Both the position numbers and the translations under genes were made by a program. Shown here in pieces: positions 1 to 64,000 of a stretch of DNA of 64,000 nt. This DNA comes from Pyrinomonadaceae bacterium. GTDB lineage: Bacteria > Acidobacteriota > Blastocatellia > Pyrinomonadales > Pyrinomonadaceae. The stretch is from NCBI GenBank assembly GCA_021463165.1, contig JAJTWY010000003.1, forward strand, positions 124,001-188,000. Direction: 5' to 3'. The notes below the pieces were generated by a model, which saw only the letters and a program-made list of their open reading frames with translations, was not told the origin of the DNA and made no database searches. The number at the start of each line of letters is the position of its first letter. Position 1 is the first letter of the stretch.

Positions 1-2
1 TC

Positions 3-425
3 CGAAGGGCTCGTCGCCCGGATTTTGCTGTCGATCGCGACCGCTCGCCGCAGGCCGTTCGAACCGATGTGACGTTTGCCGGCAGTCTCGCGTACGTGAG
101 CATATTTGACGCGGTTCAGGTGATCGAGAGCGCCAAAATGACCGGCCTGCTGATAATCAAATCAGATCTGCACCTCGGCAGCGTCTCGTTCAACGAGGGC
201 AAGATCGTCGACGCGGAATGCAATGGGACGAATGGCCATTTGGCGTTTCGCGACATTATTGAGATAAGCTCAGGGACATTTGAGTTCAATGTTTGCGAAA
301 AAGAGTTTCCGATCGTCATTGCCGTCACAAGCAATACCAATTTTCTCCTCGATGTGCTTACCGAACTCGATAACGAGCGCGCCGAAAAGCAAGGGCTGCG
401 CAGCATCGGTGATGAGCTGGTCTGA
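3..425 (+). CDS. DUF4388 (PATAN-like) domain protein, probably 5'-truncated by the window edge
   Basis: ORF track gives 69..425 with a GTG start, but the frame is open to the window edge; FAGSLAYVSIFDAVQVIESAKMTGLLII..GSVSFNEGKIVDAECNGTNGHLAFRDII resembles DUF4388. Confidence 0.65.
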   Translation, partial: RRARRPDFAVDRDRSPQAVRTDVTFAGSLAYVSIFDAVQVIESAKMTGLLIIKSDLHLGSVSFNEGKIVDAECNGTNGHLAFRDIIEISSGTFEFNVCEKEFPIVIAVTSNTNFLLDVLTELDNERAEKQGLRSIGDELV

Positions 426-646
426 GAGTCAGAATCGGACGAGGGCCATCCGGGCCAAAAAGTAAAAGGCAAATGGAGAAGGCCGTGGGCCGTTTTCACG
501 CCGACGTATTTTTTGATGCGCTGGCTGGCCGAAAAATGCCAGAATAGCTTGGTCGGGCATTCGCCGTTTTTCGCAGGCCTTGCGTTTGACTTCGCACGTC
601 CGATACAACAAAATATAGTGCTCATCGCAGTACCAGGCACAATAGA

Positions 647-3600
647 ATGTTTAAGCTCCAGCGTCTCGAAATCTCAGGCTTTAAGTCTTTTGCCGACTAT
701 ACAGAGATAGTTTTTACCGGAAGCGGCATCACCGCCGTGGTCGGGCCCAATGGCTGCGGCAAGTCGAACGTCTCGGACGCGATCTCGTGGGTGCTTGGCG
801 AACAGCGGGCAAAATCGCTACGCGGCGGCGAGATGAAGGACGTCGTTTTTGCGGGAACGCGCAACCGCAAACCCGGCGGGATGGCTGAGGTCGTGCTGCA
901 CCTGGTCCGCGACGATTCGGTCTTCACGGGTGACGAGGACGAGCTCTCGGGAATCGACCAGGCTCTCTCGGAGATCGACGAGAGCTCGGTCGATATGGAC
1001 GAGGTCGAGGGGGTCGAGGACGAAGCCGTCATTGATCAGTCGTCGGCCGCCGGTGAGGAAGCTGTATCTGCCGAAGGAGCAGACAGCGAGAGCGAAGAGG
1101 TTGAGACCGTAAAGGCGATGGCCGTCGGGTCAGCCCGCATCGTCGAGCATAGGGTAAAGACCAAGCGGCATTGGCGTCCGCGCTCGTTTGCCTTGGATTT
1201 TGCGCCGGGCGAGTCGGTCTCGGTCACGCGCCGTTTGTATCTTTCGGGCGAGAGTGAATATCAGCTGAACGGCAAGACGTGCCGTTTGCGTGACATAACA
1301 GACCTTTTCGCGGGAACGGGGCTTTCGGGTGCCCATTACGCGATCATCGAGCAAGGCAGGATCGGCCAGGTACTTTCAGCAAAACCGGCGGATCGTCGAA
1401 ATCTCATCGAAGAAGCCGCCGGAATATCAAAATTCCGTGCTCGCCAGCGTGCTGCCGAATCCCGGCTCGATACCGCAAAGGCTAATCTTGGCCGCATCTC
1501 GGACATCATCTCCGAGGTCGATACGCAGGTGAATTCACTTCGGAGGCAGGCTGCGAAGACCAGGCGGTTCAAGATACTGCAGGAAGAGTTCCGAACGCTT
1601 CTGCGACAGCTTTATGCGGCTGAGGGCAAGCATTTGCTCGATCTTTCGAACGAACTGCAGGCGCTTCTGAGTACTTCGGACGATATCGAGGCAAAGCTGC
1701 ATGAGGAAGTGCGTGCAAAAGAGGAAGGCTCTCGCGAGGCTACCCAGAGAGCTCGCGAGGCCGAAGAAAGCCTCGCCGAGATCAGAAGGATCCATGCAAA
1801 CAACATTCTCGAACGTGACCGCGCCGAACGCGAACATATCTATAAATCAGACCAGATCGTAAATCTTAACAGCCGGTGCGATGCACTCCGCGTCGAGATC
1901 GCCCAGAGCAGGGAACGGCTGGCGTTGCTCGGTACCGAGCACACGCGATTGAAGGCAGATGAAGAGCGCGAGTCGGCCGCGCATGCGGCCGCTGAGGCCG
2001 AGCTTCGAACGTCGGAGGAAGCTCACCGTACCGAGGCCGCCGCGCTGGCGTCGATCCAAGCCTCGATCGATAGGCTTCGAACCGAGCTGATGCAGCATTC
2101 CGCCGCCGCCGAGCGATTCGACGAGGTCGGGCGGCAGCTGATGAAGAACCTCGAGCGGCTCGAATCGCGGGCCGCGAGTCTGCAGAAAGAGGGCAAGCGG
2201 GCAGAGCGGACCTTCGAATCGAAGCGAGAGCAGGCAGAGGAGCTTTCGGCCCAACTCGCGGATGAAGAGCGAAAGCTCGCCGGGCTTAACGCCGAAAAAG
2301 AGAGTCTCCTCACCGAGACCGCGACTGCCCGGAATCTGCTCCGAACGGCCGAAGAGCGTCTCAACGTGCTCAACGAAGAGGAATCGGCCAAGCGCCATCG
2401 CCTGGCAACCCTGAAAGAACTCGAAGAGAAGAAAGCCGTTTACGCACCGTCGGTGCAAAGGCTTTTTGCCGAGGCGGCGAAGATCGGTGTCAGGCTTTCG
2501 GGCGTCCTGGCAGATCATCTGGATGTCGATCCGGAAGCAGAAACTGCGGTAGAGGTGTTGTTCGGCAGTTTTCTCGAATCGGTCGTGGTCGGGTCCGATG
2601 CCGAAGCAAAGAAGGTGATCGCGTGGCTCAAGGCGAACGAGATGGGCCGTACGGCGGTCATCGTGCTGAAGGAGGGTCCCGATGTGCCGGCGCCGACGAT
2701 CGTGCCCGGCTCGGTCGCGGAACGACTCGGGGTTTCGGGCGGGATTGCGGCAATAATGCATCGGATATTTCCGCGCGAGATGTCGGCGGTACTTGTAGAT
2801 GATCTTGCGGCGGCGAGCGGCAAGGGCGATCAGACATTTGTCAGCCGTTCGGGTGACCTTCTGCTAGCCGGCCGCGTCTATGTCGCTGGTCAGCAGAAGC
2901 CCGCTGGTAAGAACACCTCGCTGTTGGCCTTCAAGCGTGAACTCAGTCAGCTCGGCAAGGAGGCCGTTCGGCTCGAGGCCGCGATCAGATCGGCTGCGAG
3001 CGATGTCGAGAGAGCTCGCGAATCTCTCGTCGAGCTTGAAAGCAAGACCGTTGATCTTCAGTCGCTGATCATCAAGGTTGACCGCGGCATCCATGGCCTG
3101 CAGATCCAGGTGCACGCAGCTAAGGAAGAGATCGCCCGTGCGGAACGCCACCAAAAGGTTGTTCTGACTGAGGTCGAGCAGATCTTTCATGAGATCGCCG
3201 ACGCCAAGCAGAGCGGCGTCGAGGCCCGATCGAACAAGGAGAATGCCGAGGCCTCGCGGGTCGAGACATCGTCGCGTATCGACGGAATGGGTATGGAATT
3301 GAACGCTGCACGCCTGAGGACGGAGGATTCGGCGACGGCTCTGAACGAGCGAAGAATGCTTGCCGCTACTTCGGACGAGCGGCGCCGATCAGCCGTGTCG
3401 GCACTGCGTCGCGTCGAGAATGAACTGAGAGAGGTCGAATCGAGGCGTTCGGTTCAGGAACTCGAGATGAGCGAGGCTGAGGCCCGTATCCGCGAGTTGC
3501 ACGAGGCGATAAATGAGATCACGGACCGCATCGCAAATGCCGGAGATGAGATCGAGAGGGAGAATGCCGAGCTTTCGGCGGCAGTGACAGCTCTCTCGGC

Positions 3601-4453
3601 GGCGCGTGAACTCGCCGATTCCGCCAGCGAGCAGCTGGCCGACCTTAACCGACGCTCGGCAGATGCGCGCAACGAGAAGGCCGAGATCGAGATCCGCCAG
3701 GCCGAGGCCGTTACTCAGCTCAAGAATACTGCTGAGAACTGCCAACAAGAACTCAATATCTCGCTGACCGAGCTGATCGAAACGACCGTTCTCGACGAGG
3801 ACATCGAACTTCATACCGCCCGTCGCAACGCTGATGATCTCAGGCAAAAGCTGGACAATTTCGGGGCGATAAATATGCTTGCCCTCGAAGAGCTGGGTGA
3901 GGCCGAGGAGCGGCAGCTTTTCCTGACGACGCAGAGGACCGATGTCATCGACAGTATTGCCGCCACGGAAGAAGCTCTTCGCGAGATCAAGGAGCGCTCG
4001 CGTGCGCGGTTCCGTTCAGCTTTCGAATCGATCAACAACAACTTCAAGCAATTCTTCCTTGAACTTTTCGGCGGCGGCCGCGGTGAAATGACGCTGCTCG
4101 AACCCGACGACATTCTCGAGGCCGGGATCGAGGTCGTTGCCCAACCGCCGGGAAAACGCCTCCAGAACATCATGCTGCTGTCAGGCGGCGAGAAAGCCAT
4201 GACCGCGATAGCGCTTGTGCTTGCGATATTCAAGTACCGGCCCTCGCCATTCTGCCTTCTCGACGAGGTAGATGCTCCGCTCGATGATGCCAATGTAGGC
4301 CGCTTTGCGGGTAAGATCGCCGAAATGTCTGAGAAGACCCAGTTCATTGTCATCACGCATAACAAGCGCACGATGGAATATGCACGGGCACTCTATGGCG
4401 TGACCATGCAGGAGGCGGGCGTTTCGCGGATCGTCTCAGTGAAGTTCGAGTAG
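647..4453 (+). CDS. smc: Chromosome segregation protein SMC
   Basis: Walker A GPNGCGKSN, signature LLSGGEKAMTAIA, Walker B PFCLLDEVDAPLDDANV, long coiled coil and hinge, 1268 aa. Confidence 0.97.
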   Translation: MFKLQRLEISGFKSFADYTEIVFTGSGITAVVGPNGCGKSNVSDAISWVLGEQRAKSLRGGEMKDVVFAGTRNRKPGGMAEVVLHLVRDDSVFTGDEDELSGIDQALSEIDESSVDMDEVEGVEDEAVIDQSSAAGEEAVSAEGADSESEEVETVKAMAVGSARIVEHRVKTKRHWRPRSFALDFAPGESVSVTRRLYLSGESEYQLNGKTCRLRDITDLFAGTGLSGAHYAIIEQGRIGQVLSAKPADRRNLIEEAAGISKFRARQRAAESRLDTAKANLGRISDIISEVDTQVNSLRRQAAKTRRFKILQEEFRTLLRQLYAAEGKHLLDLSNELQALLSTSDDIEAKLHEEVRAKEEGSREATQRAREAEESLAEIRRIHANNILERDRAEREHIYKSDQIVNLNSRCDALRVEIAQSRERLALLGTEHTRLKADEERESAAHAAAEAELRTSEEAHRTEAAALASIQASIDRLRTELMQHSAAAERFDEVGRQLMKNLERLESRAASLQKEGKRAERTFESKREQAEELSAQLADEERKLAGLNAEKESLLTETATARNLLRTAEERLNVLNEEESAKRHRLATLKELEEKKAVYAPSVQRLFAEAAKIGVRLSGVLADHLDVDPEAETAVEVLFGSFLESVVVGSDAEAKKVIAWLKANEMGRTAVIVLKEGPDVPAPTIVPGSVAERLGVSGGIAAIMHRIFPREMSAVLVDDLAAASGKGDQTFVSRSGDLLLAGRVYVAGQQKPAGKNTSLLAFKRELSQLGKEAVRLEAAIRSAASDVERARESLVELESKTVDLQSLIIKVDRGIHGLQIQVHAAKEEIARAERHQKVVLTEVEQIFHEIADAKQSGVEARSNKENAEASRVETSSRIDGMGMELNAARLRTEDSATALNERRMLAATSDERRRSAVSALRRVENELREVESRRSVQELEMSEAEARIRELHEAINEITDRIANAGDEIERENAELSAAVTALSAARELADSASEQLADLNRRSADARNEKAEIEIRQAEAVTQLKNTAENCQQELNISLTELIETTVLDEDIELHTARRNADDLRQKLDNFGAINMLALEELGEAEERQLFLTTQRTDVIDSIAATEEALREIKERSRARFRSAFESINNNFKQFFLELFGGGRGEMTLLEPDDILEAGIEVVAQPPGKRLQNIMLLSGGEKAMTAIALVLAIFKYRPSPFCLLDEVDAPLDDANVGRFAGKIAEMSEKTQFIVITHNKRTMEYARALYGVTMQEAGVSRIVSVKFE

Positions 4454-4518
4454 CAGGCCTGCTTTTGCATTGACCAACGAGGAAACGGCATACTGCATCC
4501 AATGCCATTGTTGACGCA

Positions 4519-5292
4519 ATGGGTAGTATCTCTATGCAAAAGCCGGCACTTTGGTTTATGGTCGTTCTGCTGTTCACCGCCTCGACCCTATTTGGGCAGA
4601 CCAAAAAGAACGAAAAACCGATGGCGACGCCGACACCGGCCGCCGAGGTCCCGGTCAAGCGAAACGGCCGTCCGGACGCGAACGATGCCGGAAATGCAGC
4701 GCCGCTCTCAAACCCCGCAACTCATTTCTACGAGTTTTCACGGCCGGGGTTTAATTACGGCCGTGTGATCATTGAACACGACGACACGGGGAAGGGGAAG
4801 ATCTCATTCATGAAGGATGGATTTGACGATCTCGAGACGGACCCGATCGACCTTTCGGGCGTTACGATGGCCAAGATCGGCGAAGCTCTCGCTGAGCTCA
4901 AGTTTCTTGATTCCACGGAAGAATATCAGCACGCCCGCGATTTCACACATATGGGTGATGTCACATTCACCCTGCGGCGTGACGGACGCTCGCGGACGGT
5001 CAAGTACAACTGGACGGAGAATAAAGCCGCGAAGGCTCTGATGGACGAGTATCGCCGGATCACGAATGAATATACGTGGCGATTTGACCTGGCGATCGCG
5101 ATCCGGAATTATCCGCTTCAAACGCCGGGCCTGATGGAACTGCTCGACGGATATATGAAACGCGGCGAGATCTCTGATCCGGGGCATCTCGTGCCTTTTC
5201 TTACTGGCCTGTCGAATGATGAGCGGATGCCGCTGATGGCCCGAAATCGTGCCTCAAAGATAATCAAGGACATCGAAAAGCAAAAGAAATGA
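4519..5292 (+). CDS. Hypothetical secreted protein
   Basis: N-terminal signal-like hydrophobic segment ending LFGQ; long ORF between smc and capA-like gene. Confidence 0.6.
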   Translation: MGSISMQKPALWFMVVLLFTASTLFGQTKKNEKPMATPTPAAEVPVKRNGRPDANDAGNAAPLSNPATHFYEFSRPGFNYGRVIIEHDDTGKGKISFMKDGFDDLETDPIDLSGVTMAKIGEALAELKFLDSTEEYQHARDFTHMGDVTFTLRRDGRSRTVKYNWTENKAAKALMDEYRRITNEYTWRFDLAIAIRNYPLQTPGLMELLDGYMKRGEISDPGHLVPFLTGLSNDERMPLMARNRASKIIKDIEKQKK

Positions 5293-5344
5293 TCGCGATC
5301 GGATCCCCCGATCTCGTTTCAGTGACAGGTGCCGCGTCGAGGTG

Positions 5345-6469
5345 CTAGTTGGGCAGGATCGTTCCGTCGTCCTGTATCTTTGGAGCATTTGGGCCGAAGT
5401 CGGTCACCGAAAGGCTCCGAACGAGGCGGAGGGACTCGCCGGAAGGGTCGAGCACCGGAATGCCTTTGCCCTCAAGCTTGACGCTGTTGATCTTACCGCT
5501 GAGAAACTTCCCTTCTGAGTCGATCTTTGCTTCGAGGACCATCGATAACGCAGTTGCCCCGGCTAGTTGGAACCAGCCATAGGTTGCAAAATTGCCGAGC
5601 GAATAGGCGATCAACCGGTCTTTGTAGATCTCCATTCCACGCATCACGTGGGGGCCGTGGCCGAGCACTATATCGGCACCCGCATCGATGACGGTCCGCG
5701 AAAACATCCGCAGGTTACCGCGATTCTCCCCAAGAAACAGCTCAGAACCATTAGGCACATTTTGTTTATCGGTGCCCTCTGCTCCGCCGTGGAACGAGAC
5801 GATAACTATGTCGGCCTTCTTGTCGGCCTCGAGGACGAGTTGACGTGCGCCGCTGAGGTCGTTGATGCTCGGCATTCCATTGTTATGGCCAAACGCGACC
5901 ATCGCGACCCGTTTGCCACGCGATCCAATATAGGCGATGGTCGCCGGCGGTTGAAGGCTTCCGGCATATTTGATGCCCTGTTCGTCCATGACCTTCTGCG
6001 TGCTGGCACGTCCCATTTCGCCAAAGTCGCCTGCGTGATTGTTGGCGACGCTCATCAAGTCGAAACCGGCGGCCTTGAAATACTTGCCATAGCGAGTAGG
6101 CGTTTTGAACGCGAAGCAGCGCGTTGACCCGGGCCGGCATTTTACGGAAATTCCACCATCGACGATCGGCCCTTCGAGATTGCCGAATGCGATGTCGGCG
6201 GCGCTCAAGATCGGCGTCACCTCCTTCAACAGATCGGCCCCGTCATTCGGCGGCATACGTGATTCGTTCGGAAATGTCGAAGCGAGCATCATATCGCCAA
6301 CGGCGGCGATCGTGATCGGCTCCTTGTTCTGCGGCGTTGCTTCGGCTGTCGGCACCGATCCCGCCGGTTCTTCACTGTTTACGCGGTTCGGAGTGCACGC
6401 GATCGCGACGACGACCGAGGTCAATAGGAGTGCGGCCGTCAAACTTTTGTTTATTCGTGGTCTTTTCAT
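5345..6469 (-). CDS. CapA family (poly-gamma-glutamate biosynthesis/metallophosphatase-like) lipoprotein
   Basis: ITIAAVGDMMLAS..FGNLEGPI..SVANNHAGDFG..VVSFHGGAEG..VLGHGPHVMRGMEIYKDRLIAYSLGNF; internal ATG MKRPRINKSLTAALLLTSVVVAIAC gives a lipoprotein signal, so the ORF start at 6598 is probably too long. Confidence 0.85.
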   Translation of the reverse strand: MKRPRINKSLTAALLLTSVVVAIACTPNRVNSEEPAGSVPTAEATPQNKEPITIAAVGDMMLASTFPNESRMPPNDGADLLKEVTPILSAADIAFGNLEGPIVDGGISVKCRPGSTRCFAFKTPTRYGKYFKAAGFDLMSVANNHAGDFGEMGRASTQKVMDEQGIKYAGSLQPPATIAYIGSRGKRVAMVAFGHNNGMPSINDLSGARQLVLEADKKADIVIVSFHGGAEGTDKQNVPNGSELFLGENRGNLRMFSRTVIDAGADIVLGHGPHVMRGMEIYKDRLIAYSLGNFATYGWFQLAGATALSMVLEAKIDSEGKFLSGKINSVKLEGKGIPVLDPSGESLRLVRSLSVTDFGPNAPKIQDDGTILPN

Positions 6470-6536
6470 TTTCGTGGCTGACCTCAATACCTGGTGCTGC
6501 AACCTGATCTCAGGTCGGCAAAACCGCCGCTGCGAC

Positions 6537-9500
6537 CTACGCACTCGCCGGAGTGATCTTCTCGGAAACTGCCGGAGTGCTGCCCGACGATCTCTCATCG
6601 TCTTCAGCGATCAGCGATTCATCGACGAGCTTTCGCTGCTCGAGTTCGTGGATGGCGTACGAACCTGTGGCGGGCGAAGCTGAGGCGGCGCGGCCAACGT
6701 AGCGCACGGTCGAACCCTCCGGTTTGATCGCACGCAGCCTGGGTTCGATGAACGTCCAGCCACCCATGTTCTTTGGCTCTTCCTGTGTCCAGACGATCTG
6801 CTTGGCATTCGGGTAAGAAGCGATGATCTCGGCGACCTTCTTCGCCGGGAACGGATAGAATTGTTCGAGCCTGACGACCGCTACCTTGCCGCTATACGAG
6901 CCGTCACGGGCCGCATCGAGATCGTAAAACACCTTGCCGCTGCATAGTACCACGCGGGTGACGTTCTCGCGGTCGGTTACACGAGCGTCGTCGATAACGG
7001 GCTGAAAACCGCCGGTCTCAAGTTCCGCGATGGTCGAGCTGGCAGCGGGAAGGCGAAGAAGGCTTTTTGGCGTCATAACGACCAGCGGCTTCGCAACCTC
7101 CTGCTTTACCTGGCGGCGAAGCAGATGGAAGTACTGGGCCGGCGTCGTTGGGTTGCAGACCTGTAAATTGTTTTCCGCACAGAGCTGCAAATAGCGTTCG
7201 AGCCGCGCCGACGAGTGCTCAGGGCCCTGGCCTTCGTATCCGTGCGGGAGCAGCATTACAAGGCGACTCTTCTGCTGCCATTTGTCCTCAGATGATGAGA
7301 TGTACTGATCGATCACTATCTGTGCCCCGTTCGAAAAATCGCCGAATTGAGCCTCCCAGGCGACGAGCTGGCCTTGTGAGATCAGCGAATAGCCATATTC
7401 GAAGCCGAGTACGCCGTATTCGGACAGCGAGCTGTCGAAGATATAGGCACGGGCATGCTGGTTCTCCGGGTTCGATAGTTCGTTGAGCGGAGCCCATCGA
7501 TCGCCCGTCATTGTGTCGTACATGTTGGCGTGACGCTGTGAGAACGTGCCGCGGCCCGAATCCTGACCGCTAAAACGCACCGGAAAGCCATCCAGGACGA
7601 GCGAACCGATCGCCATTGCTTCGCCAAACGCCCAATCCATCGGCACTTCGCCCTCGCCCATCTTGGCTCGGCGTGCAAGCTGTCCGACCATCTTCGGGTT
7701 GATATGAAAATTCTCGGGAACGAGCGATATCTTCTCCGAAATGGCCTTTAGCGTTTCGGGAGGTACACCGGTCTCGATCACCACCGAGCCGTCGTCCTCA
7801 GCAGGCGGAGCGTTGAGGACTGCTTTTGCCGGTTTCTTGGCGGCGATATCCTTGGCCCGGGCAAGTATGCCCTCATATTTTTCGACCACCTTGTCGGTCA
7901 TCGCCGTCAGGTCAGCCTCGGTGATGACGCCTTCGCGGATCAACTGCTGGGCATAAAGGTGCCGAGTCCCGGGATGAGCCTTGACCCGCGCATACATTAC
8001 CGGCTGGGTGTAGCTCGGTTCATCGCCTTCATTGTGGCCGAGCCGGCGAAATCCGACCAGATCGAGCACGACGTCCTTGTCAAACTCGCGGCGGTAGTCG
8101 AGGGCGATCTGGATAACGCGAAAAGCAGCCTCGGGGTCATCGGCGTTGACGTGAAATATCGGCGTTTGTGTAATGTGGGCGGCGTCGGTCGAATATATCG
8201 AACTGCGGCTCAGGCCCGGCGAGGTAGTAAACCCGATCTGGTTATTGATGACCAGGTGGATCGTGCCGCCCGTGCGATAGCCGGGAAGTCCTGCGAGCTG
8301 GAGCGTTTCCATAACCACGCCCTGCCCGGCGAACGCTGCATCGCCATGCAGCAGCAAAGGCAGAATATGCTTATAGGTCTCCTGCCGCTCCATCCCCTCG
8401 CCGTCGCGCAGATAGTCCTGGCGTGCCCGCACCATTCCCTCGACGACAGGGTTTACAGTTTCGAGGTGGCTCGGGTTGCACGAGAGCTGGATCGTGAGTT
8501 CGCGACCGGCTTTTGTCTGTTTTTTGCCGATCGCTCCCTGGTGATACTTCACGTCGCCTTCGTCGGCAGGAAAATTGGGGTGCGAGGTCCCCTCGAATAC
8601 AGTGAAGATGCGTTCCGCCATCTCGCCCGTTTCCGGATCGCCGATAATGTTCGAAAGGACGTTGAGCCGGCCACGGTGGGCCATTCCCATATAGATCTCG
8701 TCGACACCGCGTGCCGAAGCCCCCTCAACAAGCTGATCGAGCATCGGGATCACGGTCTCGCAGCCTTCTAGTGAGAAACGCTTCTGACCGAGATACTTCT
8801 TGTGCAGGAACTGCTCGAACTGTTCAGCCTCGATGAGCTTCTGGAGCAATTCCTTCTTGACCTCTGCCGAGAGAGGCACGGTATCGACAAATTGCTCGCG
8901 CACGCGATGCCGGATCCAGTCCTTCTGTTCCTTGCTCTGGATATGGCGATATTCGATACCGACCTTGCCGCAATATGCCCTGCGGAGGATCTCGAGAATT
9001 CGCCGCAAGCTGGCGGTTTTTTCACCATGAAGGCCGCCGGTGATGAATTCGCGGTCGAGATCCCAGATAGTGAGGCCGAAGTTTTCGAGGTCGAGTTCTG
9101 ACGCGTGCGGCGTGGTCATCTTGAGCGGATCGATGTCCGCAAGGAGGTGGCCCCGCTCGCGGTAGGCGTTGATCAACTGCAATACGTTGGCTTGCTCTTC
9201 GATCTTCTCGTGCTCGCCGCCGAAAAGCCTCGGGTTATAATCCTCAGCCCAGCGAAGCGGTGCGAAACTGATCTCAAGATCAGCAAATATCTGATCGTAG
9301 AATGCGTCGCGGCCGAGGATAAAATCGTGAACCTTCGCAAGAAAGAGGCCGCTTTCGGCTCCCTGAATAACGCGATGATCGTAAGTGCTCGTAAGCGTTA
9401 TCGTCCGGCTGATACCGATCGAGGAGAGGGCGGCATTGGTCATCGCCTGGTATTCCGCCGGATATTCAATAGCGCCGGTCGCGATGATCGCGCTCTGGCC

Positions 9501-10274
9501 GGCCATAAGGCGGGGATTTGAAGCGACGGTGCCGATAGTTCCGGGGTTCGTCAGCGAAATGGTCGTACCCTGAAAGTCGGCGATCTCAAGTTTACCCTCG
9601 CGAGCCTTCTTGACCTGCTCGTTATAGGCGGCAAAGAACTCGGCAAAATTCATAGAGTTCGCACCCTTGATATTGGGAACGAGCAGGTTTCGCGAGCCAT
9701 CCTTTTTCTCTATGTCGATGGCGATGCCGAGATTGATGTTTTCGTGTTCGAGCCTCGAAGGTGTTCCGTTCACGACCCCGTAGCCGAAGTTAAGGTGCGG
9801 ATAGGCCTTGACGGCACGGACGATCGCCCACGCGATGATATGCGTGAACGACACTTTGCCGCGGCCCGATGCGGCGAGATGTTCGTTAATGATGCGGCGA
9901 TTCTCTTCGAGAACTTTGACCGGAATGTTGCGAAAGCTTGTAGCCGTAGGAACGGTGAGGCTTTGTTCCATGTTCTCGACGATCTTTTTTGAGGCGCCGG
10001 TGATGGCTTTTGGCTCGGTATCAGGGGTTAACTGAACCGCAACCGGTTGTTGGACCGGCGAGGCGGCCGGTGCGGGCGGCGGGGCCGCAGCTTCCGATCG
10101 TTCGGTCGTTGAAGGCGTTCCGCCGGCGAGCAACTCGCCAAAATACGCCTGCCACGATTCGTCGACCAATTTCGGGTCGGTTCGGTATCGTTCCAGCAAA
10201 CCTTCGACGTAGGTTGCGTTGGAACCAAATGCTTCACTGATAAATTCGGATAATTTCGCTTGATCTTTGCTCAC
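6537..10274 (-). CDS. kgd: Multifunctional 2-oxoglutarate dehydrogenase, E1 fused to an N-terminal E2 catalytic domain (Kgd/OdhA type)
   Basis: N-terminal E2-like domain (TSTYDHRVIQGAESGLFL) followed by full E1o (MGMAHRGRLNVLSNI, LPHGYEGQGPEHSSARLERYLQLCAENNLQV); no lipoyl domain. Confidence 0.95.
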   Translation of the reverse strand: MSKDQAKLSEFISEAFGSNATYVEGLLERYRTDPKLVDESWQAYFGELLAGGTPSTTERSEAAAPPPAPAASPVQQPVAVQLTPDTEPKAITGASKKIVENMEQSLTVPTATSFRNIPVKVLEENRRIINEHLAASGRGKVSFTHIIAWAIVRAVKAYPHLNFGYGVVNGTPSRLEHENINLGIAIDIEKKDGSRNLLVPNIKGANSMNFAEFFAAYNEQVKKAREGKLEIADFQGTTISLTNPGTIGTVASNPRLMAGQSAIIATGAIEYPAEYQAMTNAALSSIGISRTITLTSTYDHRVIQGAESGLFLAKVHDFILGRDAFYDQIFADLEISFAPLRWAEDYNPRLFGGEHEKIEEQANVLQLINAYRERGHLLADIDPLKMTTPHASELDLENFGLTIWDLDREFITGGLHGEKTASLRRILEILRRAYCGKVGIEYRHIQSKEQKDWIRHRVREQFVDTVPLSAEVKKELLQKLIEAEQFEQFLHKKYLGQKRFSLEGCETVIPMLDQLVEGASARGVDEIYMGMAHRGRLNVLSNIIGDPETGEMAERIFTVFEGTSHPNFPADEGDVKYHQGAIGKKQTKAGRELTIQLSCNPSHLETVNPVVEGMVRARQDYLRDGEGMERQETYKHILPLLLHGDAAFAGQGVVMETLQLAGLPGYRTGGTIHLVINNQIGFTTSPGLSRSSIYSTDAAHITQTPIFHVNADDPEAAFRVIQIALDYRREFDKDVVLDLVGFRRLGHNEGDEPSYTQPVMYARVKAHPGTRHLYAQQLIREGVITEADLTAMTDKVVEKYEGILARAKDIAAKKPAKAVLNAPPAEDDGSVVIETGVPPETLKAISEKISLVPENFHINPKMVGQLARRAKMGEGEVPMDWAFGEAMAIGSLVLDGFPVRFSGQDSGRGTFSQRHANMYDTMTGDRWAPLNELSNPENQHARAYIFDSSLSEYGVLGFEYGYSLISQGQLVAWEAQFGDFSNGAQIVIDQYISSSEDKWQQKSRLVMLLPHGYEGQGPEHSSARLERYLQLCAENNLQVCNPTTPAQYFHLLRRQVKQEVAKPLVVMTPKSLLRLPAASSTIAELETGGFQPVIDDARVTDRENVTRVVLCSGKVFYDLDAARDGSYSGKVAVVRLEQFYPFPAKKVAEIIASYPNAKQIVWTQEEPKNMGGWTFIEPRLRAIKPEGSTVRYVGRAASASPATGSYAIHELEQRKLVDESLIAEDDERSSGSTPAVSEKITPASA

Positions 10275-10349
10275 GTTAGTACAGATAACCTCGACTTAAA
10301 CCCCTATTTTAACGCAAACACGGACAAAATCGTAGCCTCATGTAAGCGG

Positions 10350-10907
10350 TTAGCCACGCCGCAGCGGATTCTTGAACTCAAGGTCGAATTTGACCGGGAC
10401 GACCCGCTTAAAGCTAAAGCCGAACCGTTTGACGCGGCCAAAGATACGGGCCGAACCTTTCACGGTGAGTGTCTTGGGGCTGTTTACGAGCTCGTCGTAG
10501 GCAGCCAGCGGCAGCTGTGAAGGCCGGATCGTTATACGTGCCGGTTTTGGCAGCATAACGAGCTTGCCTTTTCGAACGCTGAAAGGGTGTAGGTAATCCT
10601 CGACGCTGACCTGGAATCCGTTGACTATCACGTCGCCGAAGGTCACGCGGTCCACCTTCAGATCCTCCTTGAGCGATCTGATCTCAGCCCCTATCTCGAT
10701 CGTGAGGCCGGAAAGGCTGATGTCCGCAAAGGTCACTGACGAAATGTTGACAAGAGCGTCCGTTTCGTAGGTGCCGCCAATGCCGGGCTCGCCAGCCGCG
10801 ATCTTCACGTTTGCGTTGTGGACCTTATACCCATCGATCTTTGAAGGAGCGGATTGGGCGGCGACCGCATAGCTCAGTGCGATCAAAAGAGCGAGGGAAG
10901 CGGTCAA
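10350..10907 (-). CDS. Hypothetical secreted protein
   Basis: Signal peptide-like start MTASLALLIALSYAVAAQSA; no family recognised. Confidence 0.6.
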   Translation of the reverse strand: MTASLALLIALSYAVAAQSAPSKIDGYKVHNANVKIAAGEPGIGGTYETDALVNISSVTFADISLSGLTIEIGAEIRSLKEDLKVDRVTFGDVIVNGFQVSVEDYLHPFSVRKGKLVMLPKPARITIRPSQLPLAAYDELVNSPKTLTVKGSARIFGRVKRFGFSFKRVVPVKFDLEFKNPLRRG

Positions 10908-10917
10908 CGGTCGGAGA

Positions 10918-11406
10918 TTATTTCGCAGAAGCTTTGGTTTTCTTTATTTTTACGTCACCGGCCGGTTCGTCCTGACGATCATGGTTGATCCCGTCGAGGA
11001 CGCCGTTGATGAATTGGGTGGCTTCGTAGGATGAGAACCGTCGGGCAAGTTCGAGAGCTTCGTTGATGGCGACAGCGTTCGGGGTGTCCTGGTAGATGAA
11101 TTCGAAGACGGCGAGCCTTAGCACGTTGCGGTCAACGATGGCCATACGTTCGATCCGCCAGTGTTCGGCCCGGGTTCGGATCACATCGTCTATCGCCGGA
11201 AGATGTTCGATCGTGCCGCAGACCAGTCCGTTAGCAAACTCACGGGTCTTGTCGTCAATGGCCGAATCGCCCAACTCATTCCAATAGTTTCCCGTGAGTT
11301 CCCGACAATTCCTGTCGACGAGATCGGATGCGAAAAGCATCTGCAAAGCACACTCGCGTGCCTTATGCCTCGTGCCCGAACTCTTCTCTGATTTATCAAA
11401 TGACAT
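10918..11406 (-). CDS. nusB: Transcription antitermination factor NusB
   Basis: RHKARECALQMLFASD..DRNVLRLAVFEF..TPNAVAINEALELARRFSS..FINGVLDGI. Confidence 0.95.
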   Translation of the reverse strand: MSFDKSEKSSGTRHKARECALQMLFASDLVDRNCRELTGNYWNELGDSAIDDKTREFANGLVCGTIEHLPAIDDVIRTRAEHWRIERMAIVDRNVLRLAVFEFIYQDTPNAVAINEALELARRFSSYEATQFINGVLDGINHDRQDEPAGDVKIKKTKASAK

Positions 11407-11920
11407 TCAAAAGCCTCTCTTTCCCGGCTTCCCGACGTGCCGATGCCCTCTCAGCGATCTCTGCAAGTGCGGCCGCGGTCTCGATGGCGGAAACGGCAGC
11501 CTCATAGCCCTTATTATCGGCCTTTTCGCCGCACCTGACAACGACCTGTTCGACGGTGTCGGCGGTTATTACGCCGAACATCACGGGCACGCCCGACTCC
11601 ATCGATGCCCGCATCAAACCGCTCGATGCCTCACAGGCAACATAGTCGAAATGCGGCGTGTCGCCACGGATGACCACCCCAAGCGCAATAACTGCGTCGT
11701 ATCCGCCGCTCTCGGCCGCCTTGAGCGACGCAAGCGGAAGTTCAAACGCTCCCGAGACCCAGAACGTATCGATGTTCGTGACATCTGCCCCGTACTCAAG
11801 GAGCCCATCGATCGCGCCTTGGGCGAGCTGCGTTGTGTACTCGTCGTTCCAACGGCTCACGACTACCGCAAAGGACATCCCGGCCGCTGAGATCTTGCCG
11901 CGCTTCAGTTCAGTTTTCAA
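11396..11920 (-). CDS. ribH: 6,7-dimethyl-8-ribityllumazine synthase
   Basis: SRWNDEYTTQLAQGAIDGL..VSGAFELPLA..YDAVIALGVVIRGDTPHFDYV..GVITADTVEQ. Confidence 0.97.
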   Translation of the reverse strand: MKTELKRGKISAAGMSFAVVVSRWNDEYTTQLAQGAIDGLLEYGADVTNIDTFWVSGAFELPLASLKAAESGGYDAVIALGVVIRGDTPHFDYVACEASSGLMRASMESGVPVMFGVITADTVEQVVVRCGEKADNKGYEAAVSAIETAAALAEIAERASARREAGKERLLNVI

Positions 11921-12036
11921 CTTTCCTCACCTGCCATCGGCTTTTTGCCAACAGTCAGTATAGAGATATGGCCGTGGGATTTACAAGCAAAACAGCCGAT
12001 TTTGCAATAGGCGAATGAACTTCGCCATAATGAACC

Positions 12037-12888
12037 GTGTCCCGGCCGCTGATCGAAACCGAAGAAACGCTGATCATTGAGACGCCTGAGCGCGTGCCGC
12101 TCGAATTTGCACTGGCGTCGATCGGCAACCGTTTCCTGGCCGTGACCATCGACCATTTTATTCAATACCTCTCGATCTTCCTCGTGGCGTGGTTTGCCTT
12201 GAGTCTTGCCGGCTTTAGCTCGTCGGACGTTGTTGACGCTCCGGAGAAACTCTTGACGGAGATGCCGAAGTGGACGATCGCGGTGATGATAATTGTCCTT
12301 TTCCTGATATTTGCGGGCTATTTTATCGCGTTCGAATGGCTTTGGAACGGGCAGACGCCGGGCAAGCGGCTCTTGAAGCTGCGAGTCATCCGCGACGACG
12401 GCCGGCCGCTGACCCTCTGGGAGGCGGTAGCTCGAAACCTGCTTCGGATCGGCGATGCGGTACCGGGCTTTATCGTTCCGATATATTCGGTTGGGCTGAT
12501 CGTCATCTTTCTCAGCGGACGAGACCAACGGCTCGGTGATATCTTTGCCGGAACGGTCGTGATACGGGAAAGAAGCGATGAGGCGCCGACATTTGCTGAG
12601 ACGTTCTCGAACCGGCTTACAGATACAGCGTTCATCCGTGTTCAAAAGGCGGCAGGAACGAAGGCGAACGTCGGGCTGCTCACAGAACGCGAGATCGAGG
12701 TCGTCGAGAGTTTCCTACGCCGGCGTTGGGACCTGACCGAACGCCAACGGCTCTGGATGGCATGGCGCATCGCGTTGCCGATAATGTACAAGCTGAAACC
12801 GGCGTATGACGAGAATGAGTTTTCCTACGAGGGCTTTCTCGAAGACATTTTGCACGGTTTTTACGCCAAGCAGCGGTTCCTGAACTAG
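12037..12888 (+). CDS. RDD family membrane protein
   Basis: GTG start; IGNRFLAVTIDHFIQYL..FEWLWNGQTPGKRLLKLRVIRDDGRPLTLWEAVARNLLR, RDD signature. Confidence 0.85.
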   Translation: MSRPLIETEETLIIETPERVPLEFALASIGNRFLAVTIDHFIQYLSIFLVAWFALSLAGFSSSDVVDAPEKLLTEMPKWTIAVMIIVLFLIFAGYFIAFEWLWNGQTPGKRLLKLRVIRDDGRPLTLWEAVARNLLRIGDAVPGFIVPIYSVGLIVIFLSGRDQRLGDIFAGTVVIRERSDEAPTFAETFSNRLTDTAFIRVQKAAGTKANVGLLTEREIEVVESFLRRRWDLTERQRLWMAWRIALPIMYKLKPAYDENEFSYEGFLEDILHGFYAKQRFLN

Positions 12889-12946
12889 TAGTGTTTTATC
12901 CGGATCGGTTTTATGCAGCGCTAACAGACCGATATAATCTACTCCT

Positions 12947-13912
12947 ATGAGAAATATTCTCGTGACCGGCGGGGCCGGATTCATCGGCTCGCATCTTGTG
13001 GACAGACTGCTCAGCGAAGGTGATTGGCGAATCACTGTTGTCGACGATCTCAACGATTTTTATGATCCCGCGATCAAGCGGGCGAATATTGCGGAGCACC
13101 TCCAAAGCGAGAGATACCGTCTGGTCGAGGCCGATATCCGGGATGATGAGGCTCTTGGGCGGATCTTTGAGGAAACGAAATTCGACGTGATCGCCCACCT
13201 CGCGGCGCGTGCCGGCGTCAGGCCTTCGCTATCCGAGCCGAAACTTTATACTGAGACCAACATCAACGGCACCGTCAACCTCCTCGAACTCGCCCGCGAA
13301 CACGGTGTTAAACAGTTCGTCTTTGGCTCGTCGTCAAGCGTGTATGGTGTTAACGAAAAAGTGCCGTTTGCCGAGGACGACCCGATCTCTCAACCGATCT
13401 CGCCCTATGCTGCGACCAAGGCCGCGGGTGAGCTGATCTGCCACACGTATTCTCATTTGTATGACATTCGATGCATTTGCCTAAGATTCTTTACGGTCTA
13501 TGGAGCAAGACAGCGGCCTGACCTGGCCATACACAAATTCAGCAAACTGATCACGGAAGGCAAGCCGATCCAGGTGTTTGGCGACGGAACGGCGAGGCGA
13601 GACTACACCTATATCGATGACATTATCCAAGGGGTAAGGGCCGCGATCGACTACGACAGATCGATCTACGAAGTATTCAATCTCGGTGAATCGCAAACAA
13701 TAGAACTGAGCCGGCTTATCTCCTTGCTCGAACGGGCGCTCGATATGAACGCCATTATCGACCGCCAGCCGATGCAGCCCGGTGACGTCCCGACGACATT
13801 CGCCGATATCTCGAAATCCCGTAAATTACTGGGCTACAACCCGACAACAAAGATCGAAGAGGGAATTCCGAAGTTTGTCGAGTGGTTTTTAGGCACGGGC
13901 GGGCAAGGATAG
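12947..13912 (+). CDS. NAD-dependent epimerase/dehydratase (UDP-sugar/UDP-glucuronate 4-epimerase-like)
   Basis: [29 protein letters not shown] catalytic Yxxx[16 protein letters not shown]. Confidence 0.92.
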
Positions 13913-13992
13913 GCGTTCCTAATGTGCTGCCGGGAAATCGAAGGTTCATAAATGCCGCAAGTAGGCATGCAGCGGCTTGACAGGCTATTGAA

Positions 13993-14007
13993 TTAGAATT
14001 ATTCTAA
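13993..14007. promoter_or_regulatory. PerR-box-like palindrome upstream of the Fur-family gene
   Basis: TTAGAAT-T-ATTCTAA, perfect 7-1-7 inverted repeat 25 bp upstream of the ATG; resembles Fur/PerR operators. Confidence 0.8.
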
Positions 14008-14031
14008 ATCTAATCACTGATCGATCCACTA

Positions 14032-14424
14032 ATGGCGGAAATAGAGACATCGGGGTTTACGAAACAAAGGCAAGCGGTTCTGCAGGTCATCTGCGAATCG
14101 GATGACCATCTGACGGCAAATGAGGTCTTCGACAACGCGCGCCGTATCCTTCCCGGGATATCATTTGCCACCGTTTACAACTCGCTTCGTTACCTAAAGC
14201 AGGAAGGGTTGATCGGTGAGGTGAGATTTGGAATGGACGCGTCGAGGTACGACAAAAATCTGACGCGGCACGACCATGCGATATGTAATGAATGCGGAAA
14301 GCTCGTCGATCTGGAATTGAAGATTCCGGATGAATTGCTTCGTTCGGCGGCAAAGCGTTCAAAATTCAAGCCCGATTCGATCGAGCTTACATTGCGGGGT
14401 TTATGTCCCGAATGCACCAGATAA
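14032..14424 (+). CDS. perR: Fur family transcriptional regulator, PerR-like
   Basis: Winged helix KQRQAVLQVICESDDHLTANEVF..ISFATVYNSLRYLKQEGLI; HDHAICNECGKLVDLE; CPECTR; directly upstream of katG. Confidence 0.85.
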   Translation: MAEIETSGFTKQRQAVLQVICESDDHLTANEVFDNARRILPGISFATVYNSLRYLKQEGLIGEVRFGMDASRYDKNLTRHDHAICNECGKLVDLELKIPDELLRSAAKRSKFKPDSIELTLRGLCPECTR

Positions 14425-16638
<2,214 letters not shown>

Positions 16639-16661
16639 TGCTCGATCGCAAAAAGGCAAAG

Positions 16662-16693
16662 AGGGCGTTCCGGGAACGGGACGTCCTTTTTTT
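16662..16693 (+). terminator. Intrinsic terminator after katG
   Basis: 10-bp stem AGGGCGTTCC/GGGACGTCCT (two G-U pairs), 6-nt loop, T-tract. Confidence 0.85.
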
Positions 16694-16706
16694 GCTTCCG
16701 GCACTT

Positions 16707-16753
16707 GCGTAGTCATTTGACTTCATATTATATTCGTAGTCAAATAGCTACGC
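16707..16753. promoter_or_regulatory. Inverted-repeat operator candidate for the downstream ArsR-family gene
   Basis: GCGTAGTCATTTGACT (16707-16722) and AGTCAAATAGCTACGC (16738-16753) are 14/16 reverse complementary, adjacent to ATG 16755. Confidence 0.65.
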
Positions 16754-16754
16754 A

Positions 16755-17078
16755 ATGAATCTTAGACGAGATGTATTTCAGGCAATAGCAGACCCGACAC
16801 GGCGGGCGATCTTACTGCTGCTGGCTACACAGGCGATGACCGCCGGTGCGATCGCCGCGAACTTTGATACGGCTCGGCCCACCGTCTCGAAACACTTACA
16901 GGTATTGACAGAGTGCGAATTGCTCAGTGCACATCAAAATGGCCGCGAGATCTACTACCACCTGAACGCAAAAAAGATGAGAGATCTGGAAGAATTCCTT
17001 GAGCCGTTCCGAAGGCTTTGGGACGAACGCTTCAACAAATTGGAAGCCGTTATGAAGGAATTCGGCTCGAAGAAATAG
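16755..17078 (+). CDS. ArsR-family HTH transcriptional regulator
   Basis: [54 protein letters not shown]. Confidence 0.92.
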
Positions 17079-17083
17079 AGCAG

Positions 17084-17551
17084 ATGGAACGAAAGACAAA
17101 GATAGATGCCGCCGAAGGGAAACACGACCTGGTGATCACCCGCGAGTTCGATCTGCCGGTCGATCTTCTTTTTCGGGCGTATGTAGAACCTGAGATCGTA
17201 GAAAAATGGATGAGCACGAGGGTGATCAAGCTCGACAATCGCCGCCATGGCGGATTTGAGTTTGAAACAAGCGACCCACGGGGAAATGTTGTATTTCGAG
17301 CGAACGGAACGATCCACGATCTCGTTACAAACGAGCGGATCATTCGCACGTTCGAGATGGAGAACACCGGTTTCCCTGTTCAGCTTGAATTTCTCGACTT
17401 CAAGAGTCGCGACAATGAAAAGAGCAAGCTGACGATGCAGATCGTTTACCGCACGCCCGAGGACCGTGACAATATGCTTCGGCTCCCGTTTGCTGCGGGG
17501 ATAAGTATGGCTCACGACCGCTTACAGGAGGTTGCGGCAAAACTCCGCTAA
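17084..17551 (+). CDS. SRPBCC (AHSA1-like) domain protein
   Basis: LVITREFDLPVDLLFRAYVEPEIVEKWMSTR; the ORF start at 17018 would overlap the ArsR gene, ATG 17084 fits. Confidence 0.85.
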   Translation: MERKTKIDAAEGKHDLVITREFDLPVDLLFRAYVEPEIVEKWMSTRVIKLDNRRHGGFEFETSDPRGNVVFRANGTIHDLVTNERIIRTFEMENTGFPVQLEFLDFKSRDNEKSKLTMQIVYRTPEDRDNMLRLPFAAGISMAHDRLQEVAAKLR

Positions 17552-17557
17552 CGAGAT

Positions 17558-17929
17558 ATGACAAAGGCAAATAAGATCATTTATTGGATCGCGACCGTTT
17601 GGCTTTCGCTGGGAATGGTGTCGAGCGCGATCGTTCAATTGATGCGCATTCCAGAGGGAGTCGAGACCGTTACTCATCTAGGTTATCCGGCATATCTTTT
17701 GACGATACTCGGAACCTGGAAACTCCTCGGCGTTGCGACGATACTCGCACCAGGATTTGCGCGGCAGAAGGAATGGGCGTATGCCGGATTCTTCTTCGTT
17801 GCATCGGGTGCTGCAATTTCGCACATCACAATCGGCGCACCTTCCGGCGAAATCTTCCCGTCAGTTCTGCTGCTGATTCTCACCGTCGTATCGTGGTATT
17901 TCAGGCCCGAGAGCCGGAAGTTTAACTAA
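17558..17929 (+). CDS. DoxX family membrane protein
   Basis: IIYWIATVWLSLGMVSSAIVQLMRIPEGVETVTHLGYPAYLLTILGTWKLLGVATILAPG. Confidence 0.85.
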   Translation: MTKANKIIYWIATVWLSLGMVSSAIVQLMRIPEGVETVTHLGYPAYLLTILGTWKLLGVATILAPGFARQKEWAYAGFFFVASGAAISHITIGAPSGEIFPSVLLLILTVVSWYFRPESRKFN

Positions 17930-17946
17930 AAATTGCGGAAGAGCAG

Positions 17947-18531
17947 ATGAAGCAGAGCTACCTTATCAACCCGATTATGAAAAAACTATCACCCGACCAG
18001 ATCGCAGAACTTCTTGGCGAGTTGAAAGAGCGTTTCGAACAAAACATGCGTCGTCACAAAGGTTTGAAGTGGGTCGATGTTGAAGCCAAACTCAAAGCTT
18101 CACCCGAAAAGATGTGGTCGCTTGCCGAAATGGAACGGACAGGCGGCGAGCCTGACGTGGTCGGCGTCGATAAAAGATCGGGCGAATACGTTTTTGTTGA
18201 TTGTTCGGACGAGACGCCAAAAGGCCGCCGCAGCCTTTGCTACGACCAGGCGGCGTGGGATTCGCGCAAAGAACACAAACCCGCCGATAGTGCCTGTAAT
18301 CTGGCTGCCGCGATGGGCATCGAACTTTTGACCGAGGAACAATACTTCGACCTGCAAGCATTGGGCGAGTTCGATCTTAAGACCTCAAGCTGGCTGCAAA
18401 CACCTGCCGATGTCCGTGCTCTCGGCGGTGCCATCTTCGGCGACTGCCGCTTTGGCCGCGTCTTTATCTACCACAACGGAGCCGAAAGTTACTACGCTGC
18501 CCGCGGCTTTCGCGGCTCGCTCAAAATTTAG
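17947..18531 (+). CDS. DUF4256 domain protein
   Basis: LLGELKERFEQNMRRHKGLKWVDVEAKL..MERTGGEPDVVGVD..VDCSDETPKGRRSLCYD. Confidence 0.8.
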   Translation: MKQSYLINPIMKKLSPDQIAELLGELKERFEQNMRRHKGLKWVDVEAKLKASPEKMWSLAEMERTGGEPDVVGVDKRSGEYVFVDCSDETPKGRRSLCYDQAAWDSRKEHKPADSACNLAAAMGIELLTEEQYFDLQALGEFDLKTSSWLQTPADVRALGGAIFGDCRFGRVFIYHNGAESYYAARGFRGSLKI

Positions 18532-18558
18532 CTCCGATCCATCTGCGACAAAACTGAA

Positions 18559-19836
18559 ATGCGCGCGATCAGAAATTGGGCAGGAAACATCAGCGTCCGG
18601 CCGAGGCGATATACCGAGCCGCGATCGGTTGACGAATTAAAGGAGATAATTCGCTCGAGCGAAAAGTTGCGCGTCGTTGGTTCGGGGCATTCGTGGTCGG
18701 AGGCGATAGTTACCGACGACACTTTGGTTTCGCTGAACAATCTGCGCGAAATTATCGAGGTCGATGCGGAGCGAAAACAAATCACGGCGCAGGCCGGGAT
18801 CGAACTTTCTGAGATCAATCGCGAGTTGGATAAACGCGGACTTGCGTTGAAAAATTTAGGCTCGATCGCGACGCAATCACTCGCCGGCGCCATCGCCACC
18901 GGAACGCACGGCACTGGCGTCGATTTTCAATGTCTGGCGTCGCAGGTTGCGAGTTTCAAAATGCTCGACGCCGACGGACGCGAACATTCTTTTAACAAAA
19001 CGGACGACAATTTTTACGCGATGCTGATCGGTCTCGGCGGATTTGGCGTGATCTATGAAATGACGCTCGACGTTACCGATGCGTTTCAGCTACGAGAGAT
19101 CTCCAGCGGTCGCGACTTTGACGAAGCGATCGACGATCTCGACCGATGCCTCGCCGAAAATGATCACGTCAAAATGTGGTGGCTGCCGCCATCAAAAGAC
19201 GTCGTGCTTTTTGCCTACAACCGAACCGACGACGCGGCGAACGACAGCCGTTTTCGCCAGTGGTTCAAGGACGAATTTATTTCGGTTTGTGTTTATCGCA
19301 CGCTGTCGCTAGCCGGTCTCTTGCATCGCGAAAAATTCATACCGCCGATAAATCGTTTTTTGACGCGGCAGATCACGAAACCGCTCGACCGCATCGAGAG
19401 AAGCTACAAAGTTTTTAACGTTCCCGAACCGCCGCCGCACCGCGAAACCGAATGGGCATTCGACCTCGCCGACGCAAAAAATCTCTTGCGCGAATACAAA
19501 AAGCTGCTCGCCTCAAACGGCTTTACATACAACTTTATTCAGGAGATCAGATTTTCGAAAGGCGATGACTTTTGGCTGAGCCCGGCGTATCGGCGAGATT
19601 CGATCTGGCTCGGAATGTACAACAAAGACCGCCGCGATTGGGACAAACGTTTGGCAAATTTCGAAGCCTTCGCCCGCGCCCACAACGGCCGTCCGCACTG
19701 GGGAAAGGAATTCACCATCGACGCGCGCTACCTCGCCGCGCAGTATGAAAAGTTTGACGATTTCAGACGCCTTCTAAAAAGCTTCGACAGCTCCGGCAAA
19801 TTTAGAAACAACTGGCTCAACACGATCTTCACCTAA
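18559..19836 (+). CDS. FAD-linked D-arabinono-1,4-lactone oxidase/L-gulonolactone oxidase family
   Basis: NWAGNISVRPRRYTEPRSVDELKEII..VVGSGHSWSE..GTHGTGV; C-terminal HWGKEF. Confidence 0.9.
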   Translation: MRAIRNWAGNISVRPRRYTEPRSVDELKEIIRSSEKLRVVGSGHSWSEAIVTDDTLVSLNNLREIIEVDAERKQITAQAGIELSEINRELDKRGLALKNLGSIATQSLAGAIATGTHGTGVDFQCLASQVASFKMLDADGREHSFNKTDDNFYAMLIGLGGFGVIYEMTLDVTDAFQLREISSGRDFDEAIDDLDRCLAENDHVKMWWLPPSKDVVLFAYNRTDDAANDSRFRQWFKDEFISVCVYRTLSLAGLLHREKFIPPINRFLTRQITKPLDRIERSYKVFNVPEPPPHRETEWAFDLADAKNLLREYKKLLASNGFTYNFIQEIRFSKGDDFWLSPAYRRDSIWLGMYNKDRRDWDKRLANFEAFARAHNGRPHWGKEFTIDARYLAAQYEKFDDFRRLLKSFDSSGKFRNNWLNTIFT

Positions 19837-19852
19837 CTAGCAAAGCGTCACG

Positions 19853-20461
19853 TCAATCGCCGTTCAACCCAAGCTGCCTCATCACCGTAGAGAAATCGTA
19901 ATATTCTCTATACGCCACGATCTTTCCACCGCGAACCTCGATCACGCTGACGCCGCGTACGGAAAAGCTTTTGCCGGTCTTGAACAGACCCTTATCGGTT
20001 CCGCTCCAGACCCATTCGACAGAGCCGCCGCCGTGGTAATACGAGCTGCGAACCACCTCGAGCTTGAAATTCTCAATGTCTCGAAATGCTCCAGCGGCCC
20101 ATTTGCGGATCTCGTCTGATCCGCGGTGAACCTGCCCCGCCGCAACGTCCTCATAAAGAGCTTCTTTACTGAAGGCAAGAACAACCTTTTCGGCATTCCG
20201 CGAATTCCAGGCAGCGAATAGAAACTCAATGGCCTTCCTGTCGCTTGATGAAATGGACTTGGAACCACTTTGAGCCGTAACGTCGACCGTGAGCAAAAAA
20301 CATACCGCCACTGAAATAACTAGCCCAACGATCGCCTTGATTCGCTTTGCCGCGAACCACGCAACATGATCAAATTCGGGGACGTCATCTTCAAGCTTCG
20401 CGCCGCCCGACTGTATGACACCATCAAGCGTAATAAATTCACATGTGAATATTTTTCTCAT
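19853..20461 (-). CDS. Chimeric ORF: DHFR-like N-terminal fragment joined to a SnoaL-like secreted domain
   Basis: First ~36 aa (MRKIFTCEFITLDGVIQSG) match the start of the DHFR-family protein at 24036; then KRIKAIVGLVISVAVCFLLTVDVTAQ and a SnoaL-like domain. Confidence 0.65.
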   Translation of the reverse strand: MRKIFTCEFITLDGVIQSGGAKLEDDVPEFDHVAWFAAKRIKAIVGLVISVAVCFLLTVDVTAQSGSKSISSSDRKAIEFLFAAWNSRNAEKVVLAFSKEALYEDVAAGQVHRGSDEIRKWAAGAFRDIENFKLEVVRSSYYHGGGSVEWVWSGTDKGLFKTGKSFSVRGVSVIEVRGGKIVAYREYYDFSTVMRQLGLNGD

Positions 20462-20788
20462 AACTCTGATTGTCGAATCGATCTGATCTCACCTGGTCGG
20501 ATGTCGTTCAAGAGCTTGTTGACGGCAGGCATCAAGGGTCTAAGGTCGTTTGACGTCGTTGGTTTGAGCTACCAAGACGATGAAAGCAAGATCGAACTGC
20601 TTGAGGTTTTGCTGGTGCTCCATGTTCCGATCGTTTGTCAGAAGCACATCGAATTCTTGTTCCGCAAGACGAAGCGATTCACCGTTCTGTTTTGACGCCC
20701 AGCCGGCTTCGGGAACGGTTTGGACAAAGTGATCGGGAAGCCCTAGCTTTAGCTTCTTCGGCAGGCATTCGTCGATGAGAATTCTCAT
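20458..20788 (-). pseudogene. DUF5615 PIN-like toxin, frameshifted near its 3' end
   Basis: MRILIDECLPKKLK..VLLTNDRNMEHQQNL..; frame 0 stops at 20540 but a frame shift continues as TSNDLRPLMPAVNKLLNDIRPGEIRSIRQSEL*, the expected C-terminus. Confidence 0.7.
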
Positions 20789-21012
20789 TTATCCAGAGCC
20801 ATCTCAAATGAGTTACTCAACTCATGCAAAAGCATTACTGCCTGTTCGCGAGTAACAGTCGGAAAATCATCGAGGAATTCCTCGAGCGAGTGACCGCCGG
20901 CAAGATAATCCAAAAGACCTTGCGCCGGAACGCGGGTGCCGGCAAAAACAACCGCACCGCTCATAACTTCCGGCGAACGCGAAACGACGCTGGTTTCAAT
21001 GACAGTATTCAT
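20785..21012 (-). CDS. DUF433 antitoxin
   Basis: EVMSGAVVFAGTRVPAQGLLDYLAGGHSLEEFLDDFPTVTREQAVMLL; 4-nt overlap with the DUF5615 gene. Confidence 0.88.
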   Translation of the reverse strand: MNTVIETSVVSRSPEVMSGAVVFAGTRVPAQGLLDYLAGGHSLEEFLDDFPTVTREQAVMLLHELSNSFEMALDK

Positions 21013-21129
21013 AATGTGATTATACATAAACAAACACGCAGCCTTGCATTGCTGAGCGCGGTGAAGCGTCATCACCCGAAGCGGCGAACTCGCGTGTTGT
21101 TTTGAGTGCAGTCAGTGATCGTGTTTTTA

Positions 21130-21552
21130 TTACCGTGGCTCAAACCCAAACGCAATCGCGGCTTCGAGCACGTCGATGTTTATGTCTTTCAGCGATTTGA
21201 ACCTCATGCAATAACCGGTCACGCTCGCCTTGCCTAATTTTTTTCCAAAGGTCTCGGCAAGATATTTCTTGTCTTCGATGCCCATGACATAGATCGAAAT
21301 GCCGGATGTGTTCGCGCTCAGGCCCACTTGATAAAACTCTCTGCTCGAGCCGTCGGCATATTTTATCGTGTAAGCTCCGTATCCGATATTAGGGTTGGAA
21401 ACCACTTTGCCCTCGTCGTTCTTGCCATCCAAAAACCATAGTTTGCACTTCGGTTTCAGTTTCAAAATAGCGCCGTGCAACACCTGCATCTCGCCGCGTT
21501 TTGGCTCAGGTTGGCTGGTGATGTACTCGTTGATTTGATTTCGTACACTCAT
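21130..21552 (-). CDS. DUF1801-like protein, copy 1
   Basis: Close paralogue of 22901..23329: [37 protein letters not shown]. Confidence 0.7.
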   Translation of the reverse strand: MSVRNQINEYITSQPEPKRGEMQVLHGAILKLKPKCKLWFLDGKNDEGKVVSNPNIGYGAYTIKYADGSSREFYQVGLSANTSGISIYVMGIEDKKYLAETFGKKLGKASVTGYCMRFKSLKDINIDVLEAAIAFGFEPR

Positions 21553-21961
21553 GTTTTATTCTCCGCCGTCCGAGCTTACCACCGACGAACGCGACCGGAA
21601 TGTAGAGCGCGAGATCGGCCACGATAAACCAGATCGGCGCCGAGACGATAGCAGCGGCGTAGATGCCGCCAAGCAGAAACCAAGCTCCGATCGCGAGAGC
21701 AAATATCATTTTGCGGGCGGGAGCGATCTTTGCCGCAACGAATGCCCCGACCAGAGTTCCCAACTGATGCGCTAATAATGTGCCGACAAAATTCGCCGCT
21801 GTGAAGTTGCCGGCGTTGGCCTTGACGCTTTCCGCGTCAAAGATATTTAGGCCCTCAGGGGCACCGAGCACAGCAAACGAAAGCAAAAGAGTGACGCCGT
21901 TGACGATGCTGCCGGCGATGATGCCGACAATGATCGCCAAAATGCTCTTAACGATTTTCAT
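21506..21961 (-). CDS. Small integral membrane protein
   Basis: Four hydrophobic segments; 3' end overlaps the next gene by 47 nt. Confidence 0.7.
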   Translation of the reverse strand: MKIVKSILAIIVGIIAGSIVNGVTLLLSFAVLGAPEGLNIFDAESVKANAGNFTAANFVGTLLAHQLGTLVGAFVAAKIAPARKMIFALAIGAWFLLGGIYAAAIVSAPIWFIVADLALYIPVAFVGGKLGRRRIKHECTKSNQRVHHQPT

Positions 21962-21975
21962 AGTAATTTCTCCTC

Positions 21976-22848
21976 TTATTGCTTTGACGGCTTGGCGTCG
22001 AGAAAGTCGTTTACCATCGGAACGATAATTGACATTCGGTTCATAAGGGTAACGTGGGTTGTGTCGGGCAAGATCGCGAGTCTCGATTCCGGATGCGGCC
22101 GTATGTCGCCGTGTAGATCACCGCCCTTAAGCCGGTACATTTCGGCAATGTGGTCGAGCCGCACGCCGTCGGCGTCGCCGAAAATGAAGAACATCGGCGC
22201 CTTAGTCGCTTTAAGTTTATCGGCGCCAAAGTCGTATGGGCGCATTGCCGCGGCCTTGATGTGATCGAACAGACTGGGGAACGAGTTCGGTACCGGATTA
22301 AGTTTTTCGCGCTCGGTTTCCGCTGGTGTTCCCTTGAACATCTCGTATCTGAAATTCGGCCACGCATCGTTTGCTTCTTTGACCCAACCGTCGCGGCGGA
22401 AAGGCGCCGAGATCACTACGACCTTTCGCACCTTTTCCGGATGACGGATCGCGATCTGCATCGCCACGCCTGCCCCAAGGCTGTAACCCATCACGTCCGC
22501 GTTCGGGATCTTGAGATAGTCGAGCAATCCGCCAATGTCATCTGCGAGGTTTTCGTATGTAAGATCGCGTTTGATGTCGGCCGTGCGTCCGTGACCCTGC
22601 ATTTCGACGGCGATCACCTTATGCGTTTTCGCTAATTCGTTCGCCCAATCACGCCATTCGTCCGTGATCGCCATGAACGCTCCATGCAGTAACACCAACG
22701 GCTCACCCTGACCGTGGACCTCATAATACATTTTCAGTCCATTGACCGGTGCATAACCCGTGACCGGATTCTGTTGGGCAGATACAACACCGGAAAGGAG
22801 CGTTGTAAGAAGAAGGGCTGTTATCTTAACGTTTAATTTCGAAATCAT
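21976..22848 (-). CDS. Alpha/beta hydrolase, secreted
   Basis: PLVLLHGAF, nucleophile elbow [15 protein letters not shown]; signal peptide from [18 protein letters not shown]. Confidence 0.88.
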
Positions 22849-22900
22849 AGTAGGGTTTCCGGGCCTTGCCCGTCGAAGTGCGGAACTGAGTAGATCTTCT

Positions 22901-23329
22901 CTACAGTTTCTCAGTATGCTCAAATCCGAAGCGTATCGCCGCTCGGAGCACGTCAATGTTGATGTCTTTCAGCGTTTTGAAACGGATACAATATCCGGTC
23001 ACGCTCGCTTTCCCCAGGGTGCTTGCGAATGTCTCAGCTAGATATTTCTTATCTTCGATACCCATGATGTAAACCGAGATACCGTTTGTCGTCGCGCTCA
23101 GGCCGATCTGATAGAACTCTCTCGTTCCATCCGCGGTTTTGTGGTCGCGGGATCCGTATCCAATATTAGGGTTGGAAACAACCTTGCCTTCGTCGTTCTT
23201 CCCCGAAAGGAACCACAACTTGCATCCGGGCATTACGCCTAAGATCATTCGATGCAGTTCCTGCATCTCGCCACGCTTCGGCTCAAGCTGTCCGCTAATA
23301 TACTCGCGAATTTGTTGCTGTGCGGTCAT
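22901..23329 (-). CDS. DUF1801-like protein, copy 2
   Basis: Paralogue of 21130..21552; the ORF upstream of [11 protein letters not shown] is non-coding spill-over. Confidence 0.7.
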
Positions 23330-23436
23330 ATGGAAAAGAAGCCTATCACAGAGCGAACGGAGAGACGCCAAGTAAATAGAACGCCCGAAATACATTTCTC
23401 GAAAACACTTTGTGTACTCTGTGTCTCCGTGGTGAA
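23330..23436. repeat. Interspersed-repeat-like spacer with CTCTGTGTCTCCGTGGTGAA end
   Basis: TTTGTGTACTCTGTGTCTCCGTGGTGAA and CACAGAGCGAACGGAGAGACGCC, resembling low-complexity intergenic elements seen in many bacterial genomes. Confidence 0.4.
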
Positions 23437-24036
23437 TCACCAGTCTTCGTCGATCTGCGGCGAACCGCTTTTTACATCGCCGTCGCGTTCGTAGGTTGCG
23501 CAGATGATGCCCTTGGGCGCGATCTGGCTGCTCGTAACTTTGAACGAAGCCGGGATCGTGCCGTCCTGGAACAGACGTTTTCCCGTGCCAAGCGTGACCG
23601 GAATTATCATTAGCTCGAGCGCATCGACGAGGTCGGCTTTGAATAGCGTTTGAAGCAGAGCCGCACTTCCGAAAATCTGAATATCGGGGCCGTTGGCTTG
23701 TTTCAATTCGCGAACGCTCTCGGCAACATCGCCGCTCAGAAAGACGTTTGGCTCCCAATCGCTTGAGTCGCGCGTGTTCGATGCGACGTACTTGGTTGCA
23801 GTCATAACGTTCGGCCAAAAATTCGAATGCGTCGGCCAATACGTTTCCCAACTTTCGAAGGTCTTTCGTCCCAGCAACAGATCGACCTGTTTGCCAAGCC
23901 GCTCTTGCACTACGGCTCCGGTCACCTCGTCGGCAAACGGAAAGAACCACCCGCCGTGCTTGAATCCATCGCCGTCATCCGAATTCTGTATCACACCGTC
24001 GAGCGTCATAAATTCACATGCTATCAATTTTCTCAT
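23437..24036 (-). CDS. Dihydrofolate reductase family (RibD C-terminal-like) protein
   Basis: [71 protein letters not shown]. Confidence 0.9.
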
Positions 24037-24052
24037 TATTCCAACTCCTTTT

Positions 24053-24775
24053 TTATGAATGTTTGTGGCCGTCGGCCATTGGCGCAGGCGACCCATCAGA
24101 ATATCGGTCGACCGGAATGACGAATTGCGTCAGGTGGAAGGTCGGGTCGGCAAGCCCCATGATCGGCGAACCCTTGGTGTTGGCTCCCCATATCGCCGGG
24201 TCAACGTCCGAGTAGAAGAACATCAAGTGGGGCGGCCAGTGCGGAGCCACATCGCCGCCATATCCTTGTTTGCCCATCATGTAGCACATCGCTCCGCTCT
24301 CCATCGCGGGGAGTTCTTTTCTTGCGATCATGGTCGCAATGCTCGAATTGACGTGGGCAAGGTCGAATCCAGCCAACCCAAGCTCGGTGATCTTTGAGAT
24401 TGCCAAAAGATAGGAGCGGGCGGCCGATGCATTCGCGCACATAGGAACTCGAACCTTCGGATTCCAAAAATCCGGATCCGCCGCGGACGACCAGCCGCGC
24501 CCGACGATACAAACAAACCCGTTTGCACCGGCCGAGGCCTTCTCAAAGCCGCGCCGCCCCATTGTCCAGATCTCTGCGTGGTCGGATATCGCAGCCGGTG
24601 CCGCGCTTTTCGCAAGAGCGATCTCCGAACTTCGCTCCATCAAATACTGCTCGATCGGAGCCATTTTCGAATAGAGCTGTTTTGTATCCTGAGCCTCCAC
24701 TGATCGCAGCCCGACAACCGCGATCGCGAAAATAAATGCGCTCAATATAATGTGTCTTGTGAGTCCTTTTTTCAT
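24053..24775 (-). CDS. Hypothetical secreted protein
   Basis: Signal peptide; conserved-looking [25 protein letters not shown]. Confidence 0.7.
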
Positions 24776-24786
24776 GATCTTTCTCT

Positions 24787-25275
<489 letters not shown>

Positions 25276-25352
25276 ATCGTTTCTCCTGTTTTTCGTATTG
25301 CCGAGGCCCGCGTGTAAACAAGGGCGTAATATGGGCGTTGAACATTACGCCC

Positions 25353-25682
25353 TTACTTACGTGCAGGCTTCTGCTTTTTCATCACCTCAAGCACCTCGCC
25401 GAGTTGCTCGTACCGCGCTTCCCAGATCTTCCTGTACTGTTCGAGCCATTCGTCGATCTCTTTCATCTTGTCGATCTCCAGCCGGTAATAGATCTCGCGG
25501 CCCTTCTGCTCCTGCGTAACTATCTCGCATTCGGTCAGAATGCGCAGATGCTTCGAAACGGCCTGCCGTGTCGAGTCAAAATGCTGAGCGAGGGCATTCG
25601 GCGTCATCGCTTGCATCGCGATCAAAGCAATGATCGCCCGTCTCGTCGGGTCGGCAATAGCTTGAAAAACGTCACGCTTCAT
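25353..25682 (-). CDS. ArsR-family HTH transcriptional regulator
   Basis: [55 protein letters not shown]; internal ATG 25682 preferred over the ORF start 25718. Confidence 0.92.
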   Translation of the reverse strand: MKRDVFQAIADPTRRAIIALIAMQAMTPNALAQHFDSTRQAVSKHLRILTECEIVTQEQKGREIYYRLEIDKMKEIDEWLEQYRKIWEARYEQLGEVLEVMKKQKPARK

Positions 25683-25698
25683 ATCAACGAGCGCAAGT

Positions 25699-25745
25699 AT
25701 GCAACCAAACGGTTGCATATGTCAAGCGCAACCGAACGGTTTCGT
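25699..25745. promoter_or_regulatory. Tandem inverted-repeat operator candidate for the ArsR gene
   Basis: ATGCAACC-AAAC-GGTTGCAT (25699-25718, perfect) and GCGCAACC-GAAC-GGTTTCGT (25726-25745, imperfect). Confidence 0.75.
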
Positions 25746-26158
25746 AAATAATTTGCCGGAGGTAGAAATCGTGATAATCTTTTGCCCGCAAATAGCGCGA
25801 ATAACCCAAATCGAAGATCGATATTCTCGCTTACTTATTCTTAAAATCGAGAGTGAGCTGCTGTCGGGCGAGTAGTACGAGCGAGCCGGCGGAAAATGCC
25901 CCGGGGAGGTCGGCCCGTTCGCGATCGAAGGCGCGGAGTCGGACGATACGCTCGTCGTTCACGCGGCACGTGTACCGCGGAACCGTGACACCGCGGTTTC
26001 AACCCCGTGCGGCTGTGGATCTTTTGGCTTCGGATGTTTCATGCTTCGGCCGCATTTTGGCGAGGATGTTTCGTGATCTTTTGATCAGGGTCTATAATGT
26101 TGGCGACAAATATTCGTTTTCAAACACAGAGCCGCTGCATGCGAAGTAGGAGATACAT

Positions 26159-28760
26159 ATGCGAGCCGCCGGAATATCTGGGTCGATCGCGAAGACCTTC
26201 CTCACGTGGTTATTCTTCATCATAACGGCATCCGCCGCTCAGATCGATATACCGCCGCCGGCCGGGAGCGGAGCTTTTGGAATGAACGTTTACGCTCTAG
26301 CGAGCGGAAATTACGTTGTTACCGATCCGTCCTGGGATAGTGCAGGCGGCGTTGTCAATGTCGGTGCCGTTTATTTATATTCGCCGAGTGGTACGTTGAT
26401 TAGCGTGGTATCGGGCAGCACCGCGAACGACGGAATAGGAAGTAATGGCGTGTATCTGCTCGCAAACGGCAACTTTGTGATCGCGAGCCAATTCTGGAAT
26501 AACGGTGCAATTACTTCGGCGGGTGCGCTGACATACTGCAGTGGTACGACAGGATGCTCGGGTACCGTCTCGGTGGCGAATTCTCTGGTCGGAACCTCAA
26601 ATTTCGATCGTGTCAGCGCAATGGTCGAGCTTCCCAACGGCAGCTATGTCGCCCTCACTCCTCGGTGGACAAAGGGCGTGATCGCTCAGGTCGGTGCGGT
26701 CACGTTCTGCCCGGCCTCCGGCTGCATCGGCCCGATCACGGCGGCCAACTCACTGACCGGTTCGACGGCGAACGACCGCGTCGGCAGCGAAGGTATAACC
26801 ATACTGTCTGACGGCGACTTCGTGGTCTCAACCTATTTCTGGAACAACGGGGCCGTGGAAGACGCGGGGGCGGCGACATTCTGCAGCGGCACATCGGGCT
26901 GTCCAATAGCTTCCGTTTCGCCGACGAATTCGGTGGTCGGCTCGGCCCGTGACGATCTTCAATCGAAGATCTTGCCCTTGCCGAACGGCGACTTTGTGGT
27001 CGCCAGCCCGTTCTGGGACAGCGGAGCGACGACCGACCTCGGCGCGGTGCGCCACTGCAGCGGAACACGTGGGCCCCCACACCAGCGCGAATTCGCTCGT
27101 CGGTACCACTGCCGGCGATTTCGTGGGCAGCGGATTTAGGCATGAAGGTGCGGAAACGCCAACTTCCGGTCTCGTGATCCTTTCGGACGGCGATTACCTC
27201 ATCGTTAGTCCATCGTGGGGCAGTGGCGGAATTGCCCGTATGGGAGCGGTAACCTACTGCAGTGGAACCACGGGCTGTACGGGCTCAATAACCACCGGAA
27301 CTTCGCTCGTTGGATCGGCCAGCAACGACCGTATCGGCGGCTCGGGGGTATATGCCCTTCCAAATGGCAGATATGTGGTCGGGAGTCCCGATTGGCAAAA
27401 CGGAACGGCGTTTAGTGCCGGTGCCGTGACATTTTGCGGAGCTTCAGCAGGGTGCGTCGGTCCCGTGTCCACCGCCAATTCGCTCGTTGGCACAAGGATC
27501 AACGAGCGCGTTGGCACTGGAATCGTGCCGCTCTCAACCGGCAATTACATAGTGCGGAGCCCGAATTGGCGTGGCACCGGAATCGGATTCGGAGCTGCGA
27601 CATTTTGCCCCGCAGCAACGGGATGCGTGGGTACGATCTCCGCGGCGAATTCCCTGGTCGGCACGACGGATGGCGATGCGGTCGGGGAGCTTGGTGTTAC
27701 GGGGCTGTCGGATGGACGTTACATCGTCCAAACCCGGAGCTGGGACAACGGCGATATAGCAAATGTCGGCGCCGTCACATTATGTCCGGCGACAGGCTGC
27801 ATGGGAACCATCTCACCAGCCAATTCCCTCGTTGGTTCTCTTGCGGGCAATTTTGTCGGTTCAAACGTTACCGTGCTTACTAACGGAAATTACGTCGTGG
27901 GCAGCAACTTTTGGGACAGCGGCTCGGCGGCCGATATCGGCGCTGTTACATTTTGCGGAGGTGCTTTGGGTTGTGTCGGCCCGGTCTCGGATTCAAACAG
28001 CCTTACCGGCGCCACGCCAGGTGATCAGGTTGGCGTCTATCCGGCCGTTGCCCTGACGAATGGCAGCTATGTTGTCAACAGCAGGATGTGGGACAACGGA
28101 ACGGCTACCGACGCGGGGGCATTGACCTGGTGTTCCGGAACGACCGGATGCTCAGGGGCGGTCACTCCTTCAAATTCACTTGTTGGATCGACGACCAACG
28201 ACCGGATCGGATCGATCCTGCCGCAGACTACGTTCGTGAACAGTGTTGTCGCTATTCCGAACGGTCGTTGGATAGCATTTAGCGGCTTTTGGGACAACGG
28301 TACGGCAACCGATGCTGGCGCCGTCACCTACGGTATCGGCACCATGCCGACCGTCGGCGCTCTGACGGCTGTGAACAGTGTTCGCGGTGCTCTGACAAAC
28401 TCAGGCCAGCAACTGGTGGCTTTCGTGAATCCAGTGGACGCCAACATGATCGTTGGCCGCAGTCGCGAAAACGCTGTTACGATATTCGCATTCGACAGCG
28501 GCGGTTCCCTGGTTCAGGTGTCGGGTCGCGTCACCACACCGGCTGGCCTTCCCGTCAGGAATGCCGTGGTGTCGATCATCAATAACCAGGGTGTTCGCCG
28601 TACGGCGACAACAAGCTCGTTCGGCGTTTATACGTTCGCGAATATCGCATCCGGTACAGACTACACAATAACCGTCAGCTCAAAGCGCTATCGCTTTGCG
28701 CCGCGTCAATTGAACGTAAACGGAAATCTGACTAACATCGATTTCGTCGGTCTCGAGTAA
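26159..28760 (+). CDS. Secreted tandem-repeat (~60 aa repeats) protein with C-terminal carboxypeptidase-regulatory-like domain; split by a frameshift near 27070
   Basis: ORFs 26159..27139 and 26949..28760 carry the same ANSLVGSTANDR..GxFVV..WxNGxxxDAGAVTFC repeats and join in different frames. Confidence 0.75.
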
Positions 28761-28762
28761 CG

Positions 28763-29998
28763 TTAGTAGATCATTCTCGTCTTTATCGTTCCCTTGATGT
28801 CCTTCAGGATCTCAAAGGCTTCTTTTGAGAGTGCGGAGTCCATGTCGAGGATAACGTAGCCAATGGTTTCGTTGGTTTTCAGGTACTGGCCGACGATGTT
28901 GATGCCCCGCTTCGACAGGCGTGAATTTATTTCACCGAGGACGCCCGGGACGTTTTCGTGTATATGCAGGATGCGGTGTGTTCCAGCCTGCGGAGGGAGC
29001 GAAACGGGCGGAACCGTGTGCGAGCCTTCGCTGGTCCCGAATTCCAGATATTTGATGAGTTTCGCGGTCACATCGAGGCCAATATTGGCCTGTGCTTCCT
29101 CGGTCGAGCCGCCAATGTGCGGAGTGAGGATGACGTTTGGCAGGTTCTGCAGGACGGTTTCGAAATGGTCGCCGTTCTTTTCCGGTTCGATCGGGAAAAC
29201 ATCGATCGCGGCGCCGGAGAGATGGCCAGCTTCTAAATTTCTTTTCAGCGAATTGAGATCGACTATGTCACCTCGGCTATAATTGATCAAAATGCTCCCC
29301 TTCGGCATCAACGCGAGCTCCGCGTCGTCGATCATTCCGCGCGTGGTGGCGTCGGATGGCACGTGGAGCGTGACGATGTTCGACCGCTCAAGAAGCTCTC
29401 GAAGGTCGCGGACCTGTTTGGCGTTGCCGTGCGGGAGTTTGACCGCCGAGTCGTAGTAAAGGACGTTCATCCCCATCGCCTCGGCCAGATTTGACACCTG
29501 CGAGCCTATATTGCCGTAGCCGATAATCCCGAGGGTTTTGCCGCGAAGCTCGAAACTGCCCGTAGCGTCCTTTAGCCATTCACCCCGATGGGCCGCGGCG
29601 TTCTTGTCGGCGACTTTACGGATCAGCATCACGCAAAGCCCGATCACGAGCTCGGCCACCGAACGTGTGTTCGAATAGGGGGCATTGAAAACCGCTACGC
29701 CTTTCTCGGTCGCCGCCTTCAGATCGACCTGATTCACGCCGATGCAAAAGCATCCGACCGCAAGCAGCTTGTCGGCCGCTTCGATCACGGCCTTTGTTAT
29801 CTGGGTCTTTGACCGAATGCCGATCAGGTGAACGCCTTTCACAGCCTCGATCAGTTGCTCTTCGCTCAAGGCCCCACCGAGCCGTTCGATCTCAAAATAA
29901 CCGCCTGCGTTCAGCTCCGCCACCGCCGAATCCGAAATATTTTCCAGCAGAAGTATCCTGATCTTGGCTCGCGGATATGATGTCAGTGCTGCGCTCAT
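28763..29998 (-). CDS. serA: D-3-phosphoglycerate dehydrogenase with C-terminal ACT domain
   Basis: LLAVGCFCIGVNQVDL..GKTLGIIGYGNIGSQV..NYSRGDIVDL..ILTPHIGGSTEEAQ; start MSAALTSYPRAKIRILLLENIS gives about 411 aa. Confidence 0.93.
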   Translation of the reverse strand: MSAALTSYPRAKIRILLLENISDSAVAELNAGGYFEIERLGGALSEEQLIEAVKGVHLIGIRSKTQITKAVIEAADKLLAVGCFCIGVNQVDLKAATEKGVAVFNAPYSNTRSVAELVIGLCVMLIRKVADKNAAAHRGEWLKDATGSFELRGKTLGIIGYGNIGSQVSNLAEAMGMNVLYYDSAVKLPHGNAKQVRDLRELLERSNIVTLHVPSDATTRGMIDDAELALMPKGSILINYSRGDIVDLNSLKRNLEAGHLSGAAIDVFPIEPEKNGDHFETVLQNLPNVILTPHIGGSTEEAQANIGLDVTAKLIKYLEFGTSEGSHTVPPVSLPPQAGTHRILHIHENVPGVLGEINSRLSKRGINIVGQYLKTNETIGYVILDMDSALSKEAFEILKDIKGTIKTRMIY

Positions 29999-30099
29999 AA
30001 AAAGCGCGATTATAGCAAAAAACGAGAGCCAGCGGTTTTTCGCTTTTCCATCATTGTCGATTAAAATCACCTAAAGTAAGTCGAGCGAGGGAGCTAGGT

Positions 30100-31482
30100 A
30101 TGAGCGAAAACAAACAGACGCGTCGCGAGATGCTGCGGAATACGGCGTTGGCGGGATTCGGCATAAGCCTCTTTGCCCTTGAGACCAAAGCAGCCGCGTC
30201 AGATGAGAACCTACTGGGCGAACTTATCGCCGGGCCGGCACCGGTCGGCAAGACGATGATCGGCGTGCCGTTCGAGCGGCGCGATACGGTCCGTGTGGCG
30301 ATGATAGGCACCGGTTTACGTGGGCGAAGCATATTGAGCGAGTTCGTCAATATCCCGAATGTCAAGATCACGGCTATTTGCGACATCGTTCAGGAGAAGG
30401 CTGATAAAGCCAAAGCTATAGTCGAAAAGGCAGGGCAACCGGCACCTGCAGTTTATGTAAAAGGTGACCGTGGCTACACGGAATTGCTCAAGCGCGACGA
30501 CATCGATGTCGTTTATATCGCAACTCCCTGGGAATGGCACGTACCGCAGGCGCTCGCCACGATGAACGCCGGCAAGCATGCATGCAGCGAGGTTCCCGCG
30601 GCTTATACCCTAAAGGAACTGTGGCAGCTCGTCGATACATCCGAACGCACCCGGAAGCACATGATGATGATGGAGAATTGTTGTTACGATTACGACGAGC
30701 TTCTGATTCTCAATATGGTTCGCGCGGGTGTATTTGGCGAGCTTGTTCATGGCGAAGGGGCCTATAACCACGACCTAAGAGAGATCTTGTTTGAAACAAA
30801 GGACGAAGGACTCTGGCGGCGTGCCCATCACACCCTGCGCGACAGCAATCTCTACCCGACCCATGGCCTCGGTCCGGTTGCGAATTATATGGATATCAAT
30901 CGCGGCGATAAATTCGATTTTATGGTCGCGATGAGTTCGGGCAGCCTTGGCCTACAGGAATTTAGGAAAGAGAAATTGGCGGCTGACGATCCGAGGCAGA
31001 AAGAGGTCTATAAGTGCGGTGATTACAACACGAACCTGATCAAAACTGCGAAAGGCAGGACGATCCTCGTGCAGCATAACGTTAGCACTCCGCGGCCATA
31101 CGACCGGATCAATCTTATCCAGGGAACAAAGGGAATATTTCGCGATTATCCATCGCGGATCTACATCGAGAAGGACAAGGGCGGGCATCAATGGCAGCCC
31201 GTCGATGCATACAAGGCAAAATACGAGCACAACCTGTGGCGTGTTGTCGGCGAGCAGGCCCGAAAACTCGGCGGCCACGGCGGTATGGACTACCTGATGT
31301 GCTGGCGCCTCGTCGAATGTTTCCGCCAGGGCCTTGTCCCCGACATGGATGTTTACGATGCCGCAGCCTGGTCGGCTCCCGGGCCGCTCAGCGAGATTTC
31401 GGTTCAGAAGGGCTCGATGCCGGTGAAGTTTCCTGATTTTACAAGAGGGAAGTGGAGCGAGAAGCGGATGTCGATTCCCTGA
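30100..31482 (+). CDS. Gfo/Idh/MocA family oxidoreductase with Tat-like signal
   Basis: TRREMLRNTALAGFGISLFA; VRVAMIGTGLRGRSIL; VVYIATPWEWH..GKHACSEVPAA. Confidence 0.88.
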   Translation: MSENKQTRREMLRNTALAGFGISLFALETKAAASDENLLGELIAGPAPVGKTMIGVPFERRDTVRVAMIGTGLRGRSILSEFVNIPNVKITAICDIVQEKADKAKAIVEKAGQPAPAVYVKGDRGYTELLKRDDIDVVYIATPWEWHVPQALATMNAGKHACSEVPAAYTLKELWQLVDTSERTRKHMMMMENCCYDYDELLILNMVRAGVFGELVHGEGAYNHDLREILFETKDEGLWRRAHHTLRDSNLYPTHGLGPVANYMDINRGDKFDFMVAMSSGSLGLQEFRKEKLAADDPRQKEVYKCGDYNTNLIKTAKGRTILVQHNVSTPRPYDRINLIQGTKGIFRDYPSRIYIEKDKGGHQWQPVDAYKAKYEHNLWRVVGEQARKLGGHGGMDYLMCWRLVECFRQGLVPDMDVYDAAAWSAPGPLSEISVQKGSMPVKFPDFTRGKWSEKRMSIP

Positions 31483-31543
31483 TTCCAGAAGATTCTTAGA
31501 GTTGCTGCCCACGGATTACCGAGATTGCGGCTATAATGACAAC

Positions 31544-32416
31544 ATGCAGAGCGATTTCCTGGCTGTTGAAGACCTGCCCGAGTACTCGGTACTTACCGGC
31601 GACTCGATGCGTGTACTTCCGTCACTTCCAGCCGAGTGCATACAGAGTTGTATAACTTCGCCGCCCTATTGGGGATTGCGGGATTACGCACACCCGGACC
31701 AGATTGGGGCAGAGCTCTCACCAGCGGATTATGTCAATAACCTTGTTGCCCTTTTTCAGGAAGTTAGGCGCGTACTTCGTGACGATGGTACGCTCTGGTT
31801 AAATGTGGGCGATGGATATGCTCGCAACGGTGGCACGGGACGGCACGGACCAAATGCGATTGTTGGAAACACAAAGAAGTTGATACAAAAACGAAACTGC
31901 AAGGTGCCCGATGTCTGGGGCCTTAAGGATCGGGATCTAATGGGCCTCCCTTGGCGCGTAGCATTTGCGCTTCAAGAAGATGGATGGTATCTCCGCTCCC
32001 GCATTACATGGGTTAAGAAAACTCCAATGCCCGAAAGTGTAAGTAACAGACCCACGACTTCGACAGAAGAGATATTTCTTTTCGCTAAGAACCAAAAGTA
32101 TTTCTACGATAGGGATGGGTTTCGAGAACCTACAGGGGCCAATTTGCGTAATTTCTGGACGCTAGGGCCGGACTCGAACTCTAATGGTCATCCTGCCGCA
32201 TATCCACGAGAACTTGCTCGACGTTGCATTCTTCTGGGGTCAAAGGCGGGCGACTTGATTCTTGACCCTTTCGCTGGTTCGGGCACAACAGGAATTGCGG
32301 CCAACGAACTAGGTAGACGCGCTATTCTTATCGAACTTAACGAAGACTATGTTAGATCGTGCCGAACCCGCGGAGAAAAGGTGCAAAGAGACCTTTACTC
32401 CCGACAGACTGCTTAA
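31544..32416 (+). CDS. DNA methyltransferase (N4-cytosine/N6-adenine type) of a restriction-modification system
   Basis: Catalytic TSPPYWGLRDY and SAM motif DPFAGSGTTG; convergent with restriction endonuclease. Confidence 0.92.
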   Translation: MQSDFLAVEDLPEYSVLTGDSMRVLPSLPAECIQSCITSPPYWGLRDYAHPDQIGAELSPADYVNNLVALFQEVRRVLRDDGTLWLNVGDGYARNGGTGRHGPNAIVGNTKKLIQKRNCKVPDVWGLKDRDLMGLPWRVAFALQEDGWYLRSRITWVKKTPMPESVSNRPTTSTEEIFLFAKNQKYFYDRDGFREPTGANLRNFWTLGPDSNSNGHPAAYPRELARRCILLGSKAGDLILDPFAGSGTTGIAANELGRRAILIELNEDYVRSCRTRGEKVQRDLYSRQTA

Positions 32417-32417
32417 G

Positions 32418-33290
32418 CTAAATTGCTAGGTCGAGGGGCAAATCACTAATGTCCTTTAGGCGTTTCCCATCGATCATTATCTTCAGAATATCCGACGCAA
32501 CGTCGCTGTCGTAGTCTTCGACAGCGGCGATAAGTTCAGGCAGGGCAAAATGATAAACGCAGTCGATATCGCCGGTCCCCAAGGCGATTGAGGCAATTCT
32601 CGACGGTAGTGGCTCGGCAATAACAGCAACAATATGCGGCAAGTGCCCTTTACGATTTCGCATTAAGTTAAGAGCTTCAGACCTTGCGTTTTGAACTCTA
32701 TCACTCCGAATTGTCCATTTACAAGAAATGCTCGCGTGCAAAAGCGGCGAAGGATTATAGAGCTTTCGAAGACTTGCTCTCGTTGCAATGGTTTGATCAA
32801 CTAGGTTCTTTTCTGAGTTTATGACGTCATCGCGTTCGGGTTCACGCCAAACTACGATATCCGGCGTTATGGTGTAATCACTTCCAAGCGCAGCCGCCAA
32901 ATCCGGATCCCGTTTTGCCGCCATTTCCAAAGCTATGAGGTGCTCATACTGCTCGTACTTTGCGATTTCAGAACGATTTCTTTGTCCGACAAGTTTAATT
33001 CCCCATGAACCGGGTCGCAGATGACCTAGCTGTCGAAAAGTAAGTTCAATGTAGTTCCGACAAACTTCCTCAAATTTGCTTCCAGATGTTTGACCAGCAA
33101 GCCGCATCCCAATTGTTTCAGGGCCAAGTCTGCTAAGAATACCCTTTGCAATTGCCACACTCGCTGCACTATCCTTATCGGCGTTGGTTGGAATTCCCCT
33201 GTCGTCTGACAACAAGACCGTTTCAAGCAGTGTTGCGTGAAAGCCCCGTCGTGCTTTGTCGAACGCCGATTTTGTTGTGCGCTTTTTCAT
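32418..33290 (-). CDS. Type II restriction endonuclease, NgoMIV-like
   Basis: LGSDYTITPDIVVW, LLHASISCKWTIRSDRVQNARSEALNLMRNRKGHLPHIV, IALGTGDIDCVYHFAL, GKRLKDISDLPLDLA closely match recalled R.NgoMIV sequence. Confidence 0.9.
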   Translation of the reverse strand: MKKRTTKSAFDKARRGFHATLLETVLLSDDRGIPTNADKDSAASVAIAKGILSRLGPETIGMRLAGQTSGSKFEEVCRNYIELTFRQLGHLRPGSWGIKLVGQRNRSEIAKYEQYEHLIALEMAAKRDPDLAAALGSDYTITPDIVVWREPERDDVINSEKNLVDQTIATRASLRKLYNPSPLLHASISCKWTIRSDRVQNARSEALNLMRNRKGHLPHIVAVIAEPLPSRIASIALGTGDIDCVYHFALPELIAAVEDYDSDVASDILKIMIDGKRLKDISDLPLDLAI

Positions 33291-33300
33291 AACCTTGGGA

Positions 33301-33540
33301 TCAATAACGGTAGGAGTTTAGGTCGTTTAGTTGCTCAAGCTTATTTCTGAGGAACCAAGAGAGCTTTTCCGCTTTTTTCGCCGACAACTCAATGTGATAA
33401 TGCGTATCCGTATTCTTCATTGAGGGAGTGAAAAGCATTACGAATCCATCCTCCTCATCCCAACCTATGTACAGGTTGTCTCGTTCGGTATCTCTTATAC
33501 TTTCACCCGAACCTCTTCCTCCGATTGGATACTTCAACAT
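33301..33540 (-). CDS. Hypothetical small protein upstream of the restriction endonuclease
   Basis: MLKYPIGGRGSGESIRDTERDNLYIGWDEEDGF; the ORF start at 33570 lies in the lpdA remnant, so ATG 33540 is more likely. Confidence 0.55.
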   Translation of the reverse strand: MLKYPIGGRGSGESIRDTERDNLYIGWDEEDGFVMLFTPSMKNTDTHYHIELSAKKAEKLSWFLRNKLEQLNDLNSYRY

Positions 33541-33547
33541 ATAGGCC

Positions 33548-33634
33548 TTACATATGTATCGTGAGATCATGCACGCCCTCGGCGGCTTCCATTACGGCTT
33601 CGGAGACGGTTGGGTGGGCGTGGATGATGCGGCC
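33548..33634 (-). repeat. Displaced second copy of the lpdA 3' end (29 codons including stop)
   Basis: Encodes GRIIHAHPTVSEAVMEAAEGVHDLTIHM*; 80/87 nt identical to 34310..34396. Confidence 0.95.
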
Positions 33635-33647
33635 GAATAACACCTTG

Positions 33648-33884
33648 CTATAGTCGGTCGAACTCGTCAGGTTCAACGTCGGGAGCCTTGGTGAGCAGTT
33701 CACGCATTCTCTCCCAGCCTTTCCGTTTCATGTGATCTTCAACCGATCTTATAGCGTCCCAGCTCGATAGTTGCCCCGACAATGCAATGGCAAGAAACTG
33801 ATCCAAGGTCATACCTTCCTTTTCCGCGACGCTTTTTGCACGGCGGAGTAGGGATTCGGGTAGATTTGCGGTAATAGTGGTCAT
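33648..33884 (-). CDS. Antitoxin of a PIN-domain toxin-antitoxin pair
   Basis: MTTITANLPESLLRRAKSVAEKEGMTLDQFLAIALSGQ, ribbon-helix-helix-like; 4-nt overlap with the toxin. Confidence 0.82.
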   Translation of the reverse strand: MTTITANLPESLLRRAKSVAEKEGMTLDQFLAIALSGQLSSWDAIRSVEDHMKRKGWERMRELLTKAPDVEPDEFDRL

Positions 33885-34306
33885 TTCTCTTTCATCAACT
33901 CAAGAAAATCTCTTGGCGTTATCAATGTTATGTCAAAATCAGCCGCAGATGCAAAATCTTTTGGATTATACGTCACAATATAACTCGCATTCGACCTGAC
34001 TGCTAGTTCCAAGATAAATGCGTCGTCCGGGGCCACCGCGAGAAGTCTCCAAAGAAAAAATATTTCGTATTCCTTCGCAATCAAGCGTAAACTATCCATT
34101 GCCTCTTCGACTTCTTCATGCGAGATAAACTCGCTCATCTCTGGTCGTTTTAGGACATCTTCGTACTCGAACAGCAAGGGAGTCGAAACAGCGATTTCAA
34201 ATCGTTCGTCGTTGAGACACTCAATCAAATGATTTGCCGCCCCCCGTTTGGAACGAAAGGCGGCAACCAGTACATTTGTATCGATAACGATCTGAATTTT
34301 GGCCAT
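33881..34306 (-). CDS. PIN-domain toxin (COG1569-like)
   Basis: IVIDTNVLVAAFRSKRGAANHLIE..APDDAFILELAVRSNASYIVTYNPKDF. Confidence 0.88.
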   Translation of the reverse strand: MAKIQIVIDTNVLVAAFRSKRGAANHLIECLNDERFEIAVSTPLLFEYEDVLKRPEMSEFISHEEVEEAMDSLRLIAKEYEIFFLWRLLAVAPDDAFILELAVRSNASYIVTYNPKDFASAADFDITLITPRDFLELMKEK

Positions 34307-34309
34307 ACG

Positions 34310-35737
34310 TTACATATGTATCGTCAGATCATGCACCCCTTCCGCGGCTTCCATTACGGATTCGGAGACGGTCGGGTGGGCGTGGATGACGCGGCCTAGT
34401 TCGTCGGCGGTGGTTTCGAGAGCCATGCCGACGCAGGCTTCTGCCAATAATTCCGTTGCGTGGGGGCCGATGATGTGGACGCCGAGGACCTCGTCGTATT
34501 TCTTCTCGGCGACGATCTTGACGAAGCCGTCGGTCTCGCCCAGGATACGTGCCTTACCCGAGGCTGAGAATGGGAATTTGCCAACTTTGACGTCGTAGCC
34601 GGCGGCTTTGGCTTTTTCTTCGGTCAGGCCGACGCTGGCGACCTCAGGGTCGCAGTAGGTGCAGTTCGGTACAAGATTGTGTTTGATAGGCTCGACCTTT
34701 TTCCCTGCGATCTTTTCGACAACGAGAATACCCTCTTTCGATGCGAGGTGCGCGAGTTGTGCGGTCGGGACAACGTCGCCGATCGCGAAAATGCCGGGTT
34801 CGGCAGTTTCGTAAAATTCGTTGACCTCAACGGTGCCGCGATCGGAGATTTTGACCTTAGTATTTTCGAGGCCAAGGCCTTCGAGATACGGCATACGGCC
34901 CACAGCGACGAGCAGCATCTCGGCCTCGAGCGTGACGGTGTCGCCCTTGGCATTTTTGCCGGAGACCTTAACACTCTTCTTGCCTTTTTCCAGTTTGTCG
35001 AGTTTTAGGCCGGTTTCGACTTTGATCCCTTGTTTCTTGAACGCGCGGGCGAGTTCTTTCGACACTTCAGCGTCCTCGAGTGGGACGATGCGGTCGAGCA
35101 GTTCGACCAGTGTCGTCTCGGTACCGAAACGATGATAAACGCTGGCAAACTCCGAACCGACAGCGCCGGAACCCATTACGATCAGAGATTTCGGAACACT
35201 TGTGAGTTCAAGGATGTGGTCAGAATTGACGACCTGCTTGCCGTCCGTCTCAAATCCCGGGATCGGGCGAACTACCGAACCGGTCGCGATGATGATGTTC
35301 TTGGTCGTTATCGTTTCTTTTTTTCCGTCGGCCAAGGCGACCTCGACCCTACCTTTACCCACGATCTTGCCAAAGCCATTGAAGATAGTGGCTTTGTTCT
35401 TTTTCATCAGGTAGGTAACGCCGGCCGAGTTCTTGGCGACGACGTCGGATTTGTATTTTTGGACAGCCGTCCAGTCATAGCTGAGCCCCTCCACCTTGAG
35501 TCCAAAGTTCTCGAAATGCGACGCTTTATCGTAAAGGTGGGCCGCATTCAGCAGAGCTTTCGTCGGGATACATCCGCGGAGTCCGCAGGTGCCGCCAAGC
35601 CGCGCGTCCTTTTCCTTCTCGATGATCGCGACCTTTAGCCCGAGCTGTCCCGCACGCACCGCAGCGACATAGCCGCCGGGGCCCGATCCGATAATTGTTA
35701 CGTCAAACTGTTCTGCCACAAATAGTGTCCTCTGCAA
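34310..35737 (-). CDS. lpdA: Dihydrolipoyl dehydrogenase
   Basis: GSGPGGYVAAVRAGQLG, redox CGLRGCIPTK, HAHPTVSESVMEAAEG; a GTG start at 35719 is also possible. Confidence 0.96.
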   Translation of the reverse strand: MQRTLFVAEQFDVTIIGSGPGGYVAAVRAGQLGLKVAIIEKEKDARLGGTCGLRGCIPTKALLNAAHLYDKASHFENFGLKVEGLSYDWTAVQKYKSDVVAKNSAGVTYLMKKNKATIFNGFGKIVGKGRVEVALADGKKETITTKNIIIATGSVVRPIPGFETDGKQVVNSDHILELTSVPKSLIVMGSGAVGSEFASVYHRFGTETTLVELLDRIVPLEDAEVSKELARAFKKQGIKVETGLKLDKLEKGKKSVKVSGKNAKGDTVTLEAEMLLVAVGRMPYLEGLGLENTKVKISDRGTVEVNEFYETAEPGIFAIGDVVPTAQLAHLASKEGILVVEKIAGKKVEPIKHNLVPNCTYCDPEVASVGLTEEKAKAAGYDVKVGKFPFSASGKARILGETDGFVKIVAEKKYDEVLGVHIIGPHATELLAEACVGMALETTADELGRVIHAHPTVSESVMEAAEGVHDLTIHM

Positions 35738-35953
35738 AAAAAGTAGTTAGGTCGCCAAACGAAAATTATAGCGAGTTTGCAGCCTACAAACAAAAACCGA
35801 GGCTTTTGGGCCCGTCGGATACGTGGCTGCCGTTTAGCAAATTGGGGTGGCGACGAACGCAAGGGATGAGAAACAAAAAAATTGACCTATTCTCGAACCG
35901 AAAACCGCCTTGTATAATGAAACCGAAATTTCATTAAAAAAAGGAGAAAAGAG

Positions 35954-38545
35954 ATGGGAAAAACTGCCTGTAAGTTTTCGCATATCAAAACGGGTCGAGC
36001 ATTCGGCTTTGCAACCCTGGCTTTGAGCGCTGCGACATTGTTACAGTACGTCGATCGGGCCGTAATGGCTGACGTGGCCGTCGAACCGACGCAGCTGCGA
36101 GATGATGCTTATGTGGCAGCCTTCACTGTCACGAATACGAATGATTCCGGTCCGGGGAGTCTTCGTCAAGCGATCAACGATGCAAACAATTCTCCCGGAC
36201 TCGACCTGACCAGTTTTAACATTCCAGGCGGCGGCGTTAAGACAATCTCGCCGACGACGCAGCTGCCAGTTGTGTCGGAGGCGGCCACAATTGACGGCTA
36301 TACGCAGCCCGGTGCCAGTCCCAATAGCCTGGCTGTCGGCAATAACGCAGTACTTTTGATCGAGCTGAGCGGAAATTCTCTGCCTCCGAATGTTGGCGGC
36401 ATCGCGCTAGTCGGCGGCGGTATCACGCTGCGAGGGCTGGTGATCAATCGGTTCGATAATTCCGGTTTTTCGGGCGGGTGGGAATTGGATTGGCCGGCAG
36501 CGGAAACGGGAATGTCGTTGAGGGCAACTTTATCGGTACCGATCCTACGGGTACTCAGGATAGGGGAAACGGAAATTTTGGGATCCTCTTGTTCGACAGT
36601 TCCTCCTTTAACCGGATCGGCGGATCAACGCCCGCCGCCCGTAATGTCGTCTCTGGTAACGACCTGAACGGTATCCAGATCAGCAGCGGGACCAACCACA
36701 CGAACACGATCCTGGGTAACTACATCGGCACCAATGCAGCCGGTACAGCGGCCCTTCGGAACGGATCTCACGGTATTGCCATATTTGGCTCTGCTGCAAA
36801 CACAGTTGGCGGGACGAGCCCGGGTGCACGCAATGTGATCTCGGGCAATGGCGATCCGGGCAGCGACGGCGATGGGATCGTCATATACGGCAGCGGGGCG
36901 GTTGGTAATACGGTCAGCGGCAACTACATCGGAACCGATGCGACCGGCAGCTTTGTCATACCCAACTTAACCGAAGGAGCTTCGATCGGCTTCATTTCGG
37001 CGACAAACAATACGATCGGGGGGACGGCGCCAGGTTCAGGCAACGTCATTTCTGGAAACGGCCGCGAAGGTGTTGCACTCTTTGAGCAGACCCAGAACAA
37101 TGTCGTGGCCGGCAATATCATCGGATTGAATCCGACGGGTGTCGTCCGTCTGCCAAACGCCGGGAACGGGATCGCCATCGTTGACGGTGCGGTGAACAAC
37201 ACTATCGGCGGCACGGTCGCGGGTTCCCGAAATGTTATTTCCGGGAACGGTGACCAAGGGATCGTAATTGCAGATGGAGGAACAAACAGCAATCGAGTGC
37301 AGGGCAACTACATCGGCACCGATATCACCGGCCTCTTAGACCTTGGGAATTTGAGTGACGGCGTGCTGTTAATTGGCGGGCCAAACTCTAATCTGATCGG
37401 TGGAGTCTCCGCCGATGCCCGAAACGTAATATCGGGAAACGATGACGGCGGCGTTGTGATCGTCGACGGCGCTAATAACAATGATGTTCAGGGTAACTAT
37501 ATCGGAGTTGCTGCGAATGGAAGTACACCACTCGGGAACGACGATAGCGGTGTCGTCGTCGAGACTGCAAATAACGAGATCGGCGGGACCGCCACCGGGG
37601 CGGGCAATGTTATTTCGGGCAACGGCGGCCATGGGGGTGTTCGTTCAGTTTGGCTCCGCATCGAACAATCAATTCTCACAAAACTTGATCGGCCGCAACG
37701 CTTCGAACACGGGCCCTATGGGTAATAACGGGCACGGAATGATGTTCTTAAATTCCGGCCCCAACGTTATTGGCGGCGGTTTCAATGCCAACAACGCGAA
37801 TACAATAGCTCACAACGGCGGCGATGGCGTAGCGGTGGTGATCACTACGGGGCCTTCGATCAAAAAAGGGATCATCCGAAACTCGATATACTCTAACGCC
37901 GGGCTCGGGATCGATCTCGGTAATAATGGCGTAACTCCGAATGATCCGAGCGACGGTGACACGGGGCCGAATACGCTTCAGAACTATCCCGTCCTAACGA
38001 GTGTCAGCACGAACGGCGGTCAGACGACGATCTCCGGAACCCTAAACAGCACGCCGAACACGAGTTTCTATCTGGAGTTTTACTCAAGCCAAACCGCCGA
38101 TCCGACCGGATTCGGCGAGGGGCAGACGTATCTTGGTGCACTCTCGAACGTAACGACGGACGGCAGCGGCAACGCCACGTTCATGGCCATCCTTCCCGTG
38201 ATTCCCCCTGCCGGTCATAGCGTGATCTCGGCGACGACGACGGACAATGCAGAACTTGCAAACACATCCGAGTTCTCCCAGGCGATCCACTTGAGCCTTC
38301 AGCTTTCGGGACGTGTATTTACACCGGCAGGTCAGGCGCTTAGAAACGCGATAGTCCGGATGACGCTTTCGAACGGTACCGTACGGACCGCGACGACCAG
38401 CTCATTCGGTGTTTACAGCTTCGACAATCTTTCTCCCGGGACGTCCTTCATATTGAGCGTTTTGTCGAAGCGCTATCGTTTTGCCCCTAAATCGATCCAG
38501 CTATTTGATTCGGCGGCTGATGTCGATTTTATCGGTTTGGAATAG
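35954..38545 (+). CDS. Secreted right-handed beta-helix repeat protein with C-terminal carboxypeptidase-regulatory-like domain; interrupted by two frameshifts
   Basis: ORFs 35954..36667, 36478..37725 and 37481..38545 share NVISGN..GNYIGT..IGG repeats; breaks at CGGGCGGGTGGG (~36475) and CATGGGGGTG (~37632). Confidence 0.8.
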
Positions 38546-38588
38546 GCGGATCTTATAATGGAAAATGCGGTAAGCTGGTCTTGTAACT

Positions 38589-38948
38589 ATGGAACATTCC
38601 AATGAATTTTTACAATTGGTCGCCGAAGTGATGCCGCGGGTGCAGGAAATTTCGGTCGATAAGACGCTGGAGCGTGTGGAAAAAGGAGCCGTTCTGATCG
38701 ATGTCCGAGAGGACAGCGAATTTGATGCGGCACATGCCGCAGGAGCGAGACACATGGGTCGCGGCATTATCGAACGCGATATCGTCCAGGCATTTCCCGA
38801 CAAGGAAACAGAGCTTATCCTCTATTGCGGGGGCGGCTACCGTTCGGCACTTGCCGCCGATATGCTGCAAAAGATGGGCTACACGAAGGTCTGGTCCATG
38901 GCCGGCGGCTGGACGGCTTGGAAGGCTTCGGGCGGTCCTGTGGAATAG
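38589..38948 (+). CDS. Rhodanese-like domain protein
   Basis: VLIDVREDSEFDAAHAAGA; active-site LILYCGGGYRSALAA. Confidence 0.9.
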   Translation: MEHSNEFLQLVAEVMPRVQEISVDKTLERVEKGAVLIDVREDSEFDAAHAAGARHMGRGIIERDIVQAFPDKETELILYCGGGYRSALAADMLQKMGYTKVWSMAGGWTAWKASGGPVE

Positions 38949-38964
38949 GAGTGCGGGGTCAGAA

Positions 38965-38992
38965 ATGAAGGCGATGCCGTTCCCGCCTTCAT
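38965..38992. terminator. Hairpin between convergent genes
   Basis: ATGAAGGCG - 10 nt - CGCCTTCAT, perfect 9-bp stem; no strong T-tract. Confidence 0.5.
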
Positions 38993-39011
38993 AGCGAAGC
39001 GCCATTGCTTT

Positions 39012-39440
39012 TCAGTTCAGTACGGTAATCTTGACCGAGTAGGCCGCGCGGCTTGGCTTGTCATCAATGTTCTTTGGGCCGTAAATCTGAATGCTGTACT
39101 CACTTGTGAGCGGCATAACGCCCGAGTACTGGCGGTAGTCAGGTTTGCTGTCGAAGATCAGATCCTCGGCGGGGCCGAGATATTTGGTTTCATAAACTGA
39201 GAACGAGGCGTCGGTATCGGCGGTCGTCAGCGTTACGGTCAATCGCTGTCCTTTCTTCAGCTTGACCACGTACGCGTGATACGCTGCATATTCTCCCGGT
39301 AGTTTCCCTCGATAGACAACTGTGTTCTTGCCCTTCGGAAAAACGACCTTCTTAACGATGTCATTCCCGGCGACGCTGGCGGCCGCCAACATGATCGCGG
39401 TCGTTGCTGCCAGGATCGGTCTAAATAGCCTTGGTATCAT
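39012..39440 (-). CDS. Hypothetical secreted protein
   Basis: Signal peptide; LPGEYAAYHAYVVKLKKGQRLTVTL..SEYSIQIYG. Confidence 0.65.
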   Translation of the reverse strand: MIPRLFRPILAATTAIMLAAASVAGNDIVKKVVFPKGKNTVVYRGKLPGEYAAYHAYVVKLKKGQRLTVTLTTADTDASFSVYETKYLGPAEDLIFDSKPDYRQYSGVMPLTSEYSIQIYGPKNIDDKPSRAAYSVKITVLN

Positions 39441-39502
39441 AAAACCCTTCCATCTTGTTTACGCGTAATCGCTGTCGAAAAAGTATCATACTGTTTCGAG
39501 AT

Positions 39503-40207
39503 ATGGATAAAGAAGCAAAAGCAAAAGCACGCGAGCGTGTGGCCGAGATCGCCTCTGAACACTATAAGCGTGGCGATGTGATGGGTTGGTTCGAGGCACT
39601 CTACAAGGAATCAGCAGGTGACAATGAGATGATCCCGTGGGCCGATCTCGAACCGAACCGCTATTTCCGGACATTTGCCGAAGACACAGGATTGCGTGGA
39701 GAAGGCCGAACCGCATTGGTCGTCGGATGCGGCCTCGGCGACGACGCCATGTATCTGCATGATCTTGGGTTCAAGGTGACGGCGTTCGACATATCGCCGA
39801 CGGCTATCGAATGGGCTAAGAAGCTCTATGGCGGGAATGATATCAACTTCGTGACAGCAGATCTTTTCGAGCCTCCGCCTGAATGGAAATACCTGCAGCC
39901 TGACGGTCCGCGATCAGGTTGCGGATTTGATCTCGTCCTTGAGATCTACACAATTCAGCCGCTACCGATCGAGATGCGCCCTCAGGTCATCGACGCTATC
40001 GCTGCGCTGGTCGGTGAACAGGGCATCCTGGTCGTCGTAACGCGTGGCCGCGAGGATGACGAGGAGACGGGCGACCTGCCATGGCCATTATCGCGGCGCG
40101 ATCTCTCCCGTTTCGAAGTGAACAGGCTTACACAGAAGGATTTTCGTACGATGCCGGGCGAAGACGACGAACCGGAGCGATTTATCGTCACTTACATAAG
40201 ATCGTAG
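39503..40207 (+). CDS. Class I SAM-dependent methyltransferase
   Basis: ALVVGCGLGDDAMYLHDLGFKVTAFDISPTAIEWAK; start at internal ATG MDKEAKAK. Confidence 0.88.
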   Translation: MDKEAKAKARERVAEIASEHYKRGDVMGWFEALYKESAGDNEMIPWADLEPNRYFRTFAEDTGLRGEGRTALVVGCGLGDDAMYLHDLGFKVTAFDISPTAIEWAKKLYGGNDINFVTADLFEPPPEWKYLQPDGPRSGCGFDLVLEIYTIQPLPIEMRPQVIDAIAALVGEQGILVVVTRGREDDEETGDLPWPLSRRDLSRFEVNRLTQKDFRTMPGEDDEPERFIVTYIRS

Positions 40208-40243
40208 CTCGGGTATCGACCTCATTTTGATACAATCACGCCT

Positions 40244-41257
40244 ATGACGCGAATGATCCTTTTCACTGCGGTGCTTTTTGTCCTTCTTGCAGCCCCCGGC
40301 TCTGCCCAGTGGACTAGGCAGAATGTTGAAACGAAAGCTGGCTTTCGCGGCCTAGCGGTGGTCAGTGAAAAGATAGTTTGGGCCAGCGGGACCGGCGGGA
40401 CGGTGATAAGAACGATCGACGGCGGCACGAATTGGAAGGTGATGACGATTGCCGGTGCCGAGAAGCTCGATTTCCGCGATATTGAGGCGTTCGACGCGAA
40501 TACGGCCTATATTCTCAGTATTGGCAACGGTGATAGTTCGCGGATCTACAAAACTACCGACGGCGGCGAGACCTGGAAGCAGCAGTTTCTTAATGACCGT
40601 AAGGAGGTTTTTTTCGACGCGATCGCTTGCTGGGACTCGAAAAATTGCCTTGCTATGAGCGACCCTGTCGAGGGCCATTACGTTCTCATCGAGACTCGCG
40701 ACGGTGAAACGTGGAAGCCGATCATGACCAATAAAATGCCTGCCGCACGCGACGGCGAGGCGGCTTTTGCAGCAAGCGGGACATGCCTGATCGCAAATGG
40801 GAAGACAACGGCTTTCCTCGTCTCGGGAGGCGATGCTGCCAGGGTTTTTCGCTCAAACGATCGGGGCCGATCGTGGGAAGTCTTCAATTCGCCGATCGTT
40901 AGCGGAACCTCAGGGAGCGGTATCTTCTCGATCGCGATGTGGGACGCGAAGAGCGGCGTTATCGTCGGTGGGAACTACGAGAAACCGGCCGAAAACAAGA
41001 ATAATCTTGCCTTTACAACGGATGCCGGAAAGTCTTGGACCATGGCCCGAGGCCTCGCCGGCTATCGTTCGGGTGTTGCATATCTCGACAGCAAGACGAT
41101 AGTTGCCGTGGGTTCGTCGGGGTCGGATATCTCAATGGATGGTGGAAAGAGTTGGAAAAACATTGACACGCTTAACTACAACGCGGTTCAGGCTAAGGGG
41201 CCAAAAGCAGTGTGGGCGGTCGGCCCCCAGGGGTTTGTCGCCAAACTTAATAGATAG
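40244..41257 (+). CDS. YCF48/BNR-like beta-propeller secreted protein
   Basis: Repeats GTVIRTIDGGTNWKV, RIYKTTDGGETWKQ, RVFRSNDRGRSWE, FTTDAGKSWT, ISMDGGKSWKN. Confidence 0.88.
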   Translation: MTRMILFTAVLFVLLAAPGSAQWTRQNVETKAGFRGLAVVSEKIVWASGTGGTVIRTIDGGTNWKVMTIAGAEKLDFRDIEAFDANTAYILSIGNGDSSRIYKTTDGGETWKQQFLNDRKEVFFDAIACWDSKNCLAMSDPVEGHYVLIETRDGETWKPIMTNKMPAARDGEAAFAASGTCLIANGKTTAFLVSGGDAARVFRSNDRGRSWEVFNSPIVSGTSGSGIFSIAMWDAKSGVIVGGNYEKPAENKNNLAFTTDAGKSWTMARGLAGYRSGVAYLDSKTIVAVGSSGSDISMDGGKSWKNIDTLNYNAVQAKGPKAVWAVGPQGFVAKLNR

Positions 41258-41267
41258 ATCGGTTGCA

Positions 41268-41528
41268 ATGGAGTTTTACTGGTACGATGTGCTTGGCGCT
41301 TTGGGCACGACGACGATCATCGTCACGTATGTTCTTCTGCAGCTCGAGGGAGTTCGGAGCGAACAGGTGGCTTATTCGCTTTTGAACGCCCTCGGGGCGG
41401 CCCTTATTCTCACGTCCCTATATTTCAGCTTCAATCTTGCTGCCTTCCTGGTTGAATTCTTCTGGTTATTGATCAGCCTCTTTGGGATTGGTAAGTATAT
41501 GATTCGATCCGGTGAAAAAGGCGTATAA
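41268..41528 (+). CDS. Small membrane protein, CBU_0592-like
   Basis: MEFYWYDVLGALGTTTIIVTYVLLQLEGVRSEQVAYSLLNALGAALILTSLYFSFNLAAFLVEFFWLLISLFG. Confidence 0.75.
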   Translation: MEFYWYDVLGALGTTTIIVTYVLLQLEGVRSEQVAYSLLNALGAALILTSLYFSFNLAAFLVEFFWLLISLFGIGKYMIRSGEKGV

Positions 41529-41537
41529 TCACGGCTT

Positions 41538-41990
41538 ATGCAAAGCTTTACGAGTATTCCATTCAAGGCCGAAAAGCATCACGGGCTGTCTGAGGTTAGC
41601 GGTGTTGCGAAGTTTTCGGGAGCCGGGATCATTCTCGAGTTCGAGGCAAAGCTTTTTGGATTGATCTCCGACGGCGTCAAAGAAGCGAGGCTGCCGATCG
41701 GAGAGATACTAGACGTGAAGTTCAAAAAAGGTGTCTTTAAGCGTGGGGCGAAGATCGAGGTCCGTGCTAAGTCGTTGGCGGCGATGGCAGGTTTGCCGAA
41801 CGAAGGCGGAAAAATGACCCTAAAGATAAAGACGGAAGATTTCGACCGTGCCAAAACCGCGGTTGCGCAGCTGGAACGCGACATTCAGATCTACGAGGCC
41901 AACCTGCCACCGGCCCATACACCCATAAGCGTACTTTTCGATCCCGGTGAGGACGAGACCCGCAGGCTAGAGCAGAAGGGCGAACGGTAG
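41538..41990 (+). CDS. Hypothetical protein
   Basis: Intact ORF, coding-like composition. Confidence 0.6.
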   Translation: MQSFTSIPFKAEKHHGLSEVSGVAKFSGAGIILEFEAKLFGLISDGVKEARLPIGEILDVKFKKGVFKRGAKIEVRAKSLAAMAGLPNEGGKMTLKIKTEDFDRAKTAVAQLERDIQIYEANLPPAHTPISVLFDPGEDETRRLEQKGER

Positions 41991-42054
41991 CAGGGTGCCT
42001 CTAACGAGGGTCGCAAAACCGTCATAAGGCACCCATCACTACCGTTCGCCTTTC
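41975..42054. terminator. Long compound inverted repeat between convergent genes
   Basis: Outer arms GAAGGGCGAACGGTAG/CTACCGTTCGCCTTTC (15 of 16 Watson-Crick) and inner arms GGGTGCCT/AGGCACCC around a 26-nt loop. Confidence 0.7.
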
Positions 42055-42057
42055 GGC

Positions 42058-44238
42058 CTATTGTTGTGCAAGACGCGGATCCGGCGTGGCCGTGATCTTA
42101 TATTCCTTTGGCGGCTCCGCCCCGAGGAGGTGTTTAACGAAATAATCCCACCGGCGGCGGGTCATGTAATTGCTATCCGCGCCATATCCGTGCCGCGCGT
42201 TCGGGAATATGACAAGGTCGAAATCCTTGTTCGCTTTGACCAGAGCATCAACGACCAAATAGGTGTTGTACGGCGGGACGTTATCATCCATGGCCCCGTG
42301 GGCAAGCAGCAGCTTGCCTTTCAGGTTTTTGGCGTAGACCTGGTTAGCCTGCTTCTCATAGTTGTCGCCGACCATAAGGCCGATGTAGCGTTCGCCCCAA
42401 TCGTCTTCGTAGTTGCGGTTGTCATGATTGCCCGACTCCGAGATGCCGACCTTGTAAAAGTCAGGAAAGCGAAACATCGCCGCTGCGGTCGCAAAACCGC
42501 CACCCGAATGGCCCCAGATGCCGACCCGCGTAGTATCCATATAAGGATATTTTGCCGCAAGCTGCTTGATGCCCGATATCTGATCTTCGAGGGTGTTGTC
42601 GGCCATATTACCGTAGCAAGCGTCATGGAACGATTTCGAGCGGTCAGGGTTACATGACCCGTCGATGACGACGACGACGAAGCCGAGCTCCGCCAATGCC
42701 TGATGGTCGCTCCGGCTCGCAGCAAAACCGCGAGACCCGACACCACCGCCCTGCGGGCCCGGATAAATGTAATTGACGATCGGGTACTTTTTCGAGGGAT
42801 CAAGGTTAGACGGCGTGAACATCAGCCCGTAGAGATCCCATTTATTGTCACGAGACTTAACGGTGATCGGCATCGCCGGCTTCCAGCCCGCTGCTTTGAG
42901 GCGATCCACGTTCGCCTGTTCGAGATTCGCGATCAGACGGCCGTTCATATCACGCACGACTGCGACCGGAGGAACATCCGGCTTGGAGAAACTATCTACG
43001 AAATAGCGGCCGTCTGGAGAGAGGGTCACCGCGTGGTGCCCATCTTCCGGGGTGAGAAGAGTCAGACCGTTACCGTCGAAATTGACCTTGTAGAAGTGAG
43101 TGAAGTATGGGTCGCGGCCCGCTTCCCGGCCATTTGCCTCGAAATAGATCGTCCGTGAGCGCTCATCGATCTTGACGATCCTAAGAACGACGAAATTGCC
43201 TTTTGTTATTTGGTTCTTTACACGTCCGGTCGTGAGATCGTAGAGATACAGATGGCCCCAATCGTCTCGTTCCGAGTACCAGATTGCTTCGTTGGTAGCC
43301 GGGAAATACTTCCAATTCTCTTCGCCCTGGCCTGATTCGTATTGCGTCGAAACCTTTTCTTCAAAGACCTCGCGTACGTCTCCAGTCGCGGCATCAGCTA
43401 TCCTGAACTTAGCTTCCTTGTGATCGCGACTGGTCGAGATGAACGCAAGCTTGGTCGAATCCGTAGCCCATTGAACGTCTCCCCAGGAGCCGCCGCAGAC
43501 GATGTCGTCGCAGAGGGTTCCGCGGCGATCATCCGCTGCCATCTTGAATCTGACCGTGCGGCCCGTTTCGACATCGATCACTATTCGGTGGATCTTAATG
43601 ATCTCCTTGTCCTGCGGAAGCGGATATTTCCATGCTTCGAGCTTGGGAGCACCAACCGCAGTCGAGGCGAGATACATGTCGCTAACGTGCCGCTGGTCCT
43701 GCTGATAGGTCGCTATCTTCTTAGAGTCCGGCGACCAGAGAACTACAGGCCGATCGCTCTTGCGCCAACCGGCGTTGTCCGTTGCGTAGCCAAAGTCCTT
43801 GATACCATCGGTGGTGAGCTGCGTATCTTTCCCGGTCGGGATGTCCTTGACCCAAAGGTTCCAATCCCTGATGAAGATCGACTTCTTTCCGTCAGGCGAC
43901 GTTGTTCCACCGCCGCCACCCGGCCGCATCGGGCCGCCACCCGGCTGAGGCGCGGCGACACCGATATCGGCAAGTTTTGCACCGGTTTGGCGTGAACCAT
44001 CTGTCGGGTTTATCAGAACATACTCGCTTCCGGTAGCCGTCAATACGCGATACCAGAACCGTCCATCCGGCAGAAAGTTGGGCCGCACGTTTGCACGGTC
44101 AATATAGCGAGCCGTACCGCTCGCGAGCATCTTCGCGGCGCGATCGTAGTCGGCGGTCGTGACCGTCGGCGACTGGGCAAATACCGAGGACGAAAGGACC
44201 AATGTGAGAGCGATGACCGAGATCGAAATTCTTTTCAT
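42058..44238 (-). CDS. S9 family peptidase (DPP IV-like)
   Basis: GIWGHSGGGFATAAAMFRFPDFYKVGIS nucleophile elbow, AHGAMDDNVPP, NARHGYG; signal peptide at MKRISISVIALTLVLSSSVFAQ. Confidence 0.93.
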   Translation of the reverse strand: MKRISISVIALTLVLSSSVFAQSPTVTTADYDRAAKMLASGTARYIDRANVRPNFLPDGRFWYRVLTATGSEYVLINPTDGSRQTGAKLADIGVAAPQPGGGPMRPGGGGGTTSPDGKKSIFIRDWNLWVKDIPTGKDTQLTTDGIKDFGYATDNAGWRKSDRPVVLWSPDSKKIATYQQDQRHVSDMYLASTAVGAPKLEAWKYPLPQDKEIIKIHRIVIDVETGRTVRFKMAADDRRGTLCDDIVCGGSWGDVQWATDSTKLAFISTSRDHKEAKFRIADAATGDVREVFEEKVSTQYESGQGEENWKYFPATNEAIWYSERDDWGHLYLYDLTTGRVKNQITKGNFVVLRIVKIDERSRTIYFEANGREAGRDPYFTHFYKVNFDGNGLTLLTPEDGHHAVTLSPDGRYFVDSFSKPDVPPVAVVRDMNGRLIANLEQANVDRLKAAGWKPAMPITVKSRDNKWDLYGLMFTPSNLDPSKKYPIVNYIYPGPQGGGVGSRGFAASRSDHQALAELGFVVVVIDGSCNPDRSKSFHDACYGNMADNTLEDQISGIKQLAAKYPYMDTTRVGIWGHSGGGFATAAAMFRFPDFYKVGISESGNHDNRNYEDDWGERYIGLMVGDNYEKQANQVYAKNLKGKLLLAHGAMDDNVPPYNTYLVVDALVKANKDFDLVIFPNARHGYGADSNYMTRRRWDYFVKHLLGAEPPKEYKITATPDPRLAQQ

Positions 44239-44405
44239 TGCAGATTCCAAGTGTTTGAAGATTATTCCAAATTGTGGTTTGGTGTGATTCCATTCTAGCG
44301 TAAACCGCGTGAACGAACTAGCGAATCCGAATATCAAAGGAACTACCCGTAGGCGCGCAGTCTGGTAGAATGTGGTCTAATAGCCTTCGAATTTGAGATG
44401 ATCGT

Positions 44406-44582
44406 ATGCCGAAATATGTGATAGAACGCGAAATCCCGGGTGCCGGTGATATGACAGAGGTTGCAGTGCAGGCCGTTTCGCAGACATCGTGCGGAGTCGT
44501 GAAGGAAATAAGTTTGCAGATTACCGCTACCATAGTTTCAGCGGTCGGCTCTGTGCTCGAACGGACGACGGTCGAGGGCTAA
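44406..44582 (+). CDS. Short DUF4242-like protein, apparently C-terminally truncated
   Basis: MPKYVIEREIPGAGDMTEVAVQAVSQTSCGVVKE.. matches the start of DUF4242 proteins but ends after 58 aa. Confidence 0.6.
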   Translation: MPKYVIEREIPGAGDMTEVAVQAVSQTSCGVVKEISLQITATIVSAVGSVLERTTVEG

Positions 44583-44983
44583 TGACCTCAAATGAAAAAG
44601 AACTTGGACGACTAGTCGGGATCTACCCGATCGCGCCGGCGTATGTGCAGCGCGCCGCCTTTCTTGCTGTACTATCATTCTTGTTCTTCCTGGCGATGAT
44701 GTTCGCATTTTATGCGCTCCAGAGTTTTCTATATTTTCTCCTCTCGACAGCATTCCTGATCGTGTATTTGATAACCATGTTCTCATTCGTCATGCTCCGG
44801 CGCCGGAGCGTCGAGGTCTTCGAGAATGGGATCAAGTTTCGAAAGACCAGCCTGCTTTGGTCGGAGATCAGTGCCGTTTCAAGCAACGGTGAGGTCTCGG
44901 TTGCCGGAGGCAGATCCATTGTAATTCCGGGAACGATCTATGATTTCGACAGCCTCATCCAGTTGCTCCAGGGCCGCGTTTAG
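44582..44983 (+). CDS. Membrane protein
   Basis: Two hydrophobic segments; TAATG overlap with the upstream short ORF. Confidence 0.65.
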   Translation: MTSNEKELGRLVGIYPIAPAYVQRAAFLAVLSFLFFLAMMFAFYALQSFLYFLLSTAFLIVYLITMFSFVMLRRRSVEVFENGIKFRKTSLLWSEISAVSSNGEVSVAGGRSIVIPGTIYDFDSLIQLLQGRV

Positions 44984-45063
44984 TGGCTCGTTTCTAATAA
45001 CCATATAAGTTTTGTATCCTATTCAGTTGAGACTCCTCATTTGCGTTCATTCGCGTAGATATT

Positions 45064-46803
45064 ATGAGCATTGAAGTCGTAATGCCCCAGATGGGCGAAT
45101 CGATCACTGAAGGTACCGTTTCAAAATGGCTGAAACAGGTTGGCGAGACAGTCGAGAAGGACGAGCCGATCCTCGAAATATCGACCGACAAGGTTGATGC
45201 CGAGGTTCCAAGCCCTGGTGCGGGCATCCTTCTCGAAATTCGGACCGCCGAGGGTGAAACGGTCGAGGTTGGAACGGTGGTCGCCGTTATCGGTGCTGCA
45301 GATGAGACGGCGGCAGCCGCACCCACCGCAAAGGAGCCGAATCCTGAACCCGCCAAGGTGACGACGACACACGAGCCGGTTTCAGAGTCTGTTCCCGAAG
45401 AACCGGCGGCAGCGGCTCCGGCGCCTGTGGTCTCTTCGCCTTCGGGCTCGACAGGCGGTTCAGGAACCGAGGTCGTAATGCCGCAGATGGGAGAATCGAT
45501 CACCGAAGGAACCGTTTCGAAATGGTTGAGATCGGTCGGTGACGTCATCGAAAAAGACGAACCGCTGCTGGAAATATCCACAGACAAGGTGGACGCAGAA
45601 GTTCCCTCACCGGCGGCGGGCACGCTGCTTTCGATAAGCGTTCAGGAAGGTGAGACGGTCGAGGTCGGATCGGTTCTCGCGGTCGTCGGCGCGGCCGGGT
45701 CGGTGGTTCAGAGTCCGAAATCAGAAGCCTCAGATCCGAGATCCAGCGAACCGGCAGAATCTCCGTCCGTGTCGCAACCTGCGATCACGCCTCCGCCGGC
45801 ACGGGCAAGTGCTGCGTCGGCTTCAAGCGGCGGTTCGACCGTTGACGACCTCCGCCGTCAAAAGTCGTCGCCGCTTGTTCGCAATATCGCGAAGGAGCAC
45901 GGGATCGATATCTCGCGAATCCCCGGCAGCGGCATCAGCGGCCGCGTGACCAAAGGCGATATTCTGTCGTTTCTTGAGACCGGCGCCGCACTTCGGCCGC
46001 AGGATCTGCTGGTCAAAGGAGCGGCATCGCTTCCGACGCCAGCTGTTTCGGCTCCGCCATCGAAGCCGCATTTCTCGGCTCCGCCGGTCGCTGCGAGCGT
46101 GGACGATCGCATCGAGAAGATGTCTGTCATGCGCAAGAAGATCGCTGACCACATGACTTTCTCGAAGCAAACCTCGGCGCACGTGACGAGCGTTTACGAG
46201 ATCGACATGACGAACGTCGCGAAATTCCGCAAGGCGAATCAAGATGCTTTTCAGGCAAAGTTCGGCACCAAACTGACCTTTATGCCGTTCATTTTCCAAG
46301 CGGTGACGGCCGCTATCCGCGAGCATCGCATAGTAAATTCGCAGGTTGATGGCGAAAACATAGTTTACAAAGGCGATATCAATATCGGGATGGCGGTCGC
46401 CCTCGATTGGGGCCTTATTGTTCCGGTGATCAAGGGGGCGGGAAACCTTTCGCTGGCCCAGCTTGCAACGGCCGCCAACGATCTTGCAGACCGCGCTCGT
46501 GCCAAAAAGCTATCACCCGACGAGGTTCAGGGAGGGACGTTCACCGTAACGAATCCGGGCGTGTTTGGCGGGCTCTTTGGCACGCCGATCATCAATCAGC
46601 CGCAGGTTGCTATACTCTGTGTCGGAACCATCGAAAAGCGGCCGAAAGTAATGACCTCAGCCGATGGCGATGACTATATCGCGATCCGCCAAATGGCATA
46701 TTTCGCTCTGACCTACGATCACCGTGTCGTGGACGGGGCTGATGCTGAGAAATTCCTCGCTTTTATGAAGAGGTATCTGGAAAACTATCAGTTTGAGTTC
46801 TGA
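45064..46803 (+). CDS. 2-oxo acid dehydrogenase E2 component with two lipoyl domains
   Basis: Two tandem lipoyl domains (VMPQMGESITEGTVSKWL..EISTDKVDAEVPSP), E3-binding domain, catalytic TYDHRVVDGADAEKFL. Confidence 0.95.
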   Translation: MSIEVVMPQMGESITEGTVSKWLKQVGETVEKDEPILEISTDKVDAEVPSPGAGILLEIRTAEGETVEVGTVVAVIGAADETAAAAPTAKEPNPEPAKVTTTHEPVSESVPEEPAAAAPAPVVSSPSGSTGGSGTEVVMPQMGESITEGTVSKWLRSVGDVIEKDEPLLEISTDKVDAEVPSPAAGTLLSISVQEGETVEVGSVLAVVGAAGSVVQSPKSEASDPRSSEPAESPSVSQPAITPPPARASAASASSGGSTVDDLRRQKSSPLVRNIAKEHGIDISRIPGSGISGRVTKGDILSFLETGAALRPQDLLVKGAASLPTPAVSAPPSKPHFSAPPVAASVDDRIEKMSVMRKKIADHMTFSKQTSAHVTSVYEIDMTNVAKFRKANQDAFQAKFGTKLTFMPFIFQAVTAAIREHRIVNSQVDGENIVYKGDINIGMAVALDWGLIVPVIKGAGNLSLAQLATAANDLADRARAKKLSPDEVQGGTFTVTNPGVFGGLFGTPIINQPQVAILCVGTIEKRPKVMTSADGDDYIAIRQMAYFALTYDHRVVDGADAEKFLAFMKRYLENYQFEF

Positions 46804-46878
46804 GAATTAACTACGGGGCTGGCATTCAATGGCGAATGGCAGCCCCTAGTCATTCTTGCGATCAGGTCGCAGCAGCGG

Positions 46879-47736
46879 CTATTTCCCTATCAATCGAATT
46901 ATCATCTTTGATTCGTCGGTCTTGCCTGAAAGCGGGGCGAAGTTGTAGTTTGCCATCTTGTCGTCCTTCTCAAGCACTATGTGGAACGATCCGCCCTTTA
47001 ATTGGAAAAGGCGTTTGAATGCACTGTTGACCTCGATCTTTTTGATGTTGCGGTCGCTCGTCTCGAACGTCACCTGGTTGTCGTCGGACTCGAAACGAAC
47101 CGTATTCTTGGCGATGTAGAGGGATCCACCGTTGCTGGCAACGAACATACCTCCGCCGCGGTCGTGGATCACCCGCAAGACGGCACTGCCACCGAGGTTT
47201 ATGGCCTTCTTCCACTGACGTTCGGCTTCGTCGAAGTTGTTATAACCATAGAGGTTAAGGAAACCGAGGAACTGGTACGCCCTCGGGTTGGACGGCTGCA
47301 TCGTCACGGCGCGCTGCAACAACTCGTTCGTTGTTCTCAGGTCTCTTCGAAGGTCGTAGGCTTCGACTGCCTGATCGATGAGGCTGTTGTACGAGTTCCG
47401 TGCCCCGCTGGTCGAGCCGACGGTCGAGGATGCCCGCGCTGACCTATTCGATGGACCGCCGCGGTAGTTGTTCTTTGCGGCATCGATCACCGCCGGACGA
47501 GCTCCGGCTGTCACAAGCTCATTCTGAACTTCGGAGGTTACTCTGAAATCAACCCCGTTCTCGCGAATGATCTGTACGATATCGCGGGTCTGGAAACGCT
47601 TTGACCGAAGAACCTTTACCAACCGGTCGCGTTTGACCGGTTCACCGGAATATTGCGCCTTGCTATCCCCGGCCACCGCGACCAGCAGGAGAGCCGTACC
47701 CAACAAGATGACAAGATGTTTTTTGTAATGCTTCAT
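46879..47736 (-). CDS. Secreted protein, paralogue of 47767..48621
   Basis: Signal peptide then YSGEPVKRDRLVKVLRSKRFQTRDIVQIIRENGVDF. Confidence 0.75.
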   Translation of the reverse strand: MKHYKKHLVILLGTALLLVAVAGDSKAQYSGEPVKRDRLVKVLRSKRFQTRDIVQIIRENGVDFRVTSEVQNELVTAGARPAVIDAAKNNYRGGPSNRSARASSTVGSTSGARNSYNSLIDQAVEAYDLRRDLRTTNELLQRAVTMQPSNPRAYQFLGFLNLYGYNNFDEAERQWKKAINLGGSAVLRVIHDRGGGMFVASNGGSLYIAKNTVRFESDDNQVTFETSDRNIKKIEVNSAFKRLFQLKGGSFHIVLEKDDKMANYNFAPLSGKTDESKMIIRLIGK

Positions 47737-47766
47737 AACAACCCCATGTTCGGACGCACGCCCCTA

Positions 47767-48621
47767 TTACATTGAATTGCCGCGAATCAGCCGCATGATC
47801 ATATTCACTTCCTGGGGCATTCCCGTTGTCATTGCGGCGAAATACCAGATATCCGAACGTCCCGCCTTGAAAGTCGCAACGCTGAACGTCGCCAGCCGCA
47901 TATTAGGGGCGATGTAGTCCTGCTGCGCCTGCGGGCTTGAAGCCTCACCGGTGTTGAACTGGAAGAATTTTTGGTCGGATTCGACAGTCATGAATCCCTT
48001 TCCGATATGAACAAATTCAAGATGGGGATTTCCGGCAAGGTGAAGGACAGGAAACGCCACACTGCCGCCCCGATCGATGGCGTTCTGGAAATGGCGTTCG
48101 GCCTCGGTGAAGTTTCTAAGGAGCAGATTCCCTGACCCGACCAGTCTGTACCCGTCAGGCCGAGCAGCGTTCAGGCGCACGGCACGGTTACCGATGCCGG
48201 TGAGTTCCTTGGCGATCTCCGCCACTTCACCCGGCGAAACGCCATTCGCTAACTCTCCCAAGGCGTCGAGTCCCTGATAGATCAGATCTTCGTACTGGTT
48301 ACTGGCAGTGTCTACCTGAGGTTTCACCGGGGCTTGCCGCATGCCGGCATACCGGTAATTGGCCCTAGCAGCCGCAATCACTTCGGGATTGGCCTTCACA
48401 GCACGAAACTCGGCCTCGGCAGCCGGGGTCATTTCGAAATCGACTCCCGAAATCTTGATCTGCTTAACGAGGATCGGCACCGCGAACTGTTTGGAGCGGA
48501 TGGCCTTAAGGAGTCGATCTTTTTTGACCGGAGAGCCAGTGTACTTCTGCGCAAAGGCCTCTAGCGGGACCAATGAGAACAACCCGACCAGGAGAAAGAG
48601 TTTAAGAAAACGTGGCGCCAT
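47767..48621 (-). CDS. Secreted protein, paralogue of 46879..47736
   Basis: Signal peptide then YTGSPVKKDRLLKAIRSKQFAVPILVKQIKISGVDF. Confidence 0.75.
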   Translation of the reverse strand: MAPRFLKLFLLVGLFSLVPLEAFAQKYTGSPVKKDRLLKAIRSKQFAVPILVKQIKISGVDFEMTPAAEAEFRAVKANPEVIAAARANYRYAGMRQAPVKPQVDTASNQYEDLIYQGLDALGELANGVSPGEVAEIAKELTGIGNRAVRLNAARPDGYRLVGSGNLLLRNFTEAERHFQNAIDRGGSVAFPVLHLAGNPHLEFVHIGKGFMTVESDQKFFQFNTGEASSPQAQQDYIAPNMRLATFSVATFKAGRSDIWYFAAMTTGMPQEVNMIMRLIRGNSM

Positions 48622-48646
48622 GGAACATCTCCTTGAATAAAAAAAG

Positions 48647-50161
48647 CTAGCAGTCGCCGGTCAGCGCACATTTGGCACGCCTGAGTTCCTGATCACGAGA
48701 AGGTGCTTTTCGCGGTGCCGGAGTAGCCTTTTTCGTTGATGCCGGCGGATCCTGCCGCGTTCGCCCGGAAGTTGGTGTTCTGTCCACCGGCGGTTCGGGT
48801 TCAGGTGTTTCGAGCGGTGTCCGGAGCGGTTCGCTAACAGGCTCGGGTGTTCGGACGGTTGCCGCGGCCGGAGTCTGGACCGGTGATGGCTGGGGTGTCT
48901 TCATTTCAGGCTGTCGGGCCTGGACAGGCGTCGAGTTCGAAGTGTTCGCCGGCGTTGTTTTGGTATTTGCCGACGAAAAGACTCCGCTGAAAATAACGAT
49001 CGGTACTATCAGTACGAGGCCTATGATAAAGGCAGCCAGGGCTCCCCCGACGGCATAGTGGACGACCGTCAGATTTTCAAAGAAACCTCCTCCACTCTGC
49101 ACGGCCCGGGCTTGATCTAACGGAGCGGCAGGAGCGGCCACCGGCTGAAAGGAACCGAGCCTCGTTTCCTTCAATACTGCGTCAGCAGGTGCGGCTACAG
49201 GCGGCATTGAACCCAGGCGGGTTTCCTTGATAACGTCCTCTGAAACAACCGTTGCCACAGGTGTCCCGGGCTGGGATGTGTTTACCGGCGGCTGCGTGGT
49301 TGCGACGGCCCTGCCCGGACCCGTCATCCGCCGCAAAGCGCCTTTCTCAGCATAACCGGCGTCCAGGAGTGCCTCGCGAAAATCACCCGCCGTCTGAAAA
49401 CGATGGTCGGGATCTTTCTGGATCGCGCGCATTATTGCTGCCTGGACCTCTTCGGGGATATTAGGATTCAGCGACCGCGGGAGGGCTGGCAGACTCTCGG
49501 TCTGTAGCTTCATCAGTTCAAACTCATTCTCAGTATCAAACGGCGTTCGGCCGGTAAGCACCTCATAGAGCATCATACCGAGCGAATATGTATCAGAACG
49601 AGCGTCTGTTTCAAGGCCCCGCACCTGCTCGGGAGCCATGTATTCGAGTGTCCCGATGATGTTGCCGGCTCGGGTCATTCGGTTGCTGCCGAGGAGGCGC
49701 GCTATACCGAAATCGAGCACTTTCAGTGTCCCGTTCTCAGTCAGCATCATGTTCGCCGGCTTGATGTCGCGATGAATGATGCCATATTCGTGAGCGTGAT
49801 TTATCCCGTCAAGTATCTGACAGAAAACCGGGATCACTTCTTCGGCCGGGAGGGCGCCGCGCCGTGTAAGTATCTCGTCGAGCGATTGGCCGCGAACATA
49901 TTCGAGGACCATATAAAGCTCGTCGCCTTCACGAAGCAGCGAATAGAGAGTAGCAATATTCGGGTGATGGAGTTTCGCGAGCGTGACAGCTTCCGACCGG
50001 AAGCGTTCTACGATCGCGGTCTGGCTCGCAAGCTCCGGTTTCAGCGCCTTTATAGCGACCTCGCGGTCAAGCATTGTATCGACGCCCTTATACACGGCTC
50101 CCATGCCGCCTTCGCCGATCTTGCTCTGGATCTTATATGTGCCAATGACACGTCCGATCAT
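48647..50161 (-). CDS. Hanks-type Ser/Thr protein kinase with transmembrane segment
   Basis: IGEGGMGAVYKG, HRDIKPANMM, LDFGIARLL, GTLEYMAPEQ; TM GGALAAFIIGLVLIVPIVIF. Confidence 0.95.
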   Translation of the reverse strand: MIGRVIGTYKIQSKIGEGGMGAVYKGVDTMLDREVAIKALKPELASQTAIVERFRSEAVTLAKLHHPNIATLYSLLREGDELYMVLEYVRGQSLDEILTRRGALPAEEVIPVFCQILDGINHAHEYGIIHRDIKPANMMLTENGTLKVLDFGIARLLGSNRMTRAGNIIGTLEYMAPEQVRGLETDARSDTYSLGMMLYEVLTGRTPFDTENEFELMKLQTESLPALPRSLNPNIPEEVQAAIMRAIQKDPDHRFQTAGDFREALLDAGYAEKGALRRMTGPGRAVATTQPPVNTSQPGTPVATVVSEDVIKETRLGSMPPVAAPADAVLKETRLGSFQPVAAPAAPLDQARAVQSGGGFFENLTVVHYAVGGALAAFIIGLVLIVPIVIFSGVFSSANTKTTPANTSNSTPVQARQPEMKTPQPSPVQTPAAATVRTPEPVSEPLRTPLETPEPEPPVDRTPTSGRTRQDPPASTKKATPAPRKAPSRDQELRRAKCALTGDC

Positions 50162-50997
50162 CTTAGGACCTCGATCTCCCGTGTTTCCGGAACCGCCCGT
50201 TCGATAATATTTTCCTGATCCGAAACACTGACGATGCCTACAGTAATGTTATCCTCTCCGCCCCGCTCTTTTGCAAGGCTCACAAGGCGCTCGGCAGTGT
50301 TGTGAATATCCGTTCCGGCGAGCCATACACGCAATATGTCATTGTCATCGGCCATGTCGCACAGCCCATCGGAACACAGCAGGAACTGATCGCCGGGCCA
50401 GACCTCAAACGGGTCGGAGACCTCAACCTCGACCGTGGGCTGAGTCCCAACGGCCCGGAGGATAATATTTTTGTCCTCGTGGTTCTGTGCCTCCTCAAAC
50501 GATATCAGCCCCCGCTGGACCATTTCCATTACTTGCGAATGATCGATCGTCATTCGCTCCATCTCACGCCCACGCAAACGGTAAAGCCGACTGTCACCGA
50601 CATGGGCGGCATGACCCACACCGTCCTGTATGGCGAGGGCGACGACGGTCGTCCCCATTCCAATCAACGCAATGTCCTCTACCGCAGCCGAATATATTTC
50701 CGCGCTGGCCATTTGGATCGCGTCGCTTAATGCGTCCGCAGCCGAGCTCGTCTCATTGGCATAATAATATCGACCTATCATGTCGACCGCCATTTCGCTC
50801 GCGACTTCGCCGGAGCTGTGCCCGCCCATCCCATCGGCAACGATGGTCAATGTTCCGCGGTCAATGCCGTTGGCAGACGGGAATGAGCTTATATGCCGTC
50901 CGTTATCTTCATTTGATTCACGGACGCAGCCCGAATCGGTTATGATGCTGGCGGCGATAGCCCGCGTTGGTAATCGAAACTCCCTTGTAGGTTTCAT
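50158..50997 (-). CDS. PP2C-family Ser/Thr phosphatase
   Basis: SDSGCVRESNEDN-type start (TDSGCVRESNEDNGR), VADGMGGHSSGEVAS, HVGDSRLYRLR, LLCSDGLCDM, RGGEDNITV. Confidence 0.95.
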   Translation of the reverse strand: MKPTREFRLPTRAIAASIITDSGCVRESNEDNGRHISSFPSANGIDRGTLTIVADGMGGHSSGEVASEMAVDMIGRYYYANETSSAADALSDAIQMASAEIYSAAVEDIALIGMGTTVVALAIQDGVGHAAHVGDSRLYRLRGREMERMTIDHSQVMEMVQRGLISFEEAQNHEDKNIILRAVGTQPTVEVEVSDPFEVWPGDQFLLCSDGLCDMADDNDILRVWLAGTDIHNTAERLVSLAKERGGEDNITVGIVSVSDQENIIERAVPETREIEVLR

Positions 50998-51048
50998 AGT
51001 ACTCCCGTAAAAATATAAGCCGCGTGCGGCAAGTCCTTTGGATAGACC

Positions 51049-52449
51049 TTACTTTCTGGTAAGGCGAAAAGTGTTGACCTTTTTCCGGTCAGCGATCTCG
51101 ATCGGCACGGTAAGATCCTCATATCCGTTTCGTTTTAGCGTGAGGTAAACGGTTTCGTTTTCTCGTCCTTCAATCTCGAACGGCGTCGTTCCGACCCGTG
51201 TGCCATCCCGATATACCTCGGCAGGTCCTTCGGCGGCATCGACCGTTACGCGCAGCGGCGTTCCACTCGGCCCGGGCGCTGATTGGATCGACGGGCGATC
51301 GGGCGTCGTCTCTGTTTTGACAACTGTCGGCTGGGCTTCCTTCTTCGGAGTGTTCGCCGGACGGTTCGCAGGCCCATTCGCTACGTTCGAATTGGGCGGC
51401 GAAGTCTCCATAGTTGTCCAGACCCCGACACCGATAAGCATAAGAACGATCACAGCGACGGCTGAAATTGCGGCGACCGTCAGCCCGACAGGTTTTGAGG
51501 TCGGCGTGGGTGTCACGACATCCTGCCCGTCAACCGGTATGGAATTCTCAGAACTGTCGCCAGTTCTCGCAAAGATATCAAGAAACTTGAAAGCCTTTCC
51601 TGCTTCAATTGCTGCCTTCGGACGAAATCGTTCCTGTGCGCGTCGCACGTCAGCGATCAAAGCTGACACCGTCTGATATCGCTGGGCCGTGTCAACCATC
51701 AAGCATTTGCGGACAATGTTCGCCACCTCGGTCGGTATTGCCGGGTTCAGTTTTACCGGATCCTCGAACTGAGCATTGGTGATCTGTACGTGAAGCTCGG
51801 CAAGTGTTCGTCCCTTGAACGGTTCTGCACCCGTCAACATTTCGTAGAACAATATCCCTAACGCCCAGATGTCGGAATGGGCCGAGGCTTCGTGTCCCCG
51901 CAGTTGTTCCGGCGAAAGATAGTTGGGAGTGCCGACAACTCCTCCTACACGGGTCAAGCCTTGGTTTATCGCACCTTTCGCGATCCCGAAATCAAGCATC
52001 TTGATCGTCCCCGCGGACGACATCTTGATGTTCTGCGGCTTAATGTCACGATGAACAATATTGTTGTCGTGAATGAACGAGATGGCTTCGCCGATCGTTT
52101 CAAACGTTTTCAAGGCCTCCTCGACCGCGAAGTATCTTTGCTTGATCAATCCGTCGAGTGTCTCGCCATCGACGAACTCCATCACGATGTAAACCAGATC
52201 GCCTGCTTCCTGAAAATCATAGAGCGTAGCTATATTCGGGTGATGCAGCCGCGACTGGAGCCTGGCCTCGTTAAAGAATCGTTCCCTAAAGCTTGGGTTT
52301 TCAACAACATCCGAAAGTACCTTGATCGCAACCGGGCGGTCTATCTTCGTATGGACCGCGTGATAGACGGAGCCCATCCCGCCGGCCCCGAGGAAGCCAA
52401 CGATCCGGTAATCCGCCAGATGTTCACCGATTTGAAGACGCCGCGACAT
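51049..52449 (-). CDS. Hanks-type Ser/Thr protein kinase with transmembrane segment and C-terminal PEGA domain
   Basis: LGAGGMGSVYHA, HRDIKPQNIK, LDFGIAKG, GTPNYLSPEQ; PAEVYRDGTRVGTTPFEIEGRENETVYLTLKRNGYE. Confidence 0.95.
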   Translation of the reverse strand: MSRRLQIGEHLADYRIVGFLGAGGMGSVYHAVHTKIDRPVAIKVLSDVVENPSFRERFFNEARLQSRLHHPNIATLYDFQEAGDLVYIVMEFVDGETLDGLIKQRYFAVEEALKTFETIGEAISFIHDNNIVHRDIKPQNIKMSSAGTIKMLDFGIAKGAINQGLTRVGGVVGTPNYLSPEQLRGHEASAHSDIWALGILFYEMLTGAEPFKGRTLAELHVQITNAQFEDPVKLNPAIPTEVANIVRKCLMVDTAQRYQTVSALIADVRRAQERFRPKAAIEAGKAFKFLDIFARTGDSSENSIPVDGQDVVTPTPTSKPVGLTVAAISAVAVIVLMLIGVGVWTTMETSPPNSNVANGPANRPANTPKKEAQPTVVKTETTPDRPSIQSAPGPSGTPLRVTVDAAEGPAEVYRDGTRVGTTPFEIEGRENETVYLTLKRNGYEDLTVPIEIADRKKVNTFRLTRK

Positions 52450-52551
52450 AGGACAAATAGTTCAAACTGAAATTGAACATCAAACTGAAAAGACGAAAAG
52501 AGGGGCGAACCATCCTAAAAGAAGTCGGTTCGCCCCTGTCCCGGAAAGTTC

Positions 52552-54330
52552 CTACGGTTGGCCCGGGAAAAGCTGCAGGCCATACCTGATGGGAACGGCG
52601 TAGCCCATCTGGTTGGCGCCGGCGGTGCCCTGGCCCGCGAAGTGAATGCCGACCACTCGGCCCTGCATGTCAAAGACCGGACCTCCGCTGTTTCCACCCC
52701 ATGTCAGACTGCCCGCGTAGCGAATGGTATCACCGGCCTCGGACTGTCGGGCCTTCGTTGAGTCGGCCGATTCGACTTCCCTCACGATATTTCCAACTGA
52801 CGTGACCGAGACGGTCGGGTCGGGGATGATCGTGAACTTCGGCTCTTCGTTGAGGAAGTTACGCGATTTGAGCGGAGCATAGACCGATGGTGCTCCACCC
52901 GGATATCCCATGATCACGAGGCCCTCGCCCTTCTTGATGGTGTCGAACGAGTCGAAAAGTTCGACCTTCGGCAGATTGCCCGGAACCGATATCTTCAGCA
53001 TACCGACGTCGTGACGAGGCGAATCCGCGATCTTCTGAGCTTCGATCCTCGTGTCAGAACCGGGAAGCATCACCGTCAACTTCTGCTGGCCGTCGAATTT
53101 GCCTTCACCCGTTCCCGAAACCTGATACTGGCGGCCGACTGACCTCGTATTGTCGGGTATCCAATTGTTTGGTGGATCGACACCGGCACCTGCAATATTG
53201 CCGTCCGGAGCGAATACAATGCCCTTCGGATAATCTTCCGGAAATCCGTACTGAGATTTCCAGGGCGACGAACAGTGACGATTGGTGAGGAGAAACCCGT
53301 CTGTGGTGACGATGAATCCCGTACACGTGCCACCCGAGCCGCCGATGGGCTGCGAAAGATCGCTCTTCTGGTCGGTCAGAAGCGGTTCATAACCATTGTC
53401 CGTTTTCACATAAGCCGGTATCGCATTGCCGCCGCCCGGAATTATCTGGCCCTTGCCATAGTCCATTTTGTATATTCGTGTAAGGACTTCACGGCTGTTC
53501 GGGAAGAACTGGTGATAGATCTGACCTTTTGTCTCCTTATTAATAAGCTGCCACGAGCCCTGAATGAAAACCACGGATTTGCCGTACTTATCCGAGATCT
53601 CTGCTGCCGAGATGCCTCCGGCAGCCTTGTCCTCTTCCATCTTTGACTTCAGCTTTTCGGCATCGGATTCGATCTGGGCCGATTTGTTTGCCAGCTCCGT
53701 CTGTAGGGCTGACTGCTGGCGCTGGGTGTACCAATAACCACCTCCGATCACGGCGCCGAAGAGCACCAGTACCGCGAGCCCGGCCACGGCACCGATCGCA
53801 CCATATTTCCTTCCCTGTTCTTTCTTTGTCTCGGCAACCGTGCTGCTGATCATCCGTTCCACGGTCGCTTTACCAACCGTCGTTTTGGCGGGCGCGGTGA
53901 CCATCGAACCTGGTGCGGCCGTATCCGATGTAGAGATACGGGTCGGCGGCGCGCCGGGAACTTCTGCAATTCGAGTGGCCTTTGTCGCACCAGCAGGCCG
54001 CGGTTCGACGTCGAACGTGAATTCCGGCCCGCCGGGCCCGAGCTGTACGAAATCGCCTGGCTGTAACTTATGCGAACCGGCGATCTTGGCTCCGTTAACC
54101 ATTGTGCCATTGCGGCTGTTCAGATCCTCGATGAGGAACCCATTTTCATCGGCCGGATCACGGCTGATCTTTGCATGCTGACGGCCGACGAGGTCGTCAC
54201 GATCCGGGTCGTACTTAACGGTGGAGGAACTGTCTCGTCCGAGAACCAGCTCACTGTAATGGTGAAGAGGAAATTCCTCGACCTGGTTTGCTTTTGAACC
54301 GCTTGAGTGTTTAATGATCATCCTTTCCAT
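52552..54330 (-). CDS. FHA domain-transmembrane-trypsin-like serine protease
   Basis: FHA: LVLGRDSSSTVKYD..GRQHAKI..NSRNGTMVNG; TM segment; protease: LLTNRHC, RHDVGMLKI, GNSGGPVFD. Confidence 0.9.
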   Translation of the reverse strand: MERMIIKHSSGSKANQVEEFPLHHYSELVLGRDSSSTVKYDPDRDDLVGRQHAKISRDPADENGFLIEDLNSRNGTMVNGAKIAGSHKLQPGDFVQLGPGGPEFTFDVEPRPAGATKATRIAEVPGAPPTRISTSDTAAPGSMVTAPAKTTVGKATVERMISSTVAETKKEQGRKYGAIGAVAGLAVLVLFGAVIGGGYWYTQRQQSALQTELANKSAQIESDAEKLKSKMEEDKAAGGISAAEISDKYGKSVVFIQGSWQLINKETKGQIYHQFFPNSREVLTRIYKMDYGKGQIIPGGGNAIPAYVKTDNGYEPLLTDQKSDLSQPIGGSGGTCTGFIVTTDGFLLTNRHCSSPWKSQYGFPEDYPKGIVFAPDGNIAGAGVDPPNNWIPDNTRSVGRQYQVSGTGEGKFDGQQKLTVMLPGSDTRIEAQKIADSPRHDVGMLKISVPGNLPKVELFDSFDTIKKGEGLVIMGYPGGAPSVYAPLKSRNFLNEEPKFTIIPDPTVSVTSVGNIVREVESADSTKARQSEAGDTIRYAGSLTWGGNSGGPVFDMQGRVVGIHFAGQGTAGANQMGYAVPIRYGLQLFPGQP

Positions 54331-54767
54331 GACTTTGTTTTCTCCTTAGGGACTTTGCCTTTTAGTTTAAGATCGACCGATCAATATCTGCTCCAATCAA
54401 GTTCTGTCGTTTGTATGAAGCAGATCGCGAATAATAAATCCAAAGATAATGACAAAATATCGATCAATTATCGGTCTGCACTGTATAAAGCGAATTTTCT
54501 TTCGAAAAGAGGCCAAATTATTTTCGTTAAGTTGGTTTTTTCCATTTATAGTGCAACTAACGGTTCATAAGCAAGTGAAAGATATATCGATTTGAAGATC
54601 GAGATGGATCTGGGTAAGAACAAAACGGGCTGGAGAAACTCGGTTTTATGTATACTTAAAGACAGTCGTGATCGTTGCGAGTGGATCATCTAACGGACAA
54701 CGCGAAAGCGAGGTGTCGCGTCTAGTGTGAGGTAAAGCTGGTCAACCACAATTTGAGGAGCATCGTT

Positions 54768-55730
54768 ATGTATAAGAAATTAGCTGTTCTGGTTCTGGCG
54801 GTCGCATTCAGTGCTTTTTCGGTTTTCGCCCAGGTGGCGCAGACCCGCACGGCGATAGCAGGTCAAAAATATAAGATCAAAGGTGTCGTGGTAGCGAAGG
54901 AAGATACCAGTACCTTTGTCGTGCGTGATTCGGTCGGAGTCGACACGAGGATCGTGATTGCCCCGAACGCAAGCATTAAGAACAATGCCTTCTTCGGCGG
55001 CGACAAATTTCCCGTTTCGGCCCTAGTTCGAGGCCTAACGATGGAGGTCGAGGGCATTGGTGAAAGTACCGGATCGGTCTCCGTGAACAAGGTGCGGTTC
55101 GATAAAAGCAACCTACTAACCGCTCAGGCTATTGATTCTCGCGTAACGCCGGCGGAGGAACGTCTTACCGCTGCCGAGCAGAACGCTGAGCGTGTTTCGG
55201 GACAGATCGATGAGCTGATGGCGATCTCGAATGCGGCCAAGGGGGGTGCCAAAGCCGCTCAGGATACTGCAGACGCTGCGGTTGCAGGTGTAAACGCAAC
55301 GAACAAGCGGATCTCGGACCTCGATGATTACGTTGTTCAATCGACCGCGACAGTAAACTTTCGGGTGAACAGTTCTGTTCTGTCGGCCGACGCAAAAGCC
55401 TCGCTCGACCAGGTCGCAGCTGCTGCAAAGTCGCTGAAAGGATACGTGATCGAGGTCACAGGTTACGCGTCGTCTGAGGGCAACGCGAAGCAGAATAAAC
55501 TGCTGAGCGAACGTCGGGCTAAGGCTGTTAAGGACTACCTTATCGAAACCCATGAGGTCGATCTTCGCAGGTTCTCTGATTCTTATGGATTCGGCAGCCT
55601 GAAGGCAGTCGCGGATAATTCTACGCGCGAGGGCCGCGAGCAGAACCGACGTGTTGAGATCAGGCTAATGGTCAGCCGTGGGCTGAATCAAACAGTTGAG
55701 GTTAAGTCAGCCTCGAATGACAACGAATAG
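54768..55730 (+). CDS. OmpA-family outer membrane protein
   Basis: Signal peptide; ATVNFRVNSSVLSADAKASLDQVA..VIEVTGYASSEGNAKQNKLLSERRAKAVKDYLI..NRRVEIRL. Confidence 0.92.
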   Translation: MYKKLAVLVLAVAFSAFSVFAQVAQTRTAIAGQKYKIKGVVVAKEDTSTFVVRDSVGVDTRIVIAPNASIKNNAFFGGDKFPVSALVRGLTMEVEGIGESTGSVSVNKVRFDKSNLLTAQAIDSRVTPAEERLTAAEQNAERVSGQIDELMAISNAAKGGAKAAQDTADAAVAGVNATNKRISDLDDYVVQSTATVNFRVNSSVLSADAKASLDQVAAAAKSLKGYVIEVTGYASSEGNAKQNKLLSERRAKAVKDYLIETHEVDLRRFSDSYGFGSLKAVADNSTREGREQNRRVEIRLMVSRGLNQTVEVKSASNDNE

Positions 55731-55814
55731 TCCTACCCTTAGATGAAGGGCAACTGAGGCGACGCGTGCTCGACCGTCGTTTTAGCTGCCCTTTGATATC
55801 TTTTCGGCAGTCCA

Positions 55815-56909
55815 ATGCGAAAACTGATCGTGGCAATTTGCGGATCTCTCCTGCTCGTGGCTGGCGCATACGGGCAAACGGCAACTCCGACACCGAAGAT
55901 CGACGATGAGGTCATCAAGATCTCGTCGAAGCTGATCGTTGTGCCGGTTTCGGTTACGGATCCTTCGGGACAGGCCGTGCCAGGGCTTACTGCGTCCGAT
56001 TTCCGGATCACGGAAGAAGGCCGGGCGCAAACGATCGAGAATGTTGGGACTGCGGAGACCGTTCCGCTTGAGATCGCGTTGCTGTTCGATGTTTCTGCCA
56101 CGACCAGCCCGATGTTCAAGTTTCAGCAGGAAACGGCGGCGAAGTTCGTGCGCGACGTTCTGAGGCCGAACGACCGGGCAACCATCTTCACCATTGGGGC
56201 AAAACCGCTGCTGGTCGGTGCCCGTGGGAGTGCCGAGGCGGCGACCGCGGCGATCATGTCGATCACCCCGACGCGCGAGTACACGGCCTTCTACGACACC
56301 GTTGGCGCCGCGGCTGAATATCTTTCAAAGAATGCCCCTGAAGGCACACGGCGTGTCATCCTTGTGATCTCTGATGGTGAGGATACAAATAGCGAGCGGA
56401 TCGCCAAAGCGATCCAGGACGGCTACCGCAAGGCCGGCGAAAAGATCAACACGCTTGACAGCAAGGCACTTTATCAACTGACTGTCGCCTCGCGAAATAC
56501 GGCAAGTATTCAGGAACGCGTTCGTGTGCTCCGTTCGCTGCAGAATGCTGATACGGTCTTCTATTCGATAAACCCGGCGGGAAGTTCGTTTCAGCTTAAT
56601 AAGATGAGTGTTTTCGGGCAGGAAAATATGCAGACATTCGCCAATGACACGGGCGGGACCGCATTTCTTCCGAAGTTTGGCCCCATCGATACGAAAGATA
56701 CTTACCAGAACGGCAATAATTCCAGAGCAAATTCAGCTACGCTCGACCGCATATTTCGTCAGATTGGAAACGAGCTTCGGTCGCAATATTTGATCCAATA
56801 TTATTCGGAATCCGAGTTTGATAACAACAAGTTCGTTCGCCTGAACGTCACTGTGCCGTCTCGCGGAGTGACTGTCCGTTCGCGTCAAGGCTATTTTGCC
56901 AAGGACTAG
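55815..56909 (+). CDS. VWFA-related Acidobacterial domain protein
   Basis: IVVPVSVTDPSGQAVPGLTASDFRITEEGRAQTIENV..EIALLFDVSATTSP..VILVISDGEDTNS. Confidence 0.9.
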   Translation: MRKLIVAICGSLLLVAGAYGQTATPTPKIDDEVIKISSKLIVVPVSVTDPSGQAVPGLTASDFRITEEGRAQTIENVGTAETVPLEIALLFDVSATTSPMFKFQQETAAKFVRDVLRPNDRATIFTIGAKPLLVGARGSAEAATAAIMSITPTREYTAFYDTVGAAAEYLSKNAPEGTRRVILVISDGEDTNSERIAKAIQDGYRKAGEKINTLDSKALYQLTVASRNTASIQERVRVLRSLQNADTVFYSINPAGSSFQLNKMSVFGQENMQTFANDTGGTAFLPKFGPIDTKDTYQNGNNSRANSATLDRIFRQIGNELRSQYLIQYYSESEFDNNKFVRLNVTVPSRGVTVRSRQGYFAKD

Positions 56910-57427
56910 GAAACCTTCCGAACAACCGGCGGCTCAACCTCGCCCTTTACTTCCCGCATCGTCTTCTTAGACGGAGGTGTTACTTTACCCATTACATACG
57001 GCTCTTTTTCAACGGTCCGATTCGAGTTGGAGACCGCGATAGCTCCCATGGTCACTTGCGGTCCGATCTTTGGCTTTTTCGCCGAGAACAATGAAACGAA
57101 GAAGATCCCCGTAAAAATTGCCATCAAAAGCGAACCCGCGGCGGTTGCGGCCACTCTCGCCCGATGCTTAACGCCAGCCCAGCCGACGGGGCAGTCCTTC
57201 GTAAGGACACTGCCATCAGCGCGCTGATAGAATCGTACACATAAGCGGCCTTCGGCGTTTGTGATCAAGGCCTCCGCTTCTCCTTTCGTCATTCCGGAAA
57301 GGTTGTACACGTTCAGCTTGCAATCGCCGCAAAACCGTTTGCGGTCATCACCGTACATCTGATCCCAGTTAGCGGAACAAGGGCTTGCGATCCGTACGTT
57401 GTCGAGAGGATTATCAAATCTGGGCAT
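56906..57427 (-). CDS. Hypothetical Cys-motif protein with transmembrane segment
   Basis: ASPCSANWDQMYGDDRKRFCGDCKLNVYNLSGMTKGEAEALI. Confidence 0.75.
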   Translation of the reverse strand: MPRFDNPLDNVRIASPCSANWDQMYGDDRKRFCGDCKLNVYNLSGMTKGEAEALITNAEGRLCVRFYQRADGSVLTKDCPVGWAGVKHRARVAATAAGSLLMAIFTGIFFVSLFSAKKPKIGPQVTMGAIAVSNSNRTVEKEPYVMGKVTPPSKKTMREVKGEVEPPVVRKVS

Positions 57428-57485
57428 ATAGAATCTCCGTTCAATCAAATGTTCAGCATTCGCTGTTGATGGTTGAACGAAGGCC

Positions 57486-58826
57486 CTAAAGATTTCTTGC
57501 GGCGCGGAGCTGAATTATTTTTTCGAAGGTGGGTTGATTGAGTTCACCGGCGGTCAGGTTCAGCCGCGACTCGGCCTCGTTCTGTGAGATGGCGCCACAA
57601 TCGATGGCCCGACGGAAATAGTTCAACAGGCCCTGTCCGGTCGCCGCATCGTCAAAGTTTGTACCGACGAGGTTTGCTCTCGCACCCTTCTCGACAAAGC
57701 TTTTGAGTCTTGCAGCCGCATCATCGATCCCTTCAAGGAAAAATGCATAGACCGCCGCGAACCGGGCCACGATCTGGGCTGGATGGAGATCCCATCCTTG
57801 ATAGAAGCCGCAGGAAAGAGCGTGCCGAATATTGTCGTAGTGCAGCTTCCATGCTGCCCAAACGGCTGCGCGATTCTCATCGAGCTGAAGAGCGTTCAGC
57901 TGATCACGGCGGTGCGGGCCTATTGGCATCACCGATGTCGCACCGTCTGAAAGTCGAACGCGCGTCCCGGTCAGCGACAGCTGCATCACGTTCCGAGCAA
58001 GATCGCACGCGGGGTGACGGAGGCTCTGCTGAGACGAAACGATTCCGAGCTCGGACATAAGATCATATGCACCGAAATGTGCCGCGACGCAACGGCCGCG
58101 AGCCGCCCCAACAATATCGGGTAATGCAAATCGCCCGTTAGCATCGATCAGAGCGCCCTTGGTCTCGACCATCACCTCGATATTTATTGAAGATCCATCC
58201 AGACCTAATTCCGCTTCCAAGGCGTCTAGGATCTCGGCCAGCAATGCGACCTCACTCGCCGAATTCACTTTCGGCAGAGTGACTACAAAATTTTGTGGAA
58301 GATCGGTGCCGGCCTCGCCCACATAAGCTGTGAGAAAAATATCAAGCGTTCGGATTGCTCGACCGCGTGTCGCTGTCCCGAGGCCTTTTATGCGTATGCC
58401 AAAGAACGGTGGCAAAGCGCCGGCGGTGCAGGCGACTCCAGACACATGCGCGGCGGCAAAGGCCTGCTCGTCTTCCTCGGTGTCCGAGCGGATGCCGTAG
58501 CCGTCTTCGAAGTCGATCCGAAAGTCTTCGAGCGGTTCGCGCGCCAGCTTTTTGAGAATTCGAGAGTGGACTACGTTCGCCGTTGCGATATCGATCCCGA
58601 GGGCGTCCGCCAGATGCCTCGCTTCCGAGGCGTAGAGATCGATCGAACGTAGTGCCACGGCTTGGATCTTTGCAAAGGTCTCGGTGCCGAACAGGTGTGC
58701 GCCGCCATAGACAGTATGGACCGGTTGGCGCGATAAAGTTTGATGAGTTGATGGATCGACAGGATCATCAGCACCCGGCATCGCGGCAAACCTGTCCGGG
58801 AAGTCGATCGGAAGCGAGGTCTTCAT
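57486..58826 (-). CDS. HpcH/HpaI (CitE-like) aldolase family, DUF6986-like
   Basis: DFRIDFEDGYG, VTLPKVNSASEVALL, IEVMVETKGALID, AHFGAYDLMSELGI. Confidence 0.78.
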   Translation of the reverse strand: MKTSLPIDFPDRFAAMPGADDPVDPSTHQTLSRQPVHTVYGGAHLFGTETFAKIQAVALRSIDLYASEARHLADALGIDIATANVVHSRILKKLAREPLEDFRIDFEDGYGIRSDTEEDEQAFAAAHVSGVACTAGALPPFFGIRIKGLGTATRGRAIRTLDIFLTAYVGEAGTDLPQNFVVTLPKVNSASEVALLAEILDALEAELGLDGSSINIEVMVETKGALIDANGRFALPDIVGAARGRCVAAHFGAYDLMSELGIVSSQQSLRHPACDLARNVMQLSLTGTRVRLSDGATSVMPIGPHRRDQLNALQLDENRAAVWAAWKLHYDNIRHALSCGFYQGWDLHPAQIVARFAAVYAFFLEGIDDAAARLKSFVEKGARANLVGTNFDDAATGQGLLNYFRRAIDCGAISQNEAESRLNLTAGELNQPTFEKIIQLRAARNL

Positions 58827-58844
58827 ACCGGTAAAGCCAAGAGA

Positions 58845-59189
58845 CTATTTACCACGGAATGTAGAGTAGCCAAACGGACTGATCAGGACGGGAACATGAT
58901 AATGCTGCATCGCATCTTTGACGACAAAGCTCACCGTGACCTGAGGGAAGAAGCACTCGATGCCGAGGAGGAGATAATAAGGCCCGGTCTCGAAGATCAA
59001 ACGATAATGTCCCGGAAGAAAGGCCTCGCTTGACGAGAGCAGATCATTCAGTCTTCCGTCTGTGTCCGTCATACCTTCGGCAATTGACTGCCAACCGGCG
59101 GTGTGAGTACGGCGTTCCAGGAGCGTGGCAATACCGGCCCCCGACCTCCCCGTGGAAATATCCAGAACATGTGTTGTGATGGCACTCAT
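58845..59189 (-). CDS. 5-hydroxyisourate hydrolase
   Basis: ITTHVLDISTGRSGAGI..TDTDGRLNDL..FPQVTVSF..HYHVPVLISPFGYSTFRGK. Confidence 0.92.
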   Translation of the reverse strand: MSAITTHVLDISTGRSGAGIATLLERRTHTAGWQSIAEGMTDTDGRLNDLLSSSEAFLPGHYRLIFETGPYYLLLGIECFFPQVTVSFVVKDAMQHYHVPVLISPFGYSTFRGK

Positions 59190-59635
59190 TTTTCAAGAAA
59201 GGCAGTAAGCCGGTGTTCGATACGCTTGCGATGTTCTTCAGTCGCTATCTGAAGTTCAGTTTCGGCTGAGTTGCCAAGCCTCGCACGACAAATGGCGACG
59301 ATCTCCGCCGGTTCATTTCCGCCGTTATAAGATACGAATATAAACCCGAATTTATGGTGATACAAACGCAAGACATCGGCTAGTTCCCCCGACTCGGTGC
59401 CGCATCGGATCTCGCCGGCCTCCGCAAAAGCAGACACCCGTTCTGGGGGCGGGAGTGAAAACCATAGGCGATCCGCAGTTTCGAACAGCGATCCCAACAT
59501 TCGAAATGGCCGTTGGAGCGTCATCTCTCGAGCCCATTGGGCCGAGCCGCTGGCCGAACGAAATATCTGCTCTGCCTCCCTATCAGGCAGGCTGTTGAGT
59601 TCGTCGAGGTTGCGGTATATCTTAAAGCCTTCCAA
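59186..59635 (-). CDS. OHCU decarboxylase-like protein, apparently lacking the catalytic His motif
   Basis: C-terminal half (YHHKFGFIFV..EIVAICRARLGNSAETELQIATEEHRKRIEHRL) fits; middle is SAFAEAGEIRCGTESGE instead of an AHPRIG-type motif. Confidence 0.7.
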   Translation of the reverse strand: MEGFKIYRNLDELNSLPDREAEQIFRSASGSAQWAREMTLQRPFRMLGSLFETADRLWFSLPPPERVSAFAEAGEIRCGTESGELADVLRLYHHKFGFIFVSYNGGNEPAEIVAICRARLGNSAETELQIATEEHRKRIEHRLTAFLEK

Positions 59636-59731
59636 AATGTTTACCCAATTTAACTCACGTCGGTGACGGTCGCAAATTGGTTCAGCGGTTGTCGTTATTA
59701 CGCACTGTGGAAGATAATTAGTTCAACCGCT

Positions 59732-60523
59732 ATGAATGTTCCATACCCCATAAGTGATATCCAGAAAGCAGAGTTTGCTTCATCGGGGCACATCCTGCTG
59801 GAAGGTGTGGCGACGAATGCATTTGTCCGTCAGTATCGCCCAATTATCAGGGATGCCTGCATGCACTTCGGTACTGAAACTCGGCCTATTGAAGAGCGGG
59901 ACACTTACGGAAAGGCGTTCCTGCAGACAACGAATCTGTGGCAACGGGATCAGAAAGTTAGAGATTTTGTGTTCCAGTCGCGTTTTGCCGAGGTCGCGGC
60001 CACTCTGTTGGGAGTTGAGAAGGTTCGCCTTTATCATGACCAGGCGCTTTTCAAAGAGCCTGGCGGCGGCCCGACCCCGTGGCATCAAGATCAATATTAT
60101 TGGCCGCTGGATACTGACCGAACGATCACCATGTGGATGCCCTTGGTTGATATCGACAGTAACGCGGGAATGCTTACATTCGCATCGGGATCACATCGCG
60201 GAGGAGCGGTCGATGACCTGGCTATCTCAGATGAGAGTGACAGGATCCTTGCCGGCCACGTTGCTGACAAACGATACCCGGTGGTGCGGGCGGAAAGGAT
60301 GGCTGCCGGGGATGCCACTTTTCATCTTGGGTTGACGATCCACACTGCGGGTGGGAACGGATCAGAAATAATGAGGGAAGTGATGACCATCATATATTTT
60401 GCGGATCAGACAAGGATCACTGAACCGAGAAACTCGCACCAGCGAGCCGATCTGGAAACATGGCTGAGGCCGCGAATGCCGGGCCAGCTTGCCGACGGCG
60501 AGCTGAACCCTGTCCTCAATTGA
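59732..60523 (+). CDS. Phytanoyl-CoA dioxygenase family protein
   Basis: TPWHQDQYYWPLDTDRTITMWMPLVDIDSNAGMLTFASGSH; Fe(II) HxD motif and distal His. Confidence 0.9.
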   Translation: MNVPYPISDIQKAEFASSGHILLEGVATNAFVRQYRPIIRDACMHFGTETRPIEERDTYGKAFLQTTNLWQRDQKVRDFVFQSRFAEVAATLLGVEKVRLYHDQALFKEPGGGPTPWHQDQYYWPLDTDRTITMWMPLVDIDSNAGMLTFASGSHRGGAVDDLAISDESDRILAGHVADKRYPVVRAERMAAGDATFHLGLTIHTAGGNGSEIMREVMTIIYFADQTRITEPRNSHQRADLETWLRPRMPGQLADGELNPVLN

Positions 60524-60525
60524 GT

Positions 60526-62064
60526 ATGGCCGGAATTTTCGAACGGGCCTCGGGCCTACTGCTTCATCCCACATCATTGCCCGGAAGCTACGGTATCGGC
60601 GACCTCGGGCCGAGTGCCTTTTCGTTTGTGGACTTCCTGGTATCTGCGGGTCAACGGCTTTGGCAGATCCTACCTCTCAGTCCTCCGGGCGAGGGAAATT
60701 CGCCATACTCTGCATATTCGGCCTTCGCCGGGAATACGTTGCTTGTCTCGCCCGAGACGCTGGTCGACGACGGAATGTTGACGGCGACAGATCTCGACGG
60801 CGCCCCAGCGATCACAGATGAAAGGATCGACTTCGAAATCGTCTCCCGTTGGAAAAGTGAACTGCTTATAAGAGCTTTCGAACACTTTCGAGCGGGGCCG
60901 TCGACAATTATCGTCGATGAGTTCGACTATTTCTGTCGGACGAATGCGTGGTGGCTCGAGGATTATGCTTTGTTTCGTGCGATCAAAGCGGCAAATTCTG
61001 AGAAGGCTTGGTTTTTTTGGGCCGAGCCGTTGAAGTTTCGCGACCCTTCGGCCCTGGCCACGATCCGCTCACAGCTCTCTCGCGAGATCGAGAGGGAGAA
61101 GTTTTCGCAATATATCTTTTTTCGTCAGTGGCTTGCAGTCCGCCGTTACGCTAATGAGCGAGGCGTTCGGATCATCGGCGACATCCCGATATTTGTTGCG
61201 CTCGATTCTGCTGATGTCTGGTGCAACCAGAATAGCTTTAAGTTGAACGAAGACGGGTCGCCGAAGGTAGTTGCGGGAGTTCCGCCGGATTACTTTTCGA
61301 AAACGGGGCAACGCTGGGGCAATCCAATCTACGATTGGCAGTCCATGCTTCGCGACGATTTTGGCTGGTGGGCAGCGCGAATCGCTTTCAACTACGAGAT
61401 GGTCGATATCGTCCGGCTCGATCACTTTATTGGATTTGTAAGAAACTGGGAAGTTCCGGGCGAGGATCAGACGGCTGAGAATGGCAGCTGGGAGGAGGTG
61501 CCGGGCGTTGAGTTATTCAAAACATTGCTACGCAGGCTCGGCTCACTACGCGTGATCGCAGAAGACCTCGGAGTCATGACACAGGAGGTTGCGGAACTGC
61601 GGGACGAGCTTGGCTTTCCAGGGATGCGGATACTGCAGTTTGCGTTCGGTGGAGATACATATAATTCAAATCTTCCTCACAACTACCCCGCAAACTCCGT
61701 GGTTTACACTGGGACTCATGACAACGATACTACCGTCGGTTGGTGGAATTCGATCGCAGGAAAGAGAAAAGGCTGGGAGGCGAAGACCCGTAAACACTGT
61801 CTCGAATATCTCCGTTCGAACGGCCGCGAGATACACTGGGATATGATCCGAGCGGCCTTAGCGTCGGTAGCAAATACCGCGATCATCCCGGTGCAGGATA
61901 TTCTGGGCCTCGGAAGCGACCACAGAATGAATTTACCCGCTTCGACCGCAGGTAACTGGGAATGGCGGCTCACCGATGGGGCACTTAGCTCCGATGCTGC
62001 CAGAAGACTTAGAGGCCTTGCCGAGATGTTCGGAAGGGCCGATCGAGGAGTAGAAAATATATGA
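60526..62064 (+). CDS. malQ: 4-alpha-glucanotransferase
   Basis: ASGLLLHPTSLPGSYGIGDLG..QILPLSPPGEGNSPYSAYSAFAGN..VRLDHFIGFVRNWEVP..VIAEDLGVMT..YTGTHDNDTTVGW. Confidence 0.97.
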   Translation: MAGIFERASGLLLHPTSLPGSYGIGDLGPSAFSFVDFLVSAGQRLWQILPLSPPGEGNSPYSAYSAFAGNTLLVSPETLVDDGMLTATDLDGAPAITDERIDFEIVSRWKSELLIRAFEHFRAGPSTIIVDEFDYFCRTNAWWLEDYALFRAIKAANSEKAWFFWAEPLKFRDPSALATIRSQLSREIEREKFSQYIFFRQWLAVRRYANERGVRIIGDIPIFVALDSADVWCNQNSFKLNEDGSPKVVAGVPPDYFSKTGQRWGNPIYDWQSMLRDDFGWWAARIAFNYEMVDIVRLDHFIGFVRNWEVPGEDQTAENGSWEEVPGVELFKTLLRRLGSLRVIAEDLGVMTQEVAELRDELGFPGMRILQFAFGGDTYNSNLPHNYPANSVVYTGTHDNDTTVGWWNSIAGKRKGWEAKTRKHCLEYLRSNGREIHWDMIRAALASVANTAIIPVQDILGLGSDHRMNLPASTAGNWEWRLTDGALSSDAARRLRGLAEMFGRADRGVENI

Positions 62065-62612
62065 GCATGATCCGTTTGACGCCCGCCCTTTGGCTTTCGA
62101 TCTTGTTAGTGCTTCCCGCATATTCGCAAGTGAAGGCCCCAAAAACGGTGCGAGACTTCTTCATGGCTCTTCCGGATAAATACTTCAGCCTGGATTGCTG
62201 CATGTCAATGCCGCATTCACGACAAAAACCTGAGTACTTAAAGCGTTATCTGAATGTTGAGGATACGCCGAATGGCTACCTTAGCGGGTACGGTGACGCG
62301 GCCCAGGAAGGATTTGTAATGGCCCTCTTCAAACTGCCGACCGGTAAGTATTTGATCGGATTTTACACATACGGCGAGGGAGGAGTGGAAGATACGCCGT
62401 GGACTGTTTTTCTAAACTATGATCGCGGCCGATGGACCGACGTCTCAAAAACAACTATTCCCGGCTACAACAAGGAAAAGTACATTTATGAGCTTCCGCG
62501 AAAGGGAACGACGGTTGAAGTATTTGAAAAGGACGAGAACGGCCAGGACTGGTACAAGGGGAAAAAGTTGTACGACCTTGTTTGGAAGAATGGAAGATTC
62601 ATCAAGCAGTGA
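62061..62612 (+). CDS. Hypothetical secreted protein
   Basis: Signal peptide; ATGA overlap with malQ stop. Confidence 0.65.
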   Translation: MSMIRLTPALWLSILLVLPAYSQVKAPKTVRDFFMALPDKYFSLDCCMSMPHSRQKPEYLKRYLNVEDTPNGYLSGYGDAAQEGFVMALFKLPTGKYLIGFYTYGEGGVEDTPWTVFLNYDRGRWTDVSKTTIPGYNKEKYIYELPRKGTTVEVFEKDENGQDWYKGKKLYDLVWKNGRFIKQ

Positions 62613-62736
62613 TGCAGCTTCGATCGGGCTTTGATCCAGCATTTCCTTGACTTGCAAGTCGTTTTAGCGTAAAACTTTAGCAGTTTCCAGACACGATAAT
62701 ATTTGGGGTCGGCCCCATTTTTGACTTAGTCGTCTT

Positions 62737-63570
62737 ATGGCATCTAACCTGGTTTCGATTCAGCGCCGCGGGTTTGGACAGACGATGCGACGCGATGGCT
62801 GGTGGATCGCTCCGCTGCTGACCTTCCTTGGCCTTGGCGCGTTTATCGTCTATTCGACTTGGGCCGCGTTCCAGGGGGAACATTATTTTGTCCAAGGCAC
62901 GGGATACCTCTCGCCGATGTATTCGCCGGTGCTTTTCGATTCGTGGAAGATCGCTCCGGCTGTTTCCGGGCATTCGTGGTTCGGTCCGTGGCCGGCTTGG
63001 CTGCCGCAGTCGATGATCCTGCCGCTGACTCCGGCATTTCTGATACTTTGGGCTCCCGGCGGATTTCGCTTTACGTGCTATTACTATCGGGGTGCCTATT
63101 ATAAGTCCTTCTGGGCTGATCCGCCTGCGTGCGCCGTTGGCGAGCCGCGGCATGATTACCGAGGCGAGAAAAAGCTGCCGCTCATATTGCAGAACATCCA
63201 CCGGTATTTTCTGTATCTGGCACTTGTCTTTATATGCATCCTTGCCTACGACGCCTGGAGCGCGATGTGGTTCACGGACGCGCGTTCCGGCACTCGTTTC
63301 GGCATTGGCGTCGGTACCCTCGTTCTTTCGATGAACGTCGTCCTGCTCGGCAGCTATACATTCGGCTGCCATTCACTGCGTCACTTGGTGGGAGGCCGCT
63401 GCGACACAATATCGACACGCCCGGTCCAACACAAACTCTGGAAATGGGTAAGCAAACTGAACAAGCGCCATATGCTGTTCGCCTGGCTGTCACTGTTCTG
63501 GGTCGGGTTCAGCGATTTTTACGTGCGAATGGTGTCCATGGGGATCTGGGCCGACTATCGATTTTTCTAG
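62737..63570 (+). CDS. Polytopic membrane protein resembling a succinate dehydrogenase anchor subunit
   Basis: Several hydrophobic segments; GYLSPMYSPVLFDSW, CYYYRGAYYKSFW, HRYFLYLALVF. Confidence 0.55.
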   Translation: MASNLVSIQRRGFGQTMRRDGWWIAPLLTFLGLGAFIVYSTWAAFQGEHYFVQGTGYLSPMYSPVLFDSWKIAPAVSGHSWFGPWPAWLPQSMILPLTPAFLILWAPGGFRFTCYYYRGAYYKSFWADPPACAVGEPRHDYRGEKKLPLILQNIHRYFLYLALVFICILAYDAWSAMWFTDARSGTRFGIGVGTLVLSMNVVLLGSYTFGCHSLRHLVGGRCDTISTRPVQHKLWKWVSKLNKRHMLFAWLSLFWVGFSDFYVRMVSMGIWADYRFF

Positions 63571-63592
63571 CTGCTGAGAGATTTGTCCGTAG

Positions 63593-64000
63593 ATGAAGTT
63601 TGTTGCGACTTTCATATCATTCCTGAGTCTGGCGAGCTCAAGTCTAGTTGTTGCTCAGCGGACGATTGATGACCTGTTGCCATCTCACGCAGCGGCGCTT
63701 CAGAACTATCTATCAAAAAATGGTGATCGGTATTTTAGACAAGAACATATCTTGGAAGACACTTATCTCAATACGGTTCGTACGAAGTGGGGATTCGGAA
63801 AGAAATATAAACCTAACTACGTGGTCGCAGACCTTAATCGAGATGGATTAGTAGACTTTGCCATCTTGCTAATTCGGGAAGGGAAGGAAGAGTGGTCAGC
63901 CGACATAGAGCTTAACGAGCGTATTAGGAATGAACATAATCCCGATTACCCGTTAACTCTTTTAGTTTTTAACCGTATGAAAGGTGGAAGATTTAGGGTT
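63593..64000 (+). CDS. Hypothetical secreted protein, truncated by window end
   Basis: MKFVATFISFLSLASSSLVVAQ signal; NYVVADLNRDGLVDFAILL; frame open to the window edge. Confidence 0.65.
   Translation, partial: MKFVATFISFLSLASSSLVVAQRTIDDLLPSHAAALQNYLSKNGDRYFRQEHILEDTYLNTVRTKWGFGKKYKPNYVVADLNRDGLVDFAILLIREGKEEWSADIELNERIRNEHNPDYPLTLLVFNRMKGGRFRV

Follow-up and report, generated by a model that had tools for sequence, protein, structure and literature searches.

Behind the dihydrolipoyl dehydrogenase gene lpdA of a Pyrinomonadaceae bacterium lies a small toxin-antitoxin pair, and behind this pair the last codons of lpdA stand a second time. How do small genes come to lie between two ends of one housekeeping gene, at a locus where no integrase is present? 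This article describes the locus within the window (the whole stretch of 64,000 nucleotides that was analysed), the related loci of other genomes, and the processes by which such an arrangement may have been built. The features concerned are as follows, in window positions.

28763..30070, minus strand: serA-like D-3-phosphoglycerate dehydrogenase, named from sequence; conserved, and marks the far limit of the variable interval; start as annotated too long
31502..32416, plus strand: N4/N6 DNA methyltransferase, the endonuclease's partner (Pfam PF01555, 3.6e-50; PADLOC MTase_II)
32418..33290, minus strand: NgoMIV-family restriction endonuclease (Pfam PF09015, 9e-117)
33301..33540, minus strand: small ORF (MLKYP...), 79 aa, of no known family; second cassette, its ATG 7 nt past the stop of the distal copy
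33548..33638, minus strand: distal copy of the lpdA 3' end, with which cassette 1 closes; homology about 91 nt
33648..33884, minus strand: 78-aa protein paired with the PIN toxin, putative antitoxin by its position and because the two genes occur together in 7 genomes
33881..34306, minus strand: PIN_3 toxin gene, first gene of cassette 1 (Pfam PF13470, 2.7e-17)
34310..34396, minus strand: proximal copy of the lpdA 3' end; final 29 codons including the stop, direct repeat
34310..35737, minus strand: lpdA, dihydrolipoyl dehydrogenase, 475 aa as listed, TTG start uncertain (Pfam Pyr_redox_2, 7.2e-66; Pyr_redox_dim, 9.3e-40)

The repeated end of lpdA

The two lpdA ends form an 87-nt direct repeat (33548-33634 and 34310-34396) with 92% identity (80/87), both copies being read on the minus strand, as is lpdA itself (34310-35737). 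Five of the seven differences are synonymous and two are nonsynonymous (V/I and S/A); counted from the stop end the homology reaches about 91 nt, and it breaks off at the TAA. The 675 bp between the copies hold the PIN_3 toxin gene and its 78-aa partner and nothing else. The toxin ATG is located 3 nt past the lpdA stop, the partner gene and the end of the toxin gene overlap by 4 nt, and the partner has no match in Pfam. The description of the repeat in the initial annotation of the window was reproduced in full, as was its account of the intervening genes. It had also reported a perfect palindrome over both stop codons; TACATATGTA is indeed found in both window copies but is not conserved across other lpdA ends, and other ends or copies carry CCATATGTAA, ACATATTTAA or ACACATTTGA in its place. 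The relatives are too distant for comparison with their lpdA ends to polarise which window copy is native.

Distribution of extra lpdA ends

When the final 141 nt of lpdA served as query, several genomes of the same genus proved to have additional lpdA ends, located 480-1000 bp downstream of the gene. The locus sample comprised lpdA with up to about 18 kb of downstream sequence from 40 relatives, and 80 more named loci, mostly from Pyrinomonadaceae and otherwise from other Acidobacteriota, came from one collection scan. Of 60 loci, 40 have serA downstream of lpdA and in its orientation, at a distance of about 0 to 9,360 bp (by homology start) and with cargo that differs between loci. Empty or near-empty sites, which the initial annotation had proposed looking for, were found in G026 (L048), L113, L067 and L078.

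With a profile of the lpdA end, 15 extra copies were detected within the 139 kb of lpdA-serA interval, each on the same strand as lpdA, against zero matches at >=12 bits in control sequence totalling 1.43 Mb. Over 119 genomes of the family, a model built from the final 42 nt of lpdA located extra ends in 12, belonging to two genera (g1, 10; g6, 2); none lies farther than 3.1 kb downstream of lpdA, all share its orientation, and matches away from the locus were single weak ones or a second lpdA. The hosts of the arrays are a group of soil and sludge Acidobacteria. Given the difference in frequency between interval and control, and 12 independent assemblies, chance and assembly error are excluded as the source of the copies, the latter having been raised as a possible flaw when the repeat was first described.

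The copies range from 23 to 91 nt in length, none is longer than 91 nt, and all end at the stop codon; their left borders fall into two groups, one at -38 to -41, common to about five unrelated cassettes, and one at -86 to -91. These lengths and ends, like the independent assemblies, tell against taking the copies for an assembly artefact or for what is left of a decayed tandem lpdA duplication, a reading for which no supporting point was found and which must be considered extremely improbable; remnants of a full lpdA duplication, a further possibility allowed for at the outset, were not seen. The C-terminus encoded by lpdA is nearly unchanged across all genomes. When 864 kb were scanned for other gene ends with downstream copies, lpdA was the clear case, and the remaining candidates were either no stronger than gene-body controls or paralogue-like.

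Several draft contigs end soon behind lpdA (G005 C258, G015 C77, G017 C577, G029 C494 and G033 C72), and arrays are probably undercounted, the repeats apparently breaking the assembly at this point. The draft G024 contains two different lpdA ends (G024:C182:142-276 and G024:C199:7310-7447; 90% and 74% to the window), possibly reflecting contamination or a second lpdA.

Cassettes and their cargo

These comparisons show the window to be one case of a wider pattern, in which small cassettes have repeatedly been inserted directly behind lpdA. A cassette consists of one to three genes in 0.3-1.3 kb, in many cases a toxin-antitoxin pair, and finishes with 40-90 nt that repeat the 3' end of lpdA. The units are compact, with a gene start 3-100 nt past the lpdA stop and an lpdA end that usually begins 0-13 nt past the last stop codon of the cassette. 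Four cassettes, each closed by an lpdA end, make up the array of G012. Read outwards from lpdA they carry the PIN pair, a WG-repeat protein, the small MLKYP protein, and a Gp49/HigB-like toxin together with its HTH antitoxin; these units recur elsewhere singly or in other orders. The WG unit stands immediately behind lpdA in G004, the MLKYP unit does so in G021 and G024 and follows the distal copy in the window, and the HigBA unit immediately follows lpdA in G002, G007 and G017, and in G005 it comes after the PIN unit. Homologues of the window PIN toxin (54-79% identity) occur only at lpdA, in G005, G009, G010, G012, G014 and G020. Other cargo flanked by lpdA ends, another expectation of the initial annotation, was also found: closed by, or following, an lpdA end are YefM-YoeB (L124, L115), a TacA-like/GNAT pair (G009), a glyoxalase-like protein (G022) and a 243-aa protein without a Pfam family (G032). 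The type II toxin-antitoxin families recognised are thus PIN_3, YoeB, Gp49/HigB-like with HTH_3, and TacA-like with GNAT.

Homologues of the MLKYP protein are present in 4 of 98 genomes. Because this family was found four times and always directly behind an lpdA end, the small ORF after the distal copy represents a further cassette of the window. The NgoMIV-family endonuclease is further cargo of the lpdA-serA interval that is not bounded by an lpdA end, and no homologue grouped with the window restriction-modification pair in the other sampled lpdA loci. Endonuclease and methyltransferase (window 31502-33290) are in opposite orientation, tail to tail.

Junctions indicate which parts of a cassette move together. 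HigBA units with an lpdA end have identical junction spacing in G002 and G012, whereas those without one (G007, G017) have unrelated 3' flanks, which shows that the lpdA end travels at the 3' side of the cassette. A TAG stop precedes YefM in both genomes that carry it, and likewise WG in both of its genomes, so that the stop codon, too, seems to travel with the cassette.

Origin of the copies and exchange between lineages

Compared with the lpdA of their own genome, 11 copies show synonymous and nonsynonymous differences in a ratio of 33:15; the synonymous share expected without selection is 24%, and that between true lpdA ends is 78-85%. Since the copies diverge mainly at synonymous sites, they derive from functional lpdA alleles, in which most of the divergence arose. 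The proposal that the second window end came from a functional allele gains support from this ratio and from copies that are clearly foreign. The first copy of G012 matches its own lpdA at 30/39 positions, against 37/39 for the lpdA of other species (G004 and G017).

Distal copies in G009 (59/61), G014 (82/89) and the window (80/87) are closest to the host's own lpdA. This is what would be seen if each insertion were illegitimate and the copies by-products without a later role, either through homology-facilitated joining (lpdA as the anchor on one side, a microhomology join inside lpdA on the other) or through insertion with long target duplication, as in restriction-modification units; processes of this type have been described (PMC3240628, PMC3874152). 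The common border sits in GC-rich sequence and restriction-modification cargo is present, both of which fit, but the same cassettes with lpdA ends recur in different orders and genomes, some copies are foreign, and the process would have to be specific to lpdA. Illegitimate insertion is accordingly judged improbable. The units studied by Kobayashi and colleagues resemble the present ones in that defence genes are flanked by a long direct repeat of host sequence; they differ in that lpdA cassettes are recurrent, allele-divergent, modular and bound to one locus.

Gene phylogenies point to exchange. In the lpdA tree G010 and G020 are sisters (support 100/99.9), a grouping that the tree of the PIN interior rejects (p-AU 4e-72), just as lpdA rejects the grouping of the PIN tree (p-AU 7e-6). 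Between the two genomes identity stands at 97-100% across the final 225 nt of lpdA and roughly the initial 75 nt of the PIN gene. It falls to 44-73% within the PIN interior and rises again to 80-89% at the antitoxin end, a succession of high, low and high values which shows that the interior was exchanged between homologous flanks. The lpdA of G014 is native-like up to about -300 (70 native to 9 PIN-clade sites) and PIN-clade-like over its last 300 nt (5 to 9), and is thus mosaic at its 3' end. The conflict between the trees, together with this one mosaic lpdA, shows that cassettes move between lineages. In G032 the distal copy ends TGTGATCG, as does the native lpdA end of its sisters, which places a crossover within the last bases. 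The initial annotation had missed the evidence of homologous exchange, as well as the array nature of the locus, the second cassette in the window and the restriction to the lpdA-serA interval.

Search for a recombinase, an attachment site and a carrier

A scan of all lpdA loci (HMM and phmmer) revealed no tyrosine-recombinase ORF at any of them; the array genomes G014 and G022 have no tyrosine recombinase in common beyond XerC/XerD, and no serine resolvase was found in 8 array genomes. The original statement that no integrase is present therefore holds for recombinases at the locus, and the parallel drawn with integrase-borne elements of the icd type was not borne out, there being no larger version with an integrase at any lpdA locus. 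Phages and viral contigs gave no match to the lpdA end, and the plasmid matches were only true lpdA genes or other weak, unannotated hits. Nearly all relatives possess the DNA-uptake genes ComEC and DprA.

Among the ten same-genus array genomes IntI exceeds the cut-off in one, the window's own, where it lies away from the lpdA locus. IntI was rejected as a cause, since most array genomes are without it and no gene family is common to the lpdA cassettes and its own. The integrase of the window's genome is a true integron integrase (G000:C45:89439-90377, corresponding to L169:9436-10399; 414 bits against a cut-off of 265) with cassettes and attC-like repeats behind it; the gene is also intact in G007, G025 and G035, and broken or partial in G005 (an array genome), G016 and G024. 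Folding of the lpdA copies into attC-like structures was likewise discarded, being no better than that of shuffled sequences (z -1.4 to +0.9), and neither a GTTRRRY-type core nor inverted arms of the tyrosine-recombinase type were seen in the copies. XerCD-dif (pdif) modules are recognised by a dif-like site of 28 bp, in which two 11-bp arms flank a 6-bp centre; the searches brought to light neither such a site nor the dif site of this genus itself.

These results bear upon the proposal that the lpdA end is an attachment site. In this view some site-specific recombinase, its gene lying elsewhere or since lost, would act in trans and join cassettes at the lpdA stop or immediately ahead of it, the cassettes being non-autonomous, like those of integrons or CIMEs. 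The left border at 38-41 nt common to unrelated cassettes, together with their compact format, keeps such a recombinase a serious rival, and the apparent travel of the stop codon, the crossover in the last bases of the G032 copy and the strict locus specificity agree with it. Opposed to it are the missing candidates among tyrosine recombinases, serine resolvases and IntI, the copies that lack a recognisable fold, arms or dif-like site, and the mosaicism of lpdA; we regard it as rather unlikely. A broader formulation, a dedicated Pyrinomonadaceae cassette system that uses the coding 3' end of lpdA as an attachment site in an integron-like manner, without an integron integrase, and is moved by some recombinase or by RecA alone, is put forward tentatively, as conceivable but doubtful.

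Proposed cassette accretion by homologous recombination

The explanation that we favour, with modest confidence, is that the lpdA-serA interval is a cassette-accretion site built by homologous recombination anchored on lpdA. It is preferred because no recombinase, phage or plasmid carrier, attC fold or inverted arms came to light and because uptake genes are near-universal. Its observed basis comprises the cassettes with lpdA ends, the empty sites, the varied orders, the transfer between lineages, the mosaic lpdA and the recombinase-free locus. Incoming DNA would pair with resident lpdA through ordinary homologous recombination, with lpdA as the left arm and a cassette-borne lpdA end as the right arm, or with both as one arm of a circle. 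The outcome would be a new cassette directly behind lpdA, with nothing deleted, lpdA intact and the displaced lpdA end left as a border mark; by the same route cassettes could be swapped, reordered or lost. The scheme would begin from cassettes that already bear an lpdA end. Dependence on RecA, uptake by transformation and circular intermediates would be expected, and the cassettes are probably expressed with the lpdA-serA transcript. Against this explanation stand the left borders, whose two clusters are more orderly than random breakpoints, the compactness of the cassettes, the prominence of lpdA among the gene ends scanned, and the inefficiency that homologous recombination would have over 40 nt at 80-95% identity.

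Relation to known systems

No account of lpdA-linked cassette arrays was found in the open-access literature, subscription papers being largely outside that scope. The arrays that arise by displacement of rhs and mafB tips (PMC2935791, PMC4287609) are alike in that a gene is followed by arrays of its variable-length 3' fragments and in their toxin cargo, and such fragments do lie between the cargo units behind lpdA. They are unlike in that the gene repeated here is metabolic and its product unchanged, lpdA having received no new C-terminus, and the cargo consists of complete toxin-antitoxin and other genes instead of new C-terminal domains. For rhs, homologous recombination has been proposed, with circular intermediates that carry a core fragment of variable length (PMC2935791). 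Minimal mobile elements of Neisseria (cited in PMC3388099) likewise comprise differing genes between two conserved neighbours (here lpdA and serA) and are exchanged by homologous recombination; differing cargo between the same genes is seen at lpdA as well, and flank exchange is supported by the sequence comparisons. These elements replace each other, whereas lpdA cassettes accumulate because each brings a gene end.

Integron arrays share with the lpdA arrays compact, site-closed genes behind one point, many toxin-antitoxin pairs and a varying order. Of the features that define integrons and CALINs, namely an IntI integrase and attC sites with core boxes and a folded bottom strand, the lpdA arrays display neither: the site is a coding end, the locus has no integrase, and IntI is absent from most array genomes. 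CIMEs and genomic islands at the 3' ends of icd, guaA and fda also duplicate the gene end at the far border and accrete in tandem, and at lpdA the far-border duplication likewise leaves the gene intact; their difference from lpdA cassettes is that the latter are small units of few genes without a detected att-type site, or an integrase in the element or a larger relative. By analogy, lpdA arrays would work like rhs/maf tip displacement combined with minimal mobile elements while looking like an integron array.

The arrangement implies that toxin-antitoxin and other small genes can gather and spread at one chromosomal point by means of a housekeeping-gene fragment as a common handle, with no recombinase of their own having been found. 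If recombination at gene ends suffices, arrays could be seeded by the end of any conserved gene, and cargo hotspots free of integrases would find their explanation; should a recombinase prove necessary, a new integron-like system awaits identification. Either way, the lpdA-serA interval offers a defined site for testing recombination against a recombinase.

Other sequences behind lpdA

Heptamer-like repeats (GGTCAGT/GTTGTCAGT) occur just behind the lpdA stop in L040, L048, L061, L106 and L107; as an insertion target they were rejected, being present in just 4 of 60 loci. Genes of the DUF4160 and DUF2442 families recur behind lpdA, within the lpdA-serA interval, in L042, L043, L050, L052, L054, L058 and L074, and probably constitute another cassette whose lpdA end is lost. 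Several of them carry a common palindrome-like leader, AAACCTAAC...GGTTA.
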